Shown here in pieces: positions 1 to 44,271 of a DNA stretch of 44,271 nt; the stretch's first letter is position 1; the number at the start of each line of letters is the position of its first letter. Location of the stretch: the IMG/VR virus record IMGVR_UViG_3300031787_000236, positions 1-44,271 of that record. One strand, 5' to 3'. The translations under genes were made by a program, and so were the position numbers. The notes under the pieces are model-generated. The model did no database searches, was not told the origin of the DNA, and saw nothing but the letters and a program-made list of their open reading frames with translations. This stretch comes from a virus.

Positions 1-2
1 CA

Positions 3-2357
3 ATCAAAGCCGCCAGAGAATACATCAAACAATTTGAAGGTGTTTCTGGTGCACCAAAAATTTATGGTCAAACTCGATTTGAATATGCTTTCATTGCTGA
101 CCAACATCAAGGTATGGTTGACTATGACTATGAAAAAGTATCAATCGCTGTAATTGATATTGAGGTCGGTTCAGAGAATGGCTTTCCTGATCCATACGAA
201 GCAAACGAACCTATCACAGCAATCTGTTTAAAATTTCTCAATGGTAAACCAATCGTATTTGGTTGTGGTGAATATCAAGTTGAAGAAGGTGAAATCTATA
301 TTCGTTGTAAAGATGAATACAATCTTTGTAAGAAATTTCTTGAGTTTTGGAAAGACAAATATCCAGACATCATTACTGGCTGGAATACAAAATTCTTTGA
401 TATACCATATCTCATTAATCGTTTTCGTAAAATTCTAGGTGATGATGAAGCCAAGAAACTATCACCATGGAATTACATCACAGAACGCAAAGCATATGTA
501 AACAATCGGCAATTGATTGATTATACTCTTGTTGGTGTTTCTTCACTTGATTATATCGAACTATACAAATGGTACGCACCTGGCGGCAAGTCACAAGAGT
601 CTTATCGTTTGGATAATATTGCACAAGTAGAACTTGGTGAAGGTAAGATTGCCTATGAGGAATATGATAATCTTCACACTCTGTATCGATTGAACTATCA
701 AAAATTTATTGAGTATAACATTAAAGACGTTGAACTCATTATCAAACTTGAAGATAAATTAAAACTGCTTGAGTTGGCAGTAACTCTTGCATACGACACC
801 AAATCAAACTTTGAAGATGTGTTTGCACAAACTCGTATGTGGGACGCTCTGACATACTCTTATCTGCGTGATAAAGATATCATTGTTCCACCACGAGTGA
901 TTAAAGATAAAGATGCAGCGTTTGAAGGCGCCTATGTTAAAGTGCCACAAGTTGGTCTACATGATTGGGTTGCTTCGTTTGATTTGAACTCTTTGTATCC
1001 ACATTTGATGATGCAATATAATATTTCACCAGAAACATTGATTGAACCAGAAAACTATACAAATGAAATGCGTGGTGTATTAGAACAAGGCGTTTCTGTT
1101 GATAGGCTTTTGAAAAAACGAATCGATACAACAAAATTAGAAAATGCAACATTAACACCTAATGGCCAATTCTTCCGTACTGATATTCAGGGGTTCTTAC
1201 CTAAGATGATGGAAGAAATGTATACAGATAGGAGTAAATTTAAAAAGATGATGTTGGCTGCAAAACAGGAATATGAAAATGAAAAAGACCCAAGCAAACT
1301 CTATGAAATTGAAAAACGAATTGCCAAATACAATAACATTCAGTTGGCCAAAAAGGTCTCTCTAAACTCCGCTTACGGTGCTTTGGGTTCTCAGTATTTC
1401 CGTTTTTATGATTTACGTATGGCCCTTGGTGTTACTACTGCTGGTCAGTTGAGTATTCGTTGGATTGAAAATAAAATTAATGAGTGGATGAATAAGATAC
1501 TTGACACAAAAGATGTCGATTATGTTATTGCTTCTGATACCGATTCGATTTACCTCCGCATGGGTGAACTCGTTAATAAATTTGTTAAAGATACCACGGA
1601 TAAACAAAAAGTTATAACACTCATGGATAAAATCTGTGAGGAAAAGATTCAACCATATATTGATAAGTCATATCAAGAACTGGCTGAATATGTTCATGCG
1701 TATCAGCAAAAAATGGAAATGAAACGAGAAGGCCTATCCAACAAAGGTATCTGGACAGCCAAAAAACGATACATCCTTAACATATACAATAATGAGGGTG
1801 TTCAATATAAAGAACCACAGATGAAAGTTATGGGTCTTGAAATGATTAAGTCATCTACGCCATCTGCCATTCGTGAGAAAATGAAACAAGCAATTCAACT
1901 AATGGTGAGTGGCACAGAGAATGACATCCACAAATTCATTGAGGATTTTAGAAAAGAATTTAAAACTTTACCCGTAGAAGAAATATCTTTTCCTCGTGGA
2001 CTTAATGGTCTAAATACTTATTCTGATGATTTAACTTTATATAAAAAAGGAACACCAATTCATGTTAAAGGTGCTATTCTTTATAATCATAATCTAAAAC
2101 AAAAGAATCTAACCAAAAAATATCCACTCATACAAGAAGGCGAAAAGGTTAAGTTTACTTACCTAAAAATGCCAAACCCATTTAAAGATACTGTCATTTC
2201 ATATCCATCTCGCCTACCAAAAGAGTTTGAATTACAAGAGTATATTGATTATGATATGCAATACGACAAAGCATTTTTAGATCCGATCAGAGTAATTTTG
2301 GATTGTATGGGTTGGAAAACAGAAAAAACAAGTTCGATAGAGGATTTCTTCTCATGA
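3..2357 (+). CDS. 43: DNA polymerase gp43, family B (5' partial)
   Basis: This is the replicative DNA polymerase of a T4-like phage, with 3'-5' exonuclease and polymerase domains. The frame is open from base 3, so the N-terminus lies outside the window; the first visible Met (114) is internal. The exonuclease motifs are DIE (about 156), TGWN-FDIPY (about 375-410) and YNIKDVE (about 712). Polymerase motif A is SFDLNSLYP (about 974), motif B is KKVSLNSAYGALG (about 1351), motif C is SDTDS (about 1533), and the family B KKRY motif follows. The C-terminus, SIEDFFS, resembles the short sliding-clamp-binding tail of T4 gp43. About 785 codons are visible against 898 residues in T4 gp43, so roughly 100 residues are missing. 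No intein or intron is seen. The gene overlaps the next by ATGA. Confidence 0.97.
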   Translation: MKAAREYIKQFEGVSGAPKIYGQTRFEYAFIADQHQGMVDYDYEKVSIAVIDIEVGSENGFPDPYEANEPITAICLKFLNGKPIVFGCGEYQVEEGEIYIRCKDEYNLCKKFLEFWKDKYPDIITGWNTKFFDIPYLINRFRKILGDDEAKKLSPWNYITERKAYVNNRQLIDYTLVGVSSLDYIELYKWYAPGGKSQESYRLDNIAQVELGEGKIAYEEYDNLHTLYRLNYQKFIEYNIKDVELIIKLEDKLKLLELAVTLAYDTKSNFEDVFAQTRMWDALTYSYLRDKDIIVPPRVIKDKDAAFEGAYVKVPQVGLHDWVASFDLNSLYPHLMMQYNISPETLIEPENYTNEMRGVLEQGVSVDRLLKKRIDTTKLENATLTPNGQFFRTDIQGFLPKMMEEMYTDRSKFKKMMLAAKQEYENEKDPSKLYEIEKRIAKYNNIQLAKKVSLNSAYGALGSQYFRFYDLRMALGVTTAGQLSIRWIENKINEWMNKILDTKDVDYVIASDTDSIYLRMGELVNKFVKDTTDKQKVITLMDKICEEKIQPYIDKSYQELAEYVHAYQQKMEMKREGLSNKGIWTAKKRYILNIYNNEGVQYKEPQMKVMGLEMIKSSTPSAIREKMKQAIQLMVSGTENDIHKFIEDFRKEFKTLPVEEISFPRGLNGLNTYSDDLTLYKKGTPIHVKGAILYNHNLKQKNLTKKYPLIQEGEKVKFTYLKMPNPFKDTVISYPSRLPKEFELQEYIDYDMQYDKAFLDPIRVILDCMGWKTEKTSSIEDFFS

Positions 2358-3352
2358 TACTAATCATACTGACATTATTATCGGCACTACTACTATCAGG
2401 TATTGCAGCTTACTATTCCATTATTGGTTTAGCTGCAATCTTCACAGGCGCATTTTGGCCAATCGTTTTCATGGGCTCGGTTCTTGAAATGAGTAAATTA
2501 GTTACTGCATCATGGTTATATCGTAATTGGAAAACCTGCCCACTTTTATTAAAATCTTATTTGACATCCTCTGTTGTCATATTAATGATAATCACAAGCA
2601 TGGGTATTTTTGGATTTTTGTCTAAAGCTCACATAGATTCCACAATGGAAGCCGGTGTGAATTCTGTTGAAATTCGGACACTCAATCAACAAGAGAAAAT
2701 TGCTAAAGAGCGTTTAGATTATTTACTGAAGCGTGCTGGTAATCCAGAAACAGCTTCAGCCAATGTTGATAGGCAAATTCAACAAACACAAAAAGAACTG
2801 GCAGATATCAACAAAAGAAAATTACCACTTCTTAAAGAAGAAAATAAATTAATTGCCGAAGTTGGTCCCATTAAGTATATTGGTGACATGGTATATGGCA
2901 CCGAAGATGCCAATGGTATTGATAAAGCAGTTCGTTTGGTAATATTGCTGATAATGGTTGTATTTGACCCTTTAGCTGTGTTATTATTGATAGCAGCAAA
3001 TATGTCATTACAACAAAGAAATAAAGTGGTTGTCAATAAAGAAAATGAAATTATTAAAATAGTACCGGATATACCAACACAAAATGTAGAAGTTGCAAAT
3101 GATAAAATTGAAATACCAAAAGAAAACATCACTAAAATAGAAGAACAACCAATTATAATAGATGAAGTGACCGGTGAAACAATTCCTCCGTTAACAGTTC
3201 ATGTTGTACCCGGAGTTTATGAAGAACACCACAATGTTACACCGACAGCAGAACAACCAAAGAAATTAGAACCTAAGTATGATTATGAAGATGAATTTGC
3301 TTTCAGAGAAAAAGCGAACACGACAACAAAATTAGATGGTGGTGATTTTTAA
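2354..3352 (+). CDS. multi-pass membrane protein of unknown function
   Basis: The function is not recognised. The start at 2354 is chosen because it makes an ATGA overlap with the gp43 stop; an in-frame start further upstream would run through gp43. The protein has about 332 residues. Two hydrophobic segments lie in the first 45 residues and a third near residues 70-92. A charged, coiled-coil-like stretch follows (about 105-180), then a fourth hydrophobic segment near 197-222, and a hydrophilic acidic tail of about 110 residues. The tight coupling to gp43 and uvsX suggests co-expression with replication genes, possibly to anchor replication at the membrane, but that is inference. Confidence 0.85.
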   Translation: MILIILTLLSALLLSGIAAYYSIIGLAAIFTGAFWPIVFMGSVLEMSKLVTASWLYRNWKTCPLLLKSYLTSSVVILMIITSMGIFGFLSKAHIDSTMEAGVNSVEIRTLNQQEKIAKERLDYLLKRAGNPETASANVDRQIQQTQKELADINKRKLPLLKEENKLIAEVGPIKYIGDMVYGTEDANGIDKAVRLVILLIMVVFDPLAVLLLIAANMSLQQRNKVVVNKENEIIKIVPDIPTQNVEVANDKIEIPKENITKIEEQPIIIDEVTGETIPPLTVHVVPGVYEEHHNVTPTAEQPKKLEPKYDYEDEFAFREKANTTTKLDGGDF

Positions 3353-3363
3353 AAAGGAAAATT

Positions 3364-4443
3364 ATGAGCATACTTGACAAGATTAAAAAAAACAGTAGTA
3401 TTAAAGAATCAGCAATTCTTTCTAAATCAAAATTCTTTACACAGAAAGATATGATACCCACATCGGTGCCAATTATTAATGTGGCACTTTCTGGTCGTTT
3501 AGATGGAGGCCTAACACCAGGTCTTACAATGTGGGCTGGCCCATCTAAACATTTTAAAACTGCCTTTAGTTTATTAATGGCAAAAAGTTATTTGGACAAA
3601 TATGAAGATGCAGCGTTATTATTTTACGATTCTGAGTTTGGTACTCCTCAGTCTTATTTTGACAGCTTTGGTATTGATACCAACAGAGTTTTACATACAC
3701 CTCTTACTGATATTGAACAATTAAAGTTTGATATCATGCAACAGTTAACCAATCTCGAAAGGAGTGATAGGTTAATTATTGTTATTGATTCGATTGGTAA
3801 TTTAGCTTCAAAGAAAGAAGTTGAAGATGCTCTAGAAGGCAAATCGGTTGCTGATATGTCCCGTGCCAAACAAGTTAAAAGTTTATTTCGCATGGTAACA
3901 CCACATCTCACAATGAAAGATGTCCCAATGATTGTGGTGAATCACACATATAAAGAAATTGGTATGTTTCCTAAAGATATTGTTGGTGGTGGAACAGGTT
4001 CATATTATTCAGCTGATAACATTTTTATTATTGGTCGTCAACAAGAAAAAGAAGGCACAGAAGTTGTTGGTTATAATTTCATTATCAATGTAGAGAAGTC
4101 ACGATATGTCAAAGAAAAATCAAAAATTCCCGTTTCTGTATCTTTTGACGGTGGCGTTAGCCGTTGGAGTGGGCTACTTGATATTGCACTCGATGGTGGA
4201 TTTGTTATTAAGCCTTCTAATGGATGGTACTCGAAAGTAGATGATGATGGTGTTATTCAGGATAAAAAATACCGTATCAAAGAAACCGACACATCCGATT
4301 TTTGGATGCCAGTTTTAAAAAGTAAAAAGTTTCAAACTTATGTAAAAGAAAAATATCAAATTGCAGCTGGTGAAATTATGCAAGGCGGTATTGATAATTT
4401 ATTTGATGAAGTTGTTACCATGAATGGAACCGAAAATGAGTAA
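3364..4443 (+). CDS. uvsX: UvsX RecA-like recombinase
   Basis: This is the strand-exchange ATPase of T4-like phages, which forms filaments on ssDNA for recombination-dependent replication and repair. The Walker A motif is GPSKHFKT (residues 59-66), matching the GPSKxFKx form of T4 UvsX rather than the bacterial RecA GPESSGKT. The Walker B region is RLIIVIDSIG (about 136-145). The length, 359 residues, is close to T4 UvsX (391). The Shine-Dalgarno AAAGGA lies just before ATG 3364. The stop overlaps the next small gene. Confidence 0.96.
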   Translation: MSILDKIKKNSSIKESAILSKSKFFTQKDMIPTSVPIINVALSGRLDGGLTPGLTMWAGPSKHFKTAFSLLMAKSYLDKYEDAALLFYDSEFGTPQSYFDSFGIDTNRVLHTPLTDIEQLKFDIMQQLTNLERSDRLIIVIDSIGNLASKKEVEDALEGKSVADMSRAKQVKSLFRMVTPHLTMKDVPMIVVNHTYKEIGMFPKDIVGGGTGSYYSADNIFIIGRQQEKEGTEVVGYNFIINVEKSRYVKEKSKIPVSVSFDGGVSRWSGLLDIALDGGFVIKPSNGWYSKVDDDGVIQDKKYRIKETDTSDFWMPVLKSKKFQTYVKEKYQIAAGEIMQGGIDNLFDEVVTMNGTENE

Positions 4444-4675
4444 TGAAGATGCTAAATTAAAACATTCTAAGCGTATTCAAAAAACTCAAAATCAAATTAA
4501 AAAACAAACTAAGATTGCTAAATCGCATGGCGTGCCGGTAGATGAACCACACAAATTTGCCAAACACCATGCAATGGACTGTGGCAATCCTGAATGTACA
4601 ATGTGTGGTAATCCTAGAAAAATATGGAAAGAAAAAACCATACAAGAAAAGAGATTTGAGGTGAAAGATGACTGA
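4436..4675 (+). CDS. small Cys/His-containing phage protein
   Basis: A conserved-looking small protein of 79 residues, not recognised by function. It is Lys-rich at the N-terminus. The C-terminal half carries a His-Ala-Met-Asp-Cys stretch, then Cys-x4-Cys-x2-Cys (CGNPECTMC), a possible partial zinc-binding site. I prefer ATG 4436, which overlaps the uvsX stop by 8 bases; an alternative ATG at 4424 would add four residues. Its position between uvsX and gp41 suggests expression with the replication operon. Confidence 0.8.
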   Translation: MSNEDAKLKHSKRIQKTQNQIKKQTKIAKSHGVPVDEPHKFAKHHAMDCGNPECTMCGNPRKIWKEKTIQEKRFEVKDD

Positions 4676-4988
4676 GGGTATTGATTATTGTTTCATTTAT
4701 CCAAAAAATGATGGCACTGCGGTACACATTAAATTTTTGGAAGGATTCTATAAAGACACCGTATTTAAATATGGTAAGGTAAAGTTTAAAGAAGAAAATG
4801 ATCAAGTGTATTTACTTTTTGCTTATGATGTGTTAGAATCTACAGTAGATAAACCACGAAAATTGGAAAAAGACGAGAAGTTTAAAAATTATATTGGCGA
4901 CTTACTTGTGGAAATTATGGGCAGTAATATTGAACAGGAAATAATTGATGAAGCTGGAACAAGCGATACTGAAGAACCTCGTTTATAA
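4668..4988 (+). CDS. hypothetical protein between uvsX and helicase
   Basis: A 106-residue acidic protein with no recognised domain. The start ATG 4668 overlaps the previous stop and follows a purine-rich GAGGTGAAAG. The sequence has alternating beta-type segments in the first 60 residues and an acidic tail. It overlaps the helicase gene by 41 bases in another frame. The position is the one T4 uses for gene 40, but I see no recognisable similarity, so no function is assigned. Confidence 0.8.
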   Translation: MTEGIDYCFIYPKNDGTAVHIKFLEGFYKDTVFKYGKVKFKEENDQVYLLFAYDVLESTVDKPRKLEKDEKFKNYIGDLLVEIMGSNIEQEIIDEAGTSDTEEPRL

Positions 4989-6339
4989 TGAGGAGTATTT
5001 ACGAAAAGTTTTACCATTTTTAAAGCTAGAATATTTTAGTGATAGTGTAGAAAGAACATTATTTAATGAAATTACATCATTCACGGAAACTTACAATAAC
5101 ACGGCAACGATTGAAGCACTTAGTATTGCCATCAAAGAAAAGAGGAATCTTTCATCTGATGAAGTTCAGAGATGTGAGGAGTATCTATCAGAAATTGAAA
5201 AGAATAAATCGGCAGAAACCGAAGTTCAATGGCTTGTTGACAAGACCGAAAAGTTCTGCCAAGAGAAGGCCATATACAACGCAGTATTGGGGTCTATTTC
5301 AATTCTCGATGGCAAAGATAAAAATCACGACAAAGGTCAGATTCCCAAGATATTATCGGACGCTTTAGCAGTAAGCTTTGATAACTCCGTTGGCCATGAC
5401 TACTTACAGGACTCAGATGCTCGATATGAATTCTATCATAGAAAAGAGGAACGAATCCCATTCGACCTCGACTACTTTAACAAGATCACAAAAGGTGGTT
5501 TACCAGCTAAGACGCTTAACATTGCTTTGGCGGGGACTGGTGTTGGTAAATCTCTTTTTATGTGTCATGTGGCTGCTTCGTGCATGGTTCAGGGTAAAAA
5601 TGTTCTTTACATCACTTTGGAAATGAGTGAAGAAAAGATTGCAGAACGAATTGATGCCAATCTATTGAATGTTACCATTGATGATTTGATTGAGTTACCA
5701 AAAGATATGTATGATAAAAAAGTTAATCGTGTCCGTGAAAAGACCACAGGCAAATTAATTATCAAAGAATATCCAACTGCTTCGGCATCAACTATTCATT
5801 TTAGGACACTATTAAATGAACTCAATCTCAAGAGGTCTTTTGTACCTGACATTATATTCGTTGACTATCTCAATATTTGTTGTTCTGCTCGCATTAAGGC
5901 TGGTGCGAATATTAATTCCTACACCTACGTTAAAGCAATTGCAGAAGAATTACGTGGCCTTGCTGTTGAGTATAATGTTCCTATTGTATCTGCTACACAA
6001 ACTACCCGCTCAGGATTTACTTCCAGTGATCCGGGTCTTGAGGATACGAGTGAATCGTTCGGACTTCCCGCCACCGCAGATTTAATGTTTGCTTTGATTT
6101 CTTCTGAAGAACTAGAAGAACTTGGCCAAATCATGGTCAAACAATTAAAGAATAGATATAATGATCCAACATTCCACAAACGATTTACTCTTGGTGTTGA
6201 TAGATCCAAAATGAAACTATATGATGTTGAACAGGCCGCACAAATGGGTATCGCAGATGCTGGCCACGATAAGCCTTTGAACACATTTGGTACAAGAGAA
6301 GAAAAACAAAAGAAATCATTTAGTGGTTTTAAAGTATGA
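4948..6339 (+). CDS. 41: replicative DNA helicase gp41 (DnaB family)
   Basis: This is the hexameric 5'-3' replicative helicase that works with primase gp61 (29514-30527 here). Residues about 1-170 form the N-terminal DnaB-like domain and the rest is the RecA-type ATPase. Walker A is AGTGVGKSL (about 195-203), Walker B is IIFVDYLN (about 302-309), followed by SATQTTRSG and a KNRYNDP-type motif typical of DnaB helicases. The length, 463 residues, is close to T4 gp41 (475). I chose ATG 4948; a TTG one codon upstream is less likely. The end overlaps the next gene by ATGA. Confidence 0.96.
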   Translation: MKLEQAILKNLVYNEEYLRKVLPFLKLEYFSDSVERTLFNEITSFTETYNNTATIEALSIAIKEKRNLSSDEVQRCEEYLSEIEKNKSAETEVQWLVDKTEKFCQEKAIYNAVLGSISILDGKDKNHDKGQIPKILSDALAVSFDNSVGHDYLQDSDARYEFYHRKEERIPFDLDYFNKITKGGLPAKTLNIALAGTGVGKSLFMCHVAASCMVQGKNVLYITLEMSEEKIAERIDANLLNVTIDDLIELPKDMYDKKVNRVREKTTGKLIIKEYPTASASTIHFRTLLNELNLKRSFVPDIIFVDYLNICCSARIKAGANINSYTYVKAIAEELRGLAVEYNVPIVSATQTTRSGFTSSDPGLEDTSESFGLPATADLMFALISSEELEELGQIMVKQLKNRYNDPTFHKRFTLGVDRSKMKLYDVEQAAQMGIADAGHDKPLNTFGTREEKQKKSFSGFKV

Positions 6340-7445
6340 TAATCTCCAGAGAAAATGGTTTGTATTGTGCTAAGGTCTTTCATGATTATTTTAATAATTA
6401 TAATGACATAGAACAATACATGCGAGAGGAAAAAATAAAATCTCTCGATCAAATACCAACATCAATATTTCCACCTGAAGATGATTTGTTTTCAGATTTT
6501 TCAATGCACCCCAATGATATGGATATTGAAGTGGTAGAAATACCAGGTCAAACATGGGAAACATTACTTTCCATTACATCATCACATATCAATAAAGCAC
6601 CAGTTGGCAGAAATGTACAATTGGCAGTCAGAGAAAAGAACTCAGGAAAGATTCTAGGTTTCATTCGGTTAGGTTCACCTGTAATCTATATGCGACCACG
6701 CAATGAGATGCTTGGACAAGTGTTCTCGCAAACCACAGAAACATCCAAGCGATTCAATGCCTCTGCTATGATGGGATTCGTAATTGTACCATCTCAGCCA
6801 TTTGGTTTTAATTACCTAGGTGGTAAACTAATGGCTGGCATTTGTACCAGTCATACAGTAAGAGAAATCTGTAATAAAAAATATGGTATGAATCTTTGTT
6901 TGTTCGAAACAACCAGTTTATATGGTTCGACAAAACAGGTATCACAATATGATGGTATGAAACCATATATTCGATACAAAGGTCTTACCGAATCCGATAT
7001 AGTACCAATGATGCACGGTCAATCATATAATGATTTAAAACAATATGTTGAAAGTAAAGTCGGAGATATTTTGGGTGGTGATGAAAGTACCACCAGTAGA
7101 AAGTTGAGAACATTCACAAAGATTATTGCTCTCACTAAAGCTGCTTTAAAGGGATCACCTGAAGCAGAGGCATTCTCTTTAACGATTGAGAAGGCTAAAT
7201 CGTTGACAGAAAAGAAAAGATATTATGTTGGTGATTATGGTTTTAAAAATATGGTTGATTATGTTAACCTAAAAACCGATAAACTTTTACCTGGTGAAAA
7301 CTATCATAAACATGAATTGAATAATGTTATCGAATGGTGGCGGAGTAAAGCTATAAATAGATACGAAACCCTTAAATCTGAGGGTAGATTAAGAACCGAA
7401 CTTGAGGTATGGACTTCAGGTAAAGATATTCAAATTATTAGGTAA
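6336..7445 (+). CDS. DUF4338 / DruA-like protein
   Basis: A 369-residue protein whose central part (about residues 80-220) resembles the DUF4338 family, which includes DruA of the Druantia defence system. The resemblance rests on the pattern GKILGFIRLGSP, then MRPRNEMLG, then FVIVPSQPFGFNYLGGKL and LFETTSLYGS. This matches the family's order of glycine-rich strand, R-D/N-x-x-(I/L)G, F-x-I-x-P and LETT-type blocks. The C-terminal 120 residues are basic and helical. The assignment is from remembered family patterns, not a search. The gene starts by ATGA overlap inside the helicase stop, so it sits within the core replication operon. An exact TATAAATA at 7352-7359 lies inside it. Confidence 0.6.
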   Translation: MIISRENGLYCAKVFHDYFNNYNDIEQYMREEKIKSLDQIPTSIFPPEDDLFSDFSMHPNDMDIEVVEIPGQTWETLLSITSSHINKAPVGRNVQLAVREKNSGKILGFIRLGSPVIYMRPRNEMLGQVFSQTTETSKRFNASAMMGFVIVPSQPFGFNYLGGKLMAGICTSHTVREICNKKYGMNLCLFETTSLYGSTKQVSQYDGMKPYIRYKGLTESDIVPMMHGQSYNDLKQYVESKVGDILGGDESTTSRKLRTFTKIIALTKAALKGSPEAEAFSLTIEKAKSLTEKKRYYVGDYGFKNMVDYVNLKTDKLLPGENYHKHELNNVIEWWRSKAINRYETLKSEGRLRTELEVWTSGKDIQIIR

Positions 7446-7447
7446 AA

Positions 7448-8707
7448 ATGGCTGACGATACCTCAAAAGCAGAATCCGCACAAGCATTGTTTTGTGCCAT
7501 GGCCGATTTCGTGGGAGCCGCCAAAGTTGAAAAGATATTTGATGAAAAGCTTTATCCAACATATAAAGTATTTAAAAGATTTTGGGATGAAAATTATCCA
7601 ACAGCAAAAATTGGCGTTGCGTTTAAAACACACGTTGATTCTGGAACAACTAATTTAAAAGAAATTGAAGATTTTTTAATGAAAGATGATAGTTGGTATA
7701 TTTCTTCTTTAAAGATTGCAAAGAAACTCATAAAAGATTTAGAGGACATATCAAATAAATTTAATACAATAAAAAGACCTTCATGGTCATCTGTTTTTTA
7801 TGTGCGTGGTGACAAAGAGGTTATGGATAATATTCAAGAATTATTCAAAGAAGCCAATGATGATCAAAAGAAAATTAATCAAATGTTAGTTGAGAGTGGC
7901 CAGGCTAGAAAATTATTATTTGGTGATATTAATAAATGGTCTCCTGCCGACATATACTTTGCTTCACCCAAAGCAAAAAAAGATATACAAAATTTGGTAA
8001 TGAAAAAGCAAGGTTTAACATTCTCAACATTGAATACATTTATAGCCTCAATGATTTCAACTGGAAATTTACTACCACTATCTTTAAAAAAACAAACTCA
8101 AGAAGTAAAAATTTATAAGGTTAATTTTAGCCGACCAAACGAATTAAAAGAAATAGAAAGAGTGAAGTCATATGGATTAAGTGATTGGCAACCAAGAAAA
8201 CCTGGTGGAAAAAACGCCAGAGATTTGAAACTGTATATGTCACAAGATAAAACAAAATATATTCAAATGTTGCATGTTACCGATGAGAGTGGTGGATGGA
8301 AAGCAAACAATATGGATAAAAATTCTGAAGCTAGACACGGATCTTTATCATCACAATATGTTTTTGCTGATGCTCTTTCTCTCGTTGATAATAGCTTTGC
8401 CTCTAAATGGTTATCACAATTTAAAACATCGAATGATAAATTTAAGAAAGAGTTAAAAGATTTTACTAAGAAATATTCTGGTGGAAAAAAACCGAAACAA
8501 ATTGCTGGACAAAAAGAAAAAGATCCAATAAGGTTGATGTACGAAGAAACGAGAACGGAACTTAGTGCTGAGGTAACAAACAAATTAATTCCTATGTTAA
8601 TCTCTTGGTTTAATAGGGGTGATAACGCAGATAAATTTGTGCGTGTTATATACCAATACACATCATCTCGTTCCGAAGATGCTGGACCATTTATAATTGC
8701 AAAGTAA
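7448..8707 (+). CDS. conserved phage protein of unknown function (KWSPADIY motif)
   Basis: A 419-residue lysine-rich protein, not recognised by function. It has a helical N-terminal half and a KWSPADIYFAS segment at residues about 163-173. A Ser/Thr-rich middle with 'GWKANN' and 'EARHGSLSSQYVF' stretches and a helical C-terminus follow. It begins two bases after the stop of the DUF4338-like gene and is followed immediately by a small coiled-coil gene, so it is probably co-transcribed. No transmembrane segment, signal peptide or catalytic motif is seen. Confidence 0.8.
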   Translation: MADDTSKAESAQALFCAMADFVGAAKVEKIFDEKLYPTYKVFKRFWDENYPTAKIGVAFKTHVDSGTTNLKEIEDFLMKDDSWYISSLKIAKKLIKDLEDISNKFNTIKRPSWSSVFYVRGDKEVMDNIQELFKEANDDQKKINQMLVESGQARKLLFGDINKWSPADIYFASPKAKKDIQNLVMKKQGLTFSTLNTFIASMISTGNLLPLSLKKQTQEVKIYKVNFSRPNELKEIERVKSYGLSDWQPRKPGGKNARDLKLYMSQDKTKYIQMLHVTDESGGWKANNMDKNSEARHGSLSSQYVFADALSLVDNSFASKWLSQFKTSNDKFKKELKDFTKKYSGGKKPKQIAGQKEKDPIRLMYEETRTELSAEVTNKLIPMLISWFNRGDNADKFVRVIYQYTSSRSEDAGPFIIAK

Positions 8708-8710
8708 AAT

Positions 8711-8989
8711 ATGCCATTAATTGATTTTGATAAACTCGCACAAGAATTTGATATAGAAGATGATTTTGGTTTTTCTGCTGTATCAGAAGAAGAATATAAT
8801 TCTGTTATCAATAAAACAGCCGAGACCGCAGAAGATTATAAAGCTCGACTAAAAGAAGTAGAAAAATTGATTGTTCCTTTTCTCACCAAGTTACATTCGA
8901 CCGGAGAAAAAGAATACATATATTGGCCAAATCGTAAACCTATTATAGAAAAACAAATAGAGAAGATACTTAAACTAACAAGAGATTAA
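8711..8989 (+). CDS. small acidic/helical phage protein
   Basis: A 92-residue protein. The first 35 residues are acidic, including a DFDKLAQEFDIEDDFGF segment, and the rest is helical with a KEYIYWPNRKPIIEKQI stretch. This pattern recurs in small proteins of T4-like marine phages as I remember them, but their function is unknown. It is the last gene before the glycan island and closes the replication operon. Confidence 0.8.
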   Translation: MPLIDFDKLAQEFDIEDDFGFSAVSEEEYNSVINKTAETAEDYKARLKEVEKLIVPFLTKLHSTGEKEYIYWPNRKPIIEKQIEKILKLTRD

Positions 8990-8992
8990 ATT

Positions 8993-9706
8993 ATGTCCGC
9001 TACCGTGATTATACCAACCACTGGATCACCAGAGGTAAAAACTGCCGTTGAATCTGTCCTAAATCAAAGTCATCCTACAGAATGTTATGTTATTATTGAT
9101 GGCGACCAACACATGGACAAAACAATAGAATCATTAGGTTCAACTGTTGATGATATACGAGTTCACATTTGTTCTTTACCAATCAATGTCGGTGCCAATG
9201 GATTTTATGGTCACCGTGTCTATGCTGCCTTCACACACCTAATCAATACAGAATATGTCGGATATCTCGACCAAGATAATTGGTTGTATCGGTCTCATAT
9301 TGAACAATGTATTAAAACAATCAACACAAGAAGTTTGGATTGGTGTTACTCCCTACGACAAATATATAATAAAGAAGGTAAATTTGTTTGTTTTGATGAT
9401 TGCGAATCATTAGGTAAGTGGCCAACATATCACGGAGTGCACCATATAGATACTAATTGTTATTTCATTAAAACGGAAGTAGCAAATAAAATTGCAAGTG
9501 CTTGGCACGGTGGTTGGGGTCAAGATAGAGTGTTTCTACAAGCAATAACACATCATTTTCCTAAATTTGATTGTACAAAAGAATATACAACGTGTTATAG
9601 AGTAGATGGTGGTAAAGGTTCTGTCAATGCAGAATTCTTTGAGAATGGTAACAAAGTAATGAATGAAAAATATAATGGAGAATACCCATGGCGGAAAAAA
9701 GCCTAA
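8993..9706 (+). CDS. glycosyltransferase, family 2-like (GT-A fold)
   Basis: Probably a nucleotide-sugar transferase. The N-terminus, ATVIIPTTGSPEVKTAVESVL (residues about 3-23), is the nucleotide-binding start of GT2 enzymes. A YLDQDNW segment at about 93-99 is in the place of the DxD metal-binding motif. HGGWGQDRVF near residue 174 is a plausible acceptor or catalytic loop. The length, 237 residues, is typical for a minimal GT-A domain. It starts the nine-gene glycan island. Confidence 0.8.
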   Translation: MSATVIIPTTGSPEVKTAVESVLNQSHPTECYVIIDGDQHMDKTIESLGSTVDDIRVHICSLPINVGANGFYGHRVYAAFTHLINTEYVGYLDQDNWLYRSHIEQCIKTINTRSLDWCYSLRQIYNKEGKFVCFDDCESLGKWPTYHGVHHIDTNCYFIKTEVANKIASAWHGGWGQDRVFLQAITHHFPKFDCTKEYTTCYRVDGGKGSVNAEFFENGNKVMNEKYNGEYPWRKKA

Positions 9707-10536
9707 TCATAGGTGCATTTACTAATTACAACTACAATCAATTAAAACCTTGGGTTGAATCAATTGATGAGTGTGGTTTTACTGGCGACAAAGCCATGGT
9801 TGTTGGTAATGCTTCACAAGAAACGATTGATGAACTAGTTAAAAGGAATTTCATCATCATTAAGATGCATGATATCAAAGCACCAATTCATGTGGCTCGA
9901 TTTCTTTCAATCTACGATTTTCTTAAAAAAAATTGGCAAAATTACAATCATGTGGTTACCACAGATGTCAAAGATGTTTACTTTCAAACAAATCCAATTA
10001 CATGGTTAGAACTTAATCTTAAAGGTAAAAAATTAGTTGCTGGTTCTGAAGGTATGAGATATAAAGATGAACCATGGGGTAACGAGAATCTTATGCAAGC
10101 TTATGGGCCATATGTTCATGAGCAGTTCAAAAATAACGAAATATACAATGTTGGAACCATTGGTGGCGTTTCTGAATATGTAAAAGATATGGTTTTCAAT
10201 ATTTTATTTAATGCAATCAACAGGCCTATTCCTATTTGTGACCAGGCTGTATATAATGTTTTGATTCAAACACAACCATTTAAAGATATAACTCGTTTTG
10301 CTGTACAACTGGATGGATGGGCTTGTCAGGCTGGTACTACCGTTGATCCGTCTAAAATTGAATCATTCAGACCACATCTATTAGAACCAGAACCAAAATT
10401 TGAAGATGGTGTTGTTAAAACATCTTTGGGTGAGCCATTTGCAATCGTACATCAATATGACCGAGTGCCTGTGTGGAAAGAATACATTAAACAAAAATAC
10501 CAACAAGAAGATTTAATTACTTTTAGAACCGAATAA
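9688..10536 (+). CDS. putative glycosyltransferase (nucleotide-diphospho-sugar transferase-like)
   Basis: A 282-residue protein that looks like a GT-A-type transferase. The N-terminus, KSLIIGAFTNYNYNQLKPWV, is followed by TTDVKDVYFQTNP at residues about 91-103, which fits a DxD-type metal site. A 'YNVGTIGG' segment follows and 'CDQAVYN' comes later, as in many stub-type glycosyltransferases. The start overlaps the previous gene by 19 bases, with GGAGAA upstream. The sugar donor and acceptor cannot be inferred. Confidence 0.65.
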   Translation: MAEKSLIIGAFTNYNYNQLKPWVESIDECGFTGDKAMVVGNASQETIDELVKRNFIIIKMHDIKAPIHVARFLSIYDFLKKNWQNYNHVVTTDVKDVYFQTNPITWLELNLKGKKLVAGSEGMRYKDEPWGNENLMQAYGPYVHEQFKNNEIYNVGTIGGVSEYVKDMVFNILFNAINRPIPICDQAVYNVLIQTQPFKDITRFAVQLDGWACQAGTTVDPSKIESFRPHLLEPEPKFEDGVVKTSLGEPFAIVHQYDRVPVWKEYIKQKYQQEDLITFRTE

Positions 10537-11063
10537 TGAATTTTGAAAAAGAATACCAAGAAGCTTGTGTGAGAAATACAGATATACATGAACACCTGCC
10601 TTGGATTTCACAAATAGCTTCTCGTTGTAAACATGCAACCGAGTTTGGTGTAGGATATGCACAAAGTACTAGAGGTTTTTTACGACAAGATATTGAAATG
10701 CACAGTTATGACATTAATGTGTATCCAGAAACAGGTGCTTATTTTAAATCGGCCATCGCTGGCGGAAGAAATGTGACACTTCATGTACAGAGTACATTAG
10801 AAGCTAATATTGATCCTACTGATGTTCTTTTGGTCGATAGTTATCATTCATATGAACAAGTTGTTCAGGAATTGGCATTACATGCACATAAAGTTAAAAA
10901 ATATATTTTCTTTCACGATACCACATTATTTGGTGATAGAGGACAAGGCGGAGAAAGAGGAGTTTGGCCCGCAATCGATGAATTTCTATTTACACATCCA
11001 GAATGGCAATTAGTTGAACGAAGAACAAACAATAACGGCATGACACTCATTGAAAGAAAATAA
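10536..11063 (+). CDS. class I SAM-dependent methyltransferase-like protein
   Basis: A 175-residue protein with a Rossmann methyltransferase outline. Motif I is ATEFGVGYAQSTRG (about 35-47), a D follows at the end of strand 2 (HSYDIN), and strand 4 is DVLLVDSYHSYEQV. The HDTTLFGDRGQGGERGVWPAIDEF segment is like Methyltransf_24 or cephalosporin hydroxylase-like proteins that modify sugars. It starts by TAATG coupling to the upstream transferase and is coupled the same way to a second methyltransferase-like gene. Confidence 0.7.
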   Translation: MNFEKEYQEACVRNTDIHEHLPWISQIASRCKHATEFGVGYAQSTRGFLRQDIEMHSYDINVYPETGAYFKSAIAGGRNVTLHVQSTLEANIDPTDVLLVDSYHSYEQVVQELALHAHKVKKYIFFHDTTLFGDRGQGGERGVWPAIDEFLFTHPEWQLVERRTNNNGMTLIERK

Positions 11064-11632
11064 TGAAATCTTTAGTTGATATTATGGTTGAAAACAATTG
11101 GCGTAATGATACACACTATGAATTTGGCACAGATAAAGAATTCAATCACCGCTATTGTACAGCCTTTTATGATAAAGAATTTTTAAACTATAAAGATAAA
11201 GAAATTAAATTATTGGAAATTGGAGTTCATCGTGGAGGCGGACTTGCCGTTTTTCATGAATATTTCACCAAAGCTCAAATATACGGTGTAGATCCTATGG
11301 ATTTTGGCGCAAAAGAAAATTGTGCAAAATTTCCTAGAATCAATATAACTTACGCTGATGGTTATCGGAGAGAGTTTGCTAAAACACTATTCAACTTTGA
11401 TATTATCATTGATGACGGTCCACATACAAGAGAAAGTCATTTACAATCATTGTCAATCTATTTGTCCAAATTAAATCCTGGCGGAGTATTTGTTATTGAA
11501 GATATTGCACAAATGGAATGGACTGAAGAATATATTAAATTGGTTCCTGATAATATGGTGTATGAGATTATTGATGCTCGTGAAATTTCCAATATGAGTG
11601 ATTCTATTATGTTTGTGGTGAGATATGCCTGA
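11063..11632 (+). CDS. class I SAM-dependent methyltransferase (sugar O-methyltransferase-like)
   Basis: A 189-residue methyltransferase. Motif I is KLLEIGVHRGGG (about 49-60), strand 2 ends in YGVDPMDFG, strand 4 is FDIIIDDGPHTRESH (about 114-128), and strand 5 is LNPGGVFVIEDI. This combination, with IDDGPH and PGGVFVIEDI, is seen in macrocin-type O-methyltransferases acting on sugars. Context in the glycan island supports sugar methylation. It overlaps the next gene by 8 bases. Confidence 0.75.
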   Translation: MKSLVDIMVENNWRNDTHYEFGTDKEFNHRYCTAFYDKEFLNYKDKEIKLLEIGVHRGGGLAVFHEYFTKAQIYGVDPMDFGAKENCAKFPRINITYADGYRREFAKTLFNFDIIIDDGPHTRESHLQSLSIYLSKLNPGGVFVIEDIAQMEWTEEYIKLVPDNMVYEIIDAREISNMSDSIMFVVRYA

Positions 11633-12353
11633 TATTTCTTTCTGTCATCTTGCTTCAGCTGGTAAAAAATTGTCTACCGAAAAAATGGTAGAGAATGTGA
11701 GAAAATATTATCCTGATGCCTATTACTTTTTGGGATCAGATAATGCAGATGATTTATCTGATATTGCAATCGACAATAATTGTGATTACTATCCTTTTAG
11801 AACCAAAGTGGGATATCCTAGTTATAACTTAGAAAAATTATTATTGTGGTTAGAAAGATTTAAACTAGCTTGCCAAAAATGTGGCACATCACATATAATG
11901 ATGATGGAAGATGATGTTTGGATTAAAAAACAAATTACAATAGAAGATGATTGGGAAATGGTAGGCCACGATATTCGTATTGGAAATGTGATTCCTGATT
12001 TCATTATAGATAGTATTGAATCTTTTTCTGGCACGAAACCTTTAACTGATCAGTATGGTTGTGGTGGAGGTTCTATATTTAAAGTTTCAACTTTCTTAAA
12101 CAATTATGACAGAGTGGTTGAGTGGTTTAAAGAAAATCATGATTGGTTTCAAATAAAATATAATCCTTTGGGTTATATGGATTGTTATATGGTTGTATAT
12201 TATTTTTTATGCGGTAAGAATTATTCAGTAAATCCTTATATGACAGATACTCATCACCATCAAAACGATGGTTATGATTATGATAAATTTGTAAATGAAC
12301 AACCAGAAAAAATAGAAATTGTTAATAACTATAAAAAATATTATTGGATATGA
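11625..12353 (+). CDS. putative glycosyltransferase-like protein
   Basis: A 242-residue protein. The N-terminus, DISFCHLASAGKKLSTEKMV, is followed by MMMEDDVWI at about residues 92-100, which fits the DxD metal-binding site of GT-A enzymes. A GCGGGSIFKVS segment near residue 145 and a Trp/Tyr-rich GYMDCYMVVYYF segment follow. No family is named with confidence. The start lies inside the end of the methyltransferase gene, and the stop overlaps the next ATG. Confidence 0.6.
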   Translation: MPDISFCHLASAGKKLSTEKMVENVRKYYPDAYYFLGSDNADDLSDIAIDNNCDYYPFRTKVGYPSYNLEKLLLWLERFKLACQKCGTSHIMMMEDDVWIKKQITIEDDWEMVGHDIRIGNVIPDFIIDSIESFSGTKPLTDQYGCGGGSIFKVSTFLNNYDRVVEWFKENHDWFQIKYNPLGYMDCYMVVYYFLCGKNYSVNPYMTDTHHHQNDGYDYDKFVNEQPEKIEIVNNYKKYYWI

Positions 12354-13144
12354 ACGACATAACGATTGTAACTGCCTTCTTTGATATTGGCCGTGGTGAC
12401 TGGACACCAGATAAAGGTTTACCACACTATCTACATCGAACAAATCAAACATACCTACAAAGATTTGGTCACATGGCTAAATTAGAAAATCCTATGGTTG
12501 TATACACATCAAAAGAATTCGTCAATGATATTAAATTTTTAAGGCAAGACCGAGTTACCGATATACTCACAGTTGATTTCGAAAATAACTTTCAAGAACT
12601 AAGAGAAAAAGTTTCAAAGGTACAAAAAAATCCTGAATATCAAAGTAAAATTAATCTTAAAGAAAATCGCAATCCAGAGTATTGGAATGCTGACTATGTT
12701 ATTGTCAATGCATTGAAATCCTCTTTCATTTCAAAAGCAATTGAGAATAATTTAATTACCACCGACCTTGTTGCATGGATGGATTTTGGTTATTGCCGAG
12801 AAGAATCAACACTCAATGGTGTTAAGAAATGGAAATATCCTTTTGATAAAAATAAAATACATTTCTTCAATATTAAAGAGTGGACACCCAACACATATAT
12901 TAGTGATGTTATTTTTAACAATGATGTTCATGTAACAGGCCCGTGTATTGTTGCAGGAAAAGAAATGTGGCCAACACTAGAAAAAATGGTGTATCATAGC
13001 ATAAATGAGTTACTTAAAAATGATTTAGTTGATGACGACCAAACATTACTATTAATGTCTTATCTACAAAAACCAGAATTGTTTGAATTACATCCAGTTT
13101 CTAAATCGGACTGGTTTGTTGCCTTTAAGGAATTTGCTGAATGA
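12350..13144 (+). CDS. HtrL/YibB-like protein (glycan locus)
   Basis: A 264-residue protein resembling the HtrL/YibB family, which is found in LPS and capsule loci. The N-terminus, TIVTAFFDIGRGDW (about 5-18), is followed by NPMVVYTSKEFV, a helical middle, VAWMDFGYCR and a VDDDQTLLLM segment near the C-terminus. Family members are thought to be glycosyltransferase-like. I place the start at ATG 12350, giving ATGA overlap with the previous stop, rather than a TTG two codons upstream. Confidence 0.7.
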   Translation: MNDITIVTAFFDIGRGDWTPDKGLPHYLHRTNQTYLQRFGHMAKLENPMVVYTSKEFVNDIKFLRQDRVTDILTVDFENNFQELREKVSKVQKNPEYQSKINLKENRNPEYWNADYVIVNALKSSFISKAIENNLITTDLVAWMDFGYCREESTLNGVKKWKYPFDKNKIHFFNIKEWTPNTYISDVIFNNDVHVTGPCIVAGKEMWPTLEKMVYHSINELLKNDLVDDDQTLLLMSYLQKPELFELHPVSKSDWFVAFKEFAE

Positions 13145-13884
13145 AAATATTTGTTAGTGGTACCTCTAATCTAGGTGATTTTTTAAATGCCATGCCTGTT
13201 TTGGCTGGTATAAGTAAAGATGTTGCTAAATTTGATCTTGTGATTAAAAGTGAAATGCGTAAATTTAATGGCATTAAAGAATTTTTACTTTATCAAGATT
13301 TATTTACTGATGTTTCTTTTGATGACGAATTGTTTATGTATGGTGATGTCATTAATTTAAGTTCATGGCCAATTAGAGAGGATAAAAAAGATCCGAATAG
13401 ACCAATAGAAACTTGTCGTTATGAAAATTGGTTGAATGACAAATACAGAATGTTATTTAAAGTTGATGATGATTTCACAGTAAAAACACCAGAATATAAT
13501 ATTACTGTGAAAGATGCATATTATGTTGGTGACCGCTGGGCGGTGGGTAATATTGATGACCGCAGAGAAACTCATATACTATCACATTTAAAAGATTGTG
13601 AGTTTCTTAATTTTAATCGGCCAATGTTGGAGAATGCTTACATTATTAAAAATTTAAAGAAGCCATTTATCACAAACTTTACTGGTGTTGGTATGCTCGC
13701 TGACCTATGTAATGTTCCTTTATATTGTGTTTGGAAAGCAGAAGATTGGAAACCAGAATTTAGAGTTGGTGATGATGTATCGTGGGATAATGGCAAGAAC
13801 ATCAATCAAATATTTGAAAAACATTTCTATTTGAATCGAAAAGCTAAACTTGTTCATGCAAATGAATTGCAAACACTATTATGA
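13141..13884 (+). CDS. GT9-like (heptosyltransferase-fold) protein
   Basis: A 247-residue protein whose start, MKIFVSGTSNLGDFLNAMPVLAGI, resembles the GDxLxxxPxL opening of GT-B enzymes of family 9 (ADP-heptose:LPS heptosyltransferases). The second half contains FITNFTGVGMLADLCNVPLYCVW, like the donor-binding 'GxxSLxAHLAxALGVP' region. It is shorter than a full GT9 enzyme (about 320-350 residues). It overlaps both neighbours by ATGA, and the next gene also resembles GT9, so the two could be paralogues or act together. Confidence 0.55.
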   Translation: MKIFVSGTSNLGDFLNAMPVLAGISKDVAKFDLVIKSEMRKFNGIKEFLLYQDLFTDVSFDDELFMYGDVINLSSWPIREDKKDPNRPIETCRYENWLNDKYRMLFKVDDDFTVKTPEYNITVKDAYYVGDRWAVGNIDDRRETHILSHLKDCEFLNFNRPMLENAYIIKNLKKPFITNFTGVGMLADLCNVPLYCVWKAEDWKPEFRVGDDVSWDNGKNINQIFEKHFYLNRKAKLVHANELQTLL

Positions 13885-14594
13885 TTATTAATATTGAAGC
13901 AGGCACCTTTGGTACAGTTCGTAATGGTGACATGATTGGCGTTGCTAATGTATTAGAGCACATACGAAAAGTTAACAACAATCCACTAATTCAATTCCAC
14001 TTGAAGCCAGGTAATGTTAGCTCTGACACACATTGTCAAACATTTTATGAGATAATGTTGAAGATGACTAACTATTTTTCAACAGAACCGGGTGAACAAT
14101 CATTACCTTGGAGAAAAGTCAATGTTTGGGATTTCAGAGATATATCTGGTGACTTGATAAAAATACCAAACAATGCACCAATGGAAAAGAAGATTGCAGT
14201 ATTTCCATTATTTGATGCTCCTTACAATCAATGGCGCAATTGGCCAGAAAATGTATATAAACAAATTATTGAAAAATTTTCTACGGAAGAATATAAAGAT
14301 TACGAAAAAATAATTTGTAAAAAAGGTGAGCCTACAGAAGGATGTCCGTTTGATGGTTGGCGATATTCTACTAATTTTGTACAAAACTATTACCACATCA
14401 CAACAGCTGAAATATTTGTGGGTGGCGATACAGGTTCAAGCCATTTCGCTTGGGCTCTTGACAAAGGACCTAAAGACCTGTTATACTATGGATCCAGTCG
14501 AGGATTAATTCACACTTTACCATTTTATCTACTAGAAGGAAAAGGCAAAATGACAACATATTGGTTAGATTTTGAGGGAACAAAATGGCAATAA
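13881..14594 (+). CDS. GT9-like protein with heptosyltransferase C-terminal motif
   Basis: A 237-residue protein. KIAVFPLFDAPYNQWRNWP (about 94-112) is like the 'P(G)...KRWP' strand of GT9 enzymes. EIFVGGDTGSSHFAWAL (about 177-193) closely matches the family signature xxxGxDTGxxHLAxAL, which binds the nucleotide-sugar. The first 90 residues lack the usual full acceptor domain. It overlaps the epimerase gene by 10 bases. Confidence 0.65.
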   Translation: MIINIEAGTFGTVRNGDMIGVANVLEHIRKVNNNPLIQFHLKPGNVSSDTHCQTFYEIMLKMTNYFSTEPGEQSLPWRKVNVWDFRDISGDLIKIPNNAPMEKKIAVFPLFDAPYNQWRNWPENVYKQIIEKFSTEEYKDYEKIICKKGEPTEGCPFDGWRYSTNFVQNYYHITTAEIFVGGDTGSSHFAWALDKGPKDLLYYGSSRGLIHTLPFYLLEGKGKMTTYWLDFEGTKWQ

Positions 14595-15598
14595 AAAAAG
14601 TTTTTATTACTGGCGTGGCCGGTTTTTTAGGATCACATTTGGCTGATGCATTTTTATCTAAAGGATATCAAGTTGCGGGTATTGATAATCTATTGGGTGG
14701 ATATCGAGATAATGTTCCGGATGAAGTAGAATTCTACCAAGAAGATTTGATAGATTTTACTAAATTAAAAAATATGATGGCCGGATGTGATGTTGTATAT
14801 CATACAGCGTGCACAGCATATGAAGGCCTCTCGGTTTTTTCTCCATCATTAATTGTTCAGAACACAACGCAAATTGCTGTGAATGCTATAACTGCGGCTA
14901 TTCAATCCGGAGTTCCTAAATTTGTTCATTGTTCTTCAATGGCCAGATATGGAACACAAGATAGAGTTCCTTTCACCGAAGATATGACTTGTAAACCACA
15001 AGACCCATATGGTATTGCAAAGTATGGTACAGAATTACTACTACAAAATCTTGCCGAGATACACGGTATTGAACTAGTTATTGCTATTCCACACAATATC
15101 ATTGGCCCTCGTCAGAAGTATGATGATCCCTTTAGAAATGTGGCAAGTATTATGATTAATTTGATGTTGCAAGGCCGCCAACCTATTATCTATGCTGATG
15201 GTTCACAAACCAGATGTTTCTCTGATATATCAGATGACGTTGACTGCCTTGTGGAATTTGCTGAGAATCCTAAAGCGGTTGGAGAAATATTCAATATTGG
15301 ACCTGATGAGAATCCGGTAACCATTTTGGAACTGGCTCAAGTTGTTGCCAAGCTGTTGAATTTCGAACTAAATCCAGTATTCATGCCAGGTCGACCACAA
15401 GAGGTAAAACACGCCAACTGTTCAGCCGATAAAATCAGATATTTCTTTGGTTATAAAACAAAAATTTCATTGGAACAATCTCTACAAAAACAGATTGATT
15501 ATATAAACTCAAGAGGAACAAGACCTTTTGAGTATCACCTACCACTGGAAATTATTTCCGAGAAAACTCCCAAAACTTGGACACAAAAATTGTTTTAA
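14585..15598 (+). CDS. NAD-dependent sugar epimerase/dehydratase (extended SDR)
   Basis: A 337-residue nucleotide-sugar epimerase or dehydratase. The NAD-binding motif is TGVAGFLGS (residues 9-17, the TGxxGxxG form). The catalytic Ser is in HCSSMARYG (about 117-122) and the YxxxK pair is YGIAKYG (Y142, K146). 'PHNIIGPRQKYDDP' and 'DISDDVDCLVEFAENP' match the substrate-side loops of UDP-glucose 4-epimerase-like enzymes. It ends the glycan island and probably supplies the activated sugar used by the upstream transferases. The exact reaction is not determinable from sequence. Confidence 0.9.
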   Translation: MAIKKVFITGVAGFLGSHLADAFLSKGYQVAGIDNLLGGYRDNVPDEVEFYQEDLIDFTKLKNMMAGCDVVYHTACTAYEGLSVFSPSLIVQNTTQIAVNAITAAIQSGVPKFVHCSSMARYGTQDRVPFTEDMTCKPQDPYGIAKYGTELLLQNLAEIHGIELVIAIPHNIIGPRQKYDDPFRNVASIMINLMLQGRQPIIYADGSQTRCFSDISDDVDCLVEFAENPKAVGEIFNIGPDENPVTILELAQVVAKLLNFELNPVFMPGRPQEVKHANCSADKIRYFFGYKTKISLEQSLQKQIDYINSRGTRPFEYHLPLEIISEKTPKTWTQKLF

Positions 15599-15669
15599 AT
15601 CCAACAATCCGGCGGCGTATATATCGAATCGAATATCCTTATAGTTTAGCCATCAAGATTTAAATGTTG

Positions 15670-15677
15670 TATAAATA
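15670..15677 (+). promoter_or_regulatory. T4-type late promoter TATAAATA
   Basis: An exact match to the T4 late promoter element TATAAATA, which T4-like phages read with the gp55 sigma factor. It lies in a 124-bp gap that otherwise has no gene, 46 bases before ATG 15723. An AAAGGA ribosome site lies between them. This placement makes it more credible than a chance match. It starts the late module running towards 25 kb. Confidence 0.75.
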
Positions 15678-15722
15678 AGCAAATCGGCAACCATAGTGTG
15701 TTGCAAATCCAAAGGAAATTCA

Positions 15723-16913
15723 ATGTTATCATTTAAGTCATTCTTAACTGAAGAATCGGAACAAAGTTCCGAACTCAAACATATTCATCATGCTGAAGAT
15801 AGACCATTAATGCACGGCCATGCTGGTTTTGAACATGCACATGGCGCTTTGATGGCTGCTCATCAACATATAATCAGCAAAAATAAAAACACCAATCTCA
15901 CGATGAAATATGACGGTTCTCCATCAATTGTTTTTGGTCACCATCCTAAGAATGGTAAGTTTTTTGTTGCAACAAAATCGGCCTTCAATAAAAATCCAAA
16001 GATTAATCACACAGAAAAAGATATCGATAAAAATCATGGTCATGCACCAGGATTAGCAAAAACACTCAAACACGCATTAAAACATTTACCAAAAGTTACA
16101 CCAAAACATGGCGTATATCAAGGTGATTTAATGCATCATGCCGACACAAAGACCTTACACGAAAGTTACATTGTAGAAGCAAAAGGTGATGTTTCGTTTA
16201 CTCCCAATACAATCACATATACTGCCAAAGGTAAAGAAGCAGAAAAGATTAAAAAGTCCAAAGTTGGTGTTGTTGTTCACCATCAATATAGTGATGATAT
16301 GAAACACGCTTCTCCACATATTGATATGGGCAAATTCAAAGAACATCCAGATGTACATATTCATGGCGCAGAACATGATACAAGCAAAGTAAAACATTCA
16401 GCCGAAAATGAAAAACATTTTCAAAAACATATGGCTGCAGCCAAAGAAATACACGACACACATGGTCACAAGATGTATGATGCCGTTCATCCAAAACATA
16501 GTGGAGAAGCTGGCCACCTATCAACATACATAAACAAAACAGTAAAACATGATGAAGTTCCGAGTGTTAAAGGTTTTAAAGAACATATACACAACGTTCA
16601 TGAAAAGCAGGCCGCAAAAGTAAAATCTGAAAAATCAAAATCTGAAAAAACAAAAGAAGGTCAATCTCAAATTTCTCATGTTGAAAAACACAAAGCTCAT
16701 TATGGAAATTTATTGTCGATGCATCACCATTTACATCAAGCCAAAAATGCTTTGGTGAAATCCTTAGAAACACATGAAGGTCATTATGAACACCATATTG
16801 ATGGCAAAAAATCTAAACCTGAAGGCTTTGTGGTTCACCACGAAAATGAACCAACCAAATTGGTTAACCGTGCAGAATTTGCTAAACAAAATTTGTTAAA
16901 GGTAAGAAAATGA
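15723..16913 (+). CDS. KxDG ligase/nucleotidyltransferase-fold late protein
   Basis: A 396-residue His- and Lys-rich protein with the motif pattern of covalent nucleotidyltransferases (ATP-dependent DNA/RNA ligases and capping enzymes). Motif I is K62-Y-D64-G65 in LTMKYDGSPSIVFG, a motif IV-like EGFVVH lies at 367-372, and a motif V-like TKLVNR lies at 378-383. A YQGDLM segment near 140 could be a motif III analogue. The family resembles uncharacterised ligase-like proteins of T4-like phages (DUF6267, as I recall). The start ATG 15723 follows AAAGGA. The first residues, MLSFKSFLTEE, resemble a capsid-targeting leader. It is driven by the late promoter at 15670. Confidence 0.65.
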   Translation: MLSFKSFLTEESEQSSELKHIHHAEDRPLMHGHAGFEHAHGALMAAHQHIISKNKNTNLTMKYDGSPSIVFGHHPKNGKFFVATKSAFNKNPKINHTEKDIDKNHGHAPGLAKTLKHALKHLPKVTPKHGVYQGDLMHHADTKTLHESYIVEAKGDVSFTPNTITYTAKGKEAEKIKKSKVGVVVHHQYSDDMKHASPHIDMGKFKEHPDVHIHGAEHDTSKVKHSAENEKHFQKHMAAAKEIHDTHGHKMYDAVHPKHSGEAGHLSTYINKTVKHDEVPSVKGFKEHIHNVHEKQAAKVKSEKSKSEKTKEGQSQISHVEKHKAHYGNLLSMHHHLHQAKNALVKSLETHEGHYEHHIDGKKSKPEGFVVHHENEPTKLVNRAEFAKQNLLKVRK

Positions 16914-18310
16914 CAAGTTTACAATTAAGAATATATCTTGACCGTGCCGGACTAATTAAAGAAAATTTTGGTGATGACCACGATTTTTCAAATTTAAAAC
17001 CACACCATACATATACAACAAAAGATGGACATAAAGTTGATGTTCATGTTTTTAATAATACTAACGGTTCTCATGCTGTTTTTTATAACAAAAATTTAAA
17101 TAATATAACAAAATTAGTTCATTGGGAACATAATGCTGATACTCCCACCAAAGATGAATTAGAAAAAGCAGGTCACGAAAATCACGAAGGACATCTAAGA
17201 GAAGAAAAAAAAGAAGAAGGTCTTGGAAATGATCCTTCAGGAAAAACAACAGAACATTCCACAGCAATACATTTAATTCATCATATGCATACACAACATG
17301 GAACTTATGGAACTCCAGAACATAAAAAAGATTTAACTTCACATGTAAAAGCTCTAGCTGACATTAAAAAGAAATATGTAACAAATAAAACACACGAAAA
17401 AGAATTTAGGTTAAGACAAGCCCACGGTAAAGCAGCAGCCGGTTCAATTATAGAAACATTAAAACAAAAACATGGTCCTCACGTTAAAATTGCTGCAGTT
17501 GGACACACATCTAAAGAAGGAGATATTGGAAAATTCACACAAGGAAAACATAACGATACTCAAGAAAATCCATCCGACATCACAGTAAAAACATATGTTC
17601 CTGGCCATTTAAAGGAAGAATTTGGTGCCGGACATGAACATAATTATGATGGATTTTCATTAAAATCGTCCAAAAAATCTAAAAATATAACAACTAAAAA
17701 TCCAGCAATACATTTGGATCATATGTTAGACCACCCAACAAGAAAATTAGAAACTGAAAAAATTGCAAGAGAAGGATTAAAAAAAGTTCATAGTGAAATG
17801 GGTCACGGTGATAAATCTGCAGCTGAGAGGGGTAGACATATTGATGCCGTTAGAAAAAAAGAAAATGTCACAAAGCATTCTTCCGTTGAACAAAAGGCAA
17901 GCAAATTAGCTCAACCAGTACATAAAGATACTGCTGAAGAATTACATAATCATATACATCATTTATTACACCATACTGGAGATGAAGGACATAGAATGGT
18001 TGGCCAAATGTTAAAAAAACATTTAACACCAAATACCAAAATGCCTTGGTCTAAAGTTCATGTGATGGGTCACGAAGAACATAAAATTAAATCTACTGTT
18101 ACACCCGGAAGTGAACATCCATTAAATAAAGTTTTTAATAATAAAAAATCAAAATATGCTGTATCTAGAAACGGTGCTACAGTAACACTACATAAAGTTG
18201 AAAAAAATGGTTCACATACAGCACTAGCTCACTATAGACCAAAAACAAATAGCAATGCTTTAAAATCCGATACATCAAATTATACCGTTACTCCGGCCGC
18301 TTCACATTAA
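16910..18310 (+). CDS. His-rich late protein, possible PD-(D/E)XK nuclease fold
   Basis: A 466-residue His/Lys-rich protein that overlaps the ligase-like gene by ATGA. A possible PD-(D/E)XK core is present: an acidic residue in a helix (SIIETLKQK), NPSDITVKTY with D223, and GFSLKSSK with S250-L-K252, in the right order and spacing for a restriction-endonuclease-like fold. This is pattern-based inference. The C-terminal half contains repeated His clusters (HNHIHHLLHH) and a basic tail. The pairing with a ligase-like and a nucleotidyltransferase gene suggests a nucleic-acid-acting role. Confidence 0.5.
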   Translation: MTSLQLRIYLDRAGLIKENFGDDHDFSNLKPHHTYTTKDGHKVDVHVFNNTNGSHAVFYNKNLNNITKLVHWEHNADTPTKDELEKAGHENHEGHLREEKKEEGLGNDPSGKTTEHSTAIHLIHHMHTQHGTYGTPEHKKDLTSHVKALADIKKKYVTNKTHEKEFRLRQAHGKAAAGSIIETLKQKHGPHVKIAAVGHTSKEGDIGKFTQGKHNDTQENPSDITVKTYVPGHLKEEFGAGHEHNYDGFSLKSSKKSKNITTKNPAIHLDHMLDHPTRKLETEKIAREGLKKVHSEMGHGDKSAAERGRHIDAVRKKENVTKHSSVEQKASKLAQPVHKDTAEELHNHIHHLLHHTGDEGHRMVGQMLKKHLTPNTKMPWSKVHVMGHEEHKIKSTVTPGSEHPLNKVFNNKKSKYAVSRNGATVTLHKVEKNGSHTALAHYRPKTNSNALKSDTSNYTVTPAASH

Positions 18311-18319
18311 AAAGACAAA

Positions 18320-20095
18320 ATGAAATCATTTTTAGAATTAGTTCAAGAAGATGAATCGTCACAGAAACATCATGTGATGACTTTTGGTCGGATGAATCCT
18401 CCTACAACAGGACACCTTAAACTTATTCATAAGGTCAAAGAAGTTGCAGATAAAAACAATGCAGGTCATACTGTTGTGGTATCTCATTCACAAGATTCTA
18501 AAAAAAATCCATTGTCTGGTGAATCTAAAGTTAAACATTTAAAAAGATATGCACCAGGTACTAATTTAAAATCGTCCTCAAAAGAACATCCATCTATCTT
18601 TCATCATGCTGCCGAATTACACAAACAAGGTATAACCCACCTTCATGTGGTTGTTGGTTCTGACCGTGTTAAAGAGTTCAAAGATTCACTACACAAATAT
18701 AATGGTGTAAAAGGTAAACACGGCCATTACGATTTTAAAAAAATTACTGTTCATTCTGCTGGCCACCGTGATCCGGACGCTGAAGGTTCCACCGGAATGT
18801 CAGGCACCAAAATGAGAGAGCACGCCAAAAATAAAAACTTTGGAGAATTTAGAAAAGGTGTTCCTGATCATGTGTCAGATAAACATGCAAAAGACCTCAT
18901 GCACGATACACGCAAAGGTATGGGCCTACATGAAGCACATAATCATGGCCAATTTAAAGCCATTTTTGTGACTGGTGGTCCAGGTTCTGGTAAAGATATT
19001 GTAATCCGTGAAGCCATTGCAGAGTCCAAAATTGTAGAATTGAATTTTGTTCAAGCCAGAGATTACTTGAGTGATAAACAAAAACTATCAGAAAAAACAA
19101 GTGATTTCCGTAGAGAATCTATTCGTAGAAGGGGTCCATTAATTATTAACGGACCAGCTGATGATTTTGAAAAATTGTCATATATAAAAGAAGAATTGGA
19201 AGAATTGGGGTATGACACAATGATGATTTTTGTCAATACCACAAATGAAGTTAGTAAGGAGAGAAACTCAGCATTGTCTAGAATGATGGTGGAGTCTGTA
19301 CGGTATGATAAATGGATGAAATGTCAAGAAAATACTAAATATTTCAGAGAATCATTTGTGGATTTTATCGGTTTCGATAATACCGGTGATATAGATACCA
19401 AGGAAGAGGACATTACGGAAGTATATCAATTTACTAAACAATTCTTGGATACTGGCAATATAAGTGATATCGCTAGTGATTGGAAAAATAGAAATATTTC
19501 ATTATTTAAGGAAGAAAAAAATGTTAAAAGCACTAATCGATTTTATAAAATTAAAACCACACCAGAGCTCCGAACAAACGGACTCGACAGTATCCCAGCC
19601 GACAATCGAGCCAGCGACCCCAACGCAGACGACATCAAGTGGAACGCAAACAAACGAGGCGGCAGCTACAACTTCCGCACCTACACAGAAGCCCAAAAGC
19701 CAGTCCTCAAAATCTCGCCAGTCCCCAAAGAAACCAATTTCTCCAAGGACAAAGAAAAAGTAAGCAAAAAACGGTTTACCGACATACAGTCGGTAAGCCA
19801 AAGAATTAGAAATGTGACCGGAATAGGTCCAGAATACGATACACGCCAGCAGGGAACAGTATATCCCATGTCCGGTCTTGGCGATGTAACATATAGAGAA
19901 CAAAAGCAATTTAATAAATTTAGAAAAGTATTAGAAGCAATAGATGATCCTGGTGCCAACGACATGGGTGTTGGTGGCACACTTGGTGGTGCTTCAAATA
20001 AAGAGCCTATGGTTACTCCATCGGATAACCAAACTCAAACAATAACAATTAAAAAGAAGAAAAACAACGGAGAAAAAAATGTTTACAAAAAATAA
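18320..20095 (+). CDS. nucleotidyltransferase-P-loop kinase fusion, late protein
   Basis: A 591-residue protein with two enzyme domains and a long tail. Residues 20-180 form an HxGH-type nucleotidyltransferase: GRMNPPTTGH (23-32) and SGTKMREH near 165 are the two active-site blocks of cytidylyl-/NMN adenylyltransferases. Residues about 213-380 form a P-loop kinase with TGGPGSGKD (218-226) and a zeta-toxin-like RGPLIINGP strand. The domain order recalls NadR, but the kinase does not look like NadR's. The tail (about 400-591) is basic and disordered-looking. MKSFLELVQED at the N-terminus resembles a capsid-targeting leader. A second reading frame is open inside it (19521-19763). Confidence 0.75.
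   Translation: MKSFLELVQEDESSQKHHVMTFGRMNPPTTGHLKLIHKVKEVADKNNAGHTVVVSHSQDSKKNPLSGESKVKHLKRYAPGTNLKSSSKEHPSIFHHAAELHKQGITHLHVVVGSDRVKEFKDSLHKYNGVKGKHGHYDFKKITVHSAGHRDPDAEGSTGMSGTKMREHAKNKNFGEFRKGVPDHVSDKHAKDLMHDTRKGMGLHEAHNHGQFKAIFVTGGPGSGKDIVIREAIAESKIVELNFVQARDYLSDKQKLSEKTSDFRRESIRRRGPLIINGPADDFEKLSYIKEELEELGYDTMMIFVNTTNEVSKERNSALSRMMVESVRYDKWMKCQENTKYFRESFVDFIGFDNTGDIDTKEEDITEVYQFTKQFLDTGNISDIASDWKNRNISLFKEEKNVKSTNRFYKIKTTPELRTNGLDSIPADNRASDPNADDIKWNANKRGGSYNFRTYTEAQKPVLKISPVPKETNFSKDKEKVSKKRFTDIQSVSQRIRNVTGIGPEYDTRQQGTVYPMSGLGDVTYREQKQFNKFRKVLEAIDDPGANDMGVGGTLGGASNKEPMVTPSDNQTQTITIKKKKNNGEKNVYKK
19521..19763 (+). CDS. candidate nested (overprinted) 80-residue protein
   Basis: An ORF in the +1 frame inside the tail of the nucleotidyltransferase-kinase gene. 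It has an ATG at 19521 and AAGGA at 19508-19512, eight bases upstream. The predicted product begins MLKALIDFIKLKPH, a short amphipathic helix. It continues as a Ser/Thr/Pro/Gln/Ala-rich stretch and ends in a basic SPRTKKK tail. The DNA it covers is about 60% GC at 19561-19620 and 55% at 19621-19680, falling to 47% by 19740, far above its surroundings. The main frame there uses C-ending codons unlike the rest of the genome. The main frame is still the better supported gene; this one is a candidate only. Confidence 0.4.
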   Translation: MLKALIDFIKLKPHQSSEQTDSTVSQPTIEPATPTQTTSSGTQTNEAAATTSAPTQKPKSQSSKSRQSPKKPISPRTKKK

Positions 20096-21824
20096 TGTAA
20101 GCCAATCTTTGGTAGATGCTGTTAAAAACATTATTGGTGAAGCCAGTCCCATCAAAGAACCCACTTCTACAGGCATGAGAGTATATGGCCGTAGTTATGG
20201 CAATTCTGCAAAGGCCAAACAAGACCAAAGCAAATCTTCAGTTGATGACCTTAAAGGTCCTAAAACAAAAGAATTGTTACAGAAAGATAAAGAAGAACAT
20301 GAAAAAACAAAAGGTAAGTATGACGAAGCTGCCAAGCCAGATTACTTAGACTTTGATAAAGATGGCGACAAAAAAGAGCCGATGAAGTCCGCATTAGCCA
20401 CCAAAAAGAAAGTTGCTGAAGAATTAAAGGGTGACCAACATAAGATTGATGCCAATAAAAATAATAAAGTTGACGCTCATGATTTTGCTATTCTCCGTAG
20501 CAAAAAGAAAGTCAAAGAAGATATGTACTTTGCAAAGAAATTAATCGAAGGCATGAAGCGTTCTGATATTCCTGCTTATGTTCGCAAAGCTCGTGGTGAT
20601 GCACCATTAACACCAGCTGAAGTAAAGTCTGGTTCAAAAGATTCTATTTCTGATCCAAAAAATCTAGCAAAAGCACGCAATGAAGAAGTTGAACAGATTG
20701 ATGAGAAGAATGTGCCAACAAGTCCAGAAAAATGGGCTCGTGCCAAAGCGGCTGCCAAATCTAAGTTTGCTGTTTATCCTTCTGCATATGCCAATGGTTG
20801 GGCTTCTAAAAAATACAAAGCAATGGGTGGTGGTTGGAAATCTGTTAAAGAAGAATCTGAACAGGTGAATGAAATGGACACATATCCACATCCTGATAGT
20901 AAAGAAGGTAAATCTTTGACGAAGGCATTTAAATCTTCCGCTAAAAAAGATCCAACAGATTTAAATGCACCAGGAAAAAGTCCTACCGTCAAACAAACCA
21001 CTAGCGCTTTACTTCCTATGTTGAATAAAAGTTTCAAAAAATCAATGAAGAAAGAAGAAGCTGAAGAATTGGATGAAGCTTCCGAACAAGCAAGAGATAA
21101 TAAAATTAAGGCAAAAGTTTATGCAGCTAAATTGGGTTCTAAATTTAGGCGTGATAATAAAATCAGAAAATTAGGATTAGGTTCCAATGTAGATACAGCA
21201 ATTGGTCGCAAACTGATGAGAGGCGATCCGCACGACAGCGTTAAGGCTTATGCTAGCGAAGAAGTTGAGTTGGACGAAAAGCAAATGACTGATGATGAAA
21301 TGGCCAAACGTGAAAAAATTGTTAAGTCAATGAAAAAAGGTTTGGCTGGGTTCAAATCACGCTATGGTAAAGATGCTAAATCAGTAATGTATGCCACAGC
21401 AACAAAACAAGCAATGAAAGAAGGAACTGAAGATTCTTCTGCCATAACAACCGATACATTAATTGGTCGCATGCCTGGTGGTAAATCAAATGATTTTAAA
21501 TCCTATAAAATAAGAGTTAGGCCTTTGGATAAAGAAGGCGAACATCAACCAAAAGATTCTACACCTATAGCAATACAACCAGATGACACACCAGCAAGAA
21601 AATCACATGAAACTGCTTCATCACTCAAGCTTAAAGAAGGAAAACGTCCAGAAACGGATGATGCACCTCCATTTGAACAACCATATACAAGAATTCCGAG
21701 TAATGTTAAAGACAAATCTGGTGCAGTTCATACACCAATGTCCAGAGCAAGAGATTTGGCCAAAGCAGCATTAAAAAAAGTTAGAACAGAAATGTTAGGT
21801 AAATTAGGCACATCTGAAAGTTAA
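20079..21824 (+). CDS. modular basic late protein with acidic linkers and EF-hand-like loops
   Basis: A 581-residue Lys/Glu-rich protein built of segments separated by acidic linkers: EEVEQIDE (nt 20682), EESEQVNE (20850), EEAEELDE (21055) and EEVELDE (21258). Two EF-hand/dockerin-like calcium loops are visible: DFDKDGDKKEP (residues 91-101) and DANKNNKVDAHD (124-135). A YPSAYANGWASKKYK motif (233-247), which recurs in many tailed-phage proteins, follows the first linker. The N-terminal SLVDAVKNIIGEA resembles a prohead-protease site. It overlaps the previous gene by 17 bases. I infer an internal-head or scaffold-associated protein; no enzyme motif is seen. Confidence 0.75.
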   Translation: MFTKNNVSQSLVDAVKNIIGEASPIKEPTSTGMRVYGRSYGNSAKAKQDQSKSSVDDLKGPKTKELLQKDKEEHEKTKGKYDEAAKPDYLDFDKDGDKKEPMKSALATKKKVAEELKGDQHKIDANKNNKVDAHDFAILRSKKKVKEDMYFAKKLIEGMKRSDIPAYVRKARGDAPLTPAEVKSGSKDSISDPKNLAKARNEEVEQIDEKNVPTSPEKWARAKAAAKSKFAVYPSAYANGWASKKYKAMGGGWKSVKEESEQVNEMDTYPHPDSKEGKSLTKAFKSSAKKDPTDLNAPGKSPTVKQTTSALLPMLNKSFKKSMKKEEAEELDEASEQARDNKIKAKVYAAKLGSKFRRDNKIRKLGLGSNVDTAIGRKLMRGDPHDSVKAYASEEVELDEKQMTDDEMAKREKIVKSMKKGLAGFKSRYGKDAKSVMYATATKQAMKEGTEDSSAITTDTLIGRMPGGKSNDFKSYKIRVRPLDKEGEHQPKDSTPIAIQPDDTPARKSHETASSLKLKEGKRPETDDAPPFEQPYTRIPSNVKDKSGAVHTPMSRARDLAKAALKKVRTEMLGKLGTSES

Positions 21825-22755
21825 AAATGATAGAAAATAAAACAATTAGTGAAGCCAGTGAAGAAAAGCTTCTAAGTGTATATTTAAATTCTAGAGGAAT
21901 CAATCCTAGATTTGTAACAAAAGATACAAAAATTTCTCATGCAAAATCAGCTGAGTTTGCAAAATGGAAAACAGACCATCAGAATGACAGGCGATTTTAT
22001 GAAGAAAAAATTAAAGAGAATGACACTTCTGAAAAAAAAGAAATGGTTCAGGCACAACTACATTTTATTAAATATGCCTGTGAAGAAATTTTAGATTACA
22101 TTGATAAAGGTGGAGAAGTAGAGGAATGGTATCAAGTTAAAATTGCTAAATCATTTAGCGAATTCGAAAGTCTGCACTCTTTTATGGAAGGAGAGGCTCG
22201 CCGTTTAGGTTTAAAAGAAGAATCTGAACAACTTGATGAGTTGGCTCCAGAAACATTGGCATCTTATGTTCTGAAAACAACCAGTAAAGATCCAAAACGA
22301 GCTGAACCCCGTAAGAAAGCAATGAGTAAATTAGCCAAGATTATGGCTAAACGGTCATTTTCTGAAGAAAAGAAACCGACAGCACTAGAGAAGTTTCGTG
22401 CAGCTGCAGCTGAAAGAGAAAAGAAACACGATGAGATTCAGAAGAAACAATCTAAAGATGGTTCTGGTATGACTGCTGCAATTGACCGTTTAGAGAAACA
22501 TCTAAACAAAGAAGAAGCTGAACAGATTGATGAAGTTTCCAGTTCAGAAGTTGAACACCATTTCAATAATTGGACAAACTCTGAACATGCTCCTTATAAT
22601 AGTGATGCTGGAGATGATAATAAAGTCCACCAATCAGCTTTATCATATTTAAGAAGTACCAATGTACCAAAAGAAAAACATGAAAAATTGGCCATGCATA
22701 TTGCTCATAAATTTCATGGAAGTGGTATTGATGAAGAAGTTGAACAGATTGATGA
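20682..22755 (+). repeat. seven acidic linker repeats EExEQ(I/L)DE across two genes
   Basis: Seven copies of a short acidic coding repeat occur at about 20682, 20850, 21055, 21258 (one codon shorter), 22217, 22511 and 22732. The consensus protein is E-E-(V/S/A)-E-(Q/E)-(I/L/V)-(D/N)-E. The DNA is also similar (GAAGAAGTTGAACAGATTGA type). They are dispersed, not tandem, and separate modules of different sequence. The terminal (I/L)-D-E fits the (L/I)-x-E rule of the T4 prohead protease gp21. Confidence 0.75.
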
Positions 22756-23515
22756 ACTCAAAAAATCTACAGTATTTTCTTGGTTAAAACAACAACCGGT
22801 TGTACCTGAGAAAAAACCAGGTATGACCAGAAAAGACCACAACAAAAAAATTAAATCCCATAGCAAAAGTTGGAATAGAGCTTTAGACCGTTTAGCTGGC
22901 TACAAACCAACATCAGAAGAAACTGAAGATGTGTCGGAAGTTTTTTCCACAGGAGTTCAAGGTCATGTATCTCAAGCTGCTTTAGATTCAATCAAAAATA
23001 AAAGGAATGTTAAGGTAAATTTGGGCACTCCAAGTTATAATCCTAAACCAAAAACTCTGGCCAAGAACCCATCTAAAAAGGCTTCATTTATATCCAGACT
23101 ACTTAATAAAGAAGATACTTATCAAGATTCATATGCTGCTACACAAACAACAGGTATGGAAATTGTTGATTTACCGGCTGATGAGAAATACAATAAAAGA
23201 AAAGAAATGTCTAAATCAGCTCGTATGATTAAGTCGTTATATAAAAAGAAAGGCATGAAAGAAGGTGTTGATGGTCAATCTGGTGGTGGTATCATGTATG
23301 ATAAAGAAAAAACAGATAAACTTGAAACTCCCTATGGTAAAAAACCATCGATGGTAAGAGCTGATAAAAAGTTGACTATAAGTGATAAAGAACCACAAGC
23401 CGCAGCAGTTTTAACTGGAGGTAAAACTTTAACTGGTCAGGACAGAGATACCCTGGAAATTGATCCATTAATGAGAAAACCTGGTCCTCCTTTGGATCAA
23501 AACAAAAAAACATAA
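21827..23515 (+). CDS. modular basic late protein with acidic linkers
   Basis: A 562-residue protein related in design to its upstream neighbour. The N-terminal 130 residues look folded and helical. Linkers EESEQLDE (nt 22217), EEAEQIDE (22511) and EEVEQIDE (22732) then introduce separate modules. These are LAPETLASYVLKTTSKDPKR, a 70-residue module with two short His clusters (VEHHFNNW and MHIAHKFHG), and LKKSTVFSWLKQQP with a basic helix. The LAPETLASY/LKKSTVFSW starts are alike, suggesting a repeated domain seen in other large phage proteins. The C-terminus is basic and low in complexity. It is three bases downstream of the previous gene. Confidence 0.75.
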   Translation: MIENKTISEASEEKLLSVYLNSRGINPRFVTKDTKISHAKSAEFAKWKTDHQNDRRFYEEKIKENDTSEKKEMVQAQLHFIKYACEEILDYIDKGGEVEEWYQVKIAKSFSEFESLHSFMEGEARRLGLKEESEQLDELAPETLASYVLKTTSKDPKRAEPRKKAMSKLAKIMAKRSFSEEKKPTALEKFRAAAAEREKKHDEIQKKQSKDGSGMTAAIDRLEKHLNKEEAEQIDEVSSSEVEHHFNNWTNSEHAPYNSDAGDDNKVHQSALSYLRSTNVPKEKHEKLAMHIAHKFHGSGIDEEVEQIDELKKSTVFSWLKQQPVVPEKKPGMTRKDHNKKIKSHSKSWNRALDRLAGYKPTSEETEDVSEVFSTGVQGHVSQAALDSIKNKRNVKVNLGTPSYNPKPKTLAKNPSKKASFISRLLNKEDTYQDSYAATQTTGMEIVDLPADEKYNKRKEMSKSARMIKSLYKKKGMKEGVDGQSGGGIMYDKEKTDKLETPYGKKPSMVRADKKLTISDKEPQAAAVLTGGKTLTGQDRDTLEIDPLMRKPGPPLDQNKKT

Positions 23516-23517
23516 GA

Positions 23518-23525
23518 GATAAATA
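23518..23525 (+). promoter_or_regulatory. late promoter-like GATAAATA
   Basis: GATAAATA differs from the T4 late element TATAAATA only at the first base and fits the NATAAATA form described for T4-like cyanophages. It lies in the 40-bp gap before a virion structural gene. About 16 bases follow before a strong AAAGGAG ribosome site, and ATG 23556 comes next. Confidence 0.6.
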
Positions 23526-23555
23526 ACTAACAACGGACATTTAAAGGAGAAAAAG

Positions 23556-23921
23556 ATGTCATCGCACGGAAAAATTGATAACGCAAACAATGCACCATAT
23601 TGGGCTGTTAATTCAACAATTGTTAACGCAACAAACGTAAAAGCTAATTATTCAGCCCCAACAGCAGCCAACGTAGCTTTGTTGTATGCAAACACAACAG
23701 CAAACGTTTACACCTCTCGTGAAACTATTGGATTGTTTGGTATTGATAATGCTGAAACAGCAAATAACCAACAAGCTGGTGTTGCACATGCTGGTTGGGT
23801 ATTAAAAACTACTGGCCAAGGTGGTCGTGCTGGTCGTGTTCAATATGAAACATTGGTTACTTTAACCAACATGACTGGTGACGGTGATACAACAACAATC
23901 GCTAATACAGCTAACCCATAA
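23556..23921 (+). CDS. virion structural protein
   Basis: A 121-residue protein rich in Asn, Thr and Ala, beginning SSHGKIDNANNAPYWAVNS, with repeated NTTANVYTSRETIGLFGID and GWVLKTTGQGGRAGRVQYE segments. The pattern, with a GWVL(R/K)TTGxGGRAGRVQ block, is that of an abundant small structural protein of T4-like cyanophages and SAR11 phages, as I remember it. It has its own late promoter and strong ribosome site, as expected for a high-copy virion protein. Exact position in the particle is unknown. Confidence 0.75.
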   Translation: MSSHGKIDNANNAPYWAVNSTIVNATNVKANYSAPTAANVALLYANTTANVYTSRETIGLFGIDNAETANNQQAGVAHAGWVLKTTGQGGRAGRVQYETLVTLTNMTGDGDTTTIANTANP

Positions 23922-23971
23922 TATTATTTTTAAATAATCATTATTTGAATTTGAGAGAAATAAAAATAATA
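23922..23971 (+). promoter_or_regulatory. nested AT-rich inverted repeats between structural gene and next gene
   Basis: An 11-bp perfect inverted repeat, TATTATTTTTA (23922-23932) and TAAAAATAATA (23961-23971), encloses a second perfect one, AAATAAT-C-ATTATTT (23932-23946). ATG 23974 follows at once and the only ribosome-site-like sequence (GAGAGA) is inside the outer loop. It may attenuate read-through or reduce translation of the downstream gene. The all-AT stems make it weak. Confidence 0.35.
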
Positions 23972-23973
23972 AT

Positions 23974-24360
23974 ATGTTTGACAATTTGACTGATGAAAAC
24001 TTTTTAATATATGCCGTAAAACACTATAATTCTCCAATGTGTATGATGTCGGAGTTTGAAAGTGATATTAAAAGAATAAAATATTTAAAACGATTATTTC
24101 GTAGATATAAAATTACAAAATCTGTAAAAGAAAGGCTGATATTAAATCACATTATTTTATTGAATAATGTTTTTGAACCAGAAGCAACAGCGAGAATATT
24201 GTTTTATAAAATAGATCAAAGAGATTATGATGTATTAAAAACATTTTTGATGTATTTGAATATTTTACCGGATATGATTTATGGCATTAACGGAAAGAAT
24301 ATACGAACCGGAGATATTCCTTTAGATAACAATATCGCAGAGATACTACTAAAAATATGA
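23974..24360 (+). CDS. conserved T4-like phage protein (DUF7207-type)
   Basis: A 128-residue helical protein, probably the DUF7207 family of T4-like phages. This is judged from MFDNLTDENFLIYAVKHY, ERLILNHIILLNNVF(E/G)PEA, ARILFYKI and DIPLDNNIAEILLKI, which I recall as conserved in that family. Function is unknown. Its stop overlaps the next start by ATGA. The upstream region holds inverted repeats and lacks a good ribosome site, so expression may be lower than that of the structural gene before it. Confidence 0.75.
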   Translation: MFDNLTDENFLIYAVKHYNSPMCMMSEFESDIKRIKYLKRLFRRYKITKSVKERLILNHIILLNNVFEPEATARILFYKIDQRDYDVLKTFLMYLNILPDMIYGINGKNIRTGDIPLDNNIAEILLKI

Positions 24361-24662
24361 AAACTTTTAAACAATACTTAGAAGAAAAATCTCCAGCATG
24401 GCAACGTTCTGCAGGTAAAGATCCAGAAGGCGGTCTAAATCGTAAAGGTATTGCTTCATATCGTAGAGAAAATCCAGGTTCTAAATTATCAATGGCTGTC
24501 ACAACAAAGCCATCTAAACTAAAACCAGGTTCCAAAGCAGCTAATCGCAGAAAATCATTTTGTGCAAGAATGGGTGGAATGAAAAAACGATTAACATCAG
24601 CTAAAACAGCAAATGATCCGGATAGCCGTATCAACAAAGCTTTAAGAAAGTGGAACTGTTAA
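24357..24662 (+). CDS. small basic DUF6321-type protein with capsid-targeting-like leader
   Basis: A 101-residue basic protein. MKTFKQYLEEK at the N-terminus closely resembles the T4 internal-protein leader MKTYQEFIAEA. SPAWQRSAGKDPEGGLNRKGIASYR and KSFCARMGGMKKRLTSAKTANDPDSRINKALRKWNC (nt about 24553-24659) match the DUF6321 pattern of T4-like and other large phages. The two Cys residues could be metal-binding or redox. Position and leader suggest an internal-head protein; no enzyme activity is known. Confidence 0.75.
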   Translation: MKTFKQYLEEKSPAWQRSAGKDPEGGLNRKGIASYRRENPGSKLSMAVTTKPSKLKPGSKAANRRKSFCARMGGMKKRLTSAKTANDPDSRINKALRKWNC

Positions 24663-25141
24663 TGAAAAGCTTTAAACAACACCTGGGTGAAGATTTACGT
24701 AAATGGTTTAAACAAAAATGGGTTCGAATGGACACCAAGGGTAATATTAAAGGTGATTGTGCAAGAGAACCAGGTGAAGGCAAACCAAAGTGTTTACCTC
24801 AAGCCAAAGCTCATGCAATTGGTAAAGAAGCTCGTGCTTCTGCAGCTCAAAGAAAACGTAGAGAAGATCCTAATCCAGAACGCCGTGGCGCACCAATCAA
24901 TGTGAGAACTGAAGCTTGTTGGACAGGATATAAAGCTGTTGGATTAAAGAAAAAAGGTAATCGCATGGTACCAAATTGTGTACCTGAGGAATCTGTCAAT
25001 GAAGATGGAATTGCTAATGTTGTGGGTGGTGGTGCAATCGCAGGCATCGGTGTGGGTAAAGATGGTGAACCTGGTGTCAATTTAAAAAAGAAAAAAACTC
25101 CAATCTTAATGTCGATTCGGAGAAAACAGCCTAAGGCTTAA
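24662..25141 (+). CDS. small basic Cys-containing protein with capsid-targeting-like leader
   Basis: A 159-residue basic protein. I place the start at ATG 24662 (TAATG coupling), giving the leader MKSFKQHLGED, again similar to T4 internal proteins. Recognisable blocks are WVRMDTKGNIKGDC, GKPKCLPQAKAHA, CWTGYKAVGLKKKGNRMVP and NCVPEESVNED. The last two form a block seen next to acidic linkers in many large phage proteins. A Gly-rich segment (VVGGGAIAGIGVG) precedes a basic C-terminus. It is the last gene of the internal-protein module. Confidence 0.7.
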   Translation: MKSFKQHLGEDLRKWFKQKWVRMDTKGNIKGDCAREPGEGKPKCLPQAKAHAIGKEARASAAQRKRREDPNPERRGAPINVRTEACWTGYKAVGLKKKGNRMVPNCVPEESVNEDGIANVVGGGAIAGIGVGKDGEPGVNLKKKKTPILMSIRRKQPKA

Positions 25142-25143
25142 AA

Positions 25144-25638
25144 ATGTGGTTTTTGTCATTCATACCTGATTGGATTTTACATTGGGCAATACATGGTCTG
25201 GTCATTCTTGGACTTATATTAACATTTATAGGATCAATTGTTAGATTTATACCTGTAATTCAACCATACGCTTTGGTTGGCAGACAATTAGGTATAGTGT
25301 TATTGGTGATTGGTGTATTCTTTGAAGGAGGATATGCCACAGAAATGTCATATCGTGCCAGAATAGCCGAAATGCAAGCAAAGATTAAAGAAGCAGAAGT
25401 TAAATCTGCCAAAGCCAATGAGAAGTTGGCAGCTGAAGTTAGCAAGAATAAAGAGTTGATTAAAGAGAAGGTGAATAAGAATGCTAAAGATATTGAAGCA
25501 AAAAGGGAAGCTATTAACGCTGAGTGTAAGTTGTCTGATGATGCTTGGGTGCTCTACAACCGTGCCGTTGAGCCAAAAGTTTCCAGAAGCTCCTCAAGTG
25601 CTAATGGAGCCCGCTCCGGTTCTAAAGCCTCTAAATGA
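25144..25638 (+). CDS. Rz: i-spanin, Rz-like (two-TM N-terminus)
   Basis: Inner-membrane subunit of the spanin complex that disrupts the outer membrane at lysis. Two hydrophobic segments (about residues 11-33 and 46-64) precede a long coiled coil rich in Ala, Lys and Glu. The NAECKLSDDAWVLYNRAV segment is typical of Rz C-termini, and a Ser/Lys-rich tail follows. The loop between the hydrophobic segments is basic, so by the positive-inside rule the coiled coil is periplasmic, as needed. A single TM is usual for Rz, so the second is odd. The o-spanin gene overlaps its 3' part in another frame. Confidence 0.85.
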   Translation: MWFLSFIPDWILHWAIHGLVILGLILTFIGSIVRFIPVIQPYALVGRQLGIVLLVIGVFFEGGYATEMSYRARIAEMQAKIKEAEVKSAKANEKLAAEVSKNKELIKEKVNKNAKDIEAKREAINAECKLSDDAWVLYNRAVEPKVSRSSSSANGARSGSKASK

Positions 25639-25774
25639 GAATAAAAAAACATTAGCCGATTTGTTACAAAATGCTAATGAGAATTATGGATTGTATTATG
25701 AACTACAAGATAGATATAATGCATGGCAATTATGGTATAAACAACAGAAACAAATATTTGAAAGTGTAAAATGA
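25481..25774 (+). CDS. Rz1: o-spanin, Rz1-like lipoprotein
   Basis: Outer-membrane lipoprotein partner of the i-spanin. The N-terminus is basic then hydrophobic and ends in LMMLGC, a lipobox with Cys24 as the lipidation site. A Pro-rich stretch follows (VPLSQKFPEAPQVLMEPAPVLKP), typical of Rz1. It starts inside the Rz gene in the +1 frame and extends 136 bases past its stop, giving the overlapping Rz/Rz1 arrangement of Gram-negative phages. At 97 residues it is longer than lambda Rz1 (60). Confidence 0.85.
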   Translation: MLKILKQKGKLLTLSVSCLMMLGCSTTVPLSQKFPEAPQVLMEPAPVLKPLNENKKTLADLLQNANENYGLYYELQDRYNAWQLWYKQQKQIFESVK

Positions 25775-26205
25775 AAAAACTATTACTAGTATTACTTGCC
25801 GTGCCTATGATGGCAATGGCACAAAAAACTCCGCAAGGTGTAACCTATGATGCTCAGATTGTCCGTGTAAGTGATGGCGATACTGTGGTCATAGCGGCTC
25901 CCTTTTTACCGGCACCACTTAAGCCAGAACTTGCCGTGCGAATATTCGGCGTGGATACTCCCGAAAAAGGACTTCGTGGTCAATGTGAATCAGAAAAACA
26001 ACGAGGTGAAGCCGCTTCTCAATTTACAAAAGCCGCCATTACCAAATCTACCAAGCGTCAAGTTGTGTTGTATGGCTGGGATAAATTTGGTGGCCGTGTC
26101 TTGGGTGATATCATTTTAGATGGTCAATCACTACGCACAGGTTTAATTAAAAATGGTTTTGCTCGTGAGTATTTTGGCGATGCAAAGCAATCATGGTGTA
26201 ACTAA
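25771..26205 (+). CDS. secreted SNase-like (thermonuclease) protein
   Basis: A 144-residue staphylococcal-nuclease-like enzyme with an N-terminal signal peptide (MKKLLLVLLAVPMMAMAQ). Catalytic-site blocks are QIVRVSDGDTV, RIFGVDTPEKG (Arg and Asp-Thr-x-Glu of the active site) and KFGGRVLGDI, with the second catalytic Arg. The family hydrolyses DNA and RNA using calcium. It would act in the periplasm or outside the cell. Its ATGA coupling to the o-spanin gene places it in the lysis cassette. Confidence 0.88.
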   Translation: MKKLLLVLLAVPMMAMAQKTPQGVTYDAQIVRVSDGDTVVIAAPFLPAPLKPELAVRIFGVDTPEKGLRGQCESEKQRGEAASQFTKAAITKSTKRQVVLYGWDKFGGRVLGDIILDGQSLRTGLIKNGFAREYFGDAKQSWCN

Positions 26206-26561
26206 TGAAAAAACTTCTAATCCTTTTGTGCATGATACCTAATCTTGTATTTGCTCAAGAGGTAATAAATGAATCTCGCACGGTCTCTTGTGTGAACAAA
26301 GAAAACATATACAAGCTTTTAGGTGAGTTTGATGAAGTTCCGTTTATTCGTGCATTGAATTCTCCTGTGCTAGGTGTTCCAATTTTTAACCCACTTGTAA
26401 TTTTTGTAAATCAAAAAACAGGATCGTTTACGGTTGCGGAAAAAGTAGAAGAACAAAAGTATTGTATATTGGCGGTAGGTGTTAGTTTTGAACCCATGCC
26501 AGCAGAAGCACTAAAAGAATATAATAAATTTCGTGAGAAAGAAAATAAAAAGAAATTATGA
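26205..26561 (+). CDS. exported small protein of unknown function
   Basis: A 118-residue protein with a clear signal peptide (MKKLLILLCMIPNLVFAQ) nearly identical in design to that of the preceding nuclease. The mature part is about 100 residues, with two Cys (SCVNKEN and KYCILAV), which could form a disulfide in the periplasm, and a Lys-rich C-terminus. No family is recognised. TAATG and ATGA coupling tie it to the lysis cassette. Confidence 0.7.
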   Translation: MKKLLILLCMIPNLVFAQEVINESRTVSCVNKENIYKLLGEFDEVPFIRALNSPVLGVPIFNPLVIFVNQKTGSFTVAEKVEEQKYCILAVGVSFEPMPAEALKEYNKFREKENKKKL

Positions 26562-26962
26562 AAAGAATACTTATAGTTCTATTTGCGTTTAGTTTGTCTG
26601 GTTGTGCCTTGTTTGATGCCTATTTTATGGCCAAATATGATACGACCGAATACGCTTTAGTGAATGAAATTAAAACAAAGGCACAGATAGCGGAAGAAAA
26701 CTGTGGCAACCATCTGTTAGTTGTTACACAGGTAAATGAATTGTATATTAAATCGTTAGAGTTCAAAAACTTTACGATGCACATACCAAGAAACAAAGAT
26801 GCAAATAATATGTCAACCAAGTTATTGACATTAACAAAAGACACAAGAGATTATTTTAACAAAGCAGAAAAGATTTCACCAATTTTCTGTAAAACAAAGT
26901 TACAGCAAGTAATTAATTCAGCAGATACCATTCAACATGTTTTAGGGAGCAAACCAAGATGA
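26558..26962 (+). CDS. lipoprotein of unknown function
   Basis: A 134-residue protein with a lipobox: MKRILIVLFAFSLSGC, with Cys16 as the likely lipidation site. The mature part is helical and lysine-rich, contains further Cys residues, and shows no recognised domain. It is the second lipoprotein of the cassette after Rz1, suggesting action at the outer membrane or periplasm. The start overlaps the previous stop by ATGA. Confidence 0.7.
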   Translation: MKRILIVLFAFSLSGCALFDAYFMAKYDTTEYALVNEIKTKAQIAEENCGNHLLVVTQVNELYIKSLEFKNFTMHIPRNKDANNMSTKLLTLTKDTRDYFNKAEKISPIFCKTKLQQVINSADTIQHVLGSKPR

Positions 26963-27165
26963 CACCAGAATTATTAAATAGCTACATCATTGAGTATAAT
27001 AAGGCTCTAGAACAAGGCCAAATCAGTAAAGAAGAATATGTAGAATTGTTAAAAGGTATTAATATTATGGAAGGTATTGCTGACGATGCTGAAGGATTGG
27101 CATTGAAAGAGCAATTAAATGTAATCATCAACGCTGCTATTAGTGCGGCTTCTTTAATGGCATAG
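26959..27165 (+). CDS. small helical protein in lysis cassette
   Basis: A 68-residue acidic protein, probably all helical, with no signal peptide and a mildly hydrophobic C-terminus (LNVIINAAISAASLMA). It follows the lipoprotein by ATGA overlap. Function unknown. The Ala-rich hydrophobic C-terminal helix might associate with the membrane. Confidence 0.6.
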   Translation: MTPELLNSYIIEYNKALEQGQISKEEYVELLKGINIMEGIADDAEGLALKEQLNVIINAAISAASLMA

Positions 27166-27174
27166 GAGAAAAAT

Positions 27175-27288
27175 ATGTTAGATACACTATTTTGGATCGC
27201 AGTAGGAGCATTTGTAGGCTGGCATTTTCCAGAACCTTTTTGGGCTAAAGCAATCAAAGCTAAAGTTTTAGGGATGTTTAAAAAATAA
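27175..27288 (+). CDS. 37-residue single-TM protein
   Basis: A very short gene with ATG 27175 preceded by AGGAGAA, ending in TAATG coupling to the endolysin gene. The product starts MLDTLFWIAVGAFVGWHFPEP and ends in a basic helix, so it has one transmembrane segment and a Lys-rich tail. Similar tiny proteins with a GAF(I/V)GW(N/H)FP motif sit beside lysis genes in T4-like marine phages as I remember. Role could be holin-related but is not shown. Confidence 0.7.
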   Translation: MLDTLFWIAVGAFVGWHFPEPFWAKAIKAKVLGMFKK

Positions 27289-27914
27289 TGGATTTAACAC
27301 TAGAACAACTCAAGCAATTACTGCCAAAGAATCCATACATTGGCCAATGGCACGGTGCATTGGCACAATTGTTGCCTGACTATGGCATTGATACACCACA
27401 ACGTATTGCAGCCTTTATAGCACAATGCGCTCACGAATCTGGTAATTTTGTATTTCTCAAAGAGAATCTAAATTACAAAGCTGCAACACTACGCAAACTA
27501 TTTGCTAAGTATTTTCCAACAGATGAACTGGCGAATGAGTATGCAAACAAACCAAATAAACAAGAAGCAATTGCAAATCGTATCTATGCTAATCGCATGG
27601 GTAATGGCGATGAGGCATCTGGTGATGGTTTTCGTTATTGTGGTCGTGGTTTAATTCAATTGACAGGTAAAGAAAACTATTCTTGGTTTGCTGCCTCAAT
27701 TGAAATACCTGTTGAACAAGCATCTGAATATCTACAAACATTTGAAGGTGCAGCTCAATCTGCTTGCTGGTTTTGGGAAACAAACAATCTAAACCAATGG
27801 GCGGACAAAGGCGACATACTCACATTAACAAAGCGTATCAATGGTGGTACCATTGGACTTGAAGATAGAATTAAACATTATGAACACGCACTTCATGTAT
27901 TAGGAGTTCATTAA
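27288..27914 (+). CDS. GH19-family endolysin (chitinase/lysozyme-like)
   Basis: A 208-residue peptidoglycan-degrading enzyme of glycoside hydrolase family 19. QCAHESGNF has the catalytic Glu (E50) and GRGLIQLTGKENY (about 120-132) is the substrate-binding block conserved in the family. A C-terminal NGGTIGLEDR segment also matches. There is no signal peptide, so release needs a holin. It sits centrally in the lysis cassette, downstream of the spanin genes. Confidence 0.93.
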   Translation: MDLTLEQLKQLLPKNPYIGQWHGALAQLLPDYGIDTPQRIAAFIAQCAHESGNFVFLKENLNYKAATLRKLFAKYFPTDELANEYANKPNKQEAIANRIYANRMGNGDEASGDGFRYCGRGLIQLTGKENYSWFAASIEIPVEQASEYLQTFEGAAQSACWFWETNNLNQWADKGDILTLTKRINGGTIGLEDRIKHYEHALHVLGVH

Positions 27915-28186
27915 TGAATGATAAAAAGTTAATGAAATGGATATTGTTCATATTATTATTACCATTGACATTGGCTTATTTTAGTGGCGACCGTTTTCGT
28001 TATCCTTGCCAAGACCCATCGAATTGGGATAAAGATATATGCAAACTACCATATTGTGACGTAACAAGAACTTGTCCAGAACACATATTCAAAGGTCAAA
28101 ATGACCCACGATTGGGACCAGGAGGTAATAAACCTCTTGCACAAAATACACCGACCGTACCAGTAACAGGAGCGAATTGCAAATGA
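27914..28186 (+). CDS. single-TM protein with Cys-rich periplasmic domain
   Basis: A 90-residue protein with one N-terminal hydrophobic segment (WILFILLLPLTLAYF) preceded by basic residues, so N-in/C-out. The outside part has Cys residues in RYPCQDPSNWDKDICKLPYCDVTRTCPEHIF, suggesting disulfides. A Pro/Thr-rich tail follows. A similar protein accompanies lysis genes in related phages by memory. Function unknown; the position suggests a lysis or envelope role. Confidence 0.7.
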   Translation: MNDKKLMKWILFILLLPLTLAYFSGDRFRYPCQDPSNWDKDICKLPYCDVTRTCPEHIFKGQNDPRLGPGGNKPLAQNTPTVPVTGANCK

Positions 28187-28659
28187 ATTTAAATATTTTT
28201 AATAAAGAAGAAAAACAACCTGATAGTTTCATGTATACCGAAGAGCAGTTAATGGCTCGCTTGAAGTTTTTTATTGGTATCTGTTTATCACTTACATTGT
28301 TTGGTATTGTGTTTGTGGTGTTATACTCACTAATTTTTGTTACACAACCACTCAATGCTATTTCACCAATTGATCAAAAGTTCTTTGAATTGATTATACC
28401 TATCGCCACATTTTTAACAGGTACATTGTCTGGCATTATGTTGGCTGGTGGTGATAAAGATGCACAAAAGAGAGCATTGGAGTTGGCCAATAGAACAACA
28501 ACAGTATCGCCTGCACCAACAACACCATCTACACCAAGTTTTGGTGCAACAACACCTACTTTTGCATCGGCACCTGCACCATCTCCATTTGCACCAGCAG
28601 TTGTAACAGGATTTGGTGGCAAAGCTGCACCAGTTCAACCACCTCAGCCGGAGTTATAA
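28183..28659 (+). CDS. two-TM protein with Pro/Ala/Thr-rich tail
   Basis: A 158-residue protein; ATG 28183 overlaps the previous stop. It opens with a MYTEEQLMARLKFF segment after a charged N-terminus, then one hydrophobic segment (IGICLSLTLFGIVFVVLYSLIFV) and another (LIIPIATFLTGTLSGIMLAGG). The last 55 residues are low-complexity Pro/Ala/Thr. It is a conserved type in T4-like marine phages by recollection. It could be a holin or a membrane anchor; no direct evidence. Confidence 0.7.
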   Translation: MNLNIFNKEEKQPDSFMYTEEQLMARLKFFIGICLSLTLFGIVFVVLYSLIFVTQPLNAISPIDQKFFELIIPIATFLTGTLSGIMLAGGDKDAQKRALELANRTTTVSPAPTTPSTPSFGATTPTFASAPAPSPFAPAVVTGFGGKAAPVQPPQPEL

Positions 28660-28660
28660 A

Positions 28661-28885
28661 ATGAATTGGTTGAACAGCATGCTATCCGATGGACAAAATA
28701 GTTCAGTCAGTAGCAAAAGAGTTATAACATTTTTGGCATTTCTAGTATGTGGCTTTGCACTTGTTGCTGACATATATGGATATAAAGTAACTCCATCACT
28801 ATTTGATTCGATGATATATTTGGTAATTGCAGGATTAGGCTTTACCGCCTCAGAAAAATTTGCTAAAAAGGAAGAACAAAAATGA
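28661..28885 (+). CDS. two-TM small protein, candidate holin
   Basis: A 74-residue protein starting MNWLNSMLSDGQNSSVSSKR. The start is at ATG 28661, two bases after the preceding stop codon. Two hydrophobic segments (VITFLAFLVCGFALVADIYG and LFDSMIYLVIAGLGFTASEKF) fill the rest, followed by a Lys-rich tail. The size, two-TM layout and basic end fit a class II-like holin, and it is encoded next to an endolysin that lacks a signal peptide. Alternative candidates are the neighbouring small membrane proteins. Confidence 0.5.
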   Translation: MNWLNSMLSDGQNSSVSSKRVITFLAFLVCGFALVADIYGYKVTPSLFDSMIYLVIAGLGFTASEKFAKKEEQK

Positions 28886-29073
28886 AAAAGTTTTTAATTG
28901 CACTCAATCTCGTGGTCTGGTCTTTTGTTGGTTATCAAGTTGCTTATGCAGCAGAAACAAAGAAAGCCTGTGTAATGCAAAAAGACCAAAAAACTGGTAA
29001 AGAAAAAGAAGTTTGCAAAGAAATTAAAGTGCATAAGAAGTTAGAAGGCACCGCAGTTCCAGAGAAAAAATAA
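28882..29073 (+). CDS. small exported protein
   Basis: A 63-residue protein with a signal peptide (MKKFLIALNLVVWSFVGYQVAYA) and a short, highly charged mature part containing two Cys residues in ACVMQKDQKTGKEKEVCKE. A disulfide would form a small loop in the periplasm. It is ATGA-coupled to the candidate holin. No homologous function known. Confidence 0.65.
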   Translation: MKKFLIALNLVVWSFVGYQVAYAAETKKACVMQKDQKTGKEKEVCKEIKVHKKLEGTAVPEKK

Positions 29074-29496
29074 ATGGCAGAGTTTGACGATACCGATATC
29101 AAGGTCGACATTGGTGTTTTAAAAACACAAGTATTGACTTTATCTGCTCTTTGTAATAAAATGGATCAGGTCATAGAAAAACTGGTGGATCAACATGACC
29201 GCCACATTGCAAAGGTATATACGGATATGGATAATCGCAGGCTCGAAACGGAAGCCGATATTAAAGAGATTCATCAACGAATTGATACCGTTTTAGATAA
29301 AATGGAAACCTCCAATAAAGAAATTATGGAAGAATTCAAATCTCTCCGTAAAGATATGAATGACCATAACAAACAAGAGAAAGATGCTCTTGATGCTTTA
29401 CTAAAATGGAAGTGGATGCTTGCCGGTGGTATTATTGCTATCTCGTGGTTGATATCTCACGTTAATCCTGATACAATAAGCAAGTTTATTAAATAA
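29074..29496 (+). CDS. coiled-coil protein with C-terminal TM
   Basis: A 140-residue protein with long helical coiled-coil segments (DHNKQEKDALDALLKWKWM and upstream heptads) and a single hydrophobic segment near the C-terminus (WMLAGGIIAISWLISHV). The arrangement resembles XhlA-type phage membrane proteins associated with lysis. It ends the lysis cassette; a 17-base gap then leads to the primase gene. Confidence 0.65.
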   Translation: MAEFDDTDIKVDIGVLKTQVLTLSALCNKMDQVIEKLVDQHDRHIAKVYTDMDNRRLETEADIKEIHQRIDTVLDKMETSNKEIMEEFKSLRKDMNDHNKQEKDALDALLKWKWMLAGGIIAISWLISHVNPDTISKFIK

Positions 29497-29513
29497 TTGA
29501 TTGGTTTTATATT

Positions 29514-30527
29514 ATGAGTGTTTTTATTGACAGGAGCTTCCTGTTACAAGTATCGCCTAAATTACAAAGGTTTGCCAAGAAGAAGGATGACCTTTATAAT
29601 TTCAGGTGTCCGCTTTGTGGCGACTCACAAAAGAATAAATTAAAATCTCGTGGTTATGTTTATCGCAAAAAAAATGATTACTTTTATATGTGTCATAATT
29701 GTGGTGTATCAACTACTTTTTATAATTTTTTAAAACAGGTGGACGATACACTTCTCAAAGAGTATCAGTTAGAAAGATATAAAAATGGAGAAACCGGAAA
29801 CAACAACTACCCCAAGCCGGATTTTGATGAGTATAAACAAGAGGCACCAAAGTTTAAGAAAGCCTTGGAACTTCCATCAATCGAATCGTTACCAGAAGCA
29901 CATTTTGCTAAGAACTATGTTCATCAAAGAAGGATTCCAGAGACCTTTTATTCGCAATTATACTTTGCGGAAGATTTCGCAGCCTTCATACAAAATCTCG
30001 GGATTGAAAAAGAGGGACTTCACAAAAACGACCAACGCCTCGTTATTCCGTTCTACGACAAAGAAAAGAACCTTGTCGCAATACAGGGGAGAGCGCTAGG
30101 AGAATCCAAGCTAAGATACATAACTTTAAAGCTACACGATGATAATAAAAAAGTATTTGGGCTTGACAAAATCAATGAAGAAGAATTAATATATGTACTT
30201 GAGGGGCCTATTGATTCAATGTTTTTAGAGAATGCAGTGGCAACAGCAGACTCTAATTTGGAATCGATTACCGATGTATTGGACAAGTCCAAGGTGGTTT
30301 TGGTGTTCGACAATGAGCCACGTAACAAAGAAATTGTTTCTAAGATGGAACACGCCATAGATAACCATTTTAATGTTGTTATATGGCCTGAAATGATTGA
30401 AGAAAAGGATATTAATGATATGGTGTTATCTGGTTTTTCGCCAGATGAAATCCAAGATATTATAAGTAAAAATACCTTTGTAAATCTTAGAGCAAAGATG
30501 GAATTCGTGAGTTGGAAAAAAACATAA
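29514..30527 (+). CDS. 61: DNA primase gp61
   Basis: Primase of the T4-type primosome, partner of the gp41 helicase. An N-terminal zinc-binding domain uses C32-x2-C35 and C60-x2-C63. A TOPRIM domain follows with LEGPIDSMF (about 229) and VFDNEP (about 265), whose acidic residues bind metal. The length, 337 residues, matches T4 gp61 (342). The last 15 bases include the TAATG junction to thyX. It is separated from gp41 by more than 23 kb here, unlike the closer spacing in T4. Confidence 0.95.
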   Translation: MSVFIDRSFLLQVSPKLQRFAKKKDDLYNFRCPLCGDSQKNKLKSRGYVYRKKNDYFYMCHNCGVSTTFYNFLKQVDDTLLKEYQLERYKNGETGNNNYPKPDFDEYKQEAPKFKKALELPSIESLPEAHFAKNYVHQRRIPETFYSQLYFAEDFAAFIQNLGIEKEGLHKNDQRLVIPFYDKEKNLVAIQGRALGESKLRYITLKLHDDNKKVFGLDKINEEELIYVLEGPIDSMFLENAVATADSNLESITDVLDKSKVVLVFDNEPRNKEIVSKMEHAIDNHFNVVIWPEMIEEKDINDMVLSGFSPDEIQDIISKNTFVNLRAKMEFVSWKKT

Positions 30528-31171
30528 TGAATGTAAAATTAATATCATACACACAAGGAACAGATGGTAAAAACTTATTAGAGCAAGTAGCATATGCCGC
30601 TAGAGTTTCAAACCCATCAAATCAAGATAATAACGACACCGCTGAAAAGTTAGTCCGTTATTTGATTAAGCATCAACACTGGTCACCACTTGAAATGGTG
30701 AATGTTTGTTTAGAAATTGAAACTACAAGAGATATAGCAAGACAAATACTACGACATCGTTCCTTTTCATTCCAAGAGTTTTCTCAAAGATATGCAGTAG
30801 CAGATTTAGGCTTTGAATTTAAAGAAGCCAGATTACAAGACGAAAAAAATCGGCAGAATAGTATTGAAACAGATAACATTGGTTTGAAGTTGAATTGGGA
30901 AACACAACAAGATTATGTTATAGTAGCAGCAGAAAGAGCATATCGTTGGGCTATTGAACATGGTATTGCAAAAGAACAGGCCCGATCTGTATTGCCTGAA
31001 GGTATTACCGTTTCAAAGTTGTATATGAATGGAACTATGCGGTCTTGGGTTCACTATATACAACTACGAAGCGGAAAGGAAACACAAAAAGAACATCGTG
31101 AAATCGCTTTGGCTTGTGCTGATGCAATTGAACCGATTTTTCCCATGATTAAAGAATTTATAACACAATAA
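30527..31171 (+). CDS. thyX: flavin-dependent thymidylate synthase ThyX
   Basis: Makes dTMP from dUMP with FAD and folate. The ThyX signature RHR-x7-S is seen in RHRSFSFQEFS, followed by QRYA. A C-terminal SKLYMNGTMRSWVHYIQLR block lines the active site. The length, 214 residues, is usual. ATG 30527 overlaps the gp61 stop by TAATG. It sits with nrdA and nrdB in a deoxynucleotide operon, the common arrangement in T4-like marine phages. T4 itself uses a ThyA-type enzyme (td). Confidence 0.95.
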   Translation: MNVKLISYTQGTDGKNLLEQVAYAARVSNPSNQDNNDTAEKLVRYLIKHQHWSPLEMVNVCLEIETTRDIARQILRHRSFSFQEFSQRYAVADLGFEFKEARLQDEKNRQNSIETDNIGLKLNWETQQDYVIVAAERAYRWAIEHGIAKEQARSVLPEGITVSKLYMNGTMRSWVHYIQLRSGKETQKEHREIALACADAIEPIFPMIKEFITQ

Positions 31172-31188
31172 TAAGGTAAGGCGAATAC

Positions 31189-32979
31189 ATGGAATACCTA
31201 GGCATCAGTATAGATTTAGAAAAAGATAAATTATTTGACGAACTTGGAATTAAAAGACTTAAAGAAAGTTACATGAAAGAAGATGAAGAATCACCACAAC
31301 ATAGATTCGCATTCGTATCAAAATCGTTTAGTTCCAATCCGGAACACGCACAGAGATTATACAACTACTCTAGCAAACATTGGTTGTCTTATTCTACTCC
31401 CATTCTTTCTTTTGGTCGTTCTAAGCGTGGGATGCCTATATCATGTTTCCTTAACTATATTGAAGATACTGCGGAGGGACTAGTTGATAATCTATCAGAA
31501 ACTAATTGGCTTTCTATGCTCGGGGGTGGTGTTGGTATTGGCTTTGGTATTCGTTCAGCAGACGATAAATCTACTGGTGTCATGCCTCACCTCAAAATCT
31601 ATGACGCCAGTTCTTTGGCATACAGGCAAGGTCGCACTCGCAGGGGCAGCTATGCTGCTTATCTCAATATCTCTCATCCAGATATTATCTCTTTCTTAGA
31701 GATGCGAAAGCCGACAGGCGATCCCAATGTTCGTTGTTTAAATTTACATCACGGTATTAATATCACCGATGACTTCATGCACATCATCGAAACGTGTATG
31801 TTGGATCCTGAAGCAAAAGATGATTGGGAATTAAAAGATCCACATTCAGGCGAAGTAAGAGAGGTTGTATCTGCAAAAGAACTTTGGCAGAAAATTCTAG
31901 AGCTTCGTATGATGACAGGTGAACCATACATTCACTATATCGATACAAGCAATCGTGAGATGCCACAGTTTCTCAAAGACAAAGGTTTAAGGATTCATCA
32001 ATCAAATCTTTGCTCTGAAATTATTCTACCCACAAATGAAGAGCGAACAGCTGTATGTTGTTTATCTTCTTTAAACTTGGAGAACTACGATGAATGGAAG
32101 TCTGAACCATTATTTCTTAAGGACGTTGCCGAAATGCTTGATAACGTCCTCAATTACTTCATCGCTAATGCTCCTGATGCTATTGCTCGTGCAAAGTTTA
32201 GTGCCGAGCGAGAGCGTTCTATTGGCATCGGTGCTCTTGGGTTCCATGCTTATCTACAGCGCAATGGCATTGCTTTTGAAGGAGTAATGGCCAAAGTTGC
32301 AAACAATAAAATATTTAAACATATTAGAGAAGGATTAAATAATGCAAATCTCGAATTGGGTACAGAACGTGGCTCTCCTCCTGATTGTGTTGGCACCGGT
32401 CTACGGTTCTCTCATATTATGGCTATTGCCCCAAATGCATCAAGCTCTATTATTATGGGCAACACCAGTCCTAGTATTGAGCCATATCGTGCTAATGCTT
32501 ACAGACAAGACACCTTATCAGGAGCATATCTAAACAAGAATCGTTGGTTGAATGAATTGATTATTAAACTATCACAGGATAAACCAGAAGATTGGTATAA
32601 TGATGTTTGGTCATCTATTATTGCTAATGATGGTTCTGTTCAACATTTAGAATGGATGTCTGACCATGATAAAGATGTATTTAAAACATCCATGGAAATT
32701 GACCAACGTTGGGTGATTGAATTGGCTTCTGATAGACAACAATATATTGACCAAGCACAGTCACTTAATTTGTTCTTTAGACCAGATGTTAATTTGAAGT
32801 ATCTCCATGCTTGTCATTTTCTTGCATGGAAAAAAGGATTGAAAACTCTATACTATTGTCGTTCTGAGAAAATTGGTAAAGCAGACAAAGTTGCCAAAAA
32901 AATTGAAAGAGAAGTGATTAAAGAATTAGATATGAGCGCTATTGCTCAAGGCAACGAATGTTTGGCTTGCGAAGGCTAA
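31189..32979 (+). CDS. nrdA: ribonucleotide reductase large subunit NrdA (class I)
   Basis: Catalytic subunit of aerobic class I ribonucleotide reductase. The active-site NLCSE motif is at residues 273-277, the redox Cys pair comprises C86 (MPISCFLN) and the AVCC Cys (about 290-291), and the radical-transfer Tyr pair is LYYCRS (555-556). The C-terminal CLACEG supplies the reducible CxxC. At 596 residues it is about 150 shorter than E. coli NrdA at the N-terminus and so lacks the ATP-cone activity domain. Start ATG 31189 has only a weak AAGG-type site. Confidence 0.95.
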   Translation: MEYLGISIDLEKDKLFDELGIKRLKESYMKEDEESPQHRFAFVSKSFSSNPEHAQRLYNYSSKHWLSYSTPILSFGRSKRGMPISCFLNYIEDTAEGLVDNLSETNWLSMLGGGVGIGFGIRSADDKSTGVMPHLKIYDASSLAYRQGRTRRGSYAAYLNISHPDIISFLEMRKPTGDPNVRCLNLHHGINITDDFMHIIETCMLDPEAKDDWELKDPHSGEVREVVSAKELWQKILELRMMTGEPYIHYIDTSNREMPQFLKDKGLRIHQSNLCSEIILPTNEERTAVCCLSSLNLENYDEWKSEPLFLKDVAEMLDNVLNYFIANAPDAIARAKFSAERERSIGIGALGFHAYLQRNGIAFEGVMAKVANNKIFKHIREGLNNANLELGTERGSPPDCVGTGLRFSHIMAIAPNASSSIIMGNTSPSIEPYRANAYRQDTLSGAYLNKNRWLNELIIKLSQDKPEDWYNDVWSSIIANDGSVQHLEWMSDHDKDVFKTSMEIDQRWVIELASDRQQYIDQAQSLNLFFRPDVNLKYLHACHFLAWKKGLKTLYYCRSEKIGKADKVAKKIEREVIKELDMSAIAQGNECLACEG

Positions 32980-32998
32980 TTTTTAAAGGAAAACAATA

Positions 32999-33985
32999 AT
33001 GATAAAAAAAATAGAATCAAATCTTTCGGAAGAGCGCAACTATTTCAAACCTTTTAATTATCCTTGGGCATATGAAGCTTGGTTGAAACATGAGCAATCT
33101 CATTGGTTGCACACCGAAGTTCCTATGTCAGAGGATGTAAAAGATTGGAAGAAAAAATTAACTAAAGAAGAAAAAACATTCCTAACACAAATCTTCCGTT
33201 TCTTTACACAAGGTGATATTGATGTGGCTGGTGGTTATGTTAAGAACTATCTGCCATACTTTCCACAACCAGAGATTCGCATGATGCTCACAGGATTCGC
33301 TGCCCGAGAATCATTACATATTGCCGCCTACTCACATCTTATCGAAACATTAGGTCTACCTGAAACCACTTACAATGAGTTCCTAGAGTATGAAGCAATG
33401 AGAGAGAAACATGACTATGTTATGGATATCTCCAGTAAGAATACCACTAGAGAGAATACCGCAACACATATTGCCGTGTTCTCAGCCTTTACCGAGGGTA
33501 TGCAACTATTCAGTTCATTCATTATGTTATTGAATTTTGCTCGCCAAGGTAAAATGAAAGGTATGGGTCAGATTATCACATGGTCGATTGTTGATGAAAC
33601 TCAACACGCAGAGTCTATGGTTAAATTGTTTAGAACATACATAGAAGAAAATCGTGAGATTTGGAATGATGATCTCAAAGGAAAAATATACACGATTGCA
33701 GAAAGAATGGTTCAACTAGAAGATAAGTTTATTGACCTTGCATTTGGTGTAAATGAAATGGAAGGTTTATCTTCAGAAGATGTTAAGAAGTATATTCGTT
33801 ATATTGCAGACCGCCGCCTAATTTCTTTAGGACTCAAAGGTGTGTTTAAAGTGAAAAAGAATCCTCTACCGTGGGTGGAAGAAATGATTAACGCACCAAC
33901 ACATACTAATTTCTTTGAGAATCGTGCTACTGATTACGCAAAAGGAGCTTTATCAGGAAATTGGGGTGATGTGTGGGCTCATTAA
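32999..33985 (+). CDS. nrdB: ribonucleotide reductase small subunit NrdB
   Basis: Radical-generating subunit partnering NrdA. Di-iron ligands are visible as an Asp in GDIDVAGG (73-75), E104 and H107 (RESLHIAAY), E166 (FTEGMQ), and E200/H203 (DETQH). Y111, four residues after H107, is in the position of the radical Tyr122 of E. coli R2. The C-terminal tail NWGDVWAH is short and suited to docking on NrdA. Start ATG 32999 follows AAAGGAAAA. The length, 328 residues, is slightly short of E. coli R2. Confidence 0.95.
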   Translation: MIKKIESNLSEERNYFKPFNYPWAYEAWLKHEQSHWLHTEVPMSEDVKDWKKKLTKEEKTFLTQIFRFFTQGDIDVAGGYVKNYLPYFPQPEIRMMLTGFAARESLHIAAYSHLIETLGLPETTYNEFLEYEAMREKHDYVMDISSKNTTRENTATHIAVFSAFTEGMQLFSSFIMLLNFARQGKMKGMGQIITWSIVDETQHAESMVKLFRTYIEENREIWNDDLKGKIYTIAERMVQLEDKFIDLAFGVNEMEGLSSEDVKKYIRYIADRRLISLGLKGVFKVKKNPLPWVEEMINAPTHTNFFENRATDYAKGALSGNWGDVWAH

Positions 33986-33994
33986 GGAAATCAA

Positions 33995-34183
33995 ATGACA
34001 AACAAATCATTATCAGGCGACTGCCTGAATTGTGAATCAACTTATAGTGTATCATATATGGAAGAAATGGTTTCACAAGAACTGCCAGAGTATTGCCCAT
34101 TTTGCGGTGAACAAATCGAAGAATTATCCGAGGACTATATAGAGGATGATGACAATGATTTGGATACTAAGGAATGGGACTAA
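33995..34183 (+). CDS. small zinc-ribbon protein
   Basis: A 62-residue acidic protein with CLNC (Cys-x2-Cys) near residue 10 and CPFCG (Cys-x2-Cys) near residue 35, forming a zinc ribbon. The last 20 residues are almost all Asp/Glu. Such proteins lie beside nrd genes in related phages. It may bind nucleic acid or a protein partner; no function is known. Confidence 0.75.
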   Translation: MTNKSLSGDCLNCESTYSVSYMEEMVSQELPEYCPFCGEQIEELSEDYIEDDDNDLDTKEWD

Positions 34184-34611
34184 ACTGGCAATATGATGGT
34201 AAAGATTTTACGGAAGATTTGATTGGTAATAATTACGGGTTCGTGTATCAGATAACTAATCTGACGAATGGTAAAAAATACATAGGTAAGAAATTCTTTT
34301 ATTCTACCAAAACCAAACAAGTCAATGGGAGAAAGAAAAAAACGAAGGTTTTCTCAAACTGGCAAACTTACTATGGAAGTAGTGACAACCTACAGAAAGA
34401 TGTGTTACAATTAGGACATGAAAAATTTGTACGTGAAATCCTACATTTATGTAAATCTAAAGGTGAATGTGGTTATCTCGAAGCAAAGGAACAGTTTGTT
34501 CGTGGTGTAATGGAATCGGAAGATTACTATAACACATGGATAATGGTAAGAGTTAGAAGATCACACATAAAGGAATATAATGCTAGACTTTCTCAGACCA
34601 CTAAAGAATGA
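34174..34611 (+). CDS. GIY-YIG domain protein, putative endonuclease
   Basis: A 145-residue protein with a GIY-YIG nuclease motif: YGFVYQITN, then GKKYIGKKFF (about residues 22-42). A later conserved KTYYGSSD-type block (WQTYYGSSDNLQKDV) is typical of these phage proteins, along with SKGECGYLEAKEQF, which carries a plausible catalytic Glu. It is not inserted in another gene and has no obvious DNA-binding domain, so a homing role is possible but not shown. It overlaps the zinc-ribbon gene by 10 bases. Confidence 0.75.
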   Translation: MGLNWQYDGKDFTEDLIGNNYGFVYQITNLTNGKKYIGKKFFYSTKTKQVNGRKKKTKVFSNWQTYYGSSDNLQKDVLQLGHEKFVREILHLCKSKGECGYLEAKEQFVRGVMESEDYYNTWIMVRVRRSHIKEYNARLSQTTKE

Positions 34612-34924
34612 TAAGTTTGATTTCTTAACATTCTTAGATGGTGATAAAGAAAATTCAATACAAATCCAAGGACAGGATTATGCCAATCCTGGAGAAAAGA
34701 TTGATGGTAGCGCTATGGGTGATGCATATCATATTATACTATTTCGTAATGATGAATTAGAAGATAAGTATATTGACTTTGATCATTTCGATGCCATATT
34801 ACCAGATCCATTAGAATACATTTCAGGACTCATACCATCAGGCTGGCTTGGTATAATTGCCAAAAAGACCACCACATCACAAAAAATTGTTGACAAAATA
34901 GTTGACAAAATACAAAAAGCATGA
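34580..34924 (+). CDS. hypothetical protein
   Basis: A 114-residue acidic protein with no recognised domain. It begins inside the end of the GIY-YIG gene, after an AAAGGA site. The C-terminal codons contain a 12-base tandem repeat GTTGACAAAATA (34889-34912) that repeats the residues VDKI and also supplies the -35 elements of the next promoter. The end of the protein is therefore partly shaped by promoter function. Confidence 0.7.
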   Translation: MLDFLRPLKNDKFDFLTFLDGDKENSIQIQGQDYANPGEKIDGSAMGDAYHIILFRNDELEDKYIDFDHFDAILPDPLEYISGLIPSGWLGIIAKKTTTSQKIVDKIVDKIQKA

Positions 34925-34930
34925 TACAAT
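34902..34930 (+). promoter_or_regulatory. sigma70-type promoter for rnh
   Basis: -35 TTGACA (34902-34907), a 17-base spacer and -10 TACAAT (34925-34930), five of six consensus bases. A second TTGACA lies 12 bases upstream (34890-34895) as part of a tandem repeat. It ends 32 bases before the start of the RNase H gene and most of it lies inside the preceding gene. This is the first early-type promoter of the right-hand region. Confidence 0.75.
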
Positions 34931-34962
34931 AGAATCTTATTGGAAACTATTGAAAGTTTATT

Positions 34963-35808
34963 ATGGTCTTAGTTGATTTGAATCAAGTGTTACTTGCTGG
35001 TCTAATGGCACAAATTGCTAATCAGAAAGGCAAATTGGAAGAAAGTTTAATACGCCATATGGTATTAAACATCATACGCACTCATGTGAAGAATTTTAAA
35101 AATGAGTATGGTGAGATTGTACTTTGTTGTGATAATCGTAAATATTGGCGTAAAGATTTTTTTCCATTTTATAAAGCTGGTAGAAAAAAGACCAGAGAAA
35201 AATCTGATTTAGATTGGCATCTTATTTTTGATATTCTTGCTAAGTTAAAACAGGAACTCAAAGAAAACTTTCCATATAAAGTAATTGATGTTGAGGGTGC
35301 TGAAGCTGATGATATCATTGGTACCTTGGTTCCAATCTATGCTCCAAGCCAAAAGATTTTGATTCTATCGAGTGACGGAGATTTCTTACAATTACAGATG
35401 TATGGTAATAATGTCAAACAATACAATCCATCACAAAAGAAATATATAAAATCACATAATCCACTTCTAGAGTTAAAGGAAAAGATTATTCGTGGAGATA
35501 AAGGTGATGGTATACCAAATGTGTTTTCACCATCAGATTGTTTTGTTCGTGACCTGAGGCAAAAACCTATCACACAAAAGGTTATTGAGAAATATATGAC
35601 CGAAGATTATGGTGATTGGCAAGATGATGCGGCCAAGGTTGGGTTTTCAAGGAATCAAACCTTGATCGACCTTAGAAACATTCCAGGTGATATCAAAAGA
35701 AAAATTATAAATAATTATGAAGAAACAAAACCGGCTAAAGGTAAGTTACTGAATTATTTTATGGAACATAAACTTAAAAATTTAATGGATGTGATAGAGG
35801 AATTCTAA
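34963..35808 (+). CDS. rnh: T4-type RNase H (5'-3' exonuclease, FEN-like)
   Basis: Removes RNA primers and flaps from lagging strands. FEN/RNase H landmarks: VDLNQVLL (Asp5), CDNRKYWRKDFFPFYKAGR (about 56-74), EGAEADDIIG (about 110-119), SSDGDFLQL (about 134-142) and RGDKGDGIPN (about 178-187), supplying the metal-binding acids. The length, 281 residues, is slightly less than T4 RNase H (305). The start ATG 34963 follows its promoter. The protein is separate from the gp61/gp41 primosome genes but works with them. Confidence 0.93.
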   Translation: MVLVDLNQVLLAGLMAQIANQKGKLEESLIRHMVLNIIRTHVKNFKNEYGEIVLCCDNRKYWRKDFFPFYKAGRKKTREKSDLDWHLIFDILAKLKQELKENFPYKVIDVEGAEADDIIGTLVPIYAPSQKILILSSDGDFLQLQMYGNNVKQYNPSQKKYIKSHNPLLELKEKIIRGDKGDGIPNVFSPSDCFVRDLRQKPITQKVIEKYMTEDYGDWQDDAAKVGFSRNQTLIDLRNIPGDIKRKIINNYEETKPAKGKLLNYFMEHKLKNLMDVIEEF

Positions 35809-36230
35809 TGAAAAACATATATGAGATATTTGATGAGTTTGAAATAGCTCCATCGAAAAAAGAAAAGTTGCTGGTAATTGAAAAGAATTTATCAAAAACT
35901 TTGCTACAGGTACTTGAGTTGGCTTTTCACCCCGATTACCAATGGTTAATAAATGAGATGCCAAACGAATATAAAATTCCTGATACTTTTCCTGGAATTT
36001 CTAGGTGTCAGTTATCCACAGAAATTAGAAAATTGTATTTGTTCAAAAAGGGTGATGCCACAGCAGAAAAATTATCTGATGAAAAGAGAAAACAGTTACT
36101 ATTACAATTAATTGAATCTCTTGAACCTCGTGAAGCAGAAGTTGTTATTGGTATATTAAGTAAAGATTTAGGTGTTAAAGGTTTAAACTATAAGTTTGTT
36201 AAAGAGGCTTTTCCACAACTTTTACCGTAA
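35808..36230 (+). CDS. DUF6433-type conserved T4-like protein
   Basis: A 140-residue helical protein. The blocks IYEIFDEFEIAPSKKEKL, LLQLIESLEPREAEVVIGILSKDL and GLNYKFVKEAFPQLLP match, from memory, the DUF6433 family of T4-like phages, usually found beside rnh or late-transcription genes. Function unknown. It is coupled to rnh by TAATG and to the next gene the same way. Confidence 0.7.
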   Translation: MKNIYEIFDEFEIAPSKKEKLLVIEKNLSKTLLQVLELAFHPDYQWLINEMPNEYKIPDTFPGISRCQLSTEIRKLYLFKKGDATAEKLSDEKRKQLLLQLIESLEPREAEVVIGILSKDLGVKGLNYKFVKEAFPQLLP

Positions 36231-36601
36231 TGCATCCGCAAGATAGAATAGTCGTAGTATCAGGAAAATTCGATCCATTAAGCAATCACGAATTAAGTTT
36301 CTTACAGAAGTGTAGAAGAAAAGGTGATTGGTTAGCTGTCGGCGTACACTCTGATTGGTATCTTGCTTGGTGTGACGGTGGTTTTGTTCAGAATTATGAA
36401 TCTCGTAGGAATATCATAAAAGGTTTAAAAATAGTTGATGAGGTGTTTTCATTCAATGATTCGGATGGCACGGTCTGCCAATTACTCAAAATAATAAAAG
36501 CTTGTTATCCTGATGCAAATATAACCTATATTTCGGAGGATGATATGTTCAATATGCCTGAAACTAAGATAAAAGGCATCAATTTTGAAACCATGAAATA
36601 G
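36230..36601 (+). CDS. nucleotidyltransferase-like protein with degenerate HxGH
   Basis: A 123-residue protein of the HxGH nucleotidyltransferase (cytidylyltransferase-like) fold: RIVVVSGKFDPLSNHELSFLQKCRRKGDWLAVGVHSD. In active relatives the sequence after DPL is H-x-G-H; here it is S-N-H-E, so both key His are displaced or lost. ESRRNIIKGLKIVDEVF matches the partner motif RxxxV of the family. It may be catalytically impaired or act only as a binding protein. TAATG coupled to the previous gene. Confidence 0.65.
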   Translation: MHPQDRIVVVSGKFDPLSNHELSFLQKCRRKGDWLAVGVHSDWYLAWCDGGFVQNYESRRNIIKGLKIVDEVFSFNDSDGTVCQLLKIIKACYPDANITYISEDDMFNMPETKIKGINFETMK

Positions 36602-36610
36602 GAGAACCAA

Positions 36611-36793
36611 GTGACAAAGTTTGTAGGTAAGTTTCGTAAAAATAAAGATTATAACGATGACTACATTTACGCCAAAACAGTATTACACAATAAAAAACGT
36701 AGAGGCGAACATCCAGAAGTAAAAAAACAATTAAAAAATTGGCAAGTTGAAGAATTCGAAGAACTTGAAATTTCACATAGTAAGAATTCTTAA
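36611..36793 (+). CDS. small basic protein with GTG start
   Basis: A 60-residue Lys-rich protein that begins at GTG 36611, preceded by AGGAGA at a suitable distance; there is no better start. It reads MTKFVGKFRKNKDYNDDY, then a basic helix. Similar small proteins (MTKFVGKFR) occur in related phages as I recall. Function unknown. It is the last gene before a possible terminator. Confidence 0.65.
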   Translation: MTKFVGKFRKNKDYNDDYIYAKTVLHNKKRRGEHPEVKKQLKNWQVEEFEELEISHSKNS

Positions 36794-36820
36794 AAATACC
36801 ACTATTTTTTGTTTTTTTCA
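36792..36820 (+). terminator. possible intrinsic terminator (AT-only stem)
   Basis: A 7-bp inverted repeat, AAAAATA-CCAC-TATTTTT (36792-36809), followed by T-rich sequence to 36819. It begins at the stop of the preceding gene and precedes a strong promoter, which suits a terminator. The stem has no G-C pairs and so is weak. Confidence 0.4.
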
Positions 36821-36867
36821 GTATAAGTAAGTATGCTGCCGTTTCAAATAAAAGGTATTGGTATTAA

Positions 36868-36885
36868 TGTTGTTCCGACACAACA
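36868..36885. promoter_or_regulatory. dyad TGTTGT-N6-ACAACA upstream of promoter
   Basis: A perfect 6-bp inverted repeat, TGTTGT (36868-36873) and ACAACA (36880-36885), with a six-base centre. It ends 6 bases before the -35 element at 36892, a common location for a regulatory protein site. No binding protein is identified. Confidence 0.35.
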
Positions 36886-36891
36886 CATCTA

Positions 36892-36920
36892 TTGACATTC
36901 CCCTATTCCTATAGTATAAT
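36892..36920 (+). promoter_or_regulatory. consensus sigma70 promoter
   Basis: A fully consensus promoter: TTGACA (36892-36897), 17-base spacer, TATAAT (36915-36920). It starts 54 bases before ATG 36946 and probably drives the small early genes that follow. A strong host-type promoter such as this is expected for immediate-early expression. Confidence 0.85.
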
Positions 36921-36945
36921 GGTTCTTCTACACTGGAGAATTGTT

Positions 36946-37290
36946 ATGATTATTTACGGATATATTCCAAAATCTAAAAAACGGAAAGTTTCAAAGGCGA
37001 AGCAAACTCAGAATCAAGAGTGGTTAGCTTCTATCAATTCTATATCTACCAATTTCAGTAAAAATAAATCCACGAAGATTTTCAACAGTTTTCCATCTTA
37101 CAAGATTCCTGCAGGCCGTGAAACTCCCCACTTTGCGTCCGTAGATACTGGTTTTATCGCTTTGACAAAACCTGTTCCAAATTCGTACACCGGCAACAAA
37201 ATGAAAGGTATTGCTACAATGCACAAATCAAATGCTGTACCGGTTTTTACGGATACTGAAGCAAAAGAAATTTCCAGCATGCGGAGATAG
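36946..37290 (+). CDS. conserved small early protein
   Basis: A 114-residue basic protein. The start is ATG 36946, preceded by GGAGAA. MIIYGYIPKSKKRK opens it; KIPAGRETPHFASVDTGFIALTKPVP, YTGNKMKGIATMHKSNAVPVF and a final EAKEISSMRR follow. That C-terminal pattern (GIAxxHKSNxVPVF) is conserved in T4-like marine phages as I recall, with no known function. It is the first gene after the strong promoter, so it is likely expressed immediately after infection. Confidence 0.75.
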   Translation: MIIYGYIPKSKKRKVSKAKQTQNQEWLASINSISTNFSKNKSTKIFNSFPSYKIPAGRETPHFASVDTGFIALTKPVPNSYTGNKMKGIATMHKSNAVPVFTDTEAKEISSMRR

Positions 37291-37296
37291 TCAAAA

Positions 37297-37464
37297 ATGA
37301 GTCCAAAAGGTTGGAGTGATGAAGATTGGGACGATTATGAGGAATACTTGCAAAATTTGTCTGCCAATGAGCTTGAAATTGAGTTAAAATTGCTTCATTC
37401 GCTCGGAAAAGCGAAAAGAGAAGGCAAAAATATTGTTCCTAATGAAACTTTTTATAAAATGTGA
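37297..37464 (+). CDS. 55-residue acidic early protein
   Basis: A short gene at ATG 37297, six bases after the previous stop. The product opens MSPKGWSDEDWDDYEEYLQN, an acidic Trp-rich segment, and continues as a helix with basic residues. No family is recognised. It is supported by tight spacing, by an open frame ending exactly before the next ribosome site, and by its codon choice. Confidence 0.6.
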   Translation: MSPKGWSDEDWDDYEEYLQNLSANELEIELKLLHSLGKAKREGKNIVPNETFYKM

Positions 37465-37471
37465 GGTAAGT

Positions 37472-37660
37472 ATGTTACAACAATGGGAAGAAACACAAAT
37501 ATATAGAGGAATTGACGAAATTATGCACAATTTGCGTCATATACCAGCTGATGATGTTGCTCATTTTCTGGTAAAGTTCAATCCTGCTCTTGCCGAAGAG
37601 CTTGCAACAGCAATCGAACAGCGAATTTTCGATAAAAACGAAGGAAAAAGATATGAATAG
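37472..37660 (+). CDS. small helical early protein
   Basis: A 62-residue protein from ATG 37472, preceded by GAGGTAAG. It reads MLQQWEETQIYRGIDEIM, then PADDVAHFLVKFNPALAEELATAI, a helical region. No recognised family. The 3' end overlaps the next ATG by 8 bases. Confidence 0.65.
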   Translation: MLQQWEETQIYRGIDEIMHNLRHIPADDVAHFLVKFNPALAEELATAIEQRIFDKNEGKRYE

Positions 37661-37814
37661 CAATCCTGAGCATATTTGGCTTGATGCAATTGCAGATGAT
37701 GATGAAATTCCTGCGTGGAAACGCTTGGACATCGTAACTCGCAAGTGGGCAGTTCTAACAGGAATGGAAAAAGACCATAATGACTACCAAAAACGCAAAG
37801 AATATTACCAATAA
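37653..37814 (+). CDS. 53-residue early protein
   Basis: A short gene from ATG 37653, within the end of the preceding gene and preceded by AAGGAAAAAG. The product includes HIWLDAIADDDEIPAWKRLDIV and ends with a basic Tyr-rich stretch. Its end overlaps the start of the AbrB-like gene by 35 bases, a longer overlap than usual here. Function unknown. Confidence 0.6.
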   Translation: MNSNPEHIWLDAIADDDEIPAWKRLDIVTRKWAVLTGMEKDHNDYQKRKEYYQ

Positions 37815-37986
37815 AACATATTTGACCGAAATGGTCGATGCAAATGATGGCACAGGTGATGGTATCTTAATTCTTCCTGAAGAAATCGTAAAATACAATC
37901 ATTGGAAAGAAGGCCAAGCGATTGAAATGGAATATAGAGAAGGAAAACTCTACCTAAAAGCCTTATCGGATCAGAGCGTTGTATAA
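37780..37986 (+). CDS. AbrB/MazE-like DNA-binding protein
   Basis: A 68-residue protein whose ILILPEEIVKYNHWKEGQAIEMEYREGKLYL region resembles the swapped-hairpin AbrB/MazE fold: beta strand, P-x-E-(I/V), helix 'W-x-x-G-x-x-I-x-(V/M)', strand. Relatives bind DNA as dimers and often act as antitoxins or transcription regulators. No toxin-like partner is seen beside it. It lies directly before a promoter with a dyad over the -35 (38005-38019), so it could regulate that promoter; this is inference. Confidence 0.6.
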   Translation: MTTKNAKNITNKTYLTEMVDANDGTGDGILILPEEIVKYNHWKEGQAIEMEYREGKLYLKALSDQSVV

Positions 37987-38010
37987 AAACAACAGCCTGA
38001 AAGTTACCGC

Positions 38011-38039
38011 TTGACGGTAGATGATTTTTATGAGATAAT
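38011..38039 (+). promoter_or_regulatory. sigma70-type promoter with dyad over -35
   Basis: -35 TTGACG (38011-38016), 17-base spacer, -10 GATAAT (38034-38039), 24 bases before ATG 38063. A perfect 5-bp inverted repeat, TACCG-N5-CGGTA (38005-38019), overlaps the -35, so a bound protein could block polymerase. An AbrB-like gene ends just upstream. Confidence 0.65.
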
Positions 38040-38062
38040 ACTATTATTAACTCGGAGAATCT

Positions 38063-40189
38063 ATGGAACTAATTCAATCTAAATCGTTACTTGCCAAACT
38101 AATGGCAAATGAGAATCTGACAATCGAACAGCGCAATACCAACACGGCCGCATTTGATGTGAAGAACCGTGTATTGACCGTTCCCGTTCTCGATAAAAAC
38201 ATCTCAGGTTATCTCTATGACCTTTTTCTAGGTCACGAAGTGGGCCATGCTCTATACACTCCCCTAGACGGCATGATGAAAGCACACGAAGAAAAGATAC
38301 CAATGGGTATTATGAATGTGCTGGAAGATTCCCGTATTGAAAGAAAAATCAAAAACAAATATCCCGGCATTCGTTCCTCTTTTGTCCGTGGCTACCGTGA
38401 ACTAATTGAAAAAGATTTCTTTGGCACAAACGGCACGGATCTCAATGATATGAATTTTATTGACCGGGTTAATCTCTATACAAAAGGCGGAGCTGCACAA
38501 GGTATTTGTTTTACTGATTTTGAAAAATCGTTAGTTCAACGTATAGAAAATACCGAATCATATGATGATGTCATCAAGCTTGCGTATGACGTTATGGATT
38601 ATTTGAAAGAAGAATCCGAACAACGCAAATTGCAAAATCCTGAATTTGAAGAATCTGAATTCGAAGAAGATCCTGATGGTGAGTTTGAATCTGACGGTTA
38701 CGAAGATTCTGATGATTATGATGATGACACCATGGAGAAATTTTCACAATCGAATTCTCAAGCCGATGAATCAATGGATGAAATTGAAGATGAATACAAA
38801 GATGAAAGAACTAGCCATGATGGTGGAGATTCTGGTCAAGAAGTTGATTCTTTGACCGACAAATCATATCGTCAAAACGAAAGTAAATTATTTGAATCGA
38901 GTAATAGACATTATTACTATGGTAACATTAATGATATCGATTTAAAACGTGCAGTTGTTTCATACAAACAGTTATGGACAGAATACAAAAATGATTTGGG
39001 TAAATACAACATTTCTGGTATCGACACACCTGCTTTTATGAAAATTCGTAATGACGCCAAAAAAGTTGTTAGTTATTTGGCCAAAGAATTTGAATTGCGT
39101 AAAAATGCTGACCAGCAAAAACGTGCATCGATTTCTAAAACTGGTGAATTAAACATGAACAAAGTTTATGCGTATAAATTTACCGAAGACATTTTTAAAC
39201 GTATGACAGTTTTGCCTGAAGGTAAATCTCATGGCCTTATTATGTTCCTTGATTGGTCTGGATCTATGTCTGACCACATGGAGAACACGGTCAAGCAATT
39301 AATCAATCTAGTAATGTTCTGTAAGAAGGTAAATATTCCTTACGAAGTATATGCTTTTACATCCGAACATACTGACAAGTATAGTGTCGATTTCAAAGTG
39401 GGTGATTTAGACTTACATAATTTTAAATTGATGAACTTGTTATCAAGCAAAATGTCGGCTTCTGAATTCACTTACGCTTCTTCTGCTTTAGTACATTGTG
39501 TTAATCCACGGTCTTGCCGTCCAGATTGGTTTCATCTTGGTGGTACACCACTCTATGAATCCGTGATTGCTGCTATGAAGATTATACCTGAGTTTCAAAA
39601 GAACTACAAGTTGCAAATTGTCAATACAGTATTTCTAACCGATGGTGAAGGCAATCCAGTAAGAAATGTTTTGTTCTCACATACACACACCGATGGCAAA
39701 GAAAAACAACTATCTGGTTATAATAATCCTGATTTAGATTTAGGTGGCGGTTATGGTAAAGAAAAGGTCTTAGTGATTCGTGATCCAATTACTAAACACG
39801 AAGAAAAGGTTTATCAACCATATGGTCCGGAATTAATGGCCGCCTACATTAAATTGTTAAAAGCAAGAACACAATGTAACGTGATTGGATTCTATGTATT
39901 GTCTGCTCGTGAGTTTGGCCGTGTTGCACACACATTCTATCCTAGAGCTAGTGACCATATGAAATTAAAAGCCGAGTTCCGTAAAGAGAAATATAAAATT
40001 ATTACCAATGCTGGCTTTGATGAATATTATTTACTCCGTTCAGAAGGCCTAGATACTGATGATGGTGTAGAATTTCATGTAAAAGAAAATGCTACTACTC
40101 GTGGTCTGGTGTCAGCATTCAGTAAATATGCTGGTAACAGGTTATCTAACCGTGTTGTACTAAATCGATTTATAGGAATGATTGCATAA
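38063..40189 (+). CDS. CobT-like protein: HExxH metallopeptidase-like domain plus VWA domain
   Basis: A 708-residue protein, often labelled CobT-like or peptidase in T4-like phages. Near the N-terminus GHEVGHALYTP (57-67) is an HExxH zinc motif, and LEDSRIERK (about 87-95) offers the third ligand. An acidic low-complexity stretch (about 190-265) separates this from a C-terminal VWA domain, whose MIDAS motif is DWSGS (D397-S401). In other systems VWA proteins pair with MoxR/CobS-type AAA+ ATPases; no such gene is in the window. It has its own early promoter. Confidence 0.8.
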   Translation: MELIQSKSLLAKLMANENLTIEQRNTNTAAFDVKNRVLTVPVLDKNISGYLYDLFLGHEVGHALYTPLDGMMKAHEEKIPMGIMNVLEDSRIERKIKNKYPGIRSSFVRGYRELIEKDFFGTNGTDLNDMNFIDRVNLYTKGGAAQGICFTDFEKSLVQRIENTESYDDVIKLAYDVMDYLKEESEQRKLQNPEFEESEFEEDPDGEFESDGYEDSDDYDDDTMEKFSQSNSQADESMDEIEDEYKDERTSHDGGDSGQEVDSLTDKSYRQNESKLFESSNRHYYYGNINDIDLKRAVVSYKQLWTEYKNDLGKYNISGIDTPAFMKIRNDAKKVVSYLAKEFELRKNADQQKRASISKTGELNMNKVYAYKFTEDIFKRMTVLPEGKSHGLIMFLDWSGSMSDHMENTVKQLINLVMFCKKVNIPYEVYAFTSEHTDKYSVDFKVGDLDLHNFKLMNLLSSKMSASEFTYASSALVHCVNPRSCRPDWFHLGGTPLYESVIAAMKIIPEFQKNYKLQIVNTVFLTDGEGNPVRNVLFSHTHTDGKEKQLSGYNNPDLDLGGGYGKEKVLVIRDPITKHEEKVYQPYGPELMAAYIKLLKARTQCNVIGFYVLSAREFGRVAHTFYPRASDHMKLKAEFRKEKYKIITNAGFDEYYLLRSEGLDTDDGVEFHVKENATTRGLVSAFSKYAGNRLSNRVVLNRFIGMIA

Positions 40190-40401
40190 TGGAACTATCT
40201 AAATTTATGAATGGTGATAAGAAAGCCATTGTAGAAAGGTCTGAGTATAATTACACTATTGTTTATTATCTAAATGAAAAAATAATTAAAAAAGAAGTTA
40301 CTGCCGATTATCAGAAAGCAGAAGATATGGCAGAAGATTATGTTTTGGCTGAAGAAAAGAAGGGGCCAAGCTTTTTAGTGGAGAAATGGAACGATGTCTA
40401 A
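40189..40401 (+). CDS. small acidic protein
   Basis: A 70-residue protein coupled to the CobT-like gene by TAATG. It is rich in Glu, Lys and Tyr and has beta-alpha-type segments (YNYTIVYYLNEKIIKKEVTA, then AEDMAEDYVLAEE). No family is recognised. Translation coupling suggests it works with, or is expressed with, the large protein. Confidence 0.65.
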   Translation: MELSKFMNGDKKAIVERSEYNYTIVYYLNEKIIKKEVTADYQKAEDMAEDYVLAEEKKGPSFLVEKWNDV

Positions 40402-40657
40402 TATGATTGCTGAAGATGATTTTAATCCTAAGAAAATTGCCGATGAGATGATCAAACGATGCCTTAATGCCAGAGAATGGAACATTAAGTGTTATGTGCA
40501 AGAAGAATGGTTTATCAATGGTGTTGTACCATTCACAATCAGTATGAAAGATGGCATGTATACTTGTAAAGTAATTGCTCCGACCAGAGAGTCAGCAATT
40601 AAAAAAGTAGAAGAATATATGCCTGTGATTAAATTTGTGGAAGATGATGGAAAATAA
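40394..40657 (+). CDS. hypothetical early protein
   Basis: An 87-residue protein. It shows a helix (KKIADEMIKRCLNAREW) followed by beta strands (YVQEEWFINGVVPFTISMKDGMYTCKVIAPT) and a final helix. No domain is recognised. It overlaps both neighbours by 8-14 bases. Confidence 0.65.
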   Translation: MSNMIAEDDFNPKKIADEMIKRCLNAREWNIKCYVQEEWFINGVVPFTISMKDGMYTCKVIAPTRESAIKKVEEYMPVIKFVEDDGK

Positions 40658-40931
40658 AACAAAAGAAACATTAATTATATTACAAGAAGAATGTGCAGAA
40701 GTAATCCAAGCAACCTCTAAGATATTTCGATTCGGTTTTGAATCGTGTTATCCCACAGAAGATTCGGCAACAACCAAAGAATGCCTGACTATGGAGTTAG
40801 GTCAACTATTGTGTATGATTGGTTTATTGGTTGAACAAAAGGTAATCAATGAACATGATATGTTGGCTGCCATGGAAGCCAAAAAAATAAAACTAAAAAA
40901 ATGGTCGAGTATTTTTAAAGATGCATCCTGA
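40644..40931 (+). CDS. MazG-like NTP pyrophosphohydrolase fold, atypical
   Basis: A 95-residue protein with the MazG pattern: ILQEECAEVIQATSKIFRFG has the EExxE metal-binding helix (E15, E16, E19). A second helix reads TMELGQLLCMIGLLVEQ, in which the canonical ELGDLL becomes ELGQLL. Loss of that Asp could weaken metal binding. MazG-type enzymes hydrolyse NTPs or (p)ppGpp and occur in many marine phages. The start could be ATG 40644 or 40647. Confidence 0.7.
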   Translation: MMENKTKETLIILQEECAEVIQATSKIFRFGFESCYPTEDSATTKECLTMELGQLLCMIGLLVEQKVINEHDMLAAMEAKKIKLKKWSSIFKDAS

Positions 40932-41040
40932 CGAACTATTAAAGTTTCTAAAACATTTATTACCTTGGGCACCTCCTGGTAGTTATATACGAAATCAAAT
41001 ACAAAATATGATTAATCAGTTGAAGGCACAGAGGCAATAA
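40921..41040 (+). CDS. 39-residue protein
   Basis: A very short gene starting at ATG 40921, inside the end of the MazG-like gene. The product is MHPDELLKFLKHLLPWAPPG, then a helix ending in KAQRQ. Tiny proteins with MHPDEL and LPW-P starts occur in related phages as I recall. Function unknown. Confidence 0.55.
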   Translation: MHPDELLKFLKHLLPWAPPGSYIRNQIQNMINQLKAQRQ

Positions 41041-41054
41041 ACATATATAGAGGT

Positions 41055-41261
41055 ATGCTAGAATACCTCAAACTTTGCCTCTTTATCGTTGCCTTTACAA
41101 TGGTCTTTGCCTTTGTACAGCATGATGATTACCATAAAAAGTTTGACAAACCTATTGCTATCGAGTATAATTGTAGTATGTTAAATTATGAAACACCAAA
41201 AGACGTAGTTGATTTATGTAACGATACCAAGAGGAGATTTGTAATTGTTAAGACCTATTAA
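41055..41261 (+). CDS. small membrane-anchored protein
   Basis: A 68-residue protein with one N-terminal hydrophobic segment (LKLCLFIVAFTMVFAFV) and a hydrophilic C-terminal part with two Cys (YNCSMLN, DLCND), possibly a disulfide in the periplasm. Its coding sequence contains the complete promoter of the next gene (41143-41171), which constrains these codons. Confidence 0.65.
   Translation: MLEYLKLCLFIVAFTMVFAFVQHDDYHKKFDKPIAIEYNCSMLNYETPKDVVDLCNDTKRRFVIVKTY
41143..41171 (+). promoter_or_regulatory. consensus sigma70 promoter inside a gene, serving groES
   Basis: TTGACA (41143-41148), 17-base spacer, TATAAT (41166-41171), all consensus bases. It is inside the small membrane-protein gene and 74 bases before the TTG start of the co-chaperonin gene at 41245, giving a leader of about 65 bases. 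Confidence 0.75.
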
Positions 41262-41505
41262 AAATAATGTAATTATTGAGTTGATTGAAAAAGAAAAGAT
41301 TACCGGTTCTGGCATTCTTCTTTCGTCTGCTGATCCATTAGAAGCCAATAAAGGAAAAGTAGTATCACTAGGACCTGACGCAGAAATGGTCAAAGAAGGT
41401 GATACAGTATTGCCTAATTGGAATGCCGCACGTAAAACCAAGTACGATGGTATAGACTACTATATCATTTCTGAGGACGAAATCGTTTTAATCTTTGGAG
41501 AATAA
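41245..41505 (+). CDS. groES: GroES/gp31-like co-chaperonin
   Basis: An 86-residue co-chaperonin: LRPIKNNVIIELIEKEKITGSGILLSSADPLEANKGKVVSLGPD, with the mobile loop (KEKITGSGILLSS) carrying a hydrophobic I-L-L for GroEL binding, and GDTVLPNWNAARKTKYDGIDYYIISEDEIVLIF. It replaces or modifies GroES in folding phage capsid proteins, like T4 gp31 (111 residues), though shorter. TTG 41245 is the only good start; GAGGAGA (41231-41237) precedes it by 7 bases. Confidence 0.88.
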   Translation: MLRPIKNNVIIELIEKEKITGSGILLSSADPLEANKGKVVSLGPDAEMVKEGDTVLPNWNAARKTKYDGIDYYIISEDEIVLIFGE

Positions 41506-41506
41506 C

Positions 41507-41857
41507 ATGACCACTTTTACGTCAGACGATAGAAAATCTGCATATGAACCAGGTTTAGGATGTGTAACACCATCTTCTACTAACGGCATGGAAGAACCTG
41601 ATTTAGTTGCCGAAGCACCGTATCATCCTGGTTACGAAGATGCTGTCATACTAAAAAATGAATACCAAGACATACTCAGTACCGAAGATTGTATGTCGGG
41701 TAACCAACTTAACTTGAACCTATCTGATACCGAAGAACAGAACTCCTTACTACGTAAACGCATCCTTGAACTTGAAAAAGAACTAGAAGAATACCGTTCC
41801 CATAAAACCCGCCATATGAATACAGCACAAGGCATTATTGACTTTATAAAAACATGA
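41507..41857 (+). CDS. coiled-coil early protein
   Basis: A 116-residue protein. ATG 41507 lies one base after the groES stop. The first 55 residues are Ser/Thr/Pro/Glu rich, and the C-terminal part is a coiled coil (LRKRILELEKELEEYRS). No family is recognised. Confidence 0.65.
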   Translation: MTTFTSDDRKSAYEPGLGCVTPSSTNGMEEPDLVAEAPYHPGYEDAVILKNEYQDILSTEDCMSGNQLNLNLSDTEEQNSLLRKRILELEKELEEYRSHKTRHMNTAQGIIDFIKT

Positions 41858-42024
41858 TTACACTTTTAGGCATCCTTGGTATACTTATCACCGCACTGGT
41901 CGCTGTACCAGCCACACTTATCGCTATGGCCACCCTCATAGAACATCCAATCAAAACGATTATCAAACTTTGGACCACACTCATCGAAACGTATATTGAC
42001 TTTTGGAATAATATCACCAAATAG
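41854..42024 (+). CDS. 56-residue membrane protein
   Basis: A short gene (ATGA overlap at 41854) with a long hydrophobic N-terminus, MITLLGILGILITALVAVP, then a second weakly hydrophobic region and an aromatic C-terminus. Probably one or two membrane segments. A 10-base direct repeat, CGAAACGTAT, lies in its end and just after it (41985-41994 and 42025-42034). Function unknown. Confidence 0.55.
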   Translation: MITLLGILGILITALVAVPATLIAMATLIEHPIKTIIKLWTTLIETYIDFWNNITK

Positions 42025-42057
42025 CGAAACGTATCTGCGAAACACAATCTCTATATC

Positions 42058-42267
42058 ATGGCAAAACTCCTTCTAGTACCTCTCTTACTCCTCTGCGTTT
42101 CCGCCGCCTCCGGACAAAGCGCTTCCGAGATACCAATACAATCAAAAGATTCCAATAGTGTTCTCACCTGTCGGCCTCAGAAGCCGCTGAGCCATACTTG
42201 GATTTGTATCGACCAAAATGGTAAAGAACGAACCAATTTAATCATTAAAGACAAGGAAGCAAAATGA
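42058..42267 (+). CDS. exported small protein
   Basis: A 69-residue protein with a signal peptide (MAKLLLVPLLLLCVSAASGQS). The mature part has two Cys (LTCRPQ, WICID), which would form a disulfide in the periplasm, and a Lys-rich end. No good ribosome site is seen upstream of ATG 42058. ATGA overlap leads to the next gene. Function unknown. Confidence 0.65.
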   Translation: MAKLLLVPLLLLCVSAASGQSASEIPIQSKDSNSVLTCRPQKPLSHTWICIDQNGKERTNLIIKDKEAK

Positions 42268-42419
42268 GGTTACTGCATCTCTTTCAATACTGGACACATA
42301 CCGACCTCTGGTTCTCTAAGAATTTCTGGTATTACAAAGAATACACACCAAAAGGTTATCTATTATTAACCATCTGTGGTATCGCAATGGTTTTCGATAG
42401 ACCGAATATTTCAATATGA
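42264..42419 (+). CDS. 51-residue protein with one TM
   Basis: A short gene from ATG 42264 (ATGA overlap). It is rich in aromatic residues (MRLLHLFQYWTHTDLWFSKN, FWYYKEY) and has one hydrophobic stretch (GYLLLTICGIAMVF). Its stop overlaps the next ATG. No function is recognised. Confidence 0.55.
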   Translation: MRLLHLFQYWTHTDLWFSKNFWYYKEYTPKGYLLLTICGIAMVFDRPNISI

Positions 42420-42658
42420 ATATTCGTAAATGGAAAGATGGAGAAACCGTTGCACACTTTCTGTATTATGATGAGAGTGGTCGAATCATTGGCGAAGTGG
42501 GCCTTGCTGGTCATCAGATTAAAACTAAACACACGACAACCATCTATCCAGACAACAAAGAAATATTCTCTTTAGGAATGTACATTAACTCCGAATCCGC
42601 CAAAGCTGCTGTAGAAAGGTGGTGGATGATACAAGAAAGGACATTGATAGAAGAATGA
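42416..42658 (+). CDS. small early protein
   Basis: An 80-residue protein with beta-rich N-terminal half (VAHFLYYDESGRIIGEVGLAGHQ) and helical C-terminal half (SAKAAVERWWMIQERTLI). No recognised domain. ATGA overlap at both ends indicates translation coupling in a chain of small genes. Confidence 0.6.
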   Translation: MNIRKWKDGETVAHFLYYDESGRIIGEVGLAGHQIKTKHTTTIYPDNKEIFSLGMYINSESAKAAVERWWMIQERTLIEE

Positions 42659-42837
42659 TGAAAGAACTATTAAAAGAACACAGTATCAATCCTAATAAAC
42701 AAACACTTCATATCTCCGGTGAACGCATGAGAGCCTTCTGTACCGATATTTCTGGTAAATGGGTACCAGTTGAAGATGTAATGAAACTCGTGGACCGTAT
42801 TCATGAATTAGAGAAACAAATCTATGGATCCCGTTAG
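42655..42837 (+). CDS. small helical protein
   Basis: A 60-residue protein from ATG 42655 or 42658 (ATGA overlap). It contains KWVPVEDVMKLVDRIHELEKQI, a likely coiled-coil helix. No family recognised. Confidence 0.6.
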   Translation: MMKELLKEHSINPNKQTLHISGERMRAFCTDISGKWVPVEDVMKLVDRIHELEKQIYGSR

Positions 42838-42940
42838 ACAATACCAAGAACGCTTCTGGTCCTTGTGGACGGACCTGAAAAAAATTTTAGGATTAATGAA
42901 TCCGAAAAATCGAAATCCTGACGGAAGCCCCAGAAAATAA
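42824..42940 (+). CDS. 38-residue protein ending the early operon
   Basis: A very short gene at ATG 42824 inside the end of the previous one. MDPVRQYQERFWSLWTDLKK begins it and it ends in a basic NPKNRNPDGSPRK tail. It is supported by the same overlap style as its neighbours and by the terminator directly after the stop. Confidence 0.45.
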   Translation: MDPVRQYQERFWSLWTDLKKILGLMNPKNRNPDGSPRK

Positions 42941-42948
42941 AAAATTGG

Positions 42949-42979
42949 AAAAAAGAGTTTGACCTGGAAACACTTTTTT
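42949..42979 (+). terminator. intrinsic-terminator-like hairpin
   Basis: AAAAAAGAGTTT (42949-42960), loop GACCTGG, AAACACTTTTTT (42968-42979): 11 of 12 stem pairs, with an A-tract on the left and a T-tract on the right, so it could end transcription from either side. It begins nine bases after the last stop of the early operon. Confidence 0.6.
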
Positions 42980-43250
42980 AGCTAACACTTCACACCACCC
43001 CTCCCCCCTATACACCATATAGTCAAAATCAGAGCTGCCCTCCGAGCCGTACCAGTACAGCGCTGTACAGCAGTCACGAAGCACTCCGAAGCAGTCCCCA
43101 TACGGCTCCAGTACTGCAGCTCTCCAGTATCCCACCCAATCCCCACACGGCTCCAGAGCTGGCTCCACGACCCTCCGAGCCGTACCACCTCGAGGCGTTT
43201 TCGTGCGTCCTCGTGAACCCCGACCAATACTTGACCAAAACGCTACAGTA
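42980..43250. other. GC-rich, C-skewed structured noncoding element
   Basis: About 270 bases with no convincing gene, much richer in G+C and especially C on the + strand than the surrounding AT-rich genome. It contains direct repeats CCCTCCGAGCCGTACCA (43038-43054 and 43171-43187) and TCCCCA(T/C)ACGGCTCCAG (43095-43111 and 43140-43156). GAGCCGT and ACGGCTC are reverse complements, giving an A-B-B-A dyad layout. A 14-bp palindrome, GTACAGCGCTGTAC (43055-43068), lies between. It is bounded by a terminator upstream and a promoter downstream, so it is unlikely to be part of an mRNA. An origin, packaging or recombination site, or a structured RNA, are options. Confidence 0.6.
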
Positions 43251-43295
43251 TTATTCTCAATAAAATCAAGCGCTTACAGGAGTGGCAAATAGTTA

Positions 43296-43323
43296 TTGAC
43301 ACTGGCGCCAATTCGTGTATAAT
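43296..43323 (+). promoter_or_regulatory. consensus sigma70 promoter with palindrome in spacer
   Basis: TTGACA (43296-43301), 16-base spacer, TATAAT (43318-43323), 47 bases before ATG 43371. The spacer holds a perfect 8-bp palindrome TGGCGCCA (43303-43310), a possible operator. A pair ACAC/GTGT flanks it. Confidence 0.8.
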
Positions 43324-43370
43324 AGATTCTATTGTAGTAATTCATTAACACTTATAACGAAAGAAAAATT

Positions 43371-43646
43371 ATGTTTTCATATATTGATACAATTCAAAAC
43401 CTTACAGTCGCTGAAAAACGCAATTTAGTCAAATCTATTAAATTAATGATTAAAGAGCATATCGCTGCTAATCGTGACGCTAATTTCCAACGCAAACAAA
43501 ATTCTGCTTTGCTTCGTGCTCAGAAAAAACAAGAACGCATTGCGAAATTAGAAGAAAAACTAGCAAAACTCCGCAACCCCACCGGCGCTGTTGCTGTTCG
43601 CCAGAATCGCAAACCGTCCAAACCTGTAGTTACCACTTTCGCTTAA
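43371..43646 (+). CDS. small basic coiled-coil early protein
   Basis: A 91-residue basic protein. The N-terminal MFSYIDTIQNLTVAEKRNLVKSIKLMI is helical, the middle is a Lys/Glu/Ala coiled coil (QKKQERIAKLEEKLAKL), and the tail is basic (RQNRKPSKP). It is the first gene after a consensus promoter, so it is probably expressed early and strongly. The Leu/Lys-rich N-terminus resembles that of the next gene's product (IRELPLADKKTLLAML), hinting at a shared motif. Function unknown. Confidence 0.7.
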   Translation: MFSYIDTIQNLTVAEKRNLVKSIKLMIKEHIAANRDANFQRKQNSALLRAQKKQERIAKLEEKLAKLRNPTGAVAVRQNRKPSKPVVTTFA

Positions 43647-43651
43647 TAGTG

Positions 43652-43692
43652 AATTTATAGTAGCGATTTGAGATAGTCGCTATTAGTAAATT
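43652..43692 (+). terminator. imperfect hairpin between two early genes
   Basis: AATTTATAGTAGCGA (43652-43666) and TCGCTATTAGTAAATT (43677-43692) can pair across a 10-base loop, with TAGCGA/TCGCTA perfect and one bulge. There is no T-run after it, so it may be an RNA-processing or stability element rather than a terminator. Confidence 0.4.
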
Positions 43693-43709
43693 TATTATAA
43701 AGAGATTAT

Positions 43710-43919
43710 ATGCTAGATAGAATACGAGAATTACCCCTTGCTGATAAAAAAACACTATTAGCAATGCTACAATCAGATTTAAACCTGACTGTGACCACCG
43801 AATTTACTGCCCCCAAAGTAGATTACTGGCAATATGAAACACGCAAGTGCAATGAAATTGCCATAGTTAAACGCAATGCCGGACAAGTGATTTATACCGA
43901 TTTGCAAATAGTCGACTAA
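43710..43919 (+). CDS. small early protein
   Basis: A 69-residue protein that opens MLDRIRELPLADKKTLLAML, similar in design to the previous product (NLTVAEKRNLVKSI). The rest includes VDYWQYETRKCNEIAIVKRN. A hairpin and an AT-rich leader precede it and no clear promoter of its own is seen, so it may be read through from 43296. Function unknown. Confidence 0.65.
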   Translation: MLDRIRELPLADKKTLLAMLQSDLNLTVTTEFTAPKVDYWQYETRKCNEIAIVKRNAGQVIYTDLQIVD

Positions 43920-43941
43920 TTTACTCAAGTATTAATAGTGC

Positions 43942-43970
43942 TTGTGATATTTGCCGTTTTATGTTATAAT
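43942..43970 (+). promoter_or_regulatory. sigma70-type promoter
   Basis: -35 TTGTGA (43942-43947, four of six), 17-base spacer, consensus -10 TATAAT (43965-43970), 29 bases before ATG 44000. The strong -10 and spacing support it despite the weaker -35. Confidence 0.65.
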
Positions 43971-43999
43971 AGATTTTTAAAGTGAAAGAGATAAAAAAT

Positions 44000-44271
44000 A
44001 TGATGAATGTTGCATTTGTAGTAAAAACTGATAATTATTATGTCGTGCAAAGTTACGCATCTCGTGATGAAAATCAATACGAAGTATATGATAGTAATGA
44101 TAATCCGCTCGGATATTTTGTCGAATCATTTAACGAATTCAATGAATCGCAGTATGAGATTTATTCGTTAGAGTCGACCGAATTCGGAGATATATCGCAT
44201 GAAGAATATAATAGAATTGATTATACCAATTCTTTTCAAAGTGCTATTGATAAATTAATTGAGAATAACGA
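44000..44271 (+). CDS. acidic early protein (3' partial)
   Basis: A gene that runs off the window's right edge. It starts at ATG 44000 (or 44003), after AGTGAAAGAG and its own promoter. About 90 codons are visible. The product opens MMNVAFVVKTDNYYVVQSYA, then becomes strongly acidic and Tyr/Asn/Ser-rich (EVYDSNDNPLGYF, EFNESQYEIY). Small acidic early proteins of phages often mimic DNA or bind host proteins, but no such role is shown here. Confidence 0.6.
   Translation, partial: MMNVAFVVKTDNYYVVQSYASRDENQYEVYDSNDNPLGYFVESFNEFNESQYEIYSLESTEFGDISHEEYNRIDYTNSFQSAIDKLIENN

Follow-up and report, generated by a model that had tools for sequence, protein, structure and literature searches.

Positions 42941-43225 of the window, that is the whole stretch of 44,271 bases (IMG/VR record G000) analysed here, probably constitute a Rho-assisted termination module that closes a long block of co-directional genes in a T4-like phage, as judged from sequence comparison. 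RNA polymerase leaving the operon would meet a weak intrinsic signal, the U-run element. Transcripts passing this element would expose ribosome-free, C-rich RNA, to which host Rho could bind, and Rho would release the polymerase before the next unit, namely the early promoter in the lineage of the window or, in other lineages, a convergent gene. The module consists of the following parts:

42941-42982, + strand: conserved noncoding A-run/GAGTTTGACCTGG/T-run element
42949-42955 (AAAAAAG) and 42973-42979 (CTTTTTT): arms of the hairpin in the window, with inner GTTT/AAAC and the loop GACCTGG at 42961-42967
42981-43225, + strand: C-rich, G-poor tract, proposed to be Rho-loading (rut-like), with 102 C and 45 G in 245 nt (C/G 2.27)

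Relatives of the window and sampling of loci

The window is part of a T4-like phage. Its DNA polymerase shows 52.7% identity to a cyanophage sequence, the best among the matches listed, and its peptidase about 35% identity to the best match listed. Relatives sharing the locus were obtained by two IMG/VR protein searches, one with the peptidase and one with the downstream 91-aa gene. Sixteen distinct relatives were aligned, while the near-identical L051, L057, L065 and L067 and the far L068 were left out; L050 is almost identical to the window. Over the 16 aligned relatives, conservation is seen in the A-rich DNA, GACC and T-run of the left end, in a short dyad close to the right end and in the consensus promoter. 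The blocks from the T-run to the end of the dyad measure 162-284 nt in this set and vary by mosaic gain and loss.

A search of IMG/VR with the motif alone, GAGTTTGACCTGG-N5-CTTTTTT, yielded at least 41 stretches, which were pooled with the earlier relatives to 42 distinct loci. Duplicates by the first 100 nt, L360 (where the contig ends) and L026 and L036 (A-run filter) were left out. The 42 loci are mutually related and many of them were recovered via the exact motif; in 12/12 motif-found contigs the peptidase is 46-56% identical to that of the window over the aligned pieces. Among the matches listed for a search with AATCCCCACACGGC, L192, L195 and L240 were examined, which are also matched by another pattern. 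An INPHARED search with the region gave no match, a peptidase search of genome_contigs gave no relative among the matches listed, and a second copy of the block elsewhere in G001, G002 or G012 was not found at E < 0.1. The sequences of L001, L008, L013, L016, L019, L066 and L069 end in or near the variable tract, and such contig ends look like assembly breaks from population variation.

A conserved A-run/GACCTGG/T-run element precedes the tract

GACC is invariant in 21/21 sequences, and GAGTTTGACCTGG is present in 36 of the 42 loci, many of which the motif itself had retrieved. Over the 42 loci the sequence is highly conserved as far as the T-run and AGC, and less so inside the tract. The exact motif occurs once per contig in 12/12 contigs (reversed control 0); as these contigs were found by the exact motif, its exactness is itself selected, whereas the tract that follows was not selected in this way. 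The stop of the last ORF found lies at distances of 2 to 93 nt ahead of GACC, and its frame varies (42 loci); the ORF ends in ...KRV in 8 loci, in ...SPRK in 5 and otherwise in 28, with no 40-aa ORF in the remaining one. Since stop position and frame vary, the conserved element is kept as DNA or RNA and not as one protein.

If the U-run hairpin alone acted as an ordinary intrinsic terminator, the C-rich tract would be a spacer that is C-rich for another reason or by inheritance. For this speaks that in 12/21 sequences the + strand adopts the A-run/T-run hairpin as its fold of lowest energy (other pairing in 9/21), and that in 42/42 loci the GACC loop sits on a helix of at least 7 bp, with a median of 9 bp against 7 bp in random pieces of the window, 60% of which also reach at least 7 bp. 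Nevertheless, the element folds weakly, at -2.9 to -10.9 kcal/mol over the 21 sequences, compared to -13.4 to -23.3 kcal/mol for the terminators of the 14 convergent neighbours described below. The stem is mostly A-U in place of the GC-rich stem of a canonical intrinsic terminator, and the terminator scan lists no + strand terminator-like site at the element. Inheritance alone, moreover, does not explain the C/G values of 42 differing tracts given in the next section. We therefore regard a purely intrinsic terminator as a rather unlikely explanation.

The GAGTTTGACCTGG element might instead be a sequence-specific signal of its own, with the C-rich tract as its partner in a terminator of two parts that is also a slot wall, a possibility that we consider tentatively. 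The signal may serve a factor, from phage or host, by which RNA polymerase is stopped, the 3' end trimmed or the recombination point of the accessory-gene slot fixed. T4-like phages are not known to have a two-part terminator and slot wall of such kind.

The tract keeps its composition but not its sequence

The first-pass annotation had described the region as the only long stretch without a gene and as unlike the rest of the genome in composition. Both statements proved correct: no stretch free of + strand ORFs of at least 38 aa is longer than 42941-43370 (430 nt vs. 122 nt for the next), GC is raised, and the 200-nt window at 42991 has the contig's largest excess of C over G (86 C, 34 G). 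Ranked by C minus G, the block takes the top place in G001 and G012 and the third place in G002.

In all 42 distinct loci, anchored on the element alone, C/G exceeds 1.5 (lowest 1.56), the measured stretch overrunning or being unbounded at the tract end in L059, L064, L070, L240, L344, L347, L361 and L363; for the tract alone, C/G is 2.25 in L059, 2.17 in L064 and 1.82 in L070. The median is about 2.3 in the two main classes of the automatic labelling, and the 16 aligned blocks range from 1.8 to 2.6. Of the 42 tracts, 37 lie in the top 1% of same-strand windows of their own contig (16/16, 18/22 and 3/4 in the three automatic classes). The far loci L026 and L036, dropped by the filter, have C/G of 2.5 and 1.56 and lie in the top 0.7% and 5.2%. 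The tract consensus is mostly C (42 loci). Tract length varies from about 45 to 250 nt among loci, with at least 70 nt in 30/42, less in 12/42 and 45-60 nt in 7/42, and the sequence turns over too. Thus the composition of the tract is kept while sequence and length change freely. By eye, the tract of L345, one of the 14 convergent loci described below, holds a weaker, promoter-like TTGCCT-17-TATAAT.

The module goes with the end of the upstream operon

The module is found where a transcription unit ends, behind its last gene. In G025, a contig of 174.5 kb, 38 successive ORFs on one strand come immediately before it; in G026, according to the ORF caller, the same-strand run continues past the element, from 83321 to 84485. 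Class counts were taken from reading the 42 loci, the automatic labels being rough. The dyad (or its start) lies downstream in 21 loci, and two co-directional loci (L347, L361) have the promoter without the dyad. An A-run plus hairpin follows in 17, with the homologous convergent ORF seen in 14 of them and not in L348, L354 and L357, and two loci (L344 and L097) are unclear. For L056, L058 and L060 the automatic label 'convergent' was overridden, a known + strand gene lying downstream.

In the 14 convergent loci the module faces the end of an ORF ending M.KVI..., and this gene has its own strong intrinsic terminator, an A-run and hairpin on its strand. A pattern search within 400 nt found neither dyad nor consensus promoter in these 14 loci. 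As element and tract are kept there without dyad and promoter, the module goes with the end of the upstream operon, and dyad and promoter belong with the early gene downstream. The first-pass annotation had argued against a role in an mRNA from the position between a terminator and a promoter. This argument is now reversed: transcripts of the upstream operon probably have the tract as their 3' end.

An accessory-gene slot lies directly left of the element

42824-42940, + strand: small ORF of 38 aa (MDPVRQYQ...NPDGSPRK) that fills the slot in the window's lineage, as does L050:5454-5570

The genes directly left of the element differ among relatives, several of them being unrelated (L050-L070, L312-L365). 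Pfam identified a NUMOD3 protein, a T5orf172/MUG113 protein and a calcineurin-like phosphoesterase among this cargo; lipoprotein-like, HNH-like and other ORFs were recognised by eye, Pfam being silent on those tested. The gene left of the slot ends GS(R/K)* and is in the ORF listing of 9/16 relatives. Unrelated cargo genes share C-terminal residues, which are encoded by the fixed junction. The conserved module accordingly forms the right-hand boundary of this slot, in which genes are exchanged.

Repeats, folding and replication signals

The first-pass annotation had further reported an A-B-B-A arrangement of repeats, all of which are present at the given places and lie inside the 42981-43225 tract:

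43038-43054 and 43171-43187, + strand: exact 17-nt direct repeat CCCTCCGAGCCGTACCA, lineage-specific
43095 and 43140: 17-mer pair with one mismatch, TCCCCATACGGCTCCAG / TCCCCACACGGCTCCAG
43044 and 43177: core GAGCCGT
43102 and 43147: core ACGGCTC

The 14-bp palindrome GTACAGCGCTGTAC at 43055-43068 and the duplicated AGAGCTG (43031 and 43155) were likewise found. An exact direct repeat of 17 nt was reached by 0/2000 dinucleotide shuffles and an inverted repeat of 14 nt by 18/2000. Among the 16 aligned relatives, only L050 and L053 hold both core pairs and the palindrome, so conservation of the repeats does not extend to the relatives in general. They have probably arisen as local duplications within a tract that is free to drift.

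The + strand of the window folds better than its shuffles (RNA z -2.54, DNA z -3.04), and together with the strong conservation of the A-run/GACCTGG/T-run element this could speak for a small RNA or a 3'-UTR-derived RNA with its own function. Over the 16 relatives, the + strand fold z scatters from -2.9 to +1.2 without a common fold. The window's helices are paired in 66.5% of cells in the window and seven relatives, a value reached by 6/500 shuffles, and three pairs within them changed on both sides, which 96/500 shuffles reach. Helix B (GAGCCGTA/TACGGCTC) is kept in 58% with zero double changes, the RNAalifold consensus amounts to -3.5 kcal/mol, and an Rfam search of the region gave no match at E up to 1. 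Because the repeats are not kept, double changes are not above shuffles, z is scattered and Rfam is silent, the region has no conserved structure, and the claim of a structured RNA was rejected on these grounds. Since the tract is, in addition, as short as 45-60 nt in some loci, a functional small RNA is quite improbable. A leftward RNA was also rejected: the promoter scan found no minus-strand promoter inside 42980-43300, the nearest being at 43397-43368 (9/12). A minus-strand terminator-like site is listed by the scan at 43045-43029.

Several features would fit a replication origin, or a packaging or recombination site. There is one motif copy per contig, A-tracts adjoin a repeat region rich in GC, and gene exchange is concentrated just upstream. 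Furthermore, the DnaA-type word TTATCCACA occurs in the 3' part of L056 and also beside the half-dyad of L312. It is absent from the other 15 aligned relatives, so that conserved initiator boxes were not found, and the L312 copy is about 1.8 kb away from element and tract. Cumulative GC skew shows a local dip and no switch, although its positive slope steepens downstream in G001 and G002, and in contigs of 174.5 and 156.6 kb the element is far from the ends. On the lack of a skew switch the origin proposed in the first-pass annotation was rejected, and a site of any of these types appears improbable. What stands of the earlier interpretation is that the region is noncoding, that no other part of the window has such a composition and that many relatives share the module to which it belongs; conserved structure and origin are not supported. 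Long stop-free frames on both strands (in L050 up to 91/94 and 93/93 codons) could indicate an unannotated coding sequence, but they are not kept among relatives, many indels are not multiples of three and the GC-rich, stop-poor composition explains them, so that coding was rejected as very improbable.

Dyad, promoter and downstream gene

43226-43252, no strand assigned: imperfect dyad AATACT..N..AGTATT, which resembles AATAGTYGACC-N5-GGTCRACTATT and is assigned to the next gene
43296-43323, + strand: consensus sigma-70 promoter TTGACA-16-TATAAT of the next (early-type) gene, 12/12 matches, kept in the alignment
43371-43646, + strand: first downstream gene, 91 aa (MFSYIDTIQN...), predicted to be mostly one long helix
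G001:75355 and 77857; G002:37053 and 39670; G012:2305 and 5025 (reversed-contig coordinates): sites of the dyad family

The sequence AATAGTYGACC-N5-GGTCRACTATT is found exactly once each in G001, G002 and G012, before another early promoter. The dyad before the 43371 gene deviates from it by 5 mismatches in G001, 3 in G002 and 6 in G012. Sites with at most 5 mismatches number 3 in G001 (exact copy at 77857), 2 in G002 and 2 in G012, while 20 x 90 kb of Markov-1 control sequence gave 3 matches with 5 mismatches each. As a candidate operator for a phage regulator, the dyad stands apart from the terminator finding.

In L312 only the right half of the dyad, CCGGTCAAGTATTATC at L312:9281, is present and the left half is absent. 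Both this half-dyad and the gene at 9432-10088, whose product has a similar C-terminus, are on the opposite strand at a distance of about 1.8 kb from the element. At L312:9296-9335 the DnaA-box-type words TTATCAACA and TTATCCACA occur beside the half-dyad, upstream of that gene. Small hairpins TGTTGT-N-ACAACA lie just upstream of early-type promoters at G001:68643, 78812, 82051 and 84757 (reversed contig). For the ORF at 43371-43646 a Pfam match to the anti-CRISPR AcrF8 (E 4.5e-4, 20.7 bits vs. a cut-off of 27) was rejected; since the predicted structure is mostly one long helix, the match is probably a charged-helix artefact.

Rho as the likely agent of termination

Rho-dependent terminators contain rut sites and are marked by 'C>G bubbles' (PMC9160355; PMC6407284); for rut sites an RNA stretch of at least 70-80 nt is cited. 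A published RUT rule asks, within 78 nt, for a C/G above 1 and for C at intervals of 11-13 nt (PMC6407284). By this rule 2013/2379 78-nt windows in the 16 blocks qualified (85%), with such windows in 16/16 blocks, and the background elsewhere in the window was 1464/43,835 (3.3%) on the + strand and 2907/44,194 (6.6%) on the minus strand. YC repeats are described as an auxiliary element of some Rho-dependent terminators (PMC9160355). In the 16 blocks YC dinucleotides are not denser than base composition gives (z -3.1 to +2.4). Further points count against Rho: the window's tract folds better than shuffles, although rut sites should be unstructured, and the exact conserved motif is more than a Rho terminator needs. 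As YC density, window fold, short tracts, surplus conserved motif and weak hairpin count against it, Rho is put forward as the likely agent of termination by inference.

The available clues hint at an alphaproteobacterial host. A permuted tmRNA gene with the tag ANDNKFALAA is encoded in the relative G002 (L078:15540-15924, minus strand); it scores 58 bits with alpha_tmRNA (cut-off 50), the best Rfam model being tmRNA_permuted with 112 bits. An INPHARED search with the tmRNA gave no match. PMC9004378 describes a marine T4-like phage that carries an alphaproteobacterial-type tmRNA in another host, and for this reason the tmRNA counts as a hint only. The metallophosphoesterase that some relatives have as slot cargo is closest to genes of Alphaproteobacteria-labelled genomes (best matches 57-59%), and most, not all, of the 80 relatives retained from 249 bear this label. 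A Rho RNA-binding domain is encoded in 3/4 genomes with relatives of a cargo gene. In cyanobacteria Rho is absent (PMC13289151). psbA was not found in 6/6 contigs, all of which are possibly fragments.

Lacking a sequence consensus, Rho-dependent terminators are difficult to detect by comparing sequences. In dozens of phage contigs the conserved element shows where to look, and selection on bare composition behind it becomes directly visible in two gene arrangements. If the Rho-assisted terminator is real, the loci would offer natural tracts, about 45-250 nt long, on which the requirements of Rho could be tested. It would also illustrate how gene blocks of a T4-like phage are insulated next to a slot in which homing-endonuclease-like and other genes are exchanged.

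Comparison with known systems

With the large structured phage ncRNAs GOLLD and ROOL the region shares that it is noncoding phage DNA of unusual composition, but it is shorter and shows neither conserved structure nor an Rfam match. Bidirectional-type intrinsic terminators have the same order of A-run, hairpin and U-run at an operon end; here, an A-U stem with the conserved GAGTTTGACCTGG takes the place of a GC-rich stem. Unlike known Rho-dependent terminators, the tract is preceded by a strictly conserved A-run/GACCTGG/T-run, and 12/42 tracts are below 70 nt. Nevertheless, it resembles them in a transcribed strand that is C-rich and G-poor, in the lack of a sequence consensus and in its position after the last gene of an operon.
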